A program made the translations under genes and the position numbers. Positions 1 through 37,498 of a stretch of DNA of 37,498 nucleotides are shown here, piece after piece. This DNA comes from Treponema sp. Lineage in GTDB: Bacteria > Spirochaetota > Spirochaetia > Treponematales > Breznakiellaceae. Each line of letters begins with the position of its first letter. Within the stretch, counting starts at the first letter, position 1. The stretch covers positions 1-37,498 of the forward strand of contig JAIRUQ010000088.1 in assembly GCA_031254315.1 (NCBI GenBank), in the 5' to 3' direction. The notes beneath the pieces were generated by a model that made no database searches, was not told where the DNA came from, and saw nothing but the letters and a program-made list of their open reading frames with translations.

Positions 1-1
1 A

Positions 2-91
2 AAGCCGACTGGATCGGCATACGAAAGCATTCAGGACGCGCTTGTCGGTATGATCTTCAAGTACGGTGGCGCATACCGAGGGGGGCAATGA
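2..91 (+). CDS. C-terminal end of an unidentified protein (5' truncated by window edge)
   Basis: An open frame runs from the window edge to a TGA at 89-91 and encodes 29 residues ending in YGGAYRGGQ. The composition (aromatic, glycine and charged residues) is protein-like, but 29 codons without a stop can occur by chance. The stop is followed at once by non-coding, repeat-rich DNA, which fits a gene end. I do not recognise the family. Confidence 0.4.
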   Translation, partial: KPTGSAYESIQDALVGMIFKYGGAYRGGQ

Positions 92-490
92 TTAATGAGG
101 AATGGTGAATGAGGAATGAGGAATGAAGATAATGAAGAATTTTAACCACACGCCCAATTATGCACAGCGAAGCTGTGTGGATGAATTATTGGACATGGCG
201 TGGAGCACAATTAAGGTCAATGAGATCAAAAATGCGCGAAGGCTTAAGCCTGAGCAGTGCGCCGGTCACGGAGTTTCACGGAGGAAGAGGAAGAAATCTA
301 AGCAAAACTCCGTGCTCTCCGTGTCCTCCGTGGTTATTTTCTCTCTTTATTATCACTTTGTTATCTATCGGGTTTATCTAGTACGCTAACCCTGGCGATA
401 GTTTTTTTCAACTTAACACGGGTTGACAATTTTCTCTAAATATGTTTTAGTTATTATCACAAAACTTGTTAGTTAATTAAGGAGTTGATT
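92..490. other. Intergenic region upstream of the lyase gene
   Basis: No convincing gene lies here. It starts with short GAATGAG-type tandem repetition (about 92-130). It continues with copy A of a dispersed repeat (145-334) and an AT-rich stretch leading to the lyase gene. A TTGACA at 423-428 could be a -35 box, but no good -10 box sits at normal distance. The short open frames here overlap the repeat and have no ribosome binding site. Confidence 0.6.
145..334 (-). repeat. Dispersed intergenic repeat, copy A (inverted relative to copies B and C)
   Basis: Read on the minus strand this segment matches 18862-19000. Shared landmarks are CACGGAG/CTCCGTG repeats, an AGGCTTAAGCCT palindrome inside GCGC arms, GTGCTCCACGCC, ATTCATCCA, a hairpin and GGGCGTGTGG. 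The hairpin is CACAGC (163-168), loop GAA, GCTGTG (172-177). Further CTCCGTG units near 309-332 are complementary to CACGGAG units at 267-283, so the right part could form a larger hairpin. No coding potential is evident. It is probably a non-autonomous repeat. Confidence 0.65.
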
Positions 491-1939
491 ATGGCAAATT
501 TGAAATTCTTTTCGGGAGAAAATATCCCGTTAGAAATGCACAAAGTCCGAATGGTGCAAAAGATAAACCTTCTGCCGGTAGAAAAACGAATGCAGTGTAT
601 GGCGGAAGCAGGGTATAACACTTTTTTATTAAAAAATTACGATATATTTCTTGATATGCTGACAGACTCAGGTGTTAACGCGATGAGCGAAAATCAGTAC
701 GCCGCGATGTTGCAAGCCGATGACAGCTATGCCGGCTCACAAACCTTTTACCGTCTTGAAGATGTGCTAAAGGATATTTTCGCTATGAAGTATTTCCTTC
801 CTGCTCATCAAGGACGCGCCTGTGAGCACATAATTTCTCAAGCTCTCGTTAAGCCGAAATCAGCGGCTCTTATGAACTATCATTTTACAACGACAAAGGC
901 GCACATTACGCGCTTAGGCGGCGTAATCGAAGAACTTGTCAGTGCCGAGGCTCTTAAAATACAAAGCACTGCGCCCTTCAAAGGCGATATTGATATTGAC
1001 AAACTGAATGAATCAATTAAACGCAACGGAAAAGACAACATCAGTTTTGTGAGGATAGAAGCCGGAACCAATCTTATCGGAGGACAGCCTGTGTCCATGA
1101 AAAATCTGCGTGATGTTTCGCGGATTTGCCGTAAAGAGGGAATAACGCTTGTTTATGATGCGAGCCTTTTAACTGATAATCTGTATTTTATCAAAATCCG
1201 CGACAGCGAATTCAAAAATACAGACCTTAAAGCTATAACTCGCGAAATCGCTTCTCTTGTTGATATAGTTTATTTTTCATCACGCAAACTTGGAGCGGCT
1301 CGCGGCGGCGGTATTCTCACTTCCAACGACGATCTGTATTTTAAGATGCGCGAAATGGTTCCGCTGTTTGAAGGGTTCCTAACTTACGGCGGAATGTCTG
1401 TGCGCGAAATGGAAGCGATGGCTGTCGGACTTCAGGAATCATTAGACATGGATGTTATAAGCCAGACACCGATTTTTGTTGAAGCTCTTTGCAATGAACT
1501 TTTGGCAAAGGGAATTCAGGTTGTAACTCCGCCGGGAGGTCTTGGCTGTCATATTGACGCGAAACAATTTTGTCCGCATGTCCCCCAGACACAGTACCCG
1601 TCTGCCGCTCTCGCTTCGGCGTTTTTTATTGCGGGCGGCATAAGGGGAATGGAGCGCGGCACTCTTAGCGAACAACGCAATGATGACGGAAGCGAACGCC
1701 TCGCGGACATGGAGCTTGTAAGGCTTGCCTTCCCCAAGCGCGTATTTACATTGTCGCAGGTAAAGTACACGGCGGATCGTATCGCGTGGCTTTACAAAAA
1801 CCGCGAGTTGATCGGGGGGTTGGAATTTGTCGAAGAGCCGAAAGTAATGCGCTTCTTCCTTGGACGCTTAAAGCCGGTTGGAAACTGGCCCGACAAACTG
1901 GTTCAGCAGTTCAGAAAAGATTTTGGGGAAAGTTTATAA
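491..1939 (+). CDS. Beta-eliminating lyase, tyrosine phenol-lyase-like (PLP-dependent)
   Basis: A 482-residue fold-type I PLP enzyme of the tryptophanase / tyrosine phenol-lyase (TPL) family. Motifs such as LLTDSG, YAGS (Tyr80), HQGR (Arg109), GGQPVSM and YDAS (Asp223) follow Citrobacter TPL closely. The PLP lysine is Lys266 in SSRKLG. The phenol-site residues of TPL appear kept (Thr133-135 region and Arg389 in MERG), as does the carboxylate-binding Arg411. TPL's Arg217, which contacts the PLP 3'-oxygen, is replaced by Leu226, and the lysine before the PLP lysine is Arg265. The exact substrate is therefore uncertain. I chose ATG 491 because AAGGAG at 479-484 is well placed for it; an in-frame TTG at 485 abuts that site. 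The next gene is a cupin regulator. Confidence 0.82.
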   Translation: MANLKFFSGENIPLEMHKVRMVQKINLLPVEKRMQCMAEAGYNTFLLKNYDIFLDMLTDSGVNAMSENQYAAMLQADDSYAGSQTFYRLEDVLKDIFAMKYFLPAHQGRACEHIISQALVKPKSAALMNYHFTTTKAHITRLGGVIEELVSAEALKIQSTAPFKGDIDIDKLNESIKRNGKDNISFVRIEAGTNLIGGQPVSMKNLRDVSRICRKEGITLVYDASLLTDNLYFIKIRDSEFKNTDLKAITREIASLVDIVYFSSRKLGAARGGGILTSNDDLYFKMREMVPLFEGFLTYGGMSVREMEAMAVGLQESLDMDVISQTPIFVEALCNELLAKGIQVVTPPGGLGCHIDAKQFCPHVPQTQYPSAALASAFFIAGGIRGMERGTLSEQRNDDGSERLADMELVRLAFPKRVFTLSQVKYTADRIAWLYKNRELIGGLEFVEEPKVMRFFLGRLKPVGNWPDKLVQQFRKDFGESL

Positions 1940-1955
1940 ATTTTAGGCATAAGTA

Positions 1956-1984
1956 TTGCGCAGTTTGATAAAAATTTGTAATAT
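1956..1984 (+). promoter_or_regulatory. Candidate sigma-70 promoter of the HTH-cupin gene (leaderless layout)
   Basis: TTGCGC (1956-1961), 17-nt spacer, TAATAT (1979-1984). The -10 box ends 6 nt before ATG 1991 and there is no Shine-Dalgarno sequence. Transcription would therefore start at or next to the start codon. Confidence 0.5.
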
Positions 1985-1990
1985 TTTTGT

Positions 1991-2572
1991 ATGAAACATA
2001 CACCGGGCGAGCGTATCGCCGAAATACGCAAAACTTATTCAATCAGCAGGGAAGTCCTTGCTGAACGGAGCGGTGTGTCTGTCGATCTAATTTCAAAGAT
2101 TGAAGACGCCGGATTCATTCCCGACTTAGCGCCGCTTATTCAAATATCAAGGGGTCTTGGCGTAAGGCTTGGCACGTTACTCGACGATCATGAACAGCTT
2201 GGACCTGTTTTTAGCAGAGCGGGGGAGCCTGCTTCTTCCGATCGCTTTAAAACCGGTATTCCTAAAGGTCAGGAAAACGCAGGCGGTCATCATGGTATGA
2301 GTTTTAACGCTCTTGCCGCTGATAAAAACGGACGCCACATGGAGCCGTTTATTGTAACAATTGAGCCGGACGCGCAACAGGAGAACTCTACCCATGAAGG
2401 CGAAGAGTTTATCTATGTGCTTGAAGGAAACCTCGCGCTTGAATACGGCAAAGATAAAGATACGCTAAAAACAGGGGATTCGGTTTATTACGATTCTATA
2501 GTGCCTCATCGCGTGTACAGCGCGGACGGAAAACAGGTAAGGATTCTTGCCGTTATTTATACGCCGGTGTAA
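1991..2572 (+). CDS. XRE-family transcriptional regulator with cupin sensor domain
   Basis: A 193-residue protein. The N-terminal helix-turn-helix (about residues 7-62) contains the XRE-like core [22 protein letters not shown]-terminal cupin_2 barrel (about 115-190) carries [12 protein letters not shown] and a second motif around [13 protein letters not shown]. This HTH-cupin layout is typical of small-molecule-responsive regulators of neighbouring metabolic genes. The gene lies between the lyase and the acyl-CoA synthetase with a 14-nt gap to the latter, so it probably controls that ligase, itself, or both. There is no Shine-Dalgarno sequence, and a promoter-like element ends 6 nt upstream of the ATG. 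The ligand cannot be inferred. Confidence 0.88.
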
Positions 2573-2586
2573 ACAGGGGAAAAATC

Positions 2587-4239
2587 ATGGAATATATCGA
2601 AAAAACTCTTTCGCAGGTGTTACGCGAAAAAACTCAAGCTGACCCCAATCACGAATTTCTTGTTTATGCCGATAGAAATCTTCGTTTTACTTATGGCGAG
2701 TTTGAAAAGAGAGTAGAAGACCTTGCAAACGGATTCCTCGCTATGGGCATAAAAAAAGGCGATCATGTCGGTATCTGGGCGACAAATGTGCCGGACTGGA
2801 ATACGGTGCTTTTTGCCTGCGCTAAAATGGGCGCTGTTCTTGTTACGGTAAACACAGGCTACAAAGGACATGAACTTGAGTATGTGTTAAAACAATCGGA
2901 TATGGTATGCCTCTGCCTGATTAACGGCTGGCGCGATTCAGATTATATCGGAATTGTAAACGAGCTTGTCCCTGAACTTAAAAATTCCCAGAGGGGAAAT
3001 ATCAATTCTGCTGAATTCCCTCACTTAAAATATGTTGTCCATGTAGGACAGCAAAAACACAGGGGCATGTATAGCTTTAACGAAGTTTTGCTTTTAGGAC
3101 AGCATACCGATTCCAAAGAGTTACTCGAAATTGAAAAAACCCTTGACAGAAACGACGTTGTGAACATGCAGTACACATCGGGCACTACAGGTTTCCCAAA
3201 GGGCGTTATGCTCACACACAGGAATATTCTTAACAACGGTCTTGGCATTGGCGACAATCAGCGTCTCACGCATAAAGACATTGTATGCCTCCCCGTCCCG
3301 TTGTTTCACTGTTTTGGTCTTGTGCTTGGAATGATGGCAATTCTCACACACCGCGCGACTGCCGCATTAGTTGAGTGGTTCGATCCATTGCTGGTGCTCG
3401 CTACCGTTCAAAAAGAAAAATGCACCGCTGTTTACGGCGTTCCGACAATGTTTATCGCTGAGTTAAACCACCCGATGTTTAACATGTTTGATCTTTCAAC
3501 TTTGCGCACCGGTATCATGGCAGGTTCTCCCTGTCCGATTGAAACCATGCGCCAAGTTATCGATCAAATGTACATGAAAGAAGTAACGATCTGTTACGGA
3601 CTTACGGAGTCTTCTCCTGTAATGACGCAGACACGTTACGACGACAGCATTGAAGCGAAAGTAGAAACAGTTGGTCGCGCTCTGCCCGGCGTAGAAGTAA
3701 CAATCCGCAATCCCGAAACCGGCGAAGAATGTCCCAATGGCGAACACGGCGAGTTCTGTTGCCGGGGCTACAGCACAATGAAAGGTTACTATAAAATGCC
3801 CGAAGCCACAGATCAATGTATTGATAAAACCGGCTGGCTTCATTCCGGCGACAGGGGAGTCAAGGACGATGCGGGTTATTTCAAAGTAACTGGCAGAATA
3901 AAAGACATGATCATTCGCGGCGGAGAAAATATCTCTCCAAAAGAAGTGGAAGACTTTTTGTACACCATGCCCGGAATCAAGGACATACAGGTTGTCGGTA
4001 TCGCCAGCGAAAAATACGGCGAAGAAGTTGGCGCATTTGTTATTCTTCATCCCGACGTAAAACTTGGTGTTGAAGATGTCCGCGACTATTGCCGTGATAA
4101 GATCGGCAGGTACAAAATACCCAAATATGTGTTTTTTGTTGACAGTTTCCCGCTTACATCCAGCGGAAAAATACAGAAGTATCAACTGCGCGAGATGGGG
4201 AATAAACTTGTAAAAGAGCAGATGGGCACTGCGAAGTAA
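2587..4239 (+). CDS. AMP-dependent acyl-CoA synthetase / ligase
   Basis: A 550-residue member of the ANL (AMP-forming acyl-CoA synthetase) superfamily. It has the P-loop-like motif [12 protein letters not shown] (196-207), YGLTESSP (337-344), the hinge region GWLHSGDRG...[14 protein letters not shown] (416-448) and the C-terminal catalytic lysine Lys528 in SSGKIQK. Length is normal for FadD / CaiC-type medium or long-chain acyl-CoA ligases. It would activate a carboxylic acid with ATP and CoA, but the substrate cannot be read from sequence. It follows the HTH-cupin regulator by 14 nt with a GGGG-type ribosome binding site and is followed by a clear intrinsic terminator, so it ends the transcription unit. 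Confidence 0.9.
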
Positions 4240-4245
4240 GTGAGG

Positions 4246-4275
4246 GGTAGCGGTTTTTTGTCGCTACCTTTTTTT
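4246..4275 (+). terminator. Intrinsic terminator after the acyl-CoA synthetase gene
   Basis: Perfect 7-bp stem GGTAGCG (4246-4252) / CGCTACC (4262-4268) with a 9-nt loop, followed directly by seven T residues (4269-4275). It lies 7 nt after the stop codon. Confidence 0.9.
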
Positions 4276-4319
4276 CTGTTTTTTTGTAAATCCCTGCGTG
4301 TTTTCTTCAATCTTGCCCC

Positions 4320-4348
4320 TTGACAAATATTAAAATAAAATATTTAAT
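4320..4348 (+). promoter_or_regulatory. Candidate promoter of the OmpA-like lipoprotein gene
   Basis: TTGACA (4320-4325), 17-nt spacer, TTTAAT (4343-4348) in an AT-rich tract. The gene has a good ribosome binding site (AAAGGAGA, 4366-4373). Confidence 0.6.
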
Positions 4349-4378
4349 TAAAAAAATTATACATTAAAGGAGATTTGT

Positions 4379-5251
4379 ATGAAAAGAATTTTTGGTTTTG
4401 TTTTAGTTGTGTTTGTTTTACTGGTATCATGTGTAACACCATCCACAAACCCCGGTGTCAATCCTGAAGTGGCGGTTGAAATACCGGAATTGTTCAGCCC
4501 TGATCTTGACTCTGTTAATTACAAAATGCCAATAGCCATCACGGTTAATCATCCTGTCGCTATTAAAGAGTGGACTATTCAAATTCAACCTCTGCGTCAG
4601 GCACAGCGTCAGAGTACGCAGGAAGGCGATCAGGCTCCACGCCAAAGAACACCCTTCTTTGAACATAGCGGCAGAGGCACTCCTCCTTCGACATGGGCAT
4701 GGGACGGAAAAAGCACTAATCCTAGACGGACTGGTGAGATGCTACAGTCCGCTACGGACTATATGTTCTCAATAACTGTAACCGATATTTTTGGCAACAC
4801 CACTACCCATAATGACGGCGTTATCACTTCTGACGTACTTGTTGTAAGAGACGGCGATAATCTCAGGATTATTGTTCCGTCCATTATGTTCCCCGGCAAT
4901 TCAAGCGATTTAAATCAGGTTAGCGAAGAAGATAGAAGAGCAAACACAAGAGTTCTCAGGCTCATTGCAAATGCTTTGAATAAGTACCCGAATTACAGGG
5001 TTGTTGTAGAAGGGCATGCGAATCCTGCCACTGCTCCCGGAACAAGAGAGCGCACCAACGAAGAAAATATCATCAGACCAATCAGCGAACAGAGGGCGAG
5101 GGCAGTAGTAGATTATTTAGTAACCAATCACAGTATTGCCAGATCAAGGTTGTCCTTTGTAGGTTTGGGGGCTACACGAACAGTCGCCGATTATACAGAC
5201 GATGATGAGAACTGGAAAAACCGCCGTGTTGAGTTCCTGCTTCAAAGATAA
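4379..5251 (+). CDS. OmpA-family outer-membrane lipoprotein
   Basis: A 290-residue lipoprotein with signal peptide and spirochaete-style lipobox LVSC (lipidated Cys18). Residues about 45-150 resemble an Ig-like FlgD-type domain (WAWDGKS, YMFSITVTDIFGN). Residues about 160-290 form an OmpA C-terminal, peptidoglycan-binding-like domain: IMFPGNSSDL at its start, VVVEGHANPA, ISEQRARAVVDYL, LSFVGLGA and the closing NRRVEFLL. It would anchor the outer membrane to peptidoglycan. It has its own promoter, ribosome binding site and terminator, so it is probably monocistronic. Outer-membrane location is inferred from the family. Confidence 0.85.
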   Translation: MKRIFGFVLVVFVLLVSCVTPSTNPGVNPEVAVEIPELFSPDLDSVNYKMPIAITVNHPVAIKEWTIQIQPLRQAQRQSTQEGDQAPRQRTPFFEHSGRGTPPSTWAWDGKSTNPRRTGEMLQSATDYMFSITVTDIFGNTTTHNDGVITSDVLVVRDGDNLRIIVPSIMFPGNSSDLNQVSEEDRRANTRVLRLIANALNKYPNYRVVVEGHANPATAPGTRERTNEENIIRPISEQRARAVVDYLVTNHSIARSRLSFVGLGATRTVADYTDDDENWKNRRVEFLLQR

Positions 5252-5290
5252 CTGAATCGTTAAATTTAGTTAATTTCCTATTAATGAAGA

Positions 5291-5318
5291 GCCCCGATAC
5301 TTAATCGGGGTTCTTTTT
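5291..5318 (+). terminator. Intrinsic terminator after the OmpA-like gene
   Basis: Stem CCCCGAT (5292-5298) / ATCGGGG (5304-5310), 5-nt loop, then a T-rich tract to 5318. The stop codon of the convergent acyltransferase gene (5301-5303) lies in the loop and the first bases of the right arm region. On the minus strand the stem is followed only by a weak T tract, so it mainly serves the plus strand. Confidence 0.85.
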
Positions 5319-6587
5319 CACTCTACGCTTAGCTCGTTCAAACATGTATTCGGTAGCAAATTGAATTTTTGTCGCGTTAAATCCCGCTCCTCTTGGATAC
5401 AGGAAATATGTGTTATCAAAAGTCGATAGTGTTATGCACTGCCCTTTATTACAGTAATTGTACTCTGTGTGTAACGAACTCATTGACAGCGGCACAAAAC
5501 AAAGTGTTTTCTCTTCGGTTTCTTCGTAATCCTTAAACGTAAGCGCGAATCCTTTTTCGTTGTGTATTAAAAGCCCTTCGCCCAAATCAATAAAATTTAC
5601 GGCATTTGGGAGCGATTCGATATGCACTTTTATGTTCAAAAGATATTTTCCGGACTCTATTTCACAGGCAACTCGTGAACGTTGCCATTCATACCAATTT
5701 GGTATATGCGAAAAATTAATTTCTCTGTTTTTATATTCCTGAGACGGATTGAGCGGTTCCATAGTTCCGTATTCAGATAATTGCCACCTTGCTCCGCAAT
5801 TACCGCAAAAAATTTCAGCGTTTTTTGTTTCCATTTTGAACTCAGTTTCACAGCATGGGCATGAATACAGTACAAGTTCAATTCCTTTCGCGCGCTTTTT
5901 ATATGTTATTTTTAATTTTGTATCAAACTGCCATTTATAGTCATCAAAAGTTAAATGTTCCTGTAGTTTTTTATTTATTTCCTGATATGATACTTTTTCA
6001 AGCTCCTCAGTTGTAAAAACCTGAGTGGCTATGGCTTCCAATTTGGCTTCTTTTCTGGCTTTTTTACCCCATGTTGGAGAACGCAGATAGCTTCCGTGCA
6101 TATTGACACTCACTACCGGTACTTTAAGCATCTTACAGAGTTTACCGACAGACTCTTCAAGTTTTGAGTTTGTCCCGATGTTTGAAAATCTGCCTTCGTG
6201 ATAAAGTACCAATATACTTTTTCTTTTAATTATTTTTATTATATTTTTGACTAAAACCGGATCGTTAATATATTTTCTCGTTCCAAGACATCCTACCTGA
6301 CGGAAAAGCCACTCGCCGTATTCTTCGAATGTTTCAAGTTCTCCAACATAATTGGCGCGGTAAGGAAACAGCAGAAGAGGCGTAATAAAAAAATCAGTAA
6401 ATGATAAGTGCGCTGAAATTACAATAAATGGCGGTTTTAGCCCTTTCATCCTGACTTTTGTAATTTTTAATTTATGCTTTATAGCCACAAAAAGACAAAT
6501 CAGCCATATCAGCAAAGCAAGAATTATATTTTGCTTAGGCGGCAACTTATTTCTGTCAAAAGGCGTTGTTATAATTTTCTTTTTCAT
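5301..6587 (-). CDS. PlsC-type acyltransferase with C-terminal zinc ribbon
   Basis: A 428-residue protein. A membrane segment (about 20-37) precedes a PlsC-like domain with the HX4D motif HLSFTD (His60, Asp65) and YHEGRFS (129-135), a variant of the usual EGTRS block. This suggests glycerophospholipid acyl transfer at the inner membrane. Unusually, residues about 240-428 add a zinc ribbon (Cys243, Cys246, Cys261, Cys264) and a beta-rich unknown region. The extension makes it clearly longer than the roughly 250 residues of a simple PlsC. No clear ribosome binding site precedes the ATG. It converges on the OmpA-like gene. The acceptor substrate is unknown. Confidence 0.78.
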   Translation of the reverse strand: MKKKIITTPFDRNKLPPKQNIILALLIWLICLFVAIKHKLKITKVRMKGLKPPFIVISAHLSFTDFFITPLLLFPYRANYVGELETFEEYGEWLFRQVGCLGTRKYINDPVLVKNIIKIIKRKSILVLYHEGRFSNIGTNSKLEESVGKLCKMLKVPVVSVNMHGSYLRSPTWGKKARKEAKLEAIATQVFTTEELEKVSYQEINKKLQEHLTFDDYKWQFDTKLKITYKKRAKGIELVLYSCPCCETEFKMETKNAEIFCGNCGARWQLSEYGTMEPLNPSQEYKNREINFSHIPNWYEWQRSRVACEIESGKYLLNIKVHIESLPNAVNFIDLGEGLLIHNEKGFALTFKDYEETEEKTLCFVPLSMSSLHTEYNYCNKGQCITLSTFDNTYFLYPRGAGFNATKIQFATEYMFERAKRRVKKNPD

Positions 6588-6651
6588 AGTTTCACATACA
6601 ATCCTGTTATGCGAAATACAACCTACTTTTTATATCTAAAAACATTAATAT

Positions 6652-7332
6652 TTATTCCACTGGCTGTGGTACTTGGCTTTTTCCGCTAATATATCCTAAT
6701 TGAAATCTTTTGCCAACTTGTGTTGCATAAAATGTTGTTCGCCTTAATAATCTTTCAAATTCTGTTCGATCCACACTATTCATTACATCATTAACCGTAC
6801 TGGCACTAGCATTTATTAGATAGTATTGAACTGATTCCTTACCCAAATTAAAATCCATTAAAGGATAAGCTTGATTATTTGCTTGATTATTACTTATTGT
6901 TAAATCTTGTACCAATATCCATATATTTTCTATGTTTTTTGGTAAACTAAACGCTGCCAAAGAAATCCCTCTATTATCATCTTGAATAACTACCGGGGAA
7001 TATTGATTATACCAAGCTGCCGACGCTTCGGTTACTCGAACACCAGGAATATCCCTTGCCATTGAATAATTAACCAAACATTGCATCCTCCCCGATTCAT
7101 CCATTTGTTCCGTTATTATAAAAGCGTAAGCATTTTCATCTCGTTTGTCTTTCTTAATAAAGAAATAGACAAGATTATTATTTGAATTATGATTGGATAA
7201 AATATGGGCTTCAACTTCCGATTGCCACATTAATATGGCATTAGAATTTCCAGTTCTGTTTGAAGTACCACAAGCCGACAACACCATAATTCCGGCAACC
7301 ACAATGATCCCACAAAAAATGTTCCTTTTCAT
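6652..7332 (-). CDS. Hypothetical lipoprotein
   Basis: A 226-residue protein with signal peptide and lipobox LSAC. I place the start at the second ATG (MKRNIF, 7332) because GGAGG stands about 7 nt before it; the upstream ATG at 7344 overlaps that ribosome binding site. The body is rich in Asn, Gln and Ser and more AT-rich than the core genes. I do not recognise the family. A TTGACA-17-TGTAAT promoter lies upstream. It is 64 bp upstream of the acyltransferase in the same direction and might be co-transcribed with it. Confidence 0.7.
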   Translation of the reverse strand: MKRNIFCGIIVVAGIMVLSACGTSNRTGNSNAILMWQSEVEAHILSNHNSNNNLVYFFIKKDKRDENAYAFIITEQMDESGRMQCLVNYSMARDIPGVRVTEASAAWYNQYSPVVIQDDNRGISLAAFSLPKNIENIWILVQDLTISNNQANNQAYPLMDFNLGKESVQYYLINASASTVNDVMNSVDRTEFERLLRRTTFYATQVGKRFQLGYISGKSQVPQPVE

Positions 7333-7385
7333 ATAATCCTCCATATAATTAAAAGCAAAATATTAATTTATGCTTTATTACCTAT

Positions 7386-7414
7386 ATTACACCATATATT
7401 TACTATTCTGTCAA
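7386..7414 (-). promoter_or_regulatory. Candidate promoter of the AT-rich lipoprotein gene
   Basis: On the minus strand, TTGACA (7414-7409), 17-nt spacer, TGTAAT (7391-7386). The expected 5' leader is about 45 nt and contains GGAGG before ATG 7332. Confidence 0.55.
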
Positions 7415-7589
7415 TACATAAATTTCGACAAATATTTTGGGTTGTATTTCGCCTAACTCCAATTAGACGCAGTGTCAATTTTTTAATTTTCATTAATATG
7501 CCATATTGAGGTGCTTTGAATACATTCGTTAGAGCTGTTCGGAAACTTCAGTTTTTGAATAACTTCCTTCGTCCCTGCCCCAAAGCCTC
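7415..7589. other. Intergenic region between divergent genes, with one hairpin
   Basis: No gene is visible. A hairpin at 7538-7559 pairs TTCGGAAACT with AGTTTTTGAA (two G-T pairs). It has no T tract, so it is not an obvious terminator, and both neighbouring genes are transcribed away from it. Confidence 0.4.
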
Positions 7590-7617
7590 TTGACAAATAA
7601 ATAGTTTCCGATAATAC
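7590..7617 (+). promoter_or_regulatory. Candidate promoter of the SPFH / zinc-ribbon / TPM operon
   Basis: TTGACA (7590-7595), 16-nt spacer, TAATAC (7612-7617). The expected leader is about 42 nt and carries GAGAAGG (7655-7661) before ATG 7666. It looks like a housekeeping promoter rather than an ECF-type one. Confidence 0.6.
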
Positions 7618-7665
7618 TATTCCTGATATATTTATATAGGTAATAATCAAAAGAGAGAAGGTATT

Positions 7666-8853
7666 ATGGGATTAATTAAAGCGTTGGCAGGAGCTGTTGG
7701 CGGCACTTTCGCGGATCAGTGGCTGGAGTTTTTTGTGTGCGAAAGTTTGGAAGCCGATGTTCTTGCCGCCAAGGGTCAAAGAAAAACAGGCAAAAGAAGC
7801 AGTAATACAAAGGGTGAAGATAATGTTATCTCCAACGGTTCCGGCATTGTGGTGAACAAGGGGCAAGCGGCGGTCATAATTGATAATGGCAACATTGTAG
7901 AATTCTGCGCCGAAGAAGGGCATTACACCTATGATAAATCAAGTGAATCAAGTGTTTTTTACGGCGGTCTTGATCAGGGCATAGTGGGGATTTTTAAAAG
8001 TATCGGAGAACGTTTCAAGCATGGCGGCATTCCGGGAAAAGATCAGCGTATCTACTATTTTAATACTAAAGAAATATTAGGGAACAAATACGGAACTCCC
8101 AATCCCATTCCCTATTTAATAGTTGATCCCAATATCAATCTGCGGCTTACAATAAGCCTGCGGGTCAATGGGGAATATTCCTACCGTATGAGCAACCCTC
8201 TGCTTTTTTACGCCAATGTCTGCGGCAATGTTGATGAAAATTACACAAGGGACAAAATCGACAGTCAGCTAAAAAGTGAAATCATCACCGTCTTAGGTCC
8301 GTCTCTTGCGAAATTGGGTTTGGGGGAGTATCACGAAATTTCGTTTCATACAGATAAGCTGGCGGAAATTCTTAATGAGGCTTTAAGCGCGAAGTGGAAG
8401 GAAGGCAGAGGCATAGAAATCGTCAACTTTGGAATTACCTGCACCGCCTCAGCGGAAGACGAGAACCGTATCAAACAACTTCAGACAGCGGCGGTCATGA
8501 AGGATCCAACAATGGCGGCGGCGTCCCTAGTGAACGCTCAAGGAGACGCCATGCGTACAGCCGCCGGAAATACTGCAGGCGCAATGACCGGGTTTATGGG
8601 TATGGGCATGGCGAATCAAGCGGGCGGAATGAATCCGCAAGCCTTGTTCCAAATGGGCGCGCAAAACGCTTCAGCCGCGCCATCTGTTGCACCTAACGCT
8701 TGGACATGCTCCTGCGGACATTCCGGGAATACCGGTAAGTTTTGCGCGGAGTGCGGCAAGCCCTCCCCTGTATCAGCTGAATGGACGTGTTCTTGCGGAC
8801 ACGCCGGAAACACCGGCAAGTTTTGCGCCGAATGTGGCAAGCCAAAGTCTTAG
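7666..8853 (+). CDS. SPFH-domain protein with two C-terminal zinc ribbons (YdjI-like)
   Basis: A 395-residue protein resembling Bacillus YdjI, a virion-core / SPFH-like membrane-associated protein. An SPFH-like core covers about 45-290 (GIVVNKGQAAVIIDNG, VDPNINLRLTISLRVNGEY, EIVNFGI). An Ala/Met/Gly-rich linker follows. Two nearly identical zinc ribbons close the protein: Cys348, 350, 360, 363 and Cys375, 377, 387, 390, pattern CxC-x9-CxxC, offset by 27 residues. SPFH proteins form membrane microdomain scaffolds. In Bacillus the homologue works with YdjG and YdjH in the PspA envelope-stress operon. It is first in a three-gene operon here with its own promoter; no pspA is adjacent. Confidence 0.85.
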   Translation: MGLIKALAGAVGGTFADQWLEFFVCESLEADVLAAKGQRKTGKRSSNTKGEDNVISNGSGIVVNKGQAAVIIDNGNIVEFCAEEGHYTYDKSSESSVFYGGLDQGIVGIFKSIGERFKHGGIPGKDQRIYYFNTKEILGNKYGTPNPIPYLIVDPNINLRLTISLRVNGEYSYRMSNPLLFYANVCGNVDENYTRDKIDSQLKSEIITVLGPSLAKLGLGEYHEISFHTDKLAEILNEALSAKWKEGRGIEIVNFGITCTASAEDENRIKQLQTAAVMKDPTMAAASLVNAQGDAMRTAAGNTAGAMTGFMGMGMANQAGGMNPQALFQMGAQNASAAPSVAPNAWTCSCGHSGNTGKFCAECGKPSPVSAEWTCSCGHAGNTGKFCAECGKPKS

Positions 8854-8874
8854 AAAAAAGCAGAAGCTGAAATT

Positions 8875-9963
8875 ATGGAAATAAAAGAGTACAAATGTCC
8901 TAACTGCGGCGGTTCCGTTAAATTCGACAGTTCCAAACAGACAATGAAATGCCCCTACTGCGACGCTGAATTTGAAATCGATGCCCTGGAAGAGTACCAG
9001 AAAGAAATAGCTTCTCCGTCGAAGGATAATGCTGAATGGGGAACAGAAAGTCAGACGCAGACTTGGGAAGAAAGCGATCTCAATGAACTTACGACAGGCT
9101 CATGCCCTTCCTGCGGAGCGGAATTGGTTGGCGATAAAAACACAATAGCAATGGTCTGCCCCTGTTGCGGTAACGCTCAGATAGTCAGCAAACGCATCAT
9201 TGGAATGTTAAAGCCTAATTATGTGATTCCCTTTCAGTTGGACAAAACCGCGGCAAAGGAGGCACTTAAAACCTTTTATCAGGGGAAACGCCTCCTTCCC
9301 GATTTCTTTAAGGAAGACAATCATATTAACAGTATTCAGGGGCTTTATGTTCCGTTCTGGCTCTTTGACGCGAAAGCCATGGCGCATATACGCTACAAGG
9401 CGACAAAAATAAAATCATGGAGCGATAAAAATTATCATTACACCAAAACCGATCATTATTCGATAATACGGGACGGCAGTTTAGGTTTTGAAAAAATCCC
9501 TGTAGACGGCTCTGAAAAAATGGACGACGATTATATGGATGCCATTGAACCTTTTGATTACTCCCAAATCAAGGATTTTGAAAGCGCCTATCTTTCCGGT
9601 TATTCAGCGGAAAAATACGATGTGGACGCGGAACAAAGCAAGGGTAGGGCGGCAAAAAGAATCAAGAGCTCGGTGGAAACCGAATTTGCCAGCTCCGTTT
9701 CGGGCTATTCTTCGGTTTATTGCGAGAGTTCCAACATAAACGTGAAAGACGGCAATGTCAGTTATTCACTCTTTCCTGTGTGGATACTTAATACCAAATA
9801 CCGCAAGGAAAATTATGTCTTTATGATGAACGCCCAATCAGGTCGCCTTGTGGGAAAGCTTCCTTGCGATCCGGCTAAGTCATGGAAATACAGGCTTTTA
9901 TTTACCGGAATTTTCGGAATGGTTTTTACCTTAATAATTCAGGCTTTGAGGATTTTTTCTTAG
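8875..9963 (+). CDS. Zinc-ribbon membrane protein (YdjG-like)
   Basis: A 362-residue protein. N-terminal zinc ribbon Cys8, 11, 26, 29 and a second ribbon Cys77, 80, 95, 98 precede a beta-rich domain (about 110-330) that contains YVPFWLFDA and SLFPVWILNTKYR. One C-terminal membrane helix (about 341-358) would anchor it with the ribbons in the cytoplasm. This layout matches Bacillus YdjG. It starts 21 nt after the SPFH gene, and its own stop codon overlaps the ribosome binding site of the next gene, so the three are translationally linked. A role in recruiting partners to the membrane is inferred from the Bacillus operon. Confidence 0.8.
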   Translation: MEIKEYKCPNCGGSVKFDSSKQTMKCPYCDAEFEIDALEEYQKEIASPSKDNAEWGTESQTQTWEESDLNELTTGSCPSCGAELVGDKNTIAMVCPCCGNAQIVSKRIIGMLKPNYVIPFQLDKTAAKEALKTFYQGKRLLPDFFKEDNHINSIQGLYVPFWLFDAKAMAHIRYKATKIKSWSDKNYHYTKTDHYSIIRDGSLGFEKIPVDGSEKMDDDYMDAIEPFDYSQIKDFESAYLSGYSAEKYDVDAEQSKGRAAKRIKSSVETEFASSVSGYSSVYCESSNINVKDGNVSYSLFPVWILNTKYRKENYVFMMNAQSGRLVGKLPCDPAKSWKYRLLFTGIFGMVFTLIIQALRIFS

Positions 9964-9972
9964 GAGTATTAT

Positions 9973-10740
9973 GTGAAAACAAAACTGTTATTTTTATCAA
10001 TTCTGTTCTTCTTTTTTTCGGTTCAGGTTTTTTGCCTCGACCGCATTGTGGATAACGCGGGGCTTTTAAGTATTTCCGAAAAAACCGAACTTACTTACCT
10101 TATAGATTCAATTTCGACAGCGTACAATTTCGATCTTGTCATTGTTACGGAAACTAGCATTGGGGATAGCCCCATGAATTACGCGGATGACTTTTTCGAT
10201 AATAACGGCTATGGTCTTGGCGCTGACAGGGACGGCTGTCTCTTCCTCCAAGTTACAGGAAGCAGGGATTACTGGTTCAGCACTTCTGGCAGGGGTGAAA
10301 AAATTCTGAACGCATACGCCTTTCAAAAGCTGGAAACTGATACGGTAAAATACCTTAAAGAAGGCAATTCCTATGCCGCCTTCCGTGCCTTTATTATGGA
10401 CTGGGAGCAATTCCTAAGCATAGGAGCAAAAGGCAGAAATTACAATTTCTTTTCCCAGAGGAACCTTGTTATGGTACTCATAGCGTGGCTTGCCGCCTTT
10501 GGAATTGGCTGTATCATTGTCTTCATCTGGAAACGGGGTATGAATTTAGTCAGACCCCAGACTCAAGCCGCCGCGTATATCGTTCCCGGAAGCCTGAACT
10601 TTACCGTGAAAAAAGACAGGTTCCTTTACAGTACGGTAACAAAAACCCAACGAGAGACCGACAGTTCATCAGGCGGCTCATTTGGCGGTCATATAAGCTC
10701 TTCAGGAAGGAGCCACGGAGGGGGCGGCGGCAGGTATTGA
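9973..10740 (+). CDS. TPM-domain membrane protein (YdjH-like)
   Basis: A 255-residue protein. A signal peptide (1-21) is followed by an extracytoplasmic TPM domain (about 22-150: DRIVDNAGLLS, FDLVIVTE, YADDFFDNNGYGLGADRDG), one membrane helix (about 163-185) and a Ser/Gly-rich tail ending in GGGGGRY, typical of YgcG / YdjH-like proteins. The start is GTG 9973: GGAG at 9963-9966 is 6 nt upstream, and the ATG at 9971 is followed directly by TGA in its frame. It is the last gene of the SPFH / zinc-ribbon / TPM operon. Function is unproven; in Bacillus the homologue belongs to the PspA-associated set. Confidence 0.82.
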   Translation: MKTKLLFLSILFFFFSVQVFCLDRIVDNAGLLSISEKTELTYLIDSISTAYNFDLVIVTETSIGDSPMNYADDFFDNNGYGLGADRDGCLFLQVTGSRDYWFSTSGRGEKILNAYAFQKLETDTVKYLKEGNSYAAFRAFIMDWEQFLSIGAKGRNYNFFSQRNLVMVLIAWLAAFGIGCIIVFIWKRGMNLVRPQTQAAAYIVPGSLNFTVKKDRFLYSTVTKTQRETDSSSGGSFGGHISSSGRSHGGGGGRY

Positions 10741-10807
10741 CACAAAACATATTTTCCATACTTTCTCCAAAACCCCCAATAATCGCCTAATTCCCCTTCT
10801 CAAGCCC

Positions 10808-10836
10808 TTGCCAAAAAACCTGTAAACCGCTACAAT
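10808..10836 (+). promoter_or_regulatory. Candidate promoter of the hydrogenase operon
   Basis: TTGCCA (10808-10813), 17-nt spacer, TACAAT (10831-10836). A short leader with AAAGGGGG precedes ATG 10855. Confidence 0.6.
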
Positions 10837-10854
10837 ATCCACAAAGGGGGACAC

Positions 10855-11337
10855 ATGGCAAACACTGAAGGGGATATTACCTTTCCCAAAGAATTATTAT
10901 CGTTTATAGAAGAATGGAAGGTTAAACCGGGGAGTCTTATAATGATTCTCCATAAAACTCAGGAAACCTATGGCTTTATTTCCCGCCCCGCCGCTGAACA
11001 ACTGGCTCGGCTTACAGGGATTTCCCTCGCGCGGATATACGGAGTCATCACTTTTTATCACTATTTTAAGACAACCAAGCCCGGAAAGCATAAAATCTCG
11101 GTCTGCCTGGGAACCGCCTGTTATTTAAAGGGCAGTCAGGACTTAATTGATGAAACCAGAAACCTCTTGGGGCTGGAGCCCGACGGCGTAACGCAGGACG
11201 GTCAGTTTTCTGTAGACCCTGTTCGTTGTGTAGGATGTTGCGGTCTTGCCCCGGTGCTTACGGTTGGAACTGATACTTACGGTAAACTTACCAAGGATAT
11301 GCTCCCCGCTATTATAGCGAAGTATCAGAATGTGTAG
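10855..11337 (+). CDS. hndA: NuoE-like [2Fe-2S] subunit of NAD(P)-linked [FeFe] hydrogenase (HydC / HndA)
   Basis: A 160-residue thioredoxin-fold subunit. It has an N-terminal helical part, the TFYHYF motif at about 66-71, and a [2Fe-2S] cluster bound by Cys84, Cys89, Cys125 and Cys129 (CLGTAC and CVGCC contexts). In HndABCD / HydABC enzymes this subunit relays electrons between the NuoF-like flavoprotein and the hydrogenase. It is first of a five-gene operon with a promoter and strong ribosome binding site. Length and order match the family. Symbol follows the Desulfovibrio Hnd naming. Confidence 0.92.
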   Translation: MANTEGDITFPKELLSFIEEWKVKPGSLIMILHKTQETYGFISRPAAEQLARLTGISLARIYGVITFYHYFKTTKPGKHKISVCLGTACYLKGSQDLIDETRNLLGLEPDGVTQDGQFSVDPVRCVGCCGLAPVLTVGTDTYGKLTKDMLPAIIAKYQNV

Positions 11338-11340
11338 TTT

Positions 11341-11880
11341 ATGCACTTTACTCTCGCCGACTTGGTTACCGACATTACGCAGAACGCTGTTGAATCGGGA
11401 GCCGCTGAGGTAGAACTTGAGGTAAGCGAGAACGATAAAGAATTCCGTTTTCTTGTAAAGGACAACGGAAAGGGGATGACGGACGAACAGTTAAAACGGG
11501 CGCTTGATCCGTTTGTTACGGACGGAATAAAGCATCCGCACAGAAAGGTGGGGCTTGGGCTTCCTTTTCTGGTGCAGACTGCGGAGCAGTCAGGCGGCGG
11601 ATGGGATATAAAGTCCGAAAAAGGTAAGGGGACAACTGTAACGGCATGGTTTGATACCGGAAACGTTGACACCCCGCCTGCCGGAGATATTCCGGGAATG
11701 TTCAGGACGATTTTGATGTTTGAAAGTTCGGCGGAAATTTTAGTACGGCGAAAATCGAAGAACGATGAATATGAGTTTCGTAAATCGGAACTCGCCGAGG
11801 CTCTTGGGAGTCTTGAAGATGCCGGGACGCTGGTCTTGCTTGGACAATACCTGCGCTCCCTTGAAGAAAGTGAGGAGTAA
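11341..11880 (+). CDS. GHKL (HATPase_c) ATP-binding protein in hydrogenase operon
   Basis: A 179-residue protein. Residues 1-92 are an HATPase_c domain with N box (Asn15 in QNAVESG), G1 box DNGKGM (41-46) and G2 box VGLGLP (70-75). There is no dimerisation or phosphoacceptor-histidine domain. The C-terminal half (about 95-179) is unrecognised. Similar stand-alone ATPases sit between the NuoE- and HndB-type genes in clostridial-type hydrogenase operons; their role in regulation or assembly is not established. It starts 3 nt after the NuoE-like gene without a clear ribosome binding site, so translation is probably coupled. An anti-sigma-like or kinase-like function remains possible. Confidence 0.82.
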   Translation: MHFTLADLVTDITQNAVESGAAEVELEVSENDKEFRFLVKDNGKGMTDEQLKRALDPFVTDGIKHPHRKVGLGLPFLVQTAEQSGGGWDIKSEKGKGTTVTAWFDTGNVDTPPAGDIPGMFRTILMFESSAEILVRRKSKNDEYEFRKSELAEALGSLEDAGTLVLLGQYLRSLEESEE

Positions 11881-11885
11881 GAATT

Positions 11886-12284
11886 ATGGCAAAGATGAGT
11901 CTGGATGATTTAAGAAAATTGAGGGATGAAAAAAAGACAGACCTTCGCAAGCGTGACGCTGACGGCAAGGAAGTTCAAATTATTGTCGGTATGGGAACTT
12001 GCGGTATCGCGGCAGGAGCGAAGCAGACTTTGGACGCTTTTCTCGCCGGGCTTGATGAAAACAAACTTGTTGATTCATGTCTTGTAAGGCAGACCGGATG
12101 CATGGGGCTTTGCCATTCCGAACCTACTGTAGAAATTATCGCTCCGGGAATGCCGCCTGTTATTTACGGCAAAGTGGACGCGGGAGTTGCCAAACAAATT
12201 ATTCAAAAGCATATAATCGGCAAGGAGTTATTGGGCGAGCACATTTTGGATCGTCCTGCTGTTGATATTTTGAGTACTAAATAA
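11886..12284 (+). CDS. hndB: [2Fe-2S] thioredoxin-like ferredoxin subunit (HndB-like)
   Basis: A 132-residue protein. An N-terminal helix (about 5-25) precedes a thioredoxin-like [2Fe-2S] domain with GMGTCGIAAGAK (Cys39) and QTGCMGLCHSEP (Cys72, Cys76); Cys65 is a further candidate ligand. It matches HndB of NADP-reducing hydrogenases, a small electron-transfer subunit. It lies 5 nt after the HATPase gene and 12 nt before the NuoF-like gene, within the same operon. Confidence 0.88.
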   Translation: MAKMSLDDLRKLRDEKKTDLRKRDADGKEVQIIVGMGTCGIAAGAKQTLDAFLAGLDENKLVDSCLVRQTGCMGLCHSEPTVEIIAPGMPPVIYGKVDAGVAKQIIQKHIIGKELLGEHILDRPAVDILSTK

Positions 12285-12296
12285 AAGGGGGAAAAA

Positions 12297-14111
12297 ATGG
12301 CGTATAACCATTATATTCTGGCTTGTAGCGGTACTGCCTGTGAATCAAACAAAGGCGTAGAGCTTTTTAATCAGCTTACTGCCGAGGCGGAAAAACAGGG
12401 CGTTAAAGATCAAGTACAGATTGTAAAAACAGGCTGTTTTGGTTTCTGTGAAAGAGGACCAATTGTAAAAGTTTTGCCGGAAGATTCTTTTTATGTCGAT
12501 GTAAAACCCGATGACGCAAAAGAAATCATCGCTGAGCAAATTGTCAAGGGAAGGGAAGTAAAACGGCTTCTTTATAACGAAGGGGATTCAAAAAAAGATG
12601 TTTTTGCCGTGGAAGATATTCCTTTCTATCAAAAACAGTTTCGCGTAGTGCTTCGCAACTGCGGCGTCATTAATCCCGAAAGCATAGATGAATATATCGC
12701 ACGCGAAGGCTACAGCGGTCTTGAAAAAGTTCTTTTTGAATGGACGCCGGAACAAATAATCGAAGAGATGAAAACTTCCGGTCTTCGCGGAAGAGGCGGC
12801 GCGGGCTTCCCAACATGGCTTAAATGGGATTTGGCGCGTAAAGCCGCAGGAGACCAAAAGTTTGTTATCTGCAACGCCGACGAAGGCGACCCCGGCGCTT
12901 ACATGGATCGCTCCACAATAGAAGGCGACCCTCATTCGGTAATCGAAGGAATGATTACGGCGGGAAAAGCGATTGGCTCAAATCAGGGCTTTGTTTACAT
13001 CCGCGCCGAGTATCCGCTTGCGATTGAACGCCTTAAAATCGCCCTTGTACAGGCGCGCGATTACGGGCTGTTAGGCAAAAACATTTTAGGTTCCAATTTT
13101 GATTTTGATATTGAAATCCGCCTTGGAGCCGGCGCGTTTGTCTGCGGCGAAGAAACCGCGCTTATTAAATCCGTAGAAGGCAATCGCGGAATGCCCGTTC
13201 CAAAACCGCCGTTCCCAGCGAACAAAGGTTTGTGGCAAAAACCCACCATTATCAACAATGTTGAAACGCTTGCGAATGTGCCTGTAATTACCGCGAAAGG
13301 CGGCGCGTGGCTTGCTAAAATCGGAACTGAAAAATCAAAGGGAACCAAAGTATTCGCCCTTACAGGAAAGGTAAAAAACTCAGGACTTGTCGAAGTGCCG
13401 ATGGGCACAACGTTACGCGAAATAGTTTTCGATGTCGGAGGCGGCATAAAAGACGGAAAGAAATTCAAAGGAGTGCAGAGCGGAGGACCATCAGGCGGCA
13501 TTCTTACCGAAAAATCCCTTGATGTTCCTATCGACTTTGAATCACTGGTAGCTAACGGCTCAATGATGGGCTCAGGCGGCATGATTGTCATGGACGAAGA
13601 TGACTGCGTAGTTGACGTATCACGCTTCTATATGGATTTCTGCGTTGATGAAAGTTGCGGCAAATGTTCGCCGTGCAGAATTGGCACTACGCAAATCCTT
13701 AAACTTCTGGAAAAAATCGCGGAAGGCAAGGGCTCGGACGAAGACATTGAAAAACTTGAATCAATCGGGAACGCGATGACAAGAGCTTCGCTTTGTATGC
13801 TTGGTTGTACAGCGGCAAATCCTGTTATATCTACCATAAAAAATTTCCGAGAGGAATATCTTGAACATATTCACGATAAAAAATGCCGTTCTGGAAAATG
13901 CAAAAAACTTGTCAGCTTTACGATTGACGCTCCAAAGTGTATCGGGTGCGGCGCGTGCGCTAAAAAGTGCCCTGCGAATTGTATTGTCGCGGAAGACGCG
14001 TCAAAGTATCCCGACAAAAAACGTCCGCCGTATACGATCAATCAGGCTGATTGTTTGAAATGCGGCGAGTGCTTGACAACTTGCAAATTCAACGCGGTGC
14101 TTAAAGGTTAA
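12297..14111 (+). CDS. hndC: NuoF-like NAD(H)/FMN flavoprotein subunit of [FeFe] hydrogenase (HydB / HndC)
   Basis: A 604-residue subunit. In order: an N-terminal [2Fe-2S] thioredoxin-like domain (Cys10, 15, 47, 51); the NADH/FMN-binding core with GLRGRGGAGFPTWLKW (162-177) and NADEGDPGAYMDRS (193-206); a NuoF-type [4Fe-4S] site (SCGKCSPC, Cys454, 457, 460, plus Cys500); and a C-terminal 2x[4Fe-4S] ferredoxin (CIGCGACAKKC and CLKCGECLTTC). This is the full HydB / HndC layout, including the extra ferredoxin absent from complex I NuoF. It carries the NAD(P)(H) site. With HydA and the NuoE-like subunit it could catalyse electron-bifurcating or confurcating hydrogen metabolism; which of these it does cannot be read from sequence. 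Confidence 0.94.
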   Translation: MAYNHYILACSGTACESNKGVELFNQLTAEAEKQGVKDQVQIVKTGCFGFCERGPIVKVLPEDSFYVDVKPDDAKEIIAEQIVKGREVKRLLYNEGDSKKDVFAVEDIPFYQKQFRVVLRNCGVINPESIDEYIAREGYSGLEKVLFEWTPEQIIEEMKTSGLRGRGGAGFPTWLKWDLARKAAGDQKFVICNADEGDPGAYMDRSTIEGDPHSVIEGMITAGKAIGSNQGFVYIRAEYPLAIERLKIALVQARDYGLLGKNILGSNFDFDIEIRLGAGAFVCGEETALIKSVEGNRGMPVPKPPFPANKGLWQKPTIINNVETLANVPVITAKGGAWLAKIGTEKSKGTKVFALTGKVKNSGLVEVPMGTTLREIVFDVGGGIKDGKKFKGVQSGGPSGGILTEKSLDVPIDFESLVANGSMMGSGGMIVMDEDDCVVDVSRFYMDFCVDESCGKCSPCRIGTTQILKLLEKIAEGKGSDEDIEKLESIGNAMTRASLCMLGCTAANPVISTIKNFREEYLEHIHDKKCRSGKCKKLVSFTIDAPKCIGCGACAKKCPANCIVAEDASKYPDKKRPPYTINQADCLKCGECLTTCKFNAVLKG

Positions 14112-14122
14112 GGAGGGAAAAA

Positions 14123-15874
14123 ATGATTAACATAACTATTAACGGAAAAGCATTTGAAGTAGAGCCGGGGACGACGATCCTTGATGCGGCAAAAAAGGTG
14201 AATATAAAAATTCCCACCCTCTGTTACAATCCGGATATTACGCCATGGGCATCATGCGGTATCTGCATTGTAAGACTCGCGGGCTCCCCAAAGATGGTTC
14301 GCGCCTGTTGTACCGCTTGTGAAAATAACATGAACATTATTACCCACGATCCTGAGATCATCGCCGTAAGGCGTACAGTCCTTGAACTGATCCTTTCTAA
14401 CCACCCCAATGACTGTCTCCAGTGTCCGCGCAATCAGTCCTGCGAACTTCAGGATTTGGCGGCTGAATTCGGTATTAGGGAAGCGCCTTTCTTAAAAGTG
14501 AAGAACAATTTGCCAATCGATGATTCAAACCCCGCGATTGTACTCTGCCCCGAAAAATGTATTCGTTGCGGCAGGTGCGTAAAAGTTTGTCAGGAAGTGC
14601 AAAATGTCTGGGCGTTGGAATTCCTTGGACGGGGCATAAAAGGGAAAATAGCGAGCGCGGCGGACGCTCCGTTAGGTGAAAGTCCGTGCATAAAGTGCGG
14701 TCAGTGCGCGGCGCATTGCCCTGTTGGCGCGATTTATGAGCGTGACGACACTGTAAAAGTATGGAACGCTCTGCAGGATCAGGACAAGCACACAGTAGTG
14801 CAGATTGCTCCTGCTGTCCGTGTCGCTCTGGCGGAAGAGTTCAATCTTGAACCGGGAGTTGTGTTCACAAAGAAAATCTACGCCGCTCTGCGCCGTCTTG
14901 GATTTAAGACCGTCTTCGATACAAACTTCTCCGCAGACCTCACCATCATGGAAGAAGGCTCGGAGCTTGTTAAACGCCTTGGCGATAAGAAAAGTTCAAT
15001 CCCTCTCATCACTTCCTGCTGTCCCGCTTGGGTCGATTATATGGAAAAATACTATGCCGACATGATTCCCAATTTTTCAACGGCGAAGTCTCCCCAGCAG
15101 ATGATGGGAGCTATGATCAAGGCTTATTGGGCTAAAAAAGCCGGAATAGACCCTGACAAAGTGTACTCTGTGTCTGTCATGCCGTGTACCGCGAAAAAGT
15201 GGGAAACCCACCGCAACGACGACATGAAGAGCGCGGGTCACGGCTACGATGTAGACATTGTAATTACCACAAGAGAACTCGCGCGTATGATCAAACAGGC
15301 AGGCATTGAAATCCTCAAACTTGATGACGAAGAAGCCGACAGTCCGCTGGGACCGTACACGGGCGCGGGGACTATATTTGGCGTAACGGGCGGCGTAATG
15401 GAAGCCGCTGTTCGTAGCGCTTACTATCTTGTAACAAAAAAAGAGCTGGGAGACGTCAATTTCAAACCCGCCCGAGGACTTGAAGGTGTAAAGGAAGGTG
15501 AAGTTGACTTTGGCAACGGTACAAAGATACGCATTGCCGTAGCGCACCAGATGGGCAACATTGCCGCGGTACTGGATAAGCTCCGTGCCGCAAGGGAAGC
15601 GGGCAAAGAGCCACCGTATCACTTTATAGAAGTAATGGCGTGCCGCGGCGGCTGTATTGCCGGTGGCGGTCAGCCTTATGGCGCTACCGATGAAATCCGT
15701 CAACAGCGCATCAAAGGTCTTTACAACGATGATGAAAAATCTCAGTTCCGCTGTTCACATCAAAATCCGTTTATCGGACAGGTTTACAAGGAATTCCTTG
15801 GAGAGCCGGGCGGACACAAAGCGCATGAACTCCTCCACACCAAATATGTGGAGCGGGAATTGTATATTAAATGA
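14123..15874 (+). CDS. hndD: [FeFe] hydrogenase catalytic subunit (HydA / HndD)
   Basis: A 583-residue catalytic subunit. A plant-type [2Fe-2S] domain (Cys34, 45, 48, 62) is followed by the His-ligated cluster (His94, Cys98, 101, 107) and two [4Fe-4S] clusters (Cys146, 149, 152 with 156; Cys189, 192, 195 with 199). The H-cluster domain has all three signatures: TSCCPAW (297-303), MPCTAKKWE (353-361) and EVMACRGGCIAGGGQP (503-518). The proton-relay cysteine and the ligands appear intact (Cys299, 300, 355, 507, 511). The C-terminus holds the small-subunit-like segment. It is the last gene of the operon, 11 nt after the NuoF-like gene, and is followed by a hairpin at 15888-15918. Confidence 0.96.
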   Translation: MINITINGKAFEVEPGTTILDAAKKVNIKIPTLCYNPDITPWASCGICIVRLAGSPKMVRACCTACENNMNIITHDPEIIAVRRTVLELILSNHPNDCLQCPRNQSCELQDLAAEFGIREAPFLKVKNNLPIDDSNPAIVLCPEKCIRCGRCVKVCQEVQNVWALEFLGRGIKGKIASAADAPLGESPCIKCGQCAAHCPVGAIYERDDTVKVWNALQDQDKHTVVQIAPAVRVALAEEFNLEPGVVFTKKIYAALRRLGFKTVFDTNFSADLTIMEEGSELVKRLGDKKSSIPLITSCCPAWVDYMEKYYADMIPNFSTAKSPQQMMGAMIKAYWAKKAGIDPDKVYSVSVMPCTAKKWETHRNDDMKSAGHGYDVDIVITTRELARMIKQAGIEILKLDDEEADSPLGPYTGAGTIFGVTGGVMEAAVRSAYYLVTKKELGDVNFKPARGLEGVKEGEVDFGNGTKIRIAVAHQMGNIAAVLDKLRAAREAGKEPPYHFIEVMACRGGCIAGGGQPYGATDEIRQQRIKGLYNDDEKSQFRCSHQNPFIGQVYKEFLGEPGGHKAHELLHTKYVERELYIK

Positions 15875-15887
15875 TGTAATGGTTTAA

Positions 15888-15918
15888 CAGAACCGGTGAA
15901 ATTAAATCGCCGGTTCTG
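15888..15918 (+). terminator. Hairpin after the hydrogenase operon (probable terminator or attenuator)
   Basis: Perfect 9-bp stem CAGAACCGG (15888-15896) / CCGGTTCTG (15910-15918) with a 13-nt loop, starting 13 nt after the hydA stop. The following TAATTTAT is only moderately T-rich, so termination may be partial. It also lies just upstream of the ribosome binding site of the next gene. Confidence 0.65.
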
Positions 15919-15937
15919 TAATTTATCGGGAGAAAAT

Positions 15938-16465
15938 ATGAAAGAAAATTTTTCAACCATTGCGAAATACAATGAAGACACCAATAAGAAAGTCGCGTCT
16001 ATACTTGGGAAACTTTCCAATGAAGAGCGTGAAAAAAACCGCAAAAGTTTTTACGGAAGCCTTTCCGCTCTTTTCAGGCACAATCTGGGAGCGGCGTGCT
16101 TTTTTCTTTCACTCTTTAAGGAAACTGTAAAAGACAACGCCGAGGCTCTTAAAGCGCTGGAAGATGCCGCGAAAATCGAACACTTCAAAGGCAAACTTAC
16201 AGAAGCTCAATGGAAGAAAGTTGTCTCTTCATCAAAAATTGTTGACAAGGCTTTTATTGATTTTATAAACGCCCTGAATGATAAGGATTTTAACGCGCCT
16301 GTTAATATCGACTGGTATAAGGGCAAGCCTCCTTCGGTTCCGTTGCGGTTTATGCTTCAGCAGTTTTCTGTTCACAATACCCATCACCGTGGGCAGATTT
16401 CGCAAATTCTTGACTCGCTCAAGATAGATAACGATTTTTCGGGGATTGATATTAAACTATTATGA
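15938..16465 (+). CDS. DinB-like (DUF1572 / DfsB-type) four-helix protein
   Basis: A 175-residue protein starting MKENFSTI. I chose ATG 15938 because GGGAGA (15928-15933) precedes it and because the in-frame GTG at 15896 lies inside the hairpin stem. The sequence is mostly helical, with a His in LFRHNLGAA and the C-terminal HNTHHRGQI. The latter is the metal-ligand signature of DinB / YfiT-like proteins, which usually bind a divalent metal through three histidines. The biochemical role is unknown. Its stop overlaps the deoC start by 4 nt (ATGA), so the two are translationally coupled. Confidence 0.78.
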   Translation: MKENFSTIAKYNEDTNKKVASILGKLSNEEREKNRKSFYGSLSALFRHNLGAACFFLSLFKETVKDNAEALKALEDAAKIEHFKGKLTEAQWKKVVSSSKIVDKAFIDFINALNDKDFNAPVNIDWYKGKPPSVPLRFMLQQFSVHNTHHRGQISQILDSLKIDNDFSGIDIKLL

Positions 16466-17124
16466 CAAACGAAAAAATTTTAACTTTTATCGATCATACG
16501 CTTTTAAAGATGGTTTCTTCGTGGGAAGAAATTAAAACCCTCTGCGATGAAGCGGTGCAATTTAAGACAGCTTCGGTATGTGTTCCCCCTTCTTATGTAA
16601 AACCAATTCATAATGAGTACAATAATTTAAACATCTGCACCGTGATTGGCTTCCCCCTTGGCTACAGTATTACAGCCGCGAAAGTTCTTGAAGCAGAACG
16701 CGCCATTCAAAGCGGCGCGTCAGAAATCGACATGGTCATTAATGTTGGCGATGTTAAAAACGGCAATTTTGATTTTGTCCTTGAAGAAATAAAACTGATA
16801 AAAAAATCTTGCGGCAACAAAATCCTTAAAGTGATAATAGAAACCTGCTATTTAACAGAAGACGAAAAAATACGCCTATGCGGAATTGTTACTGAATCCG
16901 GCGCTGACTTTATCAAAACCTCAACAGGTTTTGGAACAGGCGGCGCTACTTTGGCAGACATTGAACTCTTTAAAAAGCACATTGGTCCTCAAGTAAAAAT
17001 CAAAGCCGCAGGCGGAGTAAAAACCCGCGAAGATTTGGAAGCCTTCATCAACGCGGGAGCCGCTCGTATCGGCACAAGTTCAGCGGTAAAACTCCTTTCC
17101 GGCAACGCGGCGGACGGTTACTAA
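16462..17124 (+). CDS. deoC: Deoxyribose-phosphate aldolase
   Basis: A 220-residue class I aldolase that splits 2-deoxyribose 5-phosphate into glyceraldehyde 3-phosphate and acetaldehyde. Key motifs are FIDHTLLK (9-16), GFPLGYS (63-69), EIDMVINVG (88-96, Asp91), the Schiff-base lysine Lys152 in FIKTSTGFGTGGAT, and KAAGGVKT (181-188). Length and catalytic residues are normal for DeoC. It overlaps the DinB-like gene by 4 nt. No nucleoside phosphorylase or other deo gene is in the window. Confidence 0.95.
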   Translation: MTNEKILTFIDHTLLKMVSSWEEIKTLCDEAVQFKTASVCVPPSYVKPIHNEYNNLNICTVIGFPLGYSITAAKVLEAERAIQSGASEIDMVINVGDVKNGNFDFVLEEIKLIKKSCGNKILKVIIETCYLTEDEKIRLCGIVTESGADFIKTSTGFGTGGATLADIELFKKHIGPQVKIKAAGGVKTREDLEAFINAGAARIGTSSAVKLLSGNAADGY

Positions 17125-17133
17125 TAACCGCTT

Positions 17134-17200
17134 CAACGAATTGATACGAATGAAGACGGATCAACGAATTACACGAATGGAACGAATGGAAACGAATAGG
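17134..17200 (+). repeat. Short-period ACGAAT repeat cluster
   Basis: Six ACGAAT units start at 17136, 17146, 17164, 17173, 17182 and 17192, mostly 9-10 bp apart. A related block in inverted orientation (ATTCGC / ATTCGT units) lies at 19021-19044. The rest of the 17125-17366 gap holds no visible gene; TTGACA at 17298-17303 could be a -35 box for the next gene but lacks a clear -10 box. Confidence 0.6.
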
Positions 17201-17366
17201 GGAAGCGAGGTGAAATTGTGGCAAATTAATATAGGGGAATGGTCTTAATTTTTTTTTGCGACTGTAGGCTAATGTGCTGTTGGCGTGTATTAATATATTG
17301 ACAAAAATAGCTGGTTATGCCAAACTCCGTCTCGTGGCGGAATTATTTTTTTGAAGGGATGTTTTT

Positions 17367-17840
17367 ATGAAAAATTTATTTTTATCGCTCTTTGTTTGTG
17401 TGTTTCTTTGTGGTTGTGCTACAGCAAAATCTTCAAGCACAATTTCTCCCAATGTTGATTTTTCTAAATATTCTTTTGCGGCTATCGGATCGGATATTTC
17501 TGGAGGTTCTAGTGCTTTTGATGCACAGATTGAGATACAAAATGCATTGGTATCATTTGGTTATACCGTAATTGGTGATAACCGTATTGGTACATTGAGT
17601 GCTGAAGATCAAGCAAAGACATTTATAGTTACCGCTGGAATGTCTTCGTCCAGTCAACTCTATATAACTCAATATGGAGGTGGTACTACAGATTATACAT
17701 ACTGCACAATAAATATTGCAGATTATTTGTCTGGATATATACTTGCATCTTTTAGAGGTTCTCATGGTGGTGATTATTCGTATCCAATTGAGGCTGTGAG
17801 AGCCGCAATATTGGAAATGGAAAAAATACTTAAAAAATAA
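17367..17840 (+). CDS. Small hypothetical lipoprotein
   Basis: A 157-residue protein with signal peptide and lipobox LCGC (Cys17). The mature part is Ser/Gly/Tyr-rich with a likely beta-strand pattern and ends in a charged helix (EMEKILKK). GAAGGGA precedes the ATG. No family is recognised. It is more AT-rich than the deoC region and sits beside repeats in an accessory patch. Confidence 0.65.
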   Translation: MKNLFLSLFVCVFLCGCATAKSSSTISPNVDFSKYSFAAIGSDISGGSSAFDAQIEIQNALVSFGYTVIGDNRIGTLSAEDQAKTFIVTAGMSSSSQLYITQYGGGTTDYTYCTINIADYLSGYILASFRGSHGGDYSYPIEAVRAAILEMEKILKK

Positions 17841-17869
17841 TTTATAAAAAATAGTGTATAAATATACCA

Positions 17870-17950
17870 TAACTTCGCATAACAGAAATTGTATGTGCAG
17901 GAAGCCGCTTGAGTAGCAATTCAAAGGGCTAAAGCGGTTCTGGTTCCGCA
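17870..17950 (+). repeat. Cassette-like direct repeat, left copy
   Basis: This segment shares an ACTTCGC-type start and the block GGAAGCCGCTTG-a-GT-a-GCAATTCAAA (17900-17925) with 18748-18830. GAA[G]CCGCTT (17901-17910) pairs with AAGCGGTTC (17932-17940), giving a 9-bp stem with one unpaired G. The two copies bracket the AT-rich lipoprotein gene at 18058. Confidence 0.6.
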
Positions 17951-18012
17951 GGGCTGGTAAACTGGTCATATACAACTTTCACGCTAGGCAACATAGCAAA
18001 ATTTAAAAAATC

Positions 18013-18041
18013 TTGACAAATAAAAAATAATATGATTATAT
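18013..18041 (+). promoter_or_regulatory. Candidate promoter of the AT-rich lipoprotein gene at 18058
   Basis: TTGACA (18013-18018), 17-nt spacer, TTATAT (18036-18041), followed by AAAGGAGGA directly upstream of ATG 18058. The gene therefore carries its own promoter between the two direct repeats. Confidence 0.6.
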
Positions 18042-18057
18042 ATTTAAAGGAGGATAT

Positions 18058-18741
18058 ATGAATAAAATATTGACTATAATTTTAATAATCACTGTATATT
18101 TTTTTATTTCATGCGAAAAACAAAAGAAATCTATTCATTTAGAATCTGAATCCAACATTCCCGTTATAATAAATGAATTACAAACTCCGCCTATTGAAAC
18201 AAATATTCAAACTGAAAATTATGTAGAAATCCCTGATTTAGAACGAAATATAAATAATGAGTTAATTGTAAAATACACTTTAATTGAAATTATTGAATAT
18301 ATTAATAACTTTTTGAATATAAATGAAATGGTAAGATTAAGGGATAATAATACTTTTAAAAATTGGATTTCTCTTTTGAATGTAAATGAACCTTACAATA
18401 TTACTAAAAAAGATACAGTGATAAATCGTCATACCGGAGATAATGATTATTTTTATACCATAGAATATGACTTTATAAAACTCAGCGTTTATGAGGCTGT
18501 TGGTATTCCAAGATATTTAATTAGTTCTTTTTCTATTACATTAAATAAAGAAAATTTTCTGGAATTGTTTCCGTATAGAAATATAGAGGAATTCTTGACT
18601 GATGATAACTTTGGGAATATTGCTGATTATGATAGTAACTCTATTATGTATACTCCTAATATTTATTCTGCTGAAGAATGGACTTTAATATTTGAAAATG
18701 GTTTTATATATCAAATTAAATATTGGGAGAGACTTAATTAA
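18058..18741 (+). CDS. Very AT-rich hypothetical lipoprotein
   Basis: A 227-residue protein with signal peptide and lipobox FISC (Cys19). The mature part is rich in Asn, Ile and Glu. I do not recognise a family. Base composition is strikingly AT-rich compared with deoC or hsp20, which suggests acquisition from elsewhere. It has a full promoter and an AAAGGAGG ribosome binding site, and is flanked on both sides by copies of a direct repeat about 877 bp apart. Confidence 0.7.
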   Translation: MNKILTIILIITVYFFISCEKQKKSIHLESESNIPVIINELQTPPIETNIQTENYVEIPDLERNINNELIVKYTLIEIIEYINNFLNINEMVRLRDNNTFKNWISLLNVNEPYNITKKDTVINRHTGDNDYFYTIEYDFIKLSVYEAVGIPRYLISSFSITLNKENFLELFPYRNIEEFLTDDNFGNIADYDSNSIMYTPNIYSAEEWTLIFENGFIYQIKYWERLN

Positions 18742-18747
18742 AAATGC

Positions 18748-18830
18748 TACTTCGCCTCACAAAATGCTAAAAGTAGGGAAGCCGCTTGTGTGGCAATTCA
18801 AATAGCAAAACCGACTAGGCTCCGAAAAAC
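18748..18830 (+). repeat. Cassette-like direct repeat, right copy
   Basis: Contains GGAAGCCGCTTG-t-GT-g-GCAATTCAAA (18777-18802), matching 17900-17925 at all but two positions. The downstream pairing arm is weaker than in the left copy: GGA[A]GCC can pair with GGCTCC (18818-18823). It directly follows the lipoprotein stop codon. Confidence 0.6.
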
Positions 18831-18861
18831 CGCCGTCAGGCTTGCGCCCTTTTTCCCTTCT

Positions 18862-19048
18862 TCCCTCCGTGCCCTCCGTGTTCGGCGCGCTACTCAGGCT
18901 AAAGCCTTCGCGCCATTTCCATCTGGATTACATTTTTTGTGCGCCACGCCGTGTAGACTTATTCATCGGACACCGCTTGACGCGGTGCTTGCTTGGGCGT
19001 GTGGTTTATTCTTCCTCTTCATTCGCTCAATTCGTGTCATTCGTTGAC
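18862..19048 (+). repeat. Dispersed intergenic repeat, copy B
   Basis: Inverted relative to copy A and in the same orientation as copy C. It has two CCTCCGTG units, GGCGCG arms around AGGCTaaAGCCT, GTGCGCCACGCC, ATTCATCGGA, the hairpin CACCGC (18971-18976) / GCGGTG (18982-18987), and GGGCGTGTGG. An ATTCGT-type short repeat block (19021-19044) lies at its right end. It fills the 18742-19115 gap together with the cassette-like repeat and the hsp20 promoter; no gene is visible in that gap. Confidence 0.65.
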
Positions 19049-19073
19049 TCTTCTTATTTGCCCTATTGTTCAT

Positions 19074-19102
19074 TTGACTTTTCCCCCAATTAATCGTATA
19101 TT
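19074..19102 (+). promoter_or_regulatory. Candidate promoter of the Hsp20 gene
   Basis: TTGACT (19074-19079), 17-nt spacer, TATATT (19097-19102). This predicts a leader of about 88 nt before ATG 19197. No CIRCE element was seen. Confidence 0.55.
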
Positions 19103-19196
19103 GTAAAAAGGAGCGTTGCTCTCTTCTGAATCGCCCGTATGGGGGTTCTGTATTCCAAGCCAACACGGCGAAAGCGTTTGGCAAAGAGGTATTATT

Positions 19197-19769
19197 ATGA
19201 AAGGAACAAGAAATTACATGGACTTGGGCAATATCTTCGATGAAATTTTCGAAGCCGCCCAGGAGTTTAAGGACGAATTCCACAGGAATTTAAAAAATTG
19301 CAACGGCGGCGCGGGTTTTAGCCGGGAGCCTTTTTTCTCCTTTGACAAGCATTTTTCTGACGAGAATACCGATTTTTACCCAAGCTATTCATATCCGCCA
19401 ATGAATGTTTTTATGACAGAAGACAGGTCTTTGGTTTTTGAATTCGCCCTTGCCGGCTTTGACGAAAAGGACATCAGTCTTTCTTTCCAAAACGATTACA
19501 TGGTTTTTTCCGCGAAAATTGGAGACGCTTCTGCTCAAACTGACGAGACGGTGAAGTTTCAATCCGAAGAAAATGTCCGCTACTTCAAACGCCGTCTTAA
19601 AATGAAGGATATCGAAAAGCAGAAGTACTATGTGCCCCTTGATAAATACGCTCAGGAAAAAGTAAAAGCGGTTTATAAGAACGGAATACTACGCGTTGTC
19701 ATTCCGCCCAAAGACGAACCCGATCAAAACGACGGAGTAAAGATTGAAATCGTAAAGGAAAGCAACTAA
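19197..19769 (+). CDS. Hsp20 / alpha-crystallin-family small heat-shock protein
   Basis: A 190-residue protein starting MKGTRNYMDL at ATG 19197; AAAGAGG (19183-19189) is well spaced for it, and the upstream in-frame extension lacks a ribosome binding site. The N-terminal region is acidic and aromatic. The alpha-crystallin domain covers about 75-175 (PPMNVFMTEDRSLVFEFALAGFDEKDISLSF, VRYFKRRLKM, KAVYKNGILRVVIP). It would act as an ATP-independent holdase oligomer in the cytoplasm. It overlaps the convergent YmdB-like gene by 4 nt (shared CTAA). The long leader could carry post-transcriptional control. Confidence 0.85.
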   Translation: MKGTRNYMDLGNIFDEIFEAAQEFKDEFHRNLKNCNGGAGFSREPFFSFDKHFSDENTDFYPSYSYPPMNVFMTEDRSLVFEFALAGFDEKDISLSFQNDYMVFSAKIGDASAQTDETVKFQSEENVRYFKRRLKMKDIEKQKYYVPLDKYAQEKVKAVYKNGILRVVIPPKDEPDQNDGVKIEIVKESN

Positions 19770-20581
19770 TCGTCTTCGTTTGGAATATTTTTTGAATCAA
19801 TCTCAAGGCTAAGGCGCACCCTTTCAATTGATCGCGCTTTGCCGTCTTTGCCGATGTCGAGGTATACGCCCTGTAACTGCGGCTCTTCCCATGCTTCTTT
19901 TGTCCAGTCGGGAATTCCGGTGAGATATTCTTTAATACGGGAAGTTACATCACAGCCGCCGACGGATTGTTGGCTCCCTGTTCTGCCCGCGTCGCTGATT
20001 ACCGCTGTTCCGCCGGGCATTATTGTCTCATCGGCGGTCTGAACTCTTGTGTGAGAGCCAATCACTGCGGAACAAAGACCGTCGGCGGCGTAAAATAAAG
20101 TCTTTTTTTCGGCGCTTGCCTGCGCGTGAAAATCAACTATGATATACGGAGTTTGTTTTCTTAACCGCTCAAGTACGCCATCAAGAGCAGTGAAGGGACT
20201 GTTCCCGTGAAGCCGCCCAAAACTGTTCTGTCCTATAAAAACCACAACGGCTATTTTTTCGTTTCCCACGTTAAAAACTTTTGAGCCGCTTCCGGGAGCT
20301 TGTGTGTTCAAATTTTCAGGACGAAGAACGTATGGAAATTTTTCTAAATCTTCGGTTAAATCCTTTTTATAAAAACAACAGTCGCCAAGGGTAATCGCGT
20401 TTGCGCCAAGTTTATGAATGTAGGCGGCGTGGTTTCTGCCAAGACCGTTTCCGCCCGTCGCGCCGTCAGCGCAGACAATTAAAAAATCATGCGGGTAGCG
20501 TTTTTTTAGATCATTTATGATTTTTTTAAAAACAAAAACCCCGGTCTTGCTGACCAGTTCGGCTACATAGAGCACTTTCAT
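19766..20581 (-). CDS. YmdB-like metallophosphoesterase homologue with degenerate metal site
   Basis: A 271-residue protein collinear with Bacillus YmdB (TIGR00282 family, 2',3'-cyclic nucleotide phosphodiesterase). Shared blocks include GANAIT, RPEN, TPYIIVDFHAQASAEK (His152), GSHTRVQTAD (His177) and PGGTAVISDAGRTG. Several metal or catalytic positions differ from Bacillus YmdB as I recall it: Asp8 is Glu8, Glu39 is Asp39, Asn40 is Gly40, Asn67 is Asp67, His68 is Cys68, and the second His of HTH is Arg179. The protein is therefore probably altered in metal use or inactive as a phosphodiesterase. It overlaps the TPR gene by 4 nt and would be translated with it. Confidence 0.8.
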   Translation of the reverse strand: MKVLYVAELVSKTGVFVFKKIINDLKKRYPHDFLIVCADGATGGNGLGRNHAAYIHKLGANAITLGDCCFYKKDLTEDLEKFPYVLRPENLNTQAPGSGSKVFNVGNEKIAVVVFIGQNSFGRLHGNSPFTALDGVLERLRKQTPYIIVDFHAQASAEKKTLFYAADGLCSAVIGSHTRVQTADETIMPGGTAVISDAGRTGSQQSVGGCDVTSRIKEYLTGIPDWTKEAWEEPQLQGVYLDIGKDGKARSIERVRLSLEIDSKNIPNEDD

Positions 20582-21117
20582 CTGGAATTACTGTCCCTGC
20601 CGTCGTGATCCAAGCTTGAAATATTTCGCTCGAATTCCGCCGCCGCCCGGTAATCGCCAAGCTCCCTGCAAGTATCGCGCAGGTTAACCAGCGCATCATG
20701 GAATTGGGGACAGAGACAGACCGATTTTTCAAAACAATTACGGGCTTCTTCATAATTTTTCTGATTAAAATACAAAACTCCCAAATTATTCCATGTTTTT
20801 GGGTCATCATCATTGTTGGAGAGGGCAGAGCGGTAACATTTTTCCGCTTGGCTAAAATCGTTTAATTCATAATGAATAAGCCCCATGGAATGCCAAGCTT
20901 CGGAAAGTCCGTTATCAATCACCAAAGAATGTTGAAAACTTTCAATCGCAGAGGAATATTCCCCGGTTTTTTGCTGGGCAATGCCCAAATTTAGCCATAA
21001 AAGGGGGTTTTCCGGCTCTAAAACCAGCGCTTCACGGAACAGCGGAATCGCCTCAAAAGGCTGGTTTGCCTCGGTCAGTGCGATTGCGGAATTGTTTAAT
21101 TCAGCGGCGGTCTCCAT
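20578..21117 (-). CDS. TPR-repeat protein
   Basis: A 179-residue protein made almost entirely of tetratricopeptide repeats: at least three to four copies with the W-x2-L-G-x-A-x2-F pattern (for example LWLNLGIAQQKTGEYSSAIESF and AWHSMGLIHYEL). No signal peptide, so a cytoplasmic interaction scaffold is likely. I chose ATG 21117 (METAAEL), preceded by AGGGGA; an in-frame TTG at 21135 has no ribosome binding site. The gene overlaps the YmdB-like gene by 4 nt, which points to a functional pair. Confidence 0.82.
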   Translation of the reverse strand: METAAELNNSAIALTEANQPFEAIPLFREALVLEPENPLLWLNLGIAQQKTGEYSSAIESFQHSLVIDNGLSEAWHSMGLIHYELNDFSQAEKCYRSALSNNDDDPKTWNNLGVLYFNQKNYEEARNCFEKSVCLCPQFHDALVNLRDTCRELGDYRAAAEFERNISSLDHDGRDSNSR

Positions 21118-21133
21118 ATTTCCCCTACCTATC

Positions 21134-21162
21134 AATATACCTCAAAGAAGCTGTATAAACAA
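21134..21162 (-). promoter_or_regulatory. Candidate promoter of the TPR / YmdB-like gene pair
   Basis: On the minus strand, TTGTTT (21162-21157), 17-nt spacer, TATATT (21139-21134), about 17 nt before ATG 21117. Confidence 0.5.
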
Positions 21163-21205
21163 CAGAATTTTATTTTCCTATCTATTAATTTTTCCTTAGA
21201 TATAG

Positions 21206-21211
21206 TATAAT
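21206..21211 (+). promoter_or_regulatory. Candidate -10 box of the cyclase-like gene
   Basis: A perfect TATAAT lies 17 nt before GTG 21229. No good -35 box is seen at the usual distance, so an activator may be needed. TTTAGG at 21215-21220 is a possible ribosome binding site. Confidence 0.4.
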
Positions 21212-21228
21212 GTCTTTAGGTAATAATT

Positions 21229-22734
21229 GTGAAAAATATTAGTGAATATAACAGCGGAATGACAGAACATGAATTTTTCTCCTTCCTTTTCGATAAGGTA
21301 ATGGCGAGGGAAATTATTACATTCGCTAAGCTAAAAGAACTGGTCGCGCCGGTACTAAAGGATAAATGGACACACCCTGTCGTTATGAGGGCTTTTTCCT
21401 TATTAAAACGCCTGAATTGGGGCTTTTTTTCTGACATCTCTCCAAATACGCATAAAAAGCTCTGGAAAGAGATGGTTATTCCTGACAAGGATTTTCCCGA
21501 AGCCGGAGACCTTAAAAAGACGCTTCAAATTTCCAACCTCTATGTCGCTATGTGCGATATTCATGGCTATACCAAATTTTGTATGGAATCCAGAAAGAAC
21601 CTATCCATGATGCATACTTTGGACTGGGCAATAGAAAACGAGATAAAGAGGATTTCTTCCCAATGCGGAGCGATTAGCCAGAGGGAGCGCGGAGACGAGA
21701 TGGTCGTTGTTGCCGCAAGTGCGACAGACGCGCTTATGGTTACGCTTTGTATAATGGACTATTTTGGCAAGACTACTATAGTCAATGATCCTGCGATATC
21801 CACAAAACGCGCAGGTAATGCCGAAGCCCTGCCGGTCTTTAAAATTACCGCCGGAATTACGGGCGGCAATACACAGAGCCCCCTGATCATTACAGAGAGG
21901 GGTAACCTTGCGGGCTTCCTTCTTAATTCCGGCGCAAGACTGCAAACAAGAGCAAATGAACTTTCACCAAATGAATCAAGGATCATGATTGCCAAGCAGG
22001 TTATGATGAACTATGAGAAAGAAAACGCCGCCAATAAATGCGTTCTTTCGCAGAATGATTCAATTTACTTTTTTGATACCGGACACATTGAGTTTAAGGG
22101 TGTAATGATTCCCACATGTGAAGTTGTCTTTTTTAAGACTGAACGTTACAAGGAAAATTTTTCCGAAGATATGACACAGCTTTTTTCTTCTACGCGTGAA
22201 AATTTGTGGGAACAGCGCATATATCAGGATTTGATGACATTGCTTATAAGGGTCGCTCAATCCATGCCTCCATTTTCAATTACACCGGCGGTTCCTATTC
22301 ATGGTATGCAGACTATTGTCAATGAGTCTTATGTGCAAATATGCCGTCTTGGAATGAAGGCGTATTGCGTAAGCGAGGACTATTATCTTGCGGTGGAATT
22401 TTTAAATCATCTTATTTATATCAGCGAACATATTCCGGCATTTGACAGATTGATCCTTGACTACCTTAAAGGAATTACGGATAAATACCAGCTTTTGCTT
22501 AACGCTTTTGAAAAACACATTGATAAAGAAGTTGATGAAAAAGCCGAGATAATATTTCTGGGAGATCACTATAAAACATGGCTTGCCGCCAAGAACGGCT
22601 CGCAAGTTTTTGAAAAACTGCGTACCATTGGACGCAAAAGCAAAGAAATCACCAAAAAGAAAAATTTATGGCTGAGTATGCTTTCACAAAACAAACAAAA
22701 AATGGAATTTACACTGTACTCCGGGAAAAAATAA
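21229..22734 (+). CDS. Class III nucleotide cyclase-like protein
   Basis: A 501-residue soluble protein. The N-terminal about 100 residues are unrecognised. Residues about 103-260 form a class III cyclase homology domain: CDIHGYTKF (metal Asp110), RGDEMVVVA (metal Asp156), ITAGITGG and LLNSGARLQ (transition-state Asn233 and Arg237). The positions that usually select the base differ by eye alignment: Arg152 where Lys or Glu is expected, Asn226 where Asp is common. Product identity is therefore open (cAMP, cGMP, or neither). The C-terminal about 240 residues are a helical region of unknown function. The start is GTG. A GGDEF gene follows closely, so two nucleotide-signalling proteins are neighbours. 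Confidence 0.7.
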   Translation: MKNISEYNSGMTEHEFFSFLFDKVMAREIITFAKLKELVAPVLKDKWTHPVVMRAFSLLKRLNWGFFSDISPNTHKKLWKEMVIPDKDFPEAGDLKKTLQISNLYVAMCDIHGYTKFCMESRKNLSMMHTLDWAIENEIKRISSQCGAISQRERGDEMVVVAASATDALMVTLCIMDYFGKTTIVNDPAISTKRAGNAEALPVFKITAGITGGNTQSPLIITERGNLAGFLLNSGARLQTRANELSPNESRIMIAKQVMMNYEKENAANKCVLSQNDSIYFFDTGHIEFKGVMIPTCEVVFFKTERYKENFSEDMTQLFSSTRENLWEQRIYQDLMTLLIRVAQSMPPFSITPAVPIHGMQTIVNESYVQICRLGMKAYCVSEDYYLAVEFLNHLIYISEHIPAFDRLILDYLKGITDKYQLLLNAFEKHIDKEVDEKAEIIFLGDHYKTWLAAKNGSQVFEKLRTIGRKSKEITKKKNLWLSMLSQNKQKMEFTLYSGKK

Positions 22735-22783
22735 TTTTAAATGCGTAAATTATTGTACTTTTGGCGTTACTATACCCTTGGGC

Positions 22784-23455
22784 ATGAGCAATATTATGTT
22801 TGTAAGTTTATTTCTTTGCTGGCGTATAACAATGCTTCAGCTTGTATGGGTATTAAGCGCTAATAAACTGGAAGATGAACGCAACAAATATTTTGATGAA
22901 AATACGACTGATGAATTGACCCAGCTTAGAAACAGCCGTAGTTTTATGCATACTTTCCAGCGGTATATGGGGACTTACAGGTTTTCGGATGATTTTCTTT
23001 GTGTAGCGATTGCCGACATAGATTTCTTTAAGTTCTACAACGATTTTTATGGGCAACAAAAAGGTGATGATTGCCTTCGTTCTATAGGCGGGGCATTTAA
23101 CAAATTAAAAGAGACTATGGGCATTTATTGCGCCAGAGTCGGCGGCGAAGAATTTGCCCTGCTTTGGTTTGAAAAAGACATATCCCATGTAGATACTGTT
23201 GTATCAGAGTTTAATCAATTGATAGGAGAACTTAAAATCCCCCATGAAAAATCATATATTTGTGAGTATGTAACGCTGAGCATGGGGGTACATATCGAGA
23301 AGTGCGGTTTTTCTTCTACTAAGGAAGAGCTTTATAATTTAGCCGACAAGGCACTTTACTCAGCCAAGGCAAACGGACGAAACTGCGCGATTATTCGTGG
23401 ACGGAATATTCCTCAGTACCGGATAAAACCGTCGTTTACTTATGATTTATTATAA
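22784..23455 (+). CDS. GGDEF-domain diguanylate cyclase with short membrane segment
   Basis: A 223-residue protein. One hydrophobic N-terminal segment (about 4-27) and a short linker lead to a GGDEF domain (about 45-205): TDELTQLRNSRSF, IADIDFFKFYND, and the active-site GGEEF. No RxxD product-inhibition site is seen five residues before it. It should make c-di-GMP. I prefer ATG 22784: TATACC (22771-22776) ends 7 nt before it and no Shine-Dalgarno is present; TTG 22778 is an alternative. The membrane part is unusually short. An out-of-frame ATG 22741 encodes MRKLLYFWRYYTLG before this start, so loss of an N-terminal region by frameshift or truncation is possible. Confidence 0.8.
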   Translation: MSNIMFVSLFLCWRITMLQLVWVLSANKLEDERNKYFDENTTDELTQLRNSRSFMHTFQRYMGTYRFSDDFLCVAIADIDFFKFYNDFYGQQKGDDCLRSIGGAFNKLKETMGIYCARVGGEEFALLWFEKDISHVDTVVSEFNQLIGELKIPHEKSYICEYVTLSMGVHIEKCGFSSTKEELYNLADKALYSAKANGRNCAIIRGRNIPQYRIKPSFTYDLL

Positions 23456-23461
23456 TTTATT

Positions 23462-24169
23462 TTAATAAACACTGTATGGAATTATTTCTGTAATTTGGAC
23501 TCTGAAACGGGCAAAAGCCGCCCATCTGCCGCTGGAAATATAGTAGCGCGGAAACTCTGCAAGGCTGATAAAACCGGTAACTTCCTTTGGACGGTTTCTT
23601 TCACTGCCTCGTAACATCGCGCGTAGAGCCTCTCTTGCCGCGTCTTCCAGAGCAATTCGTTTTAGCGCGATCCAGCCCGGATATTCTTCGACATAAGACG
23701 GACCGTAGCCTGTAGCTTGAGCGTTTCTAATCATCCCCGTACGCCACACATGAATTCTTCTCTGCGCTGTGTCGTTCAAGTGGTAGTCAGCCCATACCCT
23801 AAGGCGGTTATCTATGACTTCAGTATCTGTTACGCGCAAAGCAGGGTCTCCGTACCGAATTGTTGCGATAGGCTCCAATACAAGGTTTTCTTCGATCCGC
23901 CTTGCCCTCTCTCCTACCTCATAATTAAAAGACCAGCCATAAATCATCGCGGAAAAAAACATGGACAATTCTTCGAGCGCTCTGCGTCCTGCCATTGGGA
24001 CATCAAGGGGGTATTCTGTATCTACATGACCTGCGTACATTGGCTCAAGGTCAACATACACTTCGCCTCGGATTACATAGGTTTGGTTTTCCAATACGCC
24101 GCCTTGGGCAAAAAGAGAGGCAAAAACGGCAAAAAGCATGAAAATAGACAGAAAAAGGGTACGGATCAT
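23462..24169 (-). CDS. Hypothetical secreted protein
   Basis: A 235-residue protein with a clear signal peptide (MIRTLFLSIFMLFAVFASLFA, cleavage near residue 22) and no lipobox cysteine. The mature part has a strand-rich pattern with many Arg and Tyr residues and contains GRRALEELSMFFSAMIYG. I do not recognise a family. It converges on the GGDEF gene with a 6-nt gap. No clear ribosome binding site precedes the ATG. Periplasmic or outer-membrane location is inferred only from the signal peptide. Confidence 0.65.
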   Translation of the reverse strand: MIRTLFLSIFMLFAVFASLFAQGGVLENQTYVIRGEVYVDLEPMYAGHVDTEYPLDVPMAGRRALEELSMFFSAMIYGWSFNYEVGERARRIEENLVLEPIATIRYGDPALRVTDTEVIDNRLRVWADYHLNDTAQRRIHVWRTGMIRNAQATGYGPSYVEEYPGWIALKRIALEDAAREALRAMLRGSERNRPKEVTGFISLAEFPRYYISSGRWAAFARFRVQITEIIPYSVY

Positions 24170-24366
24170 ACTTATTTATCGGTAAATTTGCGGTTAATTA
24201 ATAATCCCAAAATGTATAATTATTGTTAAATATATCCACAAAAATAGCTGAAATACCAGATCAATATGCTCTCCTTCCCATGCTGAGTAAACAAATACCG
24301 CTACATATAGCGTACCCTATAAGTATGGCACACTAGTTGTTACAAACTACCAGGCAACGCACTGAC

Positions 24367-24384
24367 GGCATACTAAAGTATGCC
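24367..24384 (+). repeat. Perfect 8-bp hairpin in intergenic DNA
   Basis: GGCATACT (24367-24374), AA, AGTATGCC (24377-24384), followed by a T-rich stretch. No plus-strand gene ends just upstream. CACTAGT (24332-24338) and ACTAGTG (24409-24415) form a wider inverted pair around it, so this could be the core of a small mobile repeat. Confidence 0.45.
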
Positions 24385-24413
24385 TTACTTTTTCAAGGGT
24401 GTTACTTTTACTA

Positions 24414-24473
24414 GTGCTACGGCGTGAAGCACTAATCATCCACACGGTTGCACCGTGCGTTTATCCGCCGTGG
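24414..24473 (+). repeat. Dispersed intergenic repeat, copy C (partial)
   Basis: Shares GTGCTAC...GGCGTG, AATCATCCA, a hairpin and CCGCCGTGG with copies A and B. The hairpin is CACGGT (24443-24448), loop TGC, ACCGTG (24452-24457). The CTCCGTG part of the element is missing. The rest of 24170-24503 shows no gene. Confidence 0.55.
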
Positions 24474-24503
24474 TATCTGCTACCGTTGATTATACACCAT
24501 ATT

Positions 24504-25016
24504 TTATACTATCATATTTTTAAAATCAGTATTTATAAAATATTCAATATCATAAATCATTGATTTTATTTTTAAATAATTCAATAATACCGGAATCCCT
24601 AAAAAAATTAATGAGAATATTAAAATAAATATTATATTACTGATTATTCCAAATGAATAAAATAAAAATATAAAATAAATTATTAATGGAATATACGCCA
24701 AAGGTTTCTTAATTTTTATAATAGCTGTATCTTTATTTATTTTACAAAATCCATGAATTATTGGATCAAATTGAGGAAATAATAATTTTCTATTTGCTTC
24801 AAATATAAAAATATCATTGCTGATTATTTCTATTATTGCATCCTCTTTTTCCAATATTTTCCCAATATAATTGGTACATACATTCTTATTTATAAGTAAT
24901 GTCTTTTTGTATATTGTTATTCCATATTTAAGAATTATTTTCTTCCAAAATAGTAATTCAAAAATTACAGGTATAAAGAAGAGTAATAATATAAATATAT
25001 AATTCACTTTGTCCAT
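24504..25016 (-). CDS. Very AT-rich hypothetical membrane protein
   Basis: A 170-residue protein with an N-terminal membrane segment (about 5-23) and two further ones in the second half (about 105-122 and 124-144). The region between them is charged and Lys/Ile-rich. No family is recognised. Composition is far more AT-rich than neighbouring proC and trpS, which suggests foreign origin. There is no Shine-Dalgarno sequence; a perfect TATAAT ends 6 nt before the ATG, so the mRNA is probably leaderless. Confidence 0.6.
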   Translation of the reverse strand: MDKVNYIFILLLFFIPVIFELLFWKKIILKYGITIYKKTLLINKNVCTNYIGKILEKEDAIIEIISNDIFIFEANRKLLFPQFDPIIHGFCKINKDTAIIKIKKPLAYIPLIIYFIFLFYSFGIISNIIFILIFSLIFLGIPVLLNYLKIKSMIYDIEYFINTDFKNMIV

Positions 25017-25022
25017 ACTTAT

Positions 25023-25028
25023 ATTATA
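25023..25028 (-). promoter_or_regulatory. Candidate -10 box 6 nt before a start codon
   Basis: TATAAT on the minus strand (25028-25023), six bases before ATG 25016. The nearby TTGACA (25042-25037) is only 8 nt from it, too close to act as its -35 box. Confidence 0.4.
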
Positions 25029-25095
25029 ACGTTTTTTGTCAACACCTTCCTATATTCAATATTTTTTAATCCAATTGCACATAACTAACTAACTG

Positions 25096-25884
25096 CTACC
25101 CAAGTTCCGTCGAGCGTTTCCATGCGGCTTCTACAGCTTTAATAACCGTACTGCGAAACGCGCCGTCTTCAAGGGCGGCAATTCCCGCTATCGTAGTGCC
25201 GCCCGGAGATGTTACCATGTCCTTCAATTCGCCCGGATGTTTTCCCGTTTCCTGAACCATTGCAGACGCTCCCGCTACTGTCTGGGTGGCGTAACAGAGA
25301 GCTTTGTCTCTGGGCAGTCCGGCGCGTACCCCTCCGTCCGCAAGAGCTTCAATAAATAAATACACAAACGCGGGACCTGAACCGGAAAGCCCTGTAACAG
25401 CGTCCATACAGCGTTCATCAACACAGTCAACAATACCGGCTTTGCCAAGAATTTTTTCCAACTCTTGTACGCTCTGCGCCGAAACTTCAGGCGAAGAAGA
25501 CATAGCGATCATTCCTCTTCCGATGAGCGCCGGAGTATTCGGCATTATTCGCACCACAGGCGATTTTTCCCCGATAGCCGATTGTATCTTTCCTATTGAC
25601 CAGCCTGCCGCCATCGAAACTAAAACCGGTTTTGTTTTTCTTACGGCAGGAGCAATTTCAGCTAACACCTGAGGCAGAACCTGCGGCTTGACAGCGAGGA
25701 AAACAAAGCCGCATTTTTCAACAGCTTCGGTATTGGAAGATAAAACCTTCGCTCCAAGAGAATCCGCCGCGGATTTTGCTTTTTGCGCGTCCGCATCGGT
25801 AAAATAAACTTCTGTTTCTTTGGCGGCGCATTTCATCAAAGCGAAGCCCATGTTGCCGCTTCCTATACAAGCTATTGAGTTCAT
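25096..25884 (-). CDS. proC: Pyrroline-5-carboxylate reductase
   Basis: A 262-residue enzyme that catalyses the last step of proline synthesis (P5C to proline with NAD(P)H). The N-terminal Rossmann motif is GSGNMGFA, followed by FLAVKPQ, RIMPNTPALIG, and the ProC signature around DAVTGLSGSGPAFVYLFIEALADG with the C-terminal VTSPGGTTIAG. Length is normal. The start is ATG 25884, sharing one base with the trpS stop (TGATG) and preceded by AGGGAT; an in-frame TTG three bases upstream is less likely. It is co-transcribed with trpS. Confidence 0.95.
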   Translation of the reverse strand: MNSIACIGSGNMGFALMKCAAKETEVYFTDADAQKAKSAADSLGAKVLSSNTEAVEKCGFVFLAVKPQVLPQVLAEIAPAVRKTKPVLVSMAAGWSIGKIQSAIGEKSPVVRIMPNTPALIGRGMIAMSSSPEVSAQSVQELEKILGKAGIVDCVDERCMDAVTGLSGSGPAFVYLFIEALADGGVRAGLPRDKALCYATQTVAGASAMVQETGKHPGELKDMVTSPGGTTIAGIAALEDGAFRSTVIKAVEAAWKRSTELG

Positions 25885-26879
25885 CAATCTATCCCTGCCG
25901 CTTTACGAAAGCGTTTTACGGTAGCGGCGGCGATAGGACGCGCCTTTTGTGCTCCTTCCGCCAGAATTTTATCGATAGACGGAACGTCCGCTATGATCGC
26001 GTCAAATTTTTCCCGAATAGGGGAGAGACGGCGGTTTATAACACGGAACAACTCTTCCTTCGCCTCGCCCCAGCCCATGCCGCCCGATCGATAGCGAGAG
26101 GCAAGAGCGGATTGCTCGCCGTCATCCGCGAATAATTTGTAAAGCTGAAAAATCTGACTTGTGTCAGGGTCTTTCGGCTCTTCTACGGACTGGGAATTAG
26201 TTGTTATGCGCATAATTGTTTTTTTCAGTGTGTTCTCAGGGGCGAACAGCGGAATGACATTGTTATAACTCTTACTCATCTTGCGCCCGTCAAGCCCCGG
26301 TATAACAGCGGAATCTTCCTGAACTGCCGCCTGAGGAATTTTCAGCACCTGCTGACCGTAGTTTGCGTTTACCGACTGCGCTATATCCTGCGCCATTTCA
26401 ATATGCTGTACCTGATCTTTTCCGACAGGCACGACATCGGAATCAAAAATAATAATATCCGCCGCCATCAGAACAGGATACGTAAAAAGCCCCATATTAA
26501 TTCCGGCATCGGTGTCATCGCCTTTTTCGCTGTTTTCCTGAACGGCGGCTTTGTAGGCATGGGCGCGGTTCATCAGCCCCTTTGCGGTAAATGCCATCAG
26601 CATTGTGGTCAGTTCAAAAACTTCGGGGATCGAACTCTGGCGGTAGAAAATTACCTTTTCCGGGTCCAACCCCGACGCGAGCCATCCTGCGGCTACCTGC
26701 CTGATCGTTGAATTGAGTTCCTTACGGTCTTTTACCGTATTAAGCGCGTGATAGTCGGCAATAAAATAACGGGCATCGTATTCTTTGGCAAGCTCCAGCG
26801 CGGGCTTAATCGCGCCAAAATAATTGCCAATGTGTAAATCCCCGGTTGGTTTTATCCCCGTTAGCGAGATTTTCTTCAT
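25884..26879 (-). CDS. trpS: Tryptophanyl-tRNA synthetase
   Basis: A 331-residue class Ic aminoacyl-tRNA synthetase. The HIGH-type motif is HIGNY (residues 17-21, after GIKPTGDL) and the KMSKS motif is in DGRKMSKSYNN. Other family blocks include DYHAL and PVGKDQVQHIEMAQDIA. Full length for bacterial TrpS. It charges tRNA-Trp. No Shine-Dalgarno sequence is present; a TTTACA-17-TAAATT promoter ends 6 nt before the ATG, so translation is probably leaderless. The stop overlaps the proC start by one base. Confidence 0.96.
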   Translation of the reverse strand: MKKISLTGIKPTGDLHIGNYFGAIKPALELAKEYDARYFIADYHALNTVKDRKELNSTIRQVAAGWLASGLDPEKVIFYRQSSIPEVFELTTMLMAFTAKGLMNRAHAYKAAVQENSEKGDDTDAGINMGLFTYPVLMAADIIIFDSDVVPVGKDQVQHIEMAQDIAQSVNANYGQQVLKIPQAAVQEDSAVIPGLDGRKMSKSYNNVIPLFAPENTLKKTIMRITTNSQSVEEPKDPDTSQIFQLYKLFADDGEQSALASRYRSGGMGWGEAKEELFRVINRRLSPIREKFDAIIADVPSIDKILAEGAQKARPIAAATVKRFRKAAGID

Positions 26880-26885
26880 AGGAAC

Positions 26886-26914
26886 AATTTAACGGTTAAT
26901 TATTGAATTGTAAA
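26886..26914 (-). promoter_or_regulatory. Candidate leaderless promoter of trpS-proC
   Basis: On the minus strand, TTTACA (26914-26909), 17-nt spacer, TAAATT (26891-26886), then six bases to ATG 26879. Its -35 region overlaps that of the divergent promoter at 26908-26936. Confidence 0.45.
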
Positions 26915-26936
26915 GACCGGCAAACTGCGATATTAT
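26908..26936 (+). promoter_or_regulatory. Candidate leaderless promoter of the NusG-II gene
   Basis: TTGTAA (26908-26913), 17-nt spacer, TATTAT (26931-26936), then six bases (TATTTT) to ATG 26943. No ribosome binding site. Back-to-back with the trpS promoter. Confidence 0.5.
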
Positions 26937-26942
26937 TATTTT

Positions 26943-27314
26943 ATGAAGAGATATATAAAGTTTATTGATATTTTCATTATTCTGCTGGTTACGGCTTTGA
27001 CTTTTTTCGCGGCATATATGGTGTACATGAAACCGCAGGGAAACACTCAAGTTTTGATACGCGGGCAGAACGGAGAGTGGGTCTATCCTGTTGAAGCCGA
27101 AGAGACGATTATTATTCCCGGACCACTTGGAAATACAGTGGTGCGTCTCCATGAACGCAAAGCATGGATAGAAACTTCGCCGTGCGATAATAAGACTTGT
27201 ATATCTACAGGCGCGATTTCCGAAAAAGGGCAGTGGGCGGCATGTCTTCCGAATAATGTTTTATTGCTGATACATAGTTCTCAGGAGGATGAGTTTGGTT
27301 ACATCTCATGGTAG
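26943..27314 (+). CDS. NusG domain II-like membrane-anchored protein
   Basis: A 123-residue protein. One N-terminal membrane helix (about 9-28) is followed by a small extracytoplasmic domain like PF07009 (NusG_II): QVLIRGQNGEWVYPV, the motif SPCDNKTC with two cysteines, and GAISEKGQWAACLPN with a third. Such proteins usually sit next to Gx transporters and ApbE / FMN-binding proteins, as here, and are thought to belong to flavin or redox-related envelope systems. It overlaps the next gene. The mRNA is probably leaderless. Confidence 0.82.
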   Translation: MKRYIKFIDIFIILLVTALTFFAAYMVYMKPQGNTQVLIRGQNGEWVYPVEAEETIIIPGPLGNTVVRLHERKAWIETSPCDNKTCISTGAISEKGQWAACLPNNVLLLIHSSQEDEFGYISW

Positions 27315-27852
27315 AAAAAACCTCGCCCTGCTTGGCGCATTCTGCCTGTTCCTTTCCGCTGTTGAATACATGATCCCAAAGCCCCTGCCGTTTATGCGAA
27401 TAGGGCTTGCCAATCTGCCGCTCATGCTTGCCCTTGACATCTTCCCCATACATACATTTTTGGTTTTAGTTTGCATTAAGGTACTTGGTCAGGCGTTAAT
27501 TACAGGGACATTATTTTCATATATTTTTTTATTTTCACTTACGGGAACTTTTTTGTCGGCAATACTGATGTATGTTCTTCGCGCTACGCTTGGAAAAGAG
27601 CGGATAACGTTCATCGGGGTAGGAACTGCCGGAGCCGTTGTTTCCAATCTTTCACAGCTTGCGCTTGCCTATTTTTTTATTTTTCGGGAGAACGTCCGCT
27701 ATATTGCGCCGCCGTTTTTAATCGCAGGTCTTGTTACAGGAATTGTTTTAGGTATTTTTTGCGAAGTCTTCACGCGGAAATCGCGGTGGTATCAAAGCAA
27801 TGCTGACACCGGCGCGGAAGTTATGCAGAGGGAAGAGAATGCGAAGGCGTGA
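27295..27852 (+). CDS. Gx transporter family membrane protein
   Basis: A protein of about 185 residues with five or six membrane helices, matching PF07456, once named heptaprenyl diphosphate synthase component I and now called Gx transporter family. Typical features are the opening FLSAVEYMIPKPLPFMRIGLANLPLML-type segment and KVLGQALITGTLFSY. Start choice: AGGAGG (27283-27288) touches the in-frame ATG 27289 with zero spacing, but stands 6 nt from TTG 27295, so TTG is favoured. It overlaps the NusG-II gene by 20 nt. Substrate unknown; the fold resembles ECF S components. Confidence 0.8.
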   Translation: MVTSHGRKNLALLGAFCLFLSAVEYMIPKPLPFMRIGLANLPLMLALDIFPIHTFLVLVCIKVLGQALITGTLFSYIFLFSLTGTFLSAILMYVLRATLGKERITFIGVGTAGAVVSNLSQLALAYFFIFRENVRYIAPPFLIAGLVTGIVLGIFCEVFTRKSRWYQSNADTGAEVMQREENAKA

Positions 27853-28450
27853 AGTATACGAAAATATTTTTAGCGCAAGAGCGTTGTTTTTAGCAGGGCT
27901 TATAATCATGCCTGCCCTGCTTTTTAATCCAAGTACTGAGTACCGGGTAATTCAATTTTTATTTTTTTTATTTTTAGCATTGCTCTCAGGAAAAAGAATA
28001 GATTTTTTATTAACAATTTTTATAATAATTTTTATAGTCGCCTTTAACCTTATCATCCCCTACGGGCGTGTTCTTTTTTCTATAGGAGCGTTCAAAGTTA
28101 CATCTGGCGCTCTGTTAGCAGGTATTCACAGAGCGATTACCCTTTCAGCGCTTGTCATGCTGTCGAAGGTTACGGTAAGGCAGGACTTAAAATTCCCCGG
28201 CTCTTTTGGGCAAATACTTGGCGAATCCCTTCGAATGTTTTCGATTATAATAAACAGAAAATACCGCATAACAGGCAAAAATTTAATTTCAGAAATTGAT
28301 AACATGATGTTGGAACTCAGCGAAGAAACTGTTTCCCAGCCGCAAGTTAATGAAGTTAAAACTAAGCCTTTGGGGGTTATTGTTTTGATCGCGGTGATTG
28401 TACTTTCGTGGCTCCCGTGGTTTTATATTTTTCTTGTACAGCCCAAGTAG
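27839..28450 (+). CDS. Membrane protein, possibly EcfT / CbiQ-like
   Basis: A 203-residue protein with about four to five hydrophobic segments in the N-terminal 130 residues, a charged cytoplasmic stretch (about 120-175) and a final membrane helix (about 178-198). The block GALLAGIHRAITLSALVMLS and the helical part after it resemble the T component of ECF transporters, but no clear Ala-Arg-Gly motif is seen. I chose ATG 27839 (MRRREVY), preceded by GAGGGAAG; a longer start at 27800 lies deep inside the upstream gene. It overlaps the Gx gene by 14 nt. No ATPase gene is near, so an ECF role is tentative. Confidence 0.6.
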   Translation: MRRREVYENIFSARALFLAGLIIMPALLFNPSTEYRVIQFLFFLFLALLSGKRIDFLLTIFIIIFIVAFNLIIPYGRVLFSIGAFKVTSGALLAGIHRAITLSALVMLSKVTVRQDLKFPGSFGQILGESLRMFSIIINRKYRITGKNLISEIDNMMLELSEETVSQPQVNEVKTKPLGVIVLIAVIVLSWLPWFYIFLVQPK

Positions 28451-28481
28451 ATAGGGTTATAACATCTTAAAATAAAAAGTT

Positions 28482-29498
28482 TTAACGCTTAACAGAAAAA
28501 CTTTTATCCGTTAAAATAAACATTGCGCCGGGCGTTGTCCGTATGCTCCTGTCGCTAAAAATAAAGACAGCCTCTGTTTGCGGTATTGATTCAAGTAAAA
28601 GCCTTCCTCGCTCATAGCCCAAAACAAATACCGACGTTGACAGTGCGTCCGCGTCTATCGAATTTTCTGTTATTATTGTTACAGAGGTAAGTCCGTTGTC
28701 TACAGGATATCCGTTTGAAGGCAGAAAAATGTGATGATAGCGCTTTCCGTTTTCTTCAAAGAAACGCTCATAAATGCCGGAAGTTACAACGGACTGCTCC
28801 GGTATTTGTAAAATCCCTGTAATAGCGCCGTGACTTTCTTCGGGGTTTTGAATTCCAACCCTCCACGGACTGCGGTCTTTCTTTTGACCAATGAGAATTA
28901 TGTTTCCGCCCAGATCAATTCTTGCGCGGTTTATTCCGGCTTCCCTTATGATCCGAGCGGCTTCATCTGCGGCGTAACCTTTCGCTATTGCTCCAAGGTC
29001 AAGAGCCATGCCCCTGCGTGTCAGATATACGCTTTGATTGTACAATTCAACGTTACGCCAATTTACAAGCGGCAGAACGCTGTTAATTTCTTCCTGTGTT
29101 GGGACATGGGGGGCAGGGCTGTTAATCCCCCACAAAGCCACTAATGGTCCCACTGTCGGGTCAAGTGCGCCGCCTGACAACTCCGCGAAATAAATAGCGT
29201 GGGCGATTACTTTGAATGTGTCTTTGTCAACCTGTACCGGCTCAATTCCAGCGGCGGCGTTTATTCTGCTAACGTCTGAGCTTGGGATGTTTACGCTCAT
29301 AAGACTTTCAATTTCGCGTATTCTCGAAAAAATTTCGTCATAAACACTTTCTTGTCCCTGCTCAAAGAGCGTAATGGAACAAACAGTCCCAAGGGCGAGT
29401 TCAATGCGTGAAGATTCTGTTTTTGCGCATGACGCTAAAACGCAAATGATTAAGCCTGAAATAGCGAAAAAAGCGCGAAGGAAGTTTTTATAAGCCAA
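28482..29498 (-). CDS. apbE: FAD:protein FMN transferase, lipoprotein form
   Basis: A 338-residue ApbE-family protein that attaches FMN from FAD to Thr or Ser of target flavoproteins such as Rnf / Nqr subunits or FMN-binding lipoproteins. Signal peptide with lipobox LASC (Cys24). Motifs: LGTVCSI, DPTVGPLVALWG, DLGAIAKGYAAD, RIDLGGNI and the metal site DADALSTSVFVLG. Location is the periplasmic face, as in treponemal Ftp-type enzymes. The only plausible start is TTG 29498, overlapping the anti-sigma gene by 11 nt; it gives a perfect signal peptide. It is therefore last in the sigma / anti-sigma operon. Confidence 0.92.
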   Translation of the reverse strand: MAYKNFLRAFFAISGLIICVLASCAKTESSRIELALGTVCSITLFEQGQESVYDEIFSRIREIESLMSVNIPSSDVSRINAAAGIEPVQVDKDTFKVIAHAIYFAELSGGALDPTVGPLVALWGINSPAPHVPTQEEINSVLPLVNWRNVELYNQSVYLTRRGMALDLGAIAKGYAADEAARIIREAGINRARIDLGGNIILIGQKKDRSPWRVGIQNPEESHGAITGILQIPEQSVVTSGIYERFFEENGKRYHHIFLPSNGYPVDNGLTSVTIITENSIDADALSTSVFVLGYERGRLLLESIPQTEAVFIFSDRSIRTTPGAMFILTDKSFSVKR

Positions 29499-29961
29499 AG
29501 CGCTCTGATAGTTCCTTTAAGTGGCTACCGATAAAAAACGCGCCGTAGGTAGTAAGCACAATACCGATTGTAATTCCTACAGGAAGCAGGAAAGACATTC
29601 CAGATTCGGTAGCAAGCCTCTTGAAATCAAGACCGAAAAAAGCGGTCGCAAGGGAGATCAAAATGACAAGACCTGCGATTACCCAGCCGCGTGTAGAAAG
29701 ACCGCCGGGACTAGCGTAGGCTTCTTCAGCTTCTTCTTCTGCGGTAACTTTCGCCATAATTGAGTCTTCAAGGCTTATCCGTACGCCGTCTGACAATTCC
29801 GGCAAAAAGTCTTCCCTTAATATAATTCTTGAGTTTTCATAAAGTTCAATCTTCTGAGCGCACCGGGGGCAGAAAAGAGAATGTACCCACACCTGTATCT
29901 GATTGACAAAAGGCATGGAATCTTCTTCATAAACCATATCCATTATTTTTGAACAATTCAT
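29488..29961 (-). CDS. Zinc-binding (ZAS) anti-sigma factor, membrane-anchored
   Basis: A 157-residue protein. The N-terminal ZAS / zf-HC2 motif has Cys3 and HSLFCPRC (His27, Cys31, Cys34), the His-x3-Cys-x2-Cys core that binds zinc and holds an ECF sigma factor. Two membrane helices (about 92-110 and 121-144) follow. It lies 21 nt downstream of an ECF sigma gene with GGAG before the ATG. Release of sigma by a redox or envelope signal is the usual mechanism in this family; the signal here is unknown. Confidence 0.88.
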   Translation of the reverse strand: MNCSKIMDMVYEEDSMPFVNQIQVWVHSLFCPRCAQKIELYENSRIILREDFLPELSDGVRISLEDSIMAKVTAEEEAEEAYASPGGLSTRGWVIAGLVILISLATAFFGLDFKRLATESGMSFLLPVGITIGIVLTTYGAFFIGSHLKELSERFGL

Positions 29962-29982
29962 AACATTCTCCTTCCACCTGCT

Positions 29983-30552
29983 TTAGTTTTCAACAAACCC
30001 TTCAAGTTTTTCCCTCAATAATATTTTCGCCCTAAATACATGAGACTTGATAGTGTTTACAGGAAATCCTGTAATCGCCTCAATCTCCTGATACGAACGA
30101 TCATAAAAAAAGAACAAATCAACGCAAATCCTGAAACGTTCCGGCAATTCTTCAACTGCCGTCCGAACTGCTTCCTTTGCCGCATTTCTAAGCGCTCTCC
30201 CCTCCGGCGTATCACCGCCTGCAAGTTTGTCGGCGTCCTCTTCCGCAAGGCTGTGGTATTCTTTCCTCCTGTTTACCTCGTTCAAAGCCGTGTTATACGC
30301 TATTTTGTACAGCCATGTAGAAAAACGGCTTCTCCCTTCAAACCGGGAAAGACTCCGGTACGCTTTAAGAAACACATCCTGCGTAAAGTCACAAGCATCT
30401 TCGCTGTTACGGAAAAAGCTTAAGCCCATACCGTAAACAGCTTTTTCATGCTGTTGCACCAAGAGACGGAACAGGTCTTTCTGTCCCGAAACAATCTGGC
30501 TGACTATTAACTGATCGTTATACTCAGCTTCATCAGCCATTGCGCGGTTCAC
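29983..30552 (-). CDS. ECF (RpoE-like) RNA polymerase sigma factor
   Basis: A 189-residue sigma factor. Region 2 covers about 20-90 (HEKAVYGMGLSFFRNSEDACDFTQDVFLKAY, FSTWLYKIAYNTA) and region 4 about 130-185 (LPERFRICVDLFFFYDRSYQEIEAITGFPVNTIKSHVFRAKILL). It pairs with the ZAS anti-sigma gene downstream. Two starts are possible: GTG 30552, with TATAAT ending 8 nt before it, or ATG 30540, which overlaps the upstream gene's stop by 8 nt. Neither has a Shine-Dalgarno sequence. Likely target genes include its own operon and apbE. Confidence 0.93.
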   Translation of the reverse strand: MNRAMADEAEYNDQLIVSQIVSGQKDLFRLLVQQHEKAVYGMGLSFFRNSEDACDFTQDVFLKAYRSLSRFEGRSRFSTWLYKIAYNTALNEVNRRKEYHSLAEEDADKLAGGDTPEGRALRNAAKEAVRTAVEELPERFRICVDLFFFYDRSYQEIEAITGFPVNTIKSHVFRAKILLREKLEGFVEN

Positions 30553-30877
30553 TGCGCTTTATTATATAATAGGCTAAAAGACCAACACCCATTGAAAGAG
30601 GAATGATCCCGCCCAACAGTCCGTATGAAGCATCATCAACCGCTATCGATAAAAATAAAGTTAACGCTATACCAACACTGCTTAAAAGAAGACCCGATAA
30701 CAGACTGAATGAAAGGAGATTAAACTCCGGTTTTGAATATTGCCCTGCCTTGATTAACAAGACCCTTCGTCTGTAATTCCATAAAAGATAGAAAAAAATC
30801 ACCACCGAACCCATCACAATTCCTACGATAGGAATTATCGATATTATCACCTGAGCGGTAGTTGATGTTCCATTCAT
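30533..30877 (-). CDS. Small hypothetical membrane protein upstream of the sigma factor
   Basis: A 114-residue protein with three membrane helices (about 10-32, 54-78 and 84-106) and a basic loop after the first (YRRRVLLIKAGQY). It has GGAG before its ATG. It overlaps the sigma-factor gene, so it belongs to the same operon. A promoter-like TTGAAG (30945-30940), 16-nt spacer, TAGACT (30923-30918) lies upstream on the minus strand. Family not recognised; it might sense the envelope together with the anti-sigma factor. Confidence 0.72.
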   Translation of the reverse strand: MNGTSTTAQVIISIIPIVGIVMGSVVIFFYLLWNYRRRVLLIKAGQYSKPEFNLLSFSLLSGLLLSSVGIALTLFLSIAVDDASYGLLGGIIPLSMGVGLLAYYIIKRSEPRNG

Positions 30878-30985
30878 ATTTTACTCCAAGTTTAATTGTA
30901 AAACATTTACTTCTTTCAGTCTATGGACTTGTTAAGAAACTTCAACCTTTATAATTTTGACACATAAATAGGGCGAAGGTTGCGC

Positions 30986-31504
30986 TCATGGTTGTTGGGA
31001 AGGAGCCTCAGGCGAAATGACCATCAGGTCGCTGAAATAAAGGACGCTAATTCGCCCAAGCCGCAAGCCGGAATTAAAGCGCCTTAAAATCTCCTGTTTT
31101 GCGGTTTCTTCATCAATTTGAATTATGCTTTCTTCCGGCAGGGCGGAAAAGTAGTCCGACGCGATCGCCCTAAAATCGCCGATTTTGGCGGCAAGCTCTT
31201 CGGTAAAAGAAACGTCGCCGGCAGAGTAGGGGAACGCTATGGAAAGGAGCAAGGTTGATGAATTGACAAGCGGGACTCTGAGCCGCCCAAGCCCTGAAAA
31301 AACGCGGATGTCATCGGTTTGCGAAGAGGACTGTTCTGTACGGGTGGAGCCCCCGAACCTTAAAAGCGGCTCTCCGCCGCGTGAACGGGCAAGCCCGATA
31401 ATGGTTCCTATTGCCAAGAGCACGATTAAAGCGCCGGCTATGGAGAGCAGAACAATGTAAAAAATACCGGGTATCTTTTTCCCGGCAGAGTTAATTTTTT
31501 TCAC
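30986..31504 (-). CDS. FliL-like single-pass membrane protein
   Basis: A 172-residue protein. One membrane helix (about 13-37), a Ser/Thr-rich linker and an extracytoplasmic domain ending with LRLGRISVLYFSDLMVI, which resembles the C-terminal signature of FliL (stator-associated flagellar protein). It is not next to other flagellar genes, so it is probably a FliL paralogue rather than the motility-operon copy. The start is GTG 31504 without a Shine-Dalgarno sequence; a weak ATGACA-17-TACCCT element ends 6 nt upstream. It lies 108 bp upstream of the sigma operon in the same direction. Confidence 0.6.
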   Translation of the reverse strand: MKKINSAGKKIPGIFYIVLLSIAGALIVLLAIGTIIGLARSRGGEPLLRFGGSTRTEQSSSQTDDIRVFSGLGRLRVPLVNSSTLLLSIAFPYSAGDVSFTEELAAKIGDFRAIASDYFSALPEESIIQIDEETAKQEILRRFNSGLRLGRISVLYFSDLMVISPEAPSQQP

Positions 31505-31552
31505 TGTTTAAGGGTAGCTTATTTTTGGGGGAATGTCATTGGGGAATTGGGG

Positions 31553-31581
31553 TTGGAATTGTATATATTTTATCCTAAGAT
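31553..31581 (+). promoter_or_regulatory. Candidate leaderless promoter of the ORF6N gene
   Basis: TTGGAA (31553-31558), 17-nt spacer, TAAGAT (31576-31581), then six bases to ATG 31588. No ribosome binding site. Confidence 0.5.
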
Positions 31582-31587
31582 ACATTC

Positions 31588-32112
31588 ATGGCAAAAAAAT
31601 TAACACAACTCCAAAACATGATTTATGAAATTCGCGGACAAAAGGTCATGCTTGACAGCGACTTGGCAAGATTATATGAAATAGAAACAAAAGCTCTTAA
31701 TAGGGCTGTCAAAAGAAATATAGAGCGTTTTCCCGATATTTTTATGTTTCAATTGACGGAAAAGGAACTTGATTCTTTGAGGTGCCAAATTGGCACCTCA
31801 AACGAAGGAAAGGGCGGCAGGCGTTATTTACCTTATGTCTTCTCAGAGCATGGTGTCCTTATGCTCTCTAGCGTATTAAACAGCAAAAAAGCCATAAGTG
31901 TCAACATTGAAATAATGGTAACCTTTATAAAAATGCGTCATTATGTGATTTCAAAAAACGATACAAATGAGCAAATTGCCGAATTACGGAAACTCCTCAT
32001 GCTCTACGTTGAGAAGAATGACAAACGGGTAAATGAAATTATTATTGTACTGAACAATCTTATTGAGCATCCTCCAAAAACCAGAACGATAGGCTTTACT
32101 GCTGAAAATTAG
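31588..32112 (+). CDS. ORF6N-domain DNA-binding protein
   Basis: A 174-residue protein with an N-terminal ORF6N domain (about 8-115): IYEIRGQKVMLDSDLARLYEIETKALNRAVKRN, RFPDIFMFQLT, GGRRYLPYVFSEHGVLMLSSVL. A helical C-terminal tail follows (about 125-174). ORF6N / KilA-N proteins are common in phages and mobile regions and are presumed DNA-binding; their targets are mostly unknown. The gene contains a perfect 27-nt inverted repeat (31776-31802). It is probably leaderless. It opens an accessory patch with a candidate small RNA and a broken toxin-like gene. Confidence 0.85.
   Translation: MAKKLTQLQNMIYEIRGQKVMLDSDLARLYEIETKALNRAVKRNIERFPDIFMFQLTEKELDSLRCQIGTSNEGKGGRRYLPYVFSEHGVLMLSSVLNSKKAISVNIEIMVTFIKMRHYVISKNDTNEQIAELRKLLMLYVEKNDKRVNEIIIVLNNLIEHPPKTRTIGFTAEN
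31776..31802 (+). repeat. Perfect inverted repeat inside the ORF6N gene
   Basis: TTTGAGGTGCCAA (31776-31788), A, TTGGCACCTCAAA (31790-31802): thirteen paired bases on each side of one central base. It lies in coding sequence for SLRCQIGTSN. It could be an operator, an mRNA hairpin or a recombination site. Confidence 0.85.
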
Positions 32113-32189
32113 CGGTAAAGTTAAGCTAACTGCCAAAGAGCATAGCGTTTACGGGAACAGAGTCAGGGGGTAAAATAGGAGTTTTTCGC

Positions 32190-32218
32190 TTGACAATATA
32201 CCGTAAGTGGGGTATATT
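32190..32218 (+). promoter_or_regulatory. Consensus-like promoter of a candidate small RNA
   Basis: TTGACA (32190-32195), exactly 17 nt, TATATT (32213-32218). It has a perfect -35 box, and no open reading frame follows in the same direction. Confidence 0.75.
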
Positions 32219-32224
32219 TTAAGT

Positions 32225-32331
32225 ATCTCCGAAAGGGAGAAACTCCGAAGGAGTTCCGCCACTGGAGGAGGCGGCATTGTAGCCCCCTCTGCCGAACCCG
32301 GTTTTGCTTATGCAAGACCGGGCGATTTTTT
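32225..32331 (+). ncRNA. Candidate structured small RNA, about 105 nt
   Basis: Three hairpins stand almost without linkers: TCTCC (32226-32230) / GGAGA (32236-32240) with a GAAAG loop; AACTCC (32241-32246) / GGAGTT (32250-32255) with loop GAA; CCGCC (32256-32260) / GGCGG (32270-32274) with loop ACTGGAGGA. An 11-bp terminator stem with a T tract closes it. An alternative hairpin (32268-32275 with 32282-32289, one C-C mismatch) excludes the third one, so the molecule may switch. No reading frame with a ribosome binding site is present. Promoter and terminator set the plus strand. I do not recognise a known RNA family. The 32113-32346 gap holds only this unit. Confidence 0.7.
32297..32331 (+). 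terminator. Intrinsic terminator of the candidate small RNA
   Basis: Stem CCCGGTTTTGC (32297-32307) / GCAAGACCGGG (32312-32322), eleven pairs including one G-T, loop TTAT, followed after CGA by six T residues (32326-32331). On the minus strand it has no T tract, so it does not serve the convergent gene. Confidence 0.9.
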
Positions 32332-32346
32332 ATGGGGATGCTACAT

Positions 32347-32904
32347 TTACTGCCCGATTATTGAGCGCAGTTCTTCATAAGTCCATGTGAATAATTCTCC
32401 GCTCTTTTCAAAAAAACAAATGAACGAACCTTCGCCTTTCCGCTCTTTCAATTCTCCGGCTATCTTGGCTTTTACGTTTCCTACAGACAGATCTGATAAA
32501 AGCCAGATAAACACCGAATGTTTTTTTGTTAAGGCACAGTTTTTTGTCAGCAAAGAGCCTTGTTTATATCCGTACTTGAATTGTGTCCCTAAAGTTGCTC
32601 TTGTTCCAGATACGGTTTTCATTTCCGTAATTTCCCCGTCCAGTACCAAATCGGCGCATTGCTTCCTACTCTCCTACTGTATAACCTTCTCCGGCAGAAA
32701 ATACGCCACACGCCCCCGTCCGGTTAAAATCCGTGCTTGGGACATTTCTCTCTTCCATTTGTCCGGTTCCCGGTATTCTTCGGTAAGGCGGCTCTTGGCT
32801 ACCCAAATATTTGTTTCTGTGGGTATCCATTGTTCACTAGAAAATAAAGCCGAGGCAAGAGTTAAGGACTTTTCGATGTTCAAACGATGTTGCTCAGGAG
32901 TCAT
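32347..32904 (-). pseudogene. Toxin-like (CdiA-CT / nuclease-like) gene interrupted by one in-frame TAG
   Basis: Two open stretches, 32904-32677 (76 residues, MTPEQHRLNIEK...) and 32673-32350 (108 residues, ESRKQCADLVLDGEITEMK...), are in the same frame and separated only by TAG at 32676-32674. Read through, they form one coherent protein of about 185 codons. The C-terminal half has DLVLDGEITEMKT, an E-x-K arrangement like nucleases of contact-dependent-inhibition or phage-head-associated toxins, and ends FTWTYEELRSIIGQ. The family call is by eye and tentative. Most likely a nonsense-mutated toxin domain; amber readthrough is the alternative. It lies 19 bp from the activase gene. Confidence 0.65.
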
Positions 32905-32923
32905 TGTTTTTTACCGCAAATCC

Positions 32924-35900
32924 CTACGACACTTTCTTCAAACTTCGCGCGTTCATTATGAGCATCTGCAGACGGTTTTCTATATTCGCGAAACTTACAT
33001 CGGGGTCGTAGTCTAAGGGCAGTATTTGAATGTCGGGATGTTGCTCTTTGATTCTCTTGATTATTCCGCGACCGCAGATGTGGTTTGGAAGACAGCCGAA
33101 GGGCTGGAGAATTGCAAAGGAGCGTATGCCCTTTGCGGCGTAGTGCAGAATGTCGGCGGCAATTAAGAACGATTCGCCGGATAGTATCGAGTGATGCATT
33201 ATGTGATCGCTTAATTTAGCGACTTCTTCCAGAGTAACGTCGCTTTCATATAATGGGTGCATTTTTGCGATACGGTCGGTGTGTTTTACGGCGAAGTCCA
33301 TGAATTTACTGCCTACTTTTGCGAATAGATTGTCGTATAACGAATGTTTTACTTTGAATTGTTTCATTTCGCAAAGGGTGTGGTTTAGGAAAAGGTGGCG
33401 GTAAATGCCGTACATTCTTGGGAAAATAACTTCCATTCCGTTTTTTTCAAGATATTTTTCTACTTCCAGATTTGACGCCGGATGAAATGTTAGAAGATAC
33501 TCGCCCTGCATAAATACCTGCTCCTTCAATTTTGAGCGGTCATAGCGGACTTTGCATAACTCCTTTATTGCCCTCTTAAAAGGTTTTATTGTTCCGAAGA
33601 GACCTCTTTTAGCAAGCCCTTCTGATATTTCCTTAAACGCCTTATCTACTACTTTATCGGTCTGACCTTTTTGTAGTTCATAGGGACGTATTCTGCGCCG
33701 TAGGAATTCAAGAGCGTCCGCCTGTATTATGCTCCAAACAACATTTGAGTAAGTTATAGGAGTAAAGTTCATTCCGGGGTGGGCGTTTTTTAGATCAAAC
33801 ATATCTGTTGTGATTACCGGCACTTGAGGGAAGCCTGCTTCATCAAGGGCTTTTCTTGCTAAGGGCATGTAATTGGAAAGACGGCAGTCGCATAACACTT
33901 TGCCGGTTCCTATTACGGTATTGTTGGGATCGTACTTTCCGCTTTTAAGGGTAAGGATGGCTTCGCCGATTACAATTTGAGCGGGAAGGCACATGTCGTT
34001 ATGCACATATTTTTTTCCCATCGCTATAGCTTCCGCGCCTGCCATTGGCAGAGGTTCCGCTCTGTAGCCGTCATTGACAAGAGCGCTACTTACTATCAAA
34101 CAAAACGCCCTGCTGACATTTGGGATGAGAATGACTTTTTGTTTGTCGGTTTTGTTGAGTTTTACAGGATAGGGATCGCCGAGCGGCTTTGCGTTATGTG
34201 TCACTTTTTTACGGCGGATCATTACCGTTTCTATAAAAGAGCGAACCCTTATGCGCAAGGGTCCTGCAATTTCGCTTTCGTCCATTTTTAAGATGAGCGG
34301 AGACTTGCCTGAAATTTCATCCATTATGCGCGTAATTTCATCGGTGTAGACAGCGTCGTGTCCGCAACCAAAATTAAAAATGTCCACATACTCCAGCGCC
34401 GGATGTTCAGCCGCGACTATCGCCCCTGAAAGAAGGCGTGCGTGGTTATTGTTGGTAATCTCAACGCGCGATTTGCCAAGCGGCACTTCTTTTAGATTGG
34501 GAAGGGAATCAAGCGTTAGTACGGGTATTCCTATACTTGTAAAATAGCGCGAAAGATTGTGATTTATGTGTTCATCATACTGATAATGCCGCCCTGCGAT
34601 AACTACAGCGAAATCTCCCTTGCGCGTAACATCATCAATAATTTTTTTGCCGTTATCTGTCATGGCGCGGTTAAAGTCTTCCAGCGCGTTTTCTCCCTGT
34701 TTGATCGCAGAAAGGACGGTTTTTTCAGGTATATTGAAAGTTTGTCGCATATAACGGCAGAGCTGGAAGTCCTGATCCCTTTTTGAGAACCAGTGGCAGA
34801 TTGGCGTATCAAACGGGATGTTGTGTTTTTCTTCGGGGTTATTTGAAAATCTTATAGACAGCGGATAGCCTTTCAGAACAGGGCATGTAAATGTGCTGAA
34901 ACGTTCTGGATTGTCAGGCGGCAACCTGTTAATCTGCGGAAAGAAAATCCTGTCTACCTTTTTTTCTATTAAATCCTCGATATGCCCGTGAACCAGTTTT
35001 GCCGGGAAGCAAACCGTATCGGAAGCAACATACTGTATGCCTTTCTCGTACAGCTTCCGCGAACTTCTGGCGGAGATTTTTGTCTTAAAGCCAAGAGCGC
35101 CCCAGAACACTTTCCAGAACGGCATGTTACGCCAAAAATCCAGCACGCGCGGAATCCCTATTGTAATATCCTTTGACGGCAGAAGCTGTGTAAACGGATA
35201 ATCCTTAAAGACGAGTTCATCGCGGATTTTTACCATGTCGGGAACTGAATTCATTATTTGAGTTCTTTTGTTTACTTCTTCACGTAACGCAGGATCATTG
35301 GGGTCGCCGACAAGCTCACCGCGTTCACAGCGGTTGCCTGTAACCCATGTAAGACCTTCTGTGCCTTGCGGCGATTTTGAAAAGCGCACCAAAGTACGGT
35401 TACAGTTATTACTGCAGAACGGGCAGATTACATTGGCTTCCTGTGTGTAGTCAAAGTCCTTAATTGCCTCAAAACCGATAAAGCGCGAACGCTCACCCGT
35501 GCCGTGAGGTGAAGTGTAGCCGTGTTCCGCGATATGACGTTTTGTAAGAAGGGCAATCCCGATCGCTCCCATCTCTCCGGGGAAAGGGGAGCGCACTATG
35601 GACTTGCCGAGGTACTGTTCCAGCGCCCTCAGTACCGCGTCATTTTTGAGAGTACCGCCTTGCACGACAATTTTATCTCCAAGCTGGGCGGTGTTTGAAA
35701 TACGCACAACTTTGGTAAACACATTTTCTACTATTGAACGGCACAGTCCCGCCATAATGTCATCGGCTTGTTTACCGTTTTTTTGCTCTGTAATGATTGT
35801 ACTGTTCATAAAAACCGTACAACGACTGCCAAGGCGGGCGGGATTTTTAGCGTTAAACGCTATCTCTGCGATTTTATCAACAGGAATATGAAGAGTTTCC

Positions 35901-37324
35901 GCGAAAGTTTCCAAGAATGAACCGCATCCCGAAGAGCAGGCTTCGTTCACAGTTATATTTGTAACAATACCGTTTGAAATATTAATCGCTTTCATGTCCT
36001 GACCGCCAATGTCAAGAATGAAACTCACTCCGGGAATATATTTTTGCGCCGCTGCCGCGTGAGCGACTGTTTCTACCGTGTGAAAATCCGCGCCGAGAGC
36101 CTTGTCGAATAACAGTTCCCCATAACCTGTTGTTCCAAGAGCGAGAACCTCAAGATTGATCCCGGCATCTTGATACTTTTTGTACATATCCATCAGAGCC
36201 TGTTTGATAACTTTAAGAGGCTCGCCTTTGTTCGGGCTATAAAAACAATCGACTACATTTTCATTTTCGTCTATCAAAACAAATTTTGTAGTGGTAGAAC
36301 CAGCGTCAAGTCCCATGTATACGCGCAAAGTTTCCCCTCTTTGTAAACCCGACGCGTTCTTGTTAATTGTCTGCATTTTATGGCGTGCGGCGAAATCATC
36401 CCTCTCGCCCTCGCTGTTAAAGAAATTCAGGTTTTGCGTAAAAGAATTGCCGGCTACAATTTCCCGGTACATTGAAAGAGTTGTAAGCGCCGCCTCGGGG
36501 CTAAAACGCATTTCCTCGTTCTGAAACATCTCGTTGATTGAAAGTGCGGCTCCGAAAGCTATGAACAACTCTGCATTCGGCGGTACGATAATTTCCGGTT
36601 CTTTAAGTCCAAGCCGCTCGGCAAAAACTCTAATCAGAGTGGGATTGAAAGTGAGCGGTCCGCCTTCAAAAACAACGGGTGGATGTATTTCGAGTCCCTG
36701 CGCCAGTCCGCCGATTGTTTGTTTTGCAATCGCGTGAAAGGTTGAAAGGGCGATATCTTCAAGCAAGCCGCCCTGATTCAAAAGCGGCTGAATATCGGTC
36801 TTGGCAAAAACTCCGCAACGTCCTGAAATGTCGTACACCTGCGTACCTTTCGCCGCGAGAGCGTCAAACTTTTCAACAGGCGTGCGTAACAGGGAAGCCA
36901 TCTCGTCGATGAACGCTCCAGTTCCCCCGGCGCAACTTCCGTTCATGCGCATGTCCCCTGCGGCGAGGCGGTTTGTCGCTTTATCATGGTAGAAAAAAAC
37001 GATTTTCGCGTCCTGACCGCCGAGTTCTATCGCGACCTTTGCCTGCGGATAAAAAGTCCTTACGGCGATGGAGTTTGCAACAACTTCCTGAATATATGAC
37101 GCATGGAGCACTTCTGCGATAGTCCTGCCCCCTGAGCCGCAAAAGGCGAGCCGGAACTGTTCCTGAGGATATTTCGAGAAAATATCCTGCAGAAATACGC
37201 GTACCTTCTCGCTTTGGCAGGCGTTGTGCCGCTCATAACGTGAAAAAAGAACCTCTTTTGTGTCGCTTTGTATCACCACAGCCTTAACGGTCGTGGAGCC
37301 TACATCAATTCCTATGTGTAACAT
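32924..37324 (-). CDS. Giant acyl-CoA dehydratase activase (2-hydroxyglutaryl-CoA dehydratase activator family)
   Basis: A 1466-residue protein. First ASKHA ATPase domain (about 1-275): IDVGSTT (6-12), GGQDAK, and cysteines Cys131 (GSCAGG) and Cys170 (GRCGVF), matching the bridging [4Fe-4S] cysteines of HgdC. Second ASKHA domain (about 335-600): LDAGSTTTK, GGQDMK, ACSSGCGS (Cys463, Cys467) and SRCTVF (Cys502). Then a CPFCSNNC motif (634-641), a DUF2229-like region (about 710-930) and a long C-terminal part resembling the dehydratase-like CoA-enzyme component. Family members drive ATP-dependent one-electron transfer to dehydratases or reductases. No dehydratase genes are adjacent, so its partner is unknown. 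No Shine-Dalgarno sequence. Confidence 0.9.
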   Translation of the reverse strand: MLHIGIDVGSTTVKAVVIQSDTKEVLFSRYERHNACQSEKVRVFLQDIFSKYPQEQFRLAFCGSGGRTIAEVLHASYIQEVVANSIAVRTFYPQAKVAIELGGQDAKIVFFYHDKATNRLAAGDMRMNGSCAGGTGAFIDEMASLLRTPVEKFDALAAKGTQVYDISGRCGVFAKTDIQPLLNQGGLLEDIALSTFHAIAKQTIGGLAQGLEIHPPVVFEGGPLTFNPTLIRVFAERLGLKEPEIIVPPNAELFIAFGAALSINEMFQNEEMRFSPEAALTTLSMYREIVAGNSFTQNLNFFNSEGERDDFAARHKMQTINKNASGLQRGETLRVYMGLDAGSTTTKFVLIDENENVVDCFYSPNKGEPLKVIKQALMDMYKKYQDAGINLEVLALGTTGYGELLFDKALGADFHTVETVAHAAAAQKYIPGVSFILDIGGQDMKAINISNGIVTNITVNEACSSGCGSFLETFAETLHIPVDKIAEIAFNAKNPARLGSRCTVFMNSTIITEQKNGKQADDIMAGLCRSIVENVFTKVVRISNTAQLGDKIVVQGGTLKNDAVLRALEQYLGKSIVRSPFPGEMGAIGIALLTKRHIAEHGYTSPHGTGERSRFIGFEAIKDFDYTQEANVICPFCSNNCNRTLVRFSKSPQGTEGLTWVTGNRCERGELVGDPNDPALREEVNKRTQIMNSVPDMVKIRDELVFKDYPFTQLLPSKDITIGIPRVLDFWRNMPFWKVFWGALGFKTKISARSSRKLYEKGIQYVASDTVCFPAKLVHGHIEDLIEKKVDRIFFPQINRLPPDNPERFSTFTCPVLKGYPLSIRFSNNPEEKHNIPFDTPICHWFSKRDQDFQLCRYMRQTFNIPEKTVLSAIKQGENALEDFNRAMTDNGKKIIDDVTRKGDFAVVIAGRHYQYDEHINHNLSRYFTSIGIPVLTLDSLPNLKEVPLGKSRVEITNNNHARLLSGAIVAAEHPALEYVDIFNFGCGHDAVYTDEITRIMDEISGKSPLILKMDESEIAGPLRIRVRSFIETVMIRRKKVTHNAKPLGDPYPVKLNKTDKQKVILIPNVSRAFCLIVSSALVNDGYRAEPLPMAGAEAIAMGKKYVHNDMCLPAQIVIGEAILTLKSGKYDPNNTVIGTGKVLCDCRLSNYMPLARKALDEAGFPQVPVITTDMFDLKNAHPGMNFTPITYSNVVWSIIQADALEFLRRRIRPYELQKGQTDKVVDKAFKEISEGLAKRGLFGTIKPFKRAIKELCKVRYDRSKLKEQVFMQGEYLLTFHPASNLEVEKYLEKNGMEVIFPRMYGIYRHLFLNHTLCEMKQFKVKHSLYDNLFAKVGSKFMDFAVKHTDRIAKMHPLYESDVTLEEVAKLSDHIMHHSILSGESFLIAADILHYAAKGIRSFAILQPFGCLPNHICGRGIIKRIKEQHPDIQILPLDYDPDVSFANIENRLQMLIMNARSLKKVS

Positions 37325-37336
37325 GCGGAATTTCTA

Positions 37337-37364
37337 ATATAATACAAATTTGTGGAGTTTTCAA
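37337..37364 (-). promoter_or_regulatory. Candidate promoter of the activase gene
   Basis: On the minus strand, TTGAAA (37364-37359), 16-nt spacer, TTATAT (37342-37337), then 12 nt to ATG 37324. The expected leader is only about five bases. Confidence 0.5.
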
Positions 37365-37380
37365 GACGGCTCCTGTTCTC

Positions 37381-37409
37381 TTGAATTTAATACCAATTTA
37401 TATTATTAT
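37381..37409 (+). promoter_or_regulatory. Candidate promoter of the parD gene
   Basis: TTGAAT (37381-37386), 17-nt spacer, TATTAT (37404-37409), then seven bases to ATG 37417. AGGG at 37410-37413 is too close to the ATG to be a normal ribosome binding site. Confidence 0.5.
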
Positions 37410-37416
37410 AGGGTAT

Positions 37417-37498
37417 ATGAGTAATACCAGCATAACCCTTGGAGAGCGTTTTGAAAACTTTACAAACGCGCAGGTCAAAAGCGGTCGCTATGGTTCGG
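37417..37498 (+). CDS. parD: ParD-family antitoxin, N-terminal part (truncated by window edge)
   Basis: The first 27 residues are visible: MSNTSITLGERFENF followed by TNAQVKSGRYGS. This is the typical opening of ParD-type ribbon-helix-helix antitoxins (a strand, then ...F..QV.SGRYGS), which repress their own operon and neutralise a ParE toxin. A parE gene is expected just beyond the window. Recognition rests on a short but highly characteristic segment. Confidence 0.88.
   Translation, partial: MSNTSITLGERFENFTNAQVKSGRYGS

What the first reader, a model, noticed from the sequence alone, without database searches (positions are those of the whole stretch)
32190..32331. Probable new structured small RNA with its own promoter and terminator
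Seen directly: a TTGACA-17-TATATT promoter, then three closely packed hairpins, then an 11-bp GC-rich terminator with six T residues, all within 142 bp and with no reading frame. The third hairpin loop exposes GGAGGA, a ribosome-binding-site-like or CsrA-like motif. A competing hairpin (32268-32275 with 32282-32289) would break it, so two states are possible. It lies between an ORF6N gene and a broken toxin-like gene, in an accessory patch. A regulatory role, perhaps on translation or by binding an RNA-binding protein, is inference.
Basis: partly seen in the sequence, partly recalled or inferred. Interest (0 to 1): 0.75.

Follow-up and report, generated by a model that had tools for sequence, protein, structure and literature searches.

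The report
Small RNA paired with nuclease gene
A small folded RNA gene in a Treponema genome faces the gene of a nucleic-acid-cutting enzyme, and relatives of that enzyme in related spirochaetes usually carry signs of such an RNA gene at the same spot, which suggests that the RNA is the enzyme's antidote.

Summary
The RNA is very probably real, and more interesting than proposed. Promoter, 5' hairpins and terminator are present; the predicted third hairpin is not the conserved one. Homologues in the genus and its family share a core (GCC-AC, 8-bp helix, loop GGCNTTGTA) whose helix shows compensatory changes in 7 of 8 pairs. The RNA is convergent with, and its terminator abuts or overlaps the 3' end of, a ~185-aa CdiA_C-like (PF18451, PD-(D/E)XK) nuclease gene, broken by one in-frame stop in the window. 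A convergent promoter of at least 10/12 lies at 51 of 69 nuclease 3' ends against 10 of 112 control ORF ends. A PF18451 search of the class gives 18 of 21 (at least 9/12; 16 at 10/12; 7 of the 21 are also in the 69). RNA sequences differ between nuclease clades while the arrangement stays, also in four phage MuF-nuclease fusions. Best reading: an RNA antitoxin (immunity RNA) for a tRNase-like toxin, working like type III toxin-antitoxin RNAs but with another gene order and toxin family. Transcription, nuclease activity, binding and neutralisation are inferred. Antisense control (type I-like) is the main rival.

The parts
32190..32218 (+). Sigma-70-type promoter of the small RNA (TTGACA, 17 nt, TATATT)
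   Evidence: 11/12 matches, top of 21 sites in 29000-36500; comparable promoters upstream of homologous RNAs
32226..32331 (+). Predicted small RNA, about 106 nt (start inferred from the -10 box; end at the T run)
   Evidence: Fold z -5.25; family by covariance model in the genus
32226..32255 (+). Two small 5' hairpins, variable and dispensable in the family
   Evidence: Fold; absent or different in relatives
32258..32275 (+). Possible pseudoknot helix S1: GCC 32258-32260 with GGC 32273-32275
   Evidence: 98.8% of cells paired but nearly invariant, so not proven
32265..32289 (+). Conserved core helix S2 (32265-32272 with 32282-32289), loop GGCATTGTA; the window copy has an A.C mismatch (32269, 32285)
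   Evidence: 7 of 8 pairs with changes on both sides; covariation score of the whole structure 0.454 against 0.123 in shuffles
32297..32331 (+). Intrinsic terminator of the RNA, pointing at the nuclease 3' end
   Evidence: 11 pairs and T run
32347..32904 (-). Convergent CdiA_C-like nuclease gene, broken by one in-frame TAG (pieces 32674-32904 and 32347-32649)
   Evidence: Pieces; match to an intact relative, E 1.6e-73, with 1 TAG inside

Best explanation
The RNA is the RNA half of a two-gene module: a PD-(D/E)XK, CdiA_C-type nuclease (probably a tRNase toxin) and a convergently transcribed small structured RNA that acts as its antitoxin or immunity factor, most likely by binding the nuclease directly and blocking its active site, as ToxI does to ToxN and RCd22 to AbiF. 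Its own strong promoter would keep the RNA in excess; loss of the locus would free the toxin. SHOWN (computed): RNA helix conserved by compensatory change; recurrent convergent arrangement; nuclease family and conserved acidic and lysine residues. INFERRED: transcription, toxicity, tRNA as target, binding and neutralisation. In the window the nuclease gene is broken, so this copy is probably a relic RNA or protects against related nucleases.
For: Covariation. Convergent promoter >=10/12 at 51/69 nuclease 3' ends vs 10/112 control ORF ends, p 9e-20; same strand 3/69 vs 15/112. Promoter plus terminator, strict: 40/69 vs 0/182. PF18451 model over the class: 18/21 with >=9/12, 16/21 with >=10/12, in four families; 7 of these 21 places are also among the 69. 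Other RNA sequences beside other nuclease clades in the same place. 31 of 46 nucleases match CdiA_C at E<=0.01; their profile reaches 4g6v at E 0.018 (that 4g6v is a CdiA toxin is recalled). E56, D88, E97, K99 invariant in 14.
Against: No transcript, toxicity or binding data. The RNA can occur without the nuclease (G006: RNA, no nuclease match in a 70% complete genome). Three of 21 PF18451 genes, all in family f13, lack the promoter (which had no control of its own); 7 of 69 have none at 9/12, and the 9/12 control rate is high, 37/112. Convergent promoters >=9/12 also lie at 10 of 25 other MuF gene ends, so the feature may not be special to CdiA_C. The pseudoknot helix hardly varies. The window's group scores below Pfam's cut-off (at most 18.2 of 26.6 bits in four tested); Foldseek found no significant solved fold (best E 0.06). 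Cognate RNA-mRNA pairing is slightly better than non-cognate, and convergent transcription makes antisense control possible.
Confidence: 0.6

Rival explanations
1. Type I-like antisense RNA: the convergent RNA pairs with the 3' end or read-through 3' tail of the nuclease mRNA and blocks or destabilises it, as recalled for txpA/RatA and bsrG/SR4; RalR/RalA shows that a nuclease toxin can have an antisense RNA.
For: The RNA's terminator abuts or overlaps the nuclease 3' end in the loci printed. In the window the gene side has no T run after the shared hairpin, so nuclease mRNA could run through the RNA gene (sequence). Cognate pairing at the mRNA 5' end is slightly better than non-cognate: -25.97 vs -24.75 kcal/mol, cognate among the best 5 of 16 in 9 of 16 cases, 5 expected.
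Against: A helix kept by compensatory change and a loop sequence shared by groups whose nucleases are about 25% identical, which antisense pairing does not require; cognate pairing differs little from shuffled RNA (mean z -0.6; -0.55 for the mRNA without its last 60 nt).
Confidence: 0.2
2. The RNA is a cofactor or guide that the nuclease needs, so the pair is an RNA-protein effector rather than toxin and antidote.
For: Recurrent pairing of structured RNA and nuclease.
Against: The most variable part of the window-type RNA is a short 5' hairpin that several members lack; a review lists CdiA_C toxins as tRNases, and the two passages seen name no RNA partner (PMC9990079).
Confidence: 0.08
3. Free-standing regulatory sRNA that merely lies beside the gene.
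For: Own promoter and terminator; orphan copy in G006.
Against: Distant nucleases, and nuclease domains fused to phage MuF, have the same arrangement with other RNA sequences.
Confidence: 0.07
4. A DNA element (recombination site or shared bidirectional terminator) with no RNA function.
For: Inverted repeats directly behind a stop codon.
Against: Promoter hexamers at 16-18 nt spacing enriched on one strand only and covariation of an RNA helix.
Confidence: 0.03

Closest known systems
Type III toxin-antitoxin systems (ToxIN, CptIN, TenpIN; PMC5086642, passages seen)
   Same: Small structured RNA proposed as antitoxin of an adjacent nuclease toxin; possibly pseudoknotted core; intrinsic terminator next to the toxin gene.
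   Different: Those have the RNA upstream in one operon, short tandem repeats, and ToxN-type toxins (family name TenpIN and toxin fold recalled). Here the RNA is convergent with its own promoter, usually a single unit, and the toxin is CdiA_C-like.
AbiF-RCd22 (PMC12373285, abstract and outline seen)
   Same: Prophage-borne toxin neutralised by direct binding of an adjacent non-coding RNA.
   Different: Abi_2/AbiF toxin and another RNA motif.
CdiA_C / cd13442 tRNase toxins and MuF polymorphic toxins (PMC9990079 and PMC5576092, passages seen)
   Same: Related nuclease domain; four relatives here are MuF-CdiA_C fusions.
   Different: [quoted passage not shown] here a convergent RNA gene lies at the toxin's 3' end.
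Type I pairs with convergent 3' overlap (txpA/RatA, bsrG/SR4: recalled) and RalR/RalA (title seen in a reference list)
   Same: Convergent or antisense small RNA with a toxin gene.
   Different: The convergent ones make small membrane peptides (recalled); the RNAs act by base pairing and need no conserved protein-binding fold.

Membership tests
Type III toxin-antitoxin | RNA antitoxin neutralises the toxin by direct binding | not testable with these tools
   Needs expression and binding assays
Type III toxin-antitoxin | Toxin of the ToxN/CptN/TenpN families | tested here: not met
   Of 46 nucleases, 31 match CdiA_C and 2 match DUF5798 at E<=0.01; no other Pfam family
Type III toxin-antitoxin | RNA upstream of the toxin in one operon | tested here: not met
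   RNA is convergent
Type III toxin-antitoxin | Antitoxin RNA of short tandem repeats | tested here: not met
   Single core per transcript in the window and the group A/B loci printed; two whole RNA genes in tandem in G012:C7
Type III toxin-antitoxin | Pseudoknotted antitoxin RNA | tested here: inconclusive
   S1 GCC/GGC 98.8% paired but almost invariant
Type I toxin-antitoxin | RNA antisense to the toxin mRNA | tested here: inconclusive
   3' ends abut or overlap; only a slight, unclear pairing excess at the mRNA 5' end
CdiA_C nuclease (PF18451) | Score over Pfam cut-off (26.6 bits) | tested here: inconclusive
   Not met by four window-type relatives (at most 18.2 bits); the window's pieces match nothing; met by relatives L124 (36.3) and L146 (27.1)
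CdiA_C nuclease (PF18451) | Conserved PD-(D/E)XK residues | tested here: met
   E56, D88, E97, K99 invariant in 14, 90% or more in 46; that these are the catalytic ones is inferred
MuF polymorphic toxin | N-terminal Phage_Mu_F domain | tested here: not met
   None on four window-type proteins; present on L190, L191, L195, L167
Rfam families | Score over gathering threshold | tested here: not met
   0 matches for the window and for 20 relative loci

The most novel reading that the evidence does not exclude
Spirochaetes protect themselves from CdiA_C-type tRNase toxins, including those on phage MuF head proteins, with convergently encoded immunity RNAs instead of immunity proteins: a new RNA-antitoxin class, with repeated replacement of RNA folds under a fixed gene arrangement, possibly acting as tRNA mimics.
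Probability: 0.45. Interest if true: 0.9.

Novelty: new variant of a known kind. Interest (0 to 1): 0.8.

Why it matters
Polymorphic and MuF toxins are thought to be countered by small proteins. An RNA in that place would mean that immunity can be encoded without a protein, would extend RNA antitoxins to CdiA_C-like nucleases, and would give many natural RNA-enzyme pairs with unlike RNAs on one enzyme family, a good system for studying RNA-protein coevolution. It also suggests a simple rule for finding more: a convergent promoter at a toxin's stop codon.

Tried and rejected
Lysine riboswitch: cmscan below threshold (11.5 of 30 bits, E 1.3), rejected. DNA hits at E 0.01-1 were treated as chance. 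Two covariance-model hits set aside: G017a (E 1.7e-10, beside an integrase-like frame, without the core loop, judged by eye) and G018 (E 0.08). Left out of the 28-row alignment A6: G060 (same sequence as G027), G292:C76 (insert in the loop), G003, and all RNAs of other sequence. Left out of the 3'-end counts: 5 of the 78 matches (two pieces at G020:C73, G114:C8, G028:C219, G013:C10). XRE regulator as protein antitoxin: tblastn with three XRE proteins hit 4 of 73 loci, three being the query sources and the fourth 1,042 nt away on the other strand; no other neighbour gene was tested. Plasmid and phage records: no match to the nucleases tried. IMG/VR: two relatives of the MuF-type protein L191, none of L115. 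NCBIfam: 0 families for four nucleases. Foldseek: no significant fold.

MuF control: of 30 MuF loci, 29 had a stop in hand and 14 of these have a convergent promoter >=9/12 within -150..+60; 4 of the 14 are fusions found by the nuclease searches (G065, G037, G040, G080), so 10 of the other 25 also have one.

Literature: nine searches, seen as listings. No listed title or abstract start pairs CdiA_C or MuF toxins with an RNA antitoxin. One paper holding both 'RNA antitoxin' and 'polymorphic toxin' (PMC7180214) was not opened; one search listed 10 of 717 mostly unrelated papers. In PMC3482391 (passages) 'RNA antitoxin' and 'immunity RNA' do not occur in the text held. Only open-licence PMC papers are held, so this is weak evidence of novelty. 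PMC5737381 (recalled as the paper on 224 candidate RNAs) was not held.

Full report
WHAT IS THERE. The window holds an 11/12 promoter at 32190-32218, the top of 21 promoter-like sites in 29000-36500, and an 11-bp terminator (7 G-C pairs) at 32297-32322 that heads the list of 15. The predicted transcript 32226-32331 folds far better than shuffles (z -5.25). No Rfam family matches at its gathering score; the one weak match (lysine riboswitch, 11.5 of 30 bits) is treated as chance.

HOMOLOGUES. A DNA search of 59 genomes (own, genus and order) gave eight clear matches besides the window (E 1.7e-16 to 5.6e-8), all in the genus; weaker ones were treated as chance. A covariance model from eight sequences hit 14 of 39 genus genomes at E<=0.1, the window's included; of these the G018 hit and one of two in G017 are doubtful. 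Named records of such loci are Treponema sp. metagenome-assembled genomes; that they come from termite guts is my recall of the isolate names. The conserved part is not the two 5' hairpins but a core, GCC-AC-[8-bp helix S2]-GGCNTTGTA-[S2], then the terminator. Some relatives start almost directly at the core.

COVARIATION. On 28 distinct cores, all from the genus and its family f1 (alignment A6), S2 is 95.5% paired and 7 of its 8 pairs show changes on both sides. For the whole structure the covariation score is 0.454 against 0.123 (sd 0.018) in shuffles and at most 0.115 when slid. RNAalifold finds the same helix unaided. The possible pseudoknot helix GCC/GGC is 98.8% paired but almost invariant, so it is neither supported nor refuted. 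The window copy has an A.C mismatch in S2, shared with G137, whose nuclease match also contains a stop. The window's own minimum-energy fold takes a register shifted by 3 nt. So this copy may be decaying together with its partner.

THE PARTNER. Sixteen bases beyond the T run, on the other strand, ends a nuclease gene. In the window it is broken by one in-frame TAG. Relatives encode about 185 aa with E56, D88, E97 and K99 invariant in 14 sequences and at 90% or more in 46, the pattern of PD-(D/E)XK nucleases. 31 of 46 match Pfam CdiA_C at E<=0.01. Four window-type proteins score at most 18.2 bits against a cut-off of 26.6, while L124 (36.3) and L146 (27.1) are above it. The profile also reaches 4g6v ('adhesin/hemolysin', recalled as a CdiA toxin) at E 0.018, second after a designed protein at 0.017. 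AlphaFold gives a confident model (pLDDT 92.7), but Foldseek finds no significant solved fold (best E 0.06, a viral cap-snatching endonuclease). A review tabulates PF18451 toxins as PD-(D/E)XK tRNases (PMC9990079, passages).

THE ARRANGEMENT IS GENERAL. Nuclease homologues at roughly 25-35% identity in the genus have, in the same convergent place, a promoter and a short RNA-like stretch of other sequence. The nuclease profile found matches in 56 of 390 genomes of the order, in families f1 and f3. I examined 75 matches: 73 of the 78 and two. Of these, 69 had a stop codon and enough flank. A strict convergent promoter (>=10/12) followed by a terminator was present at 40 of 69, against 0 of 182 other ORF ends in the same loci. 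Promoter alone, with ORFs near the nuclease removed from the control: >=10/12 at 51 of 69 against 10 of 112 (p 9e-20), >=9/12 at 62 of 69 against 37 of 112; on the gene's own strand, >=10/12, 3 of 69 against 15 of 112. Ten of the 75 had been found through the RNA or its DNA, and the profile was built partly from those, so a check with the Pfam model was made. Over 394 genomes of the class it gave 24 places; 21 had a stop in hand, and 18 of these have a convergent promoter of >=9/12 near it (16 of >=10/12), in families f1, f3, f10 and f18. The three without (G877, G625, G605) are all in family f13. Seven of the 21 are also among the 69, so 14 are new: 11 with, 3 without. That call had no control of its own, and its window (-230..+130) was slightly wider than that.

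MuF FUSIONS. In L190, L191, L195 and L167 the nuclease-like domain is C-terminal to a phage MuF domain, and each has the convergent promoter (9/12 to 12/12). A control weakens the idea that this is special to CdiA_C: 10 of 25 other MuF genes also have a convergent promoter of >=9/12, about the 9/12 background rate (37 of 112), though some of these look structured and may be further RNA genes.

RNA SHAPES. At least five look distinct by eye: the window's, L125 (TCGGGGGCATTTCGG), L133 (GTCCGAGTT..CAGCCTGGGGCA), L168 (AGCGAGGACGTGGGATTAAAAG) and L162 (GTTGGGCTGG). Only the window's type and its nearest relatives were tested for covariation. L113 has a nuclease 57% identical to the window-type protein L033, yet another RNA sequence.

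FUNCTION. A nuclease with a recurrent neighbour, a structured RNA under a strong promoter of its own, fits a toxin and RNA antidote. Direct binding is favoured over antisense because the RNA helix is conserved as structure and its loop sequence is shared by groups whose nucleases are about 25% identical. Pairing of the RNA core with the mRNA 5' region is only slightly better for cognate than non-cognate pairs (-26.0 and -24.8 kcal/mol; mean z against shuffled RNA -0.6; 16 pairs), though the cognate mRNA is among the best 5 of 16 in 9 cases where 5 are expected. Antisense action, above all at the 3' end, cannot be excluded. Transcription, toxicity, target and binding are inferences.

LITERATURE. 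Closest in mechanism are type III toxin-antitoxin systems (PMC5086642, passages) and AbiF-RCd22 (PMC12373285, abstract and outline). MuF toxins are described with small downstream ORFs as presumed immunity genes, 89.4% of 191 (PMC5576092, passages). Nine searches of an open-licence library, seen as listings, showed no paper on an RNA partner for these nucleases.

VERDICT. A conserved, structured RNA gene that forms a module with a CdiA_C-like nuclease. The antitoxin reading is most likely (0.6) and testable in a laboratory strain. It fails defining features of type III systems (gene order, toxin family, tandem repeats), so it is not filed there; it may work like one.

Noticed in passing
L230, L231, L234 (3' ends of MuF genes): Some MuF proteins whose C-terminal ends do not look like CdiA_C by eye also have a convergent promoter of 9-10/12 and hairpin-rich sequence at their stop codon; RNA partners may extend to other toxin domains.
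   Followed up: partly
L052/L054 (G012:C7:6153-6455) and L055: Two complete copies of the RNA gene in tandem before one nuclease gene; what looks like the terminator of a further copy precedes the RNA in L055.
   Followed up: no
L113 (intact nuclease); L160 and L162 (C-terminal matches only): Relatives of the window's nuclease carry a quite different RNA (GTTGGGCTGG..CCCGGCCTGCC) in the same place, as if the RNA had been exchanged.
   Followed up: no
L050, L046, L047: RNA kept beside what looks like only the last codons of the nuclease gene: the RNA seems to outlive its partner.
   Followed up: partly
L051, L032, L071: An XRE-type regulator gene adjoins the nuclease, upstream in two loci and beyond the RNA in one.
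   Followed up: partly
window 31588-32112: ORF6N-domain gene (E 4.1e-36) upstream of the RNA on the same strand.
   Followed up: no
window 32924-37324: 1466-aa BadF/CoA-activase-like gene (BcrAD_BadFG plus DUF2229) on the nuclease's strand, just beyond the nuclease's start.
   Followed up: no
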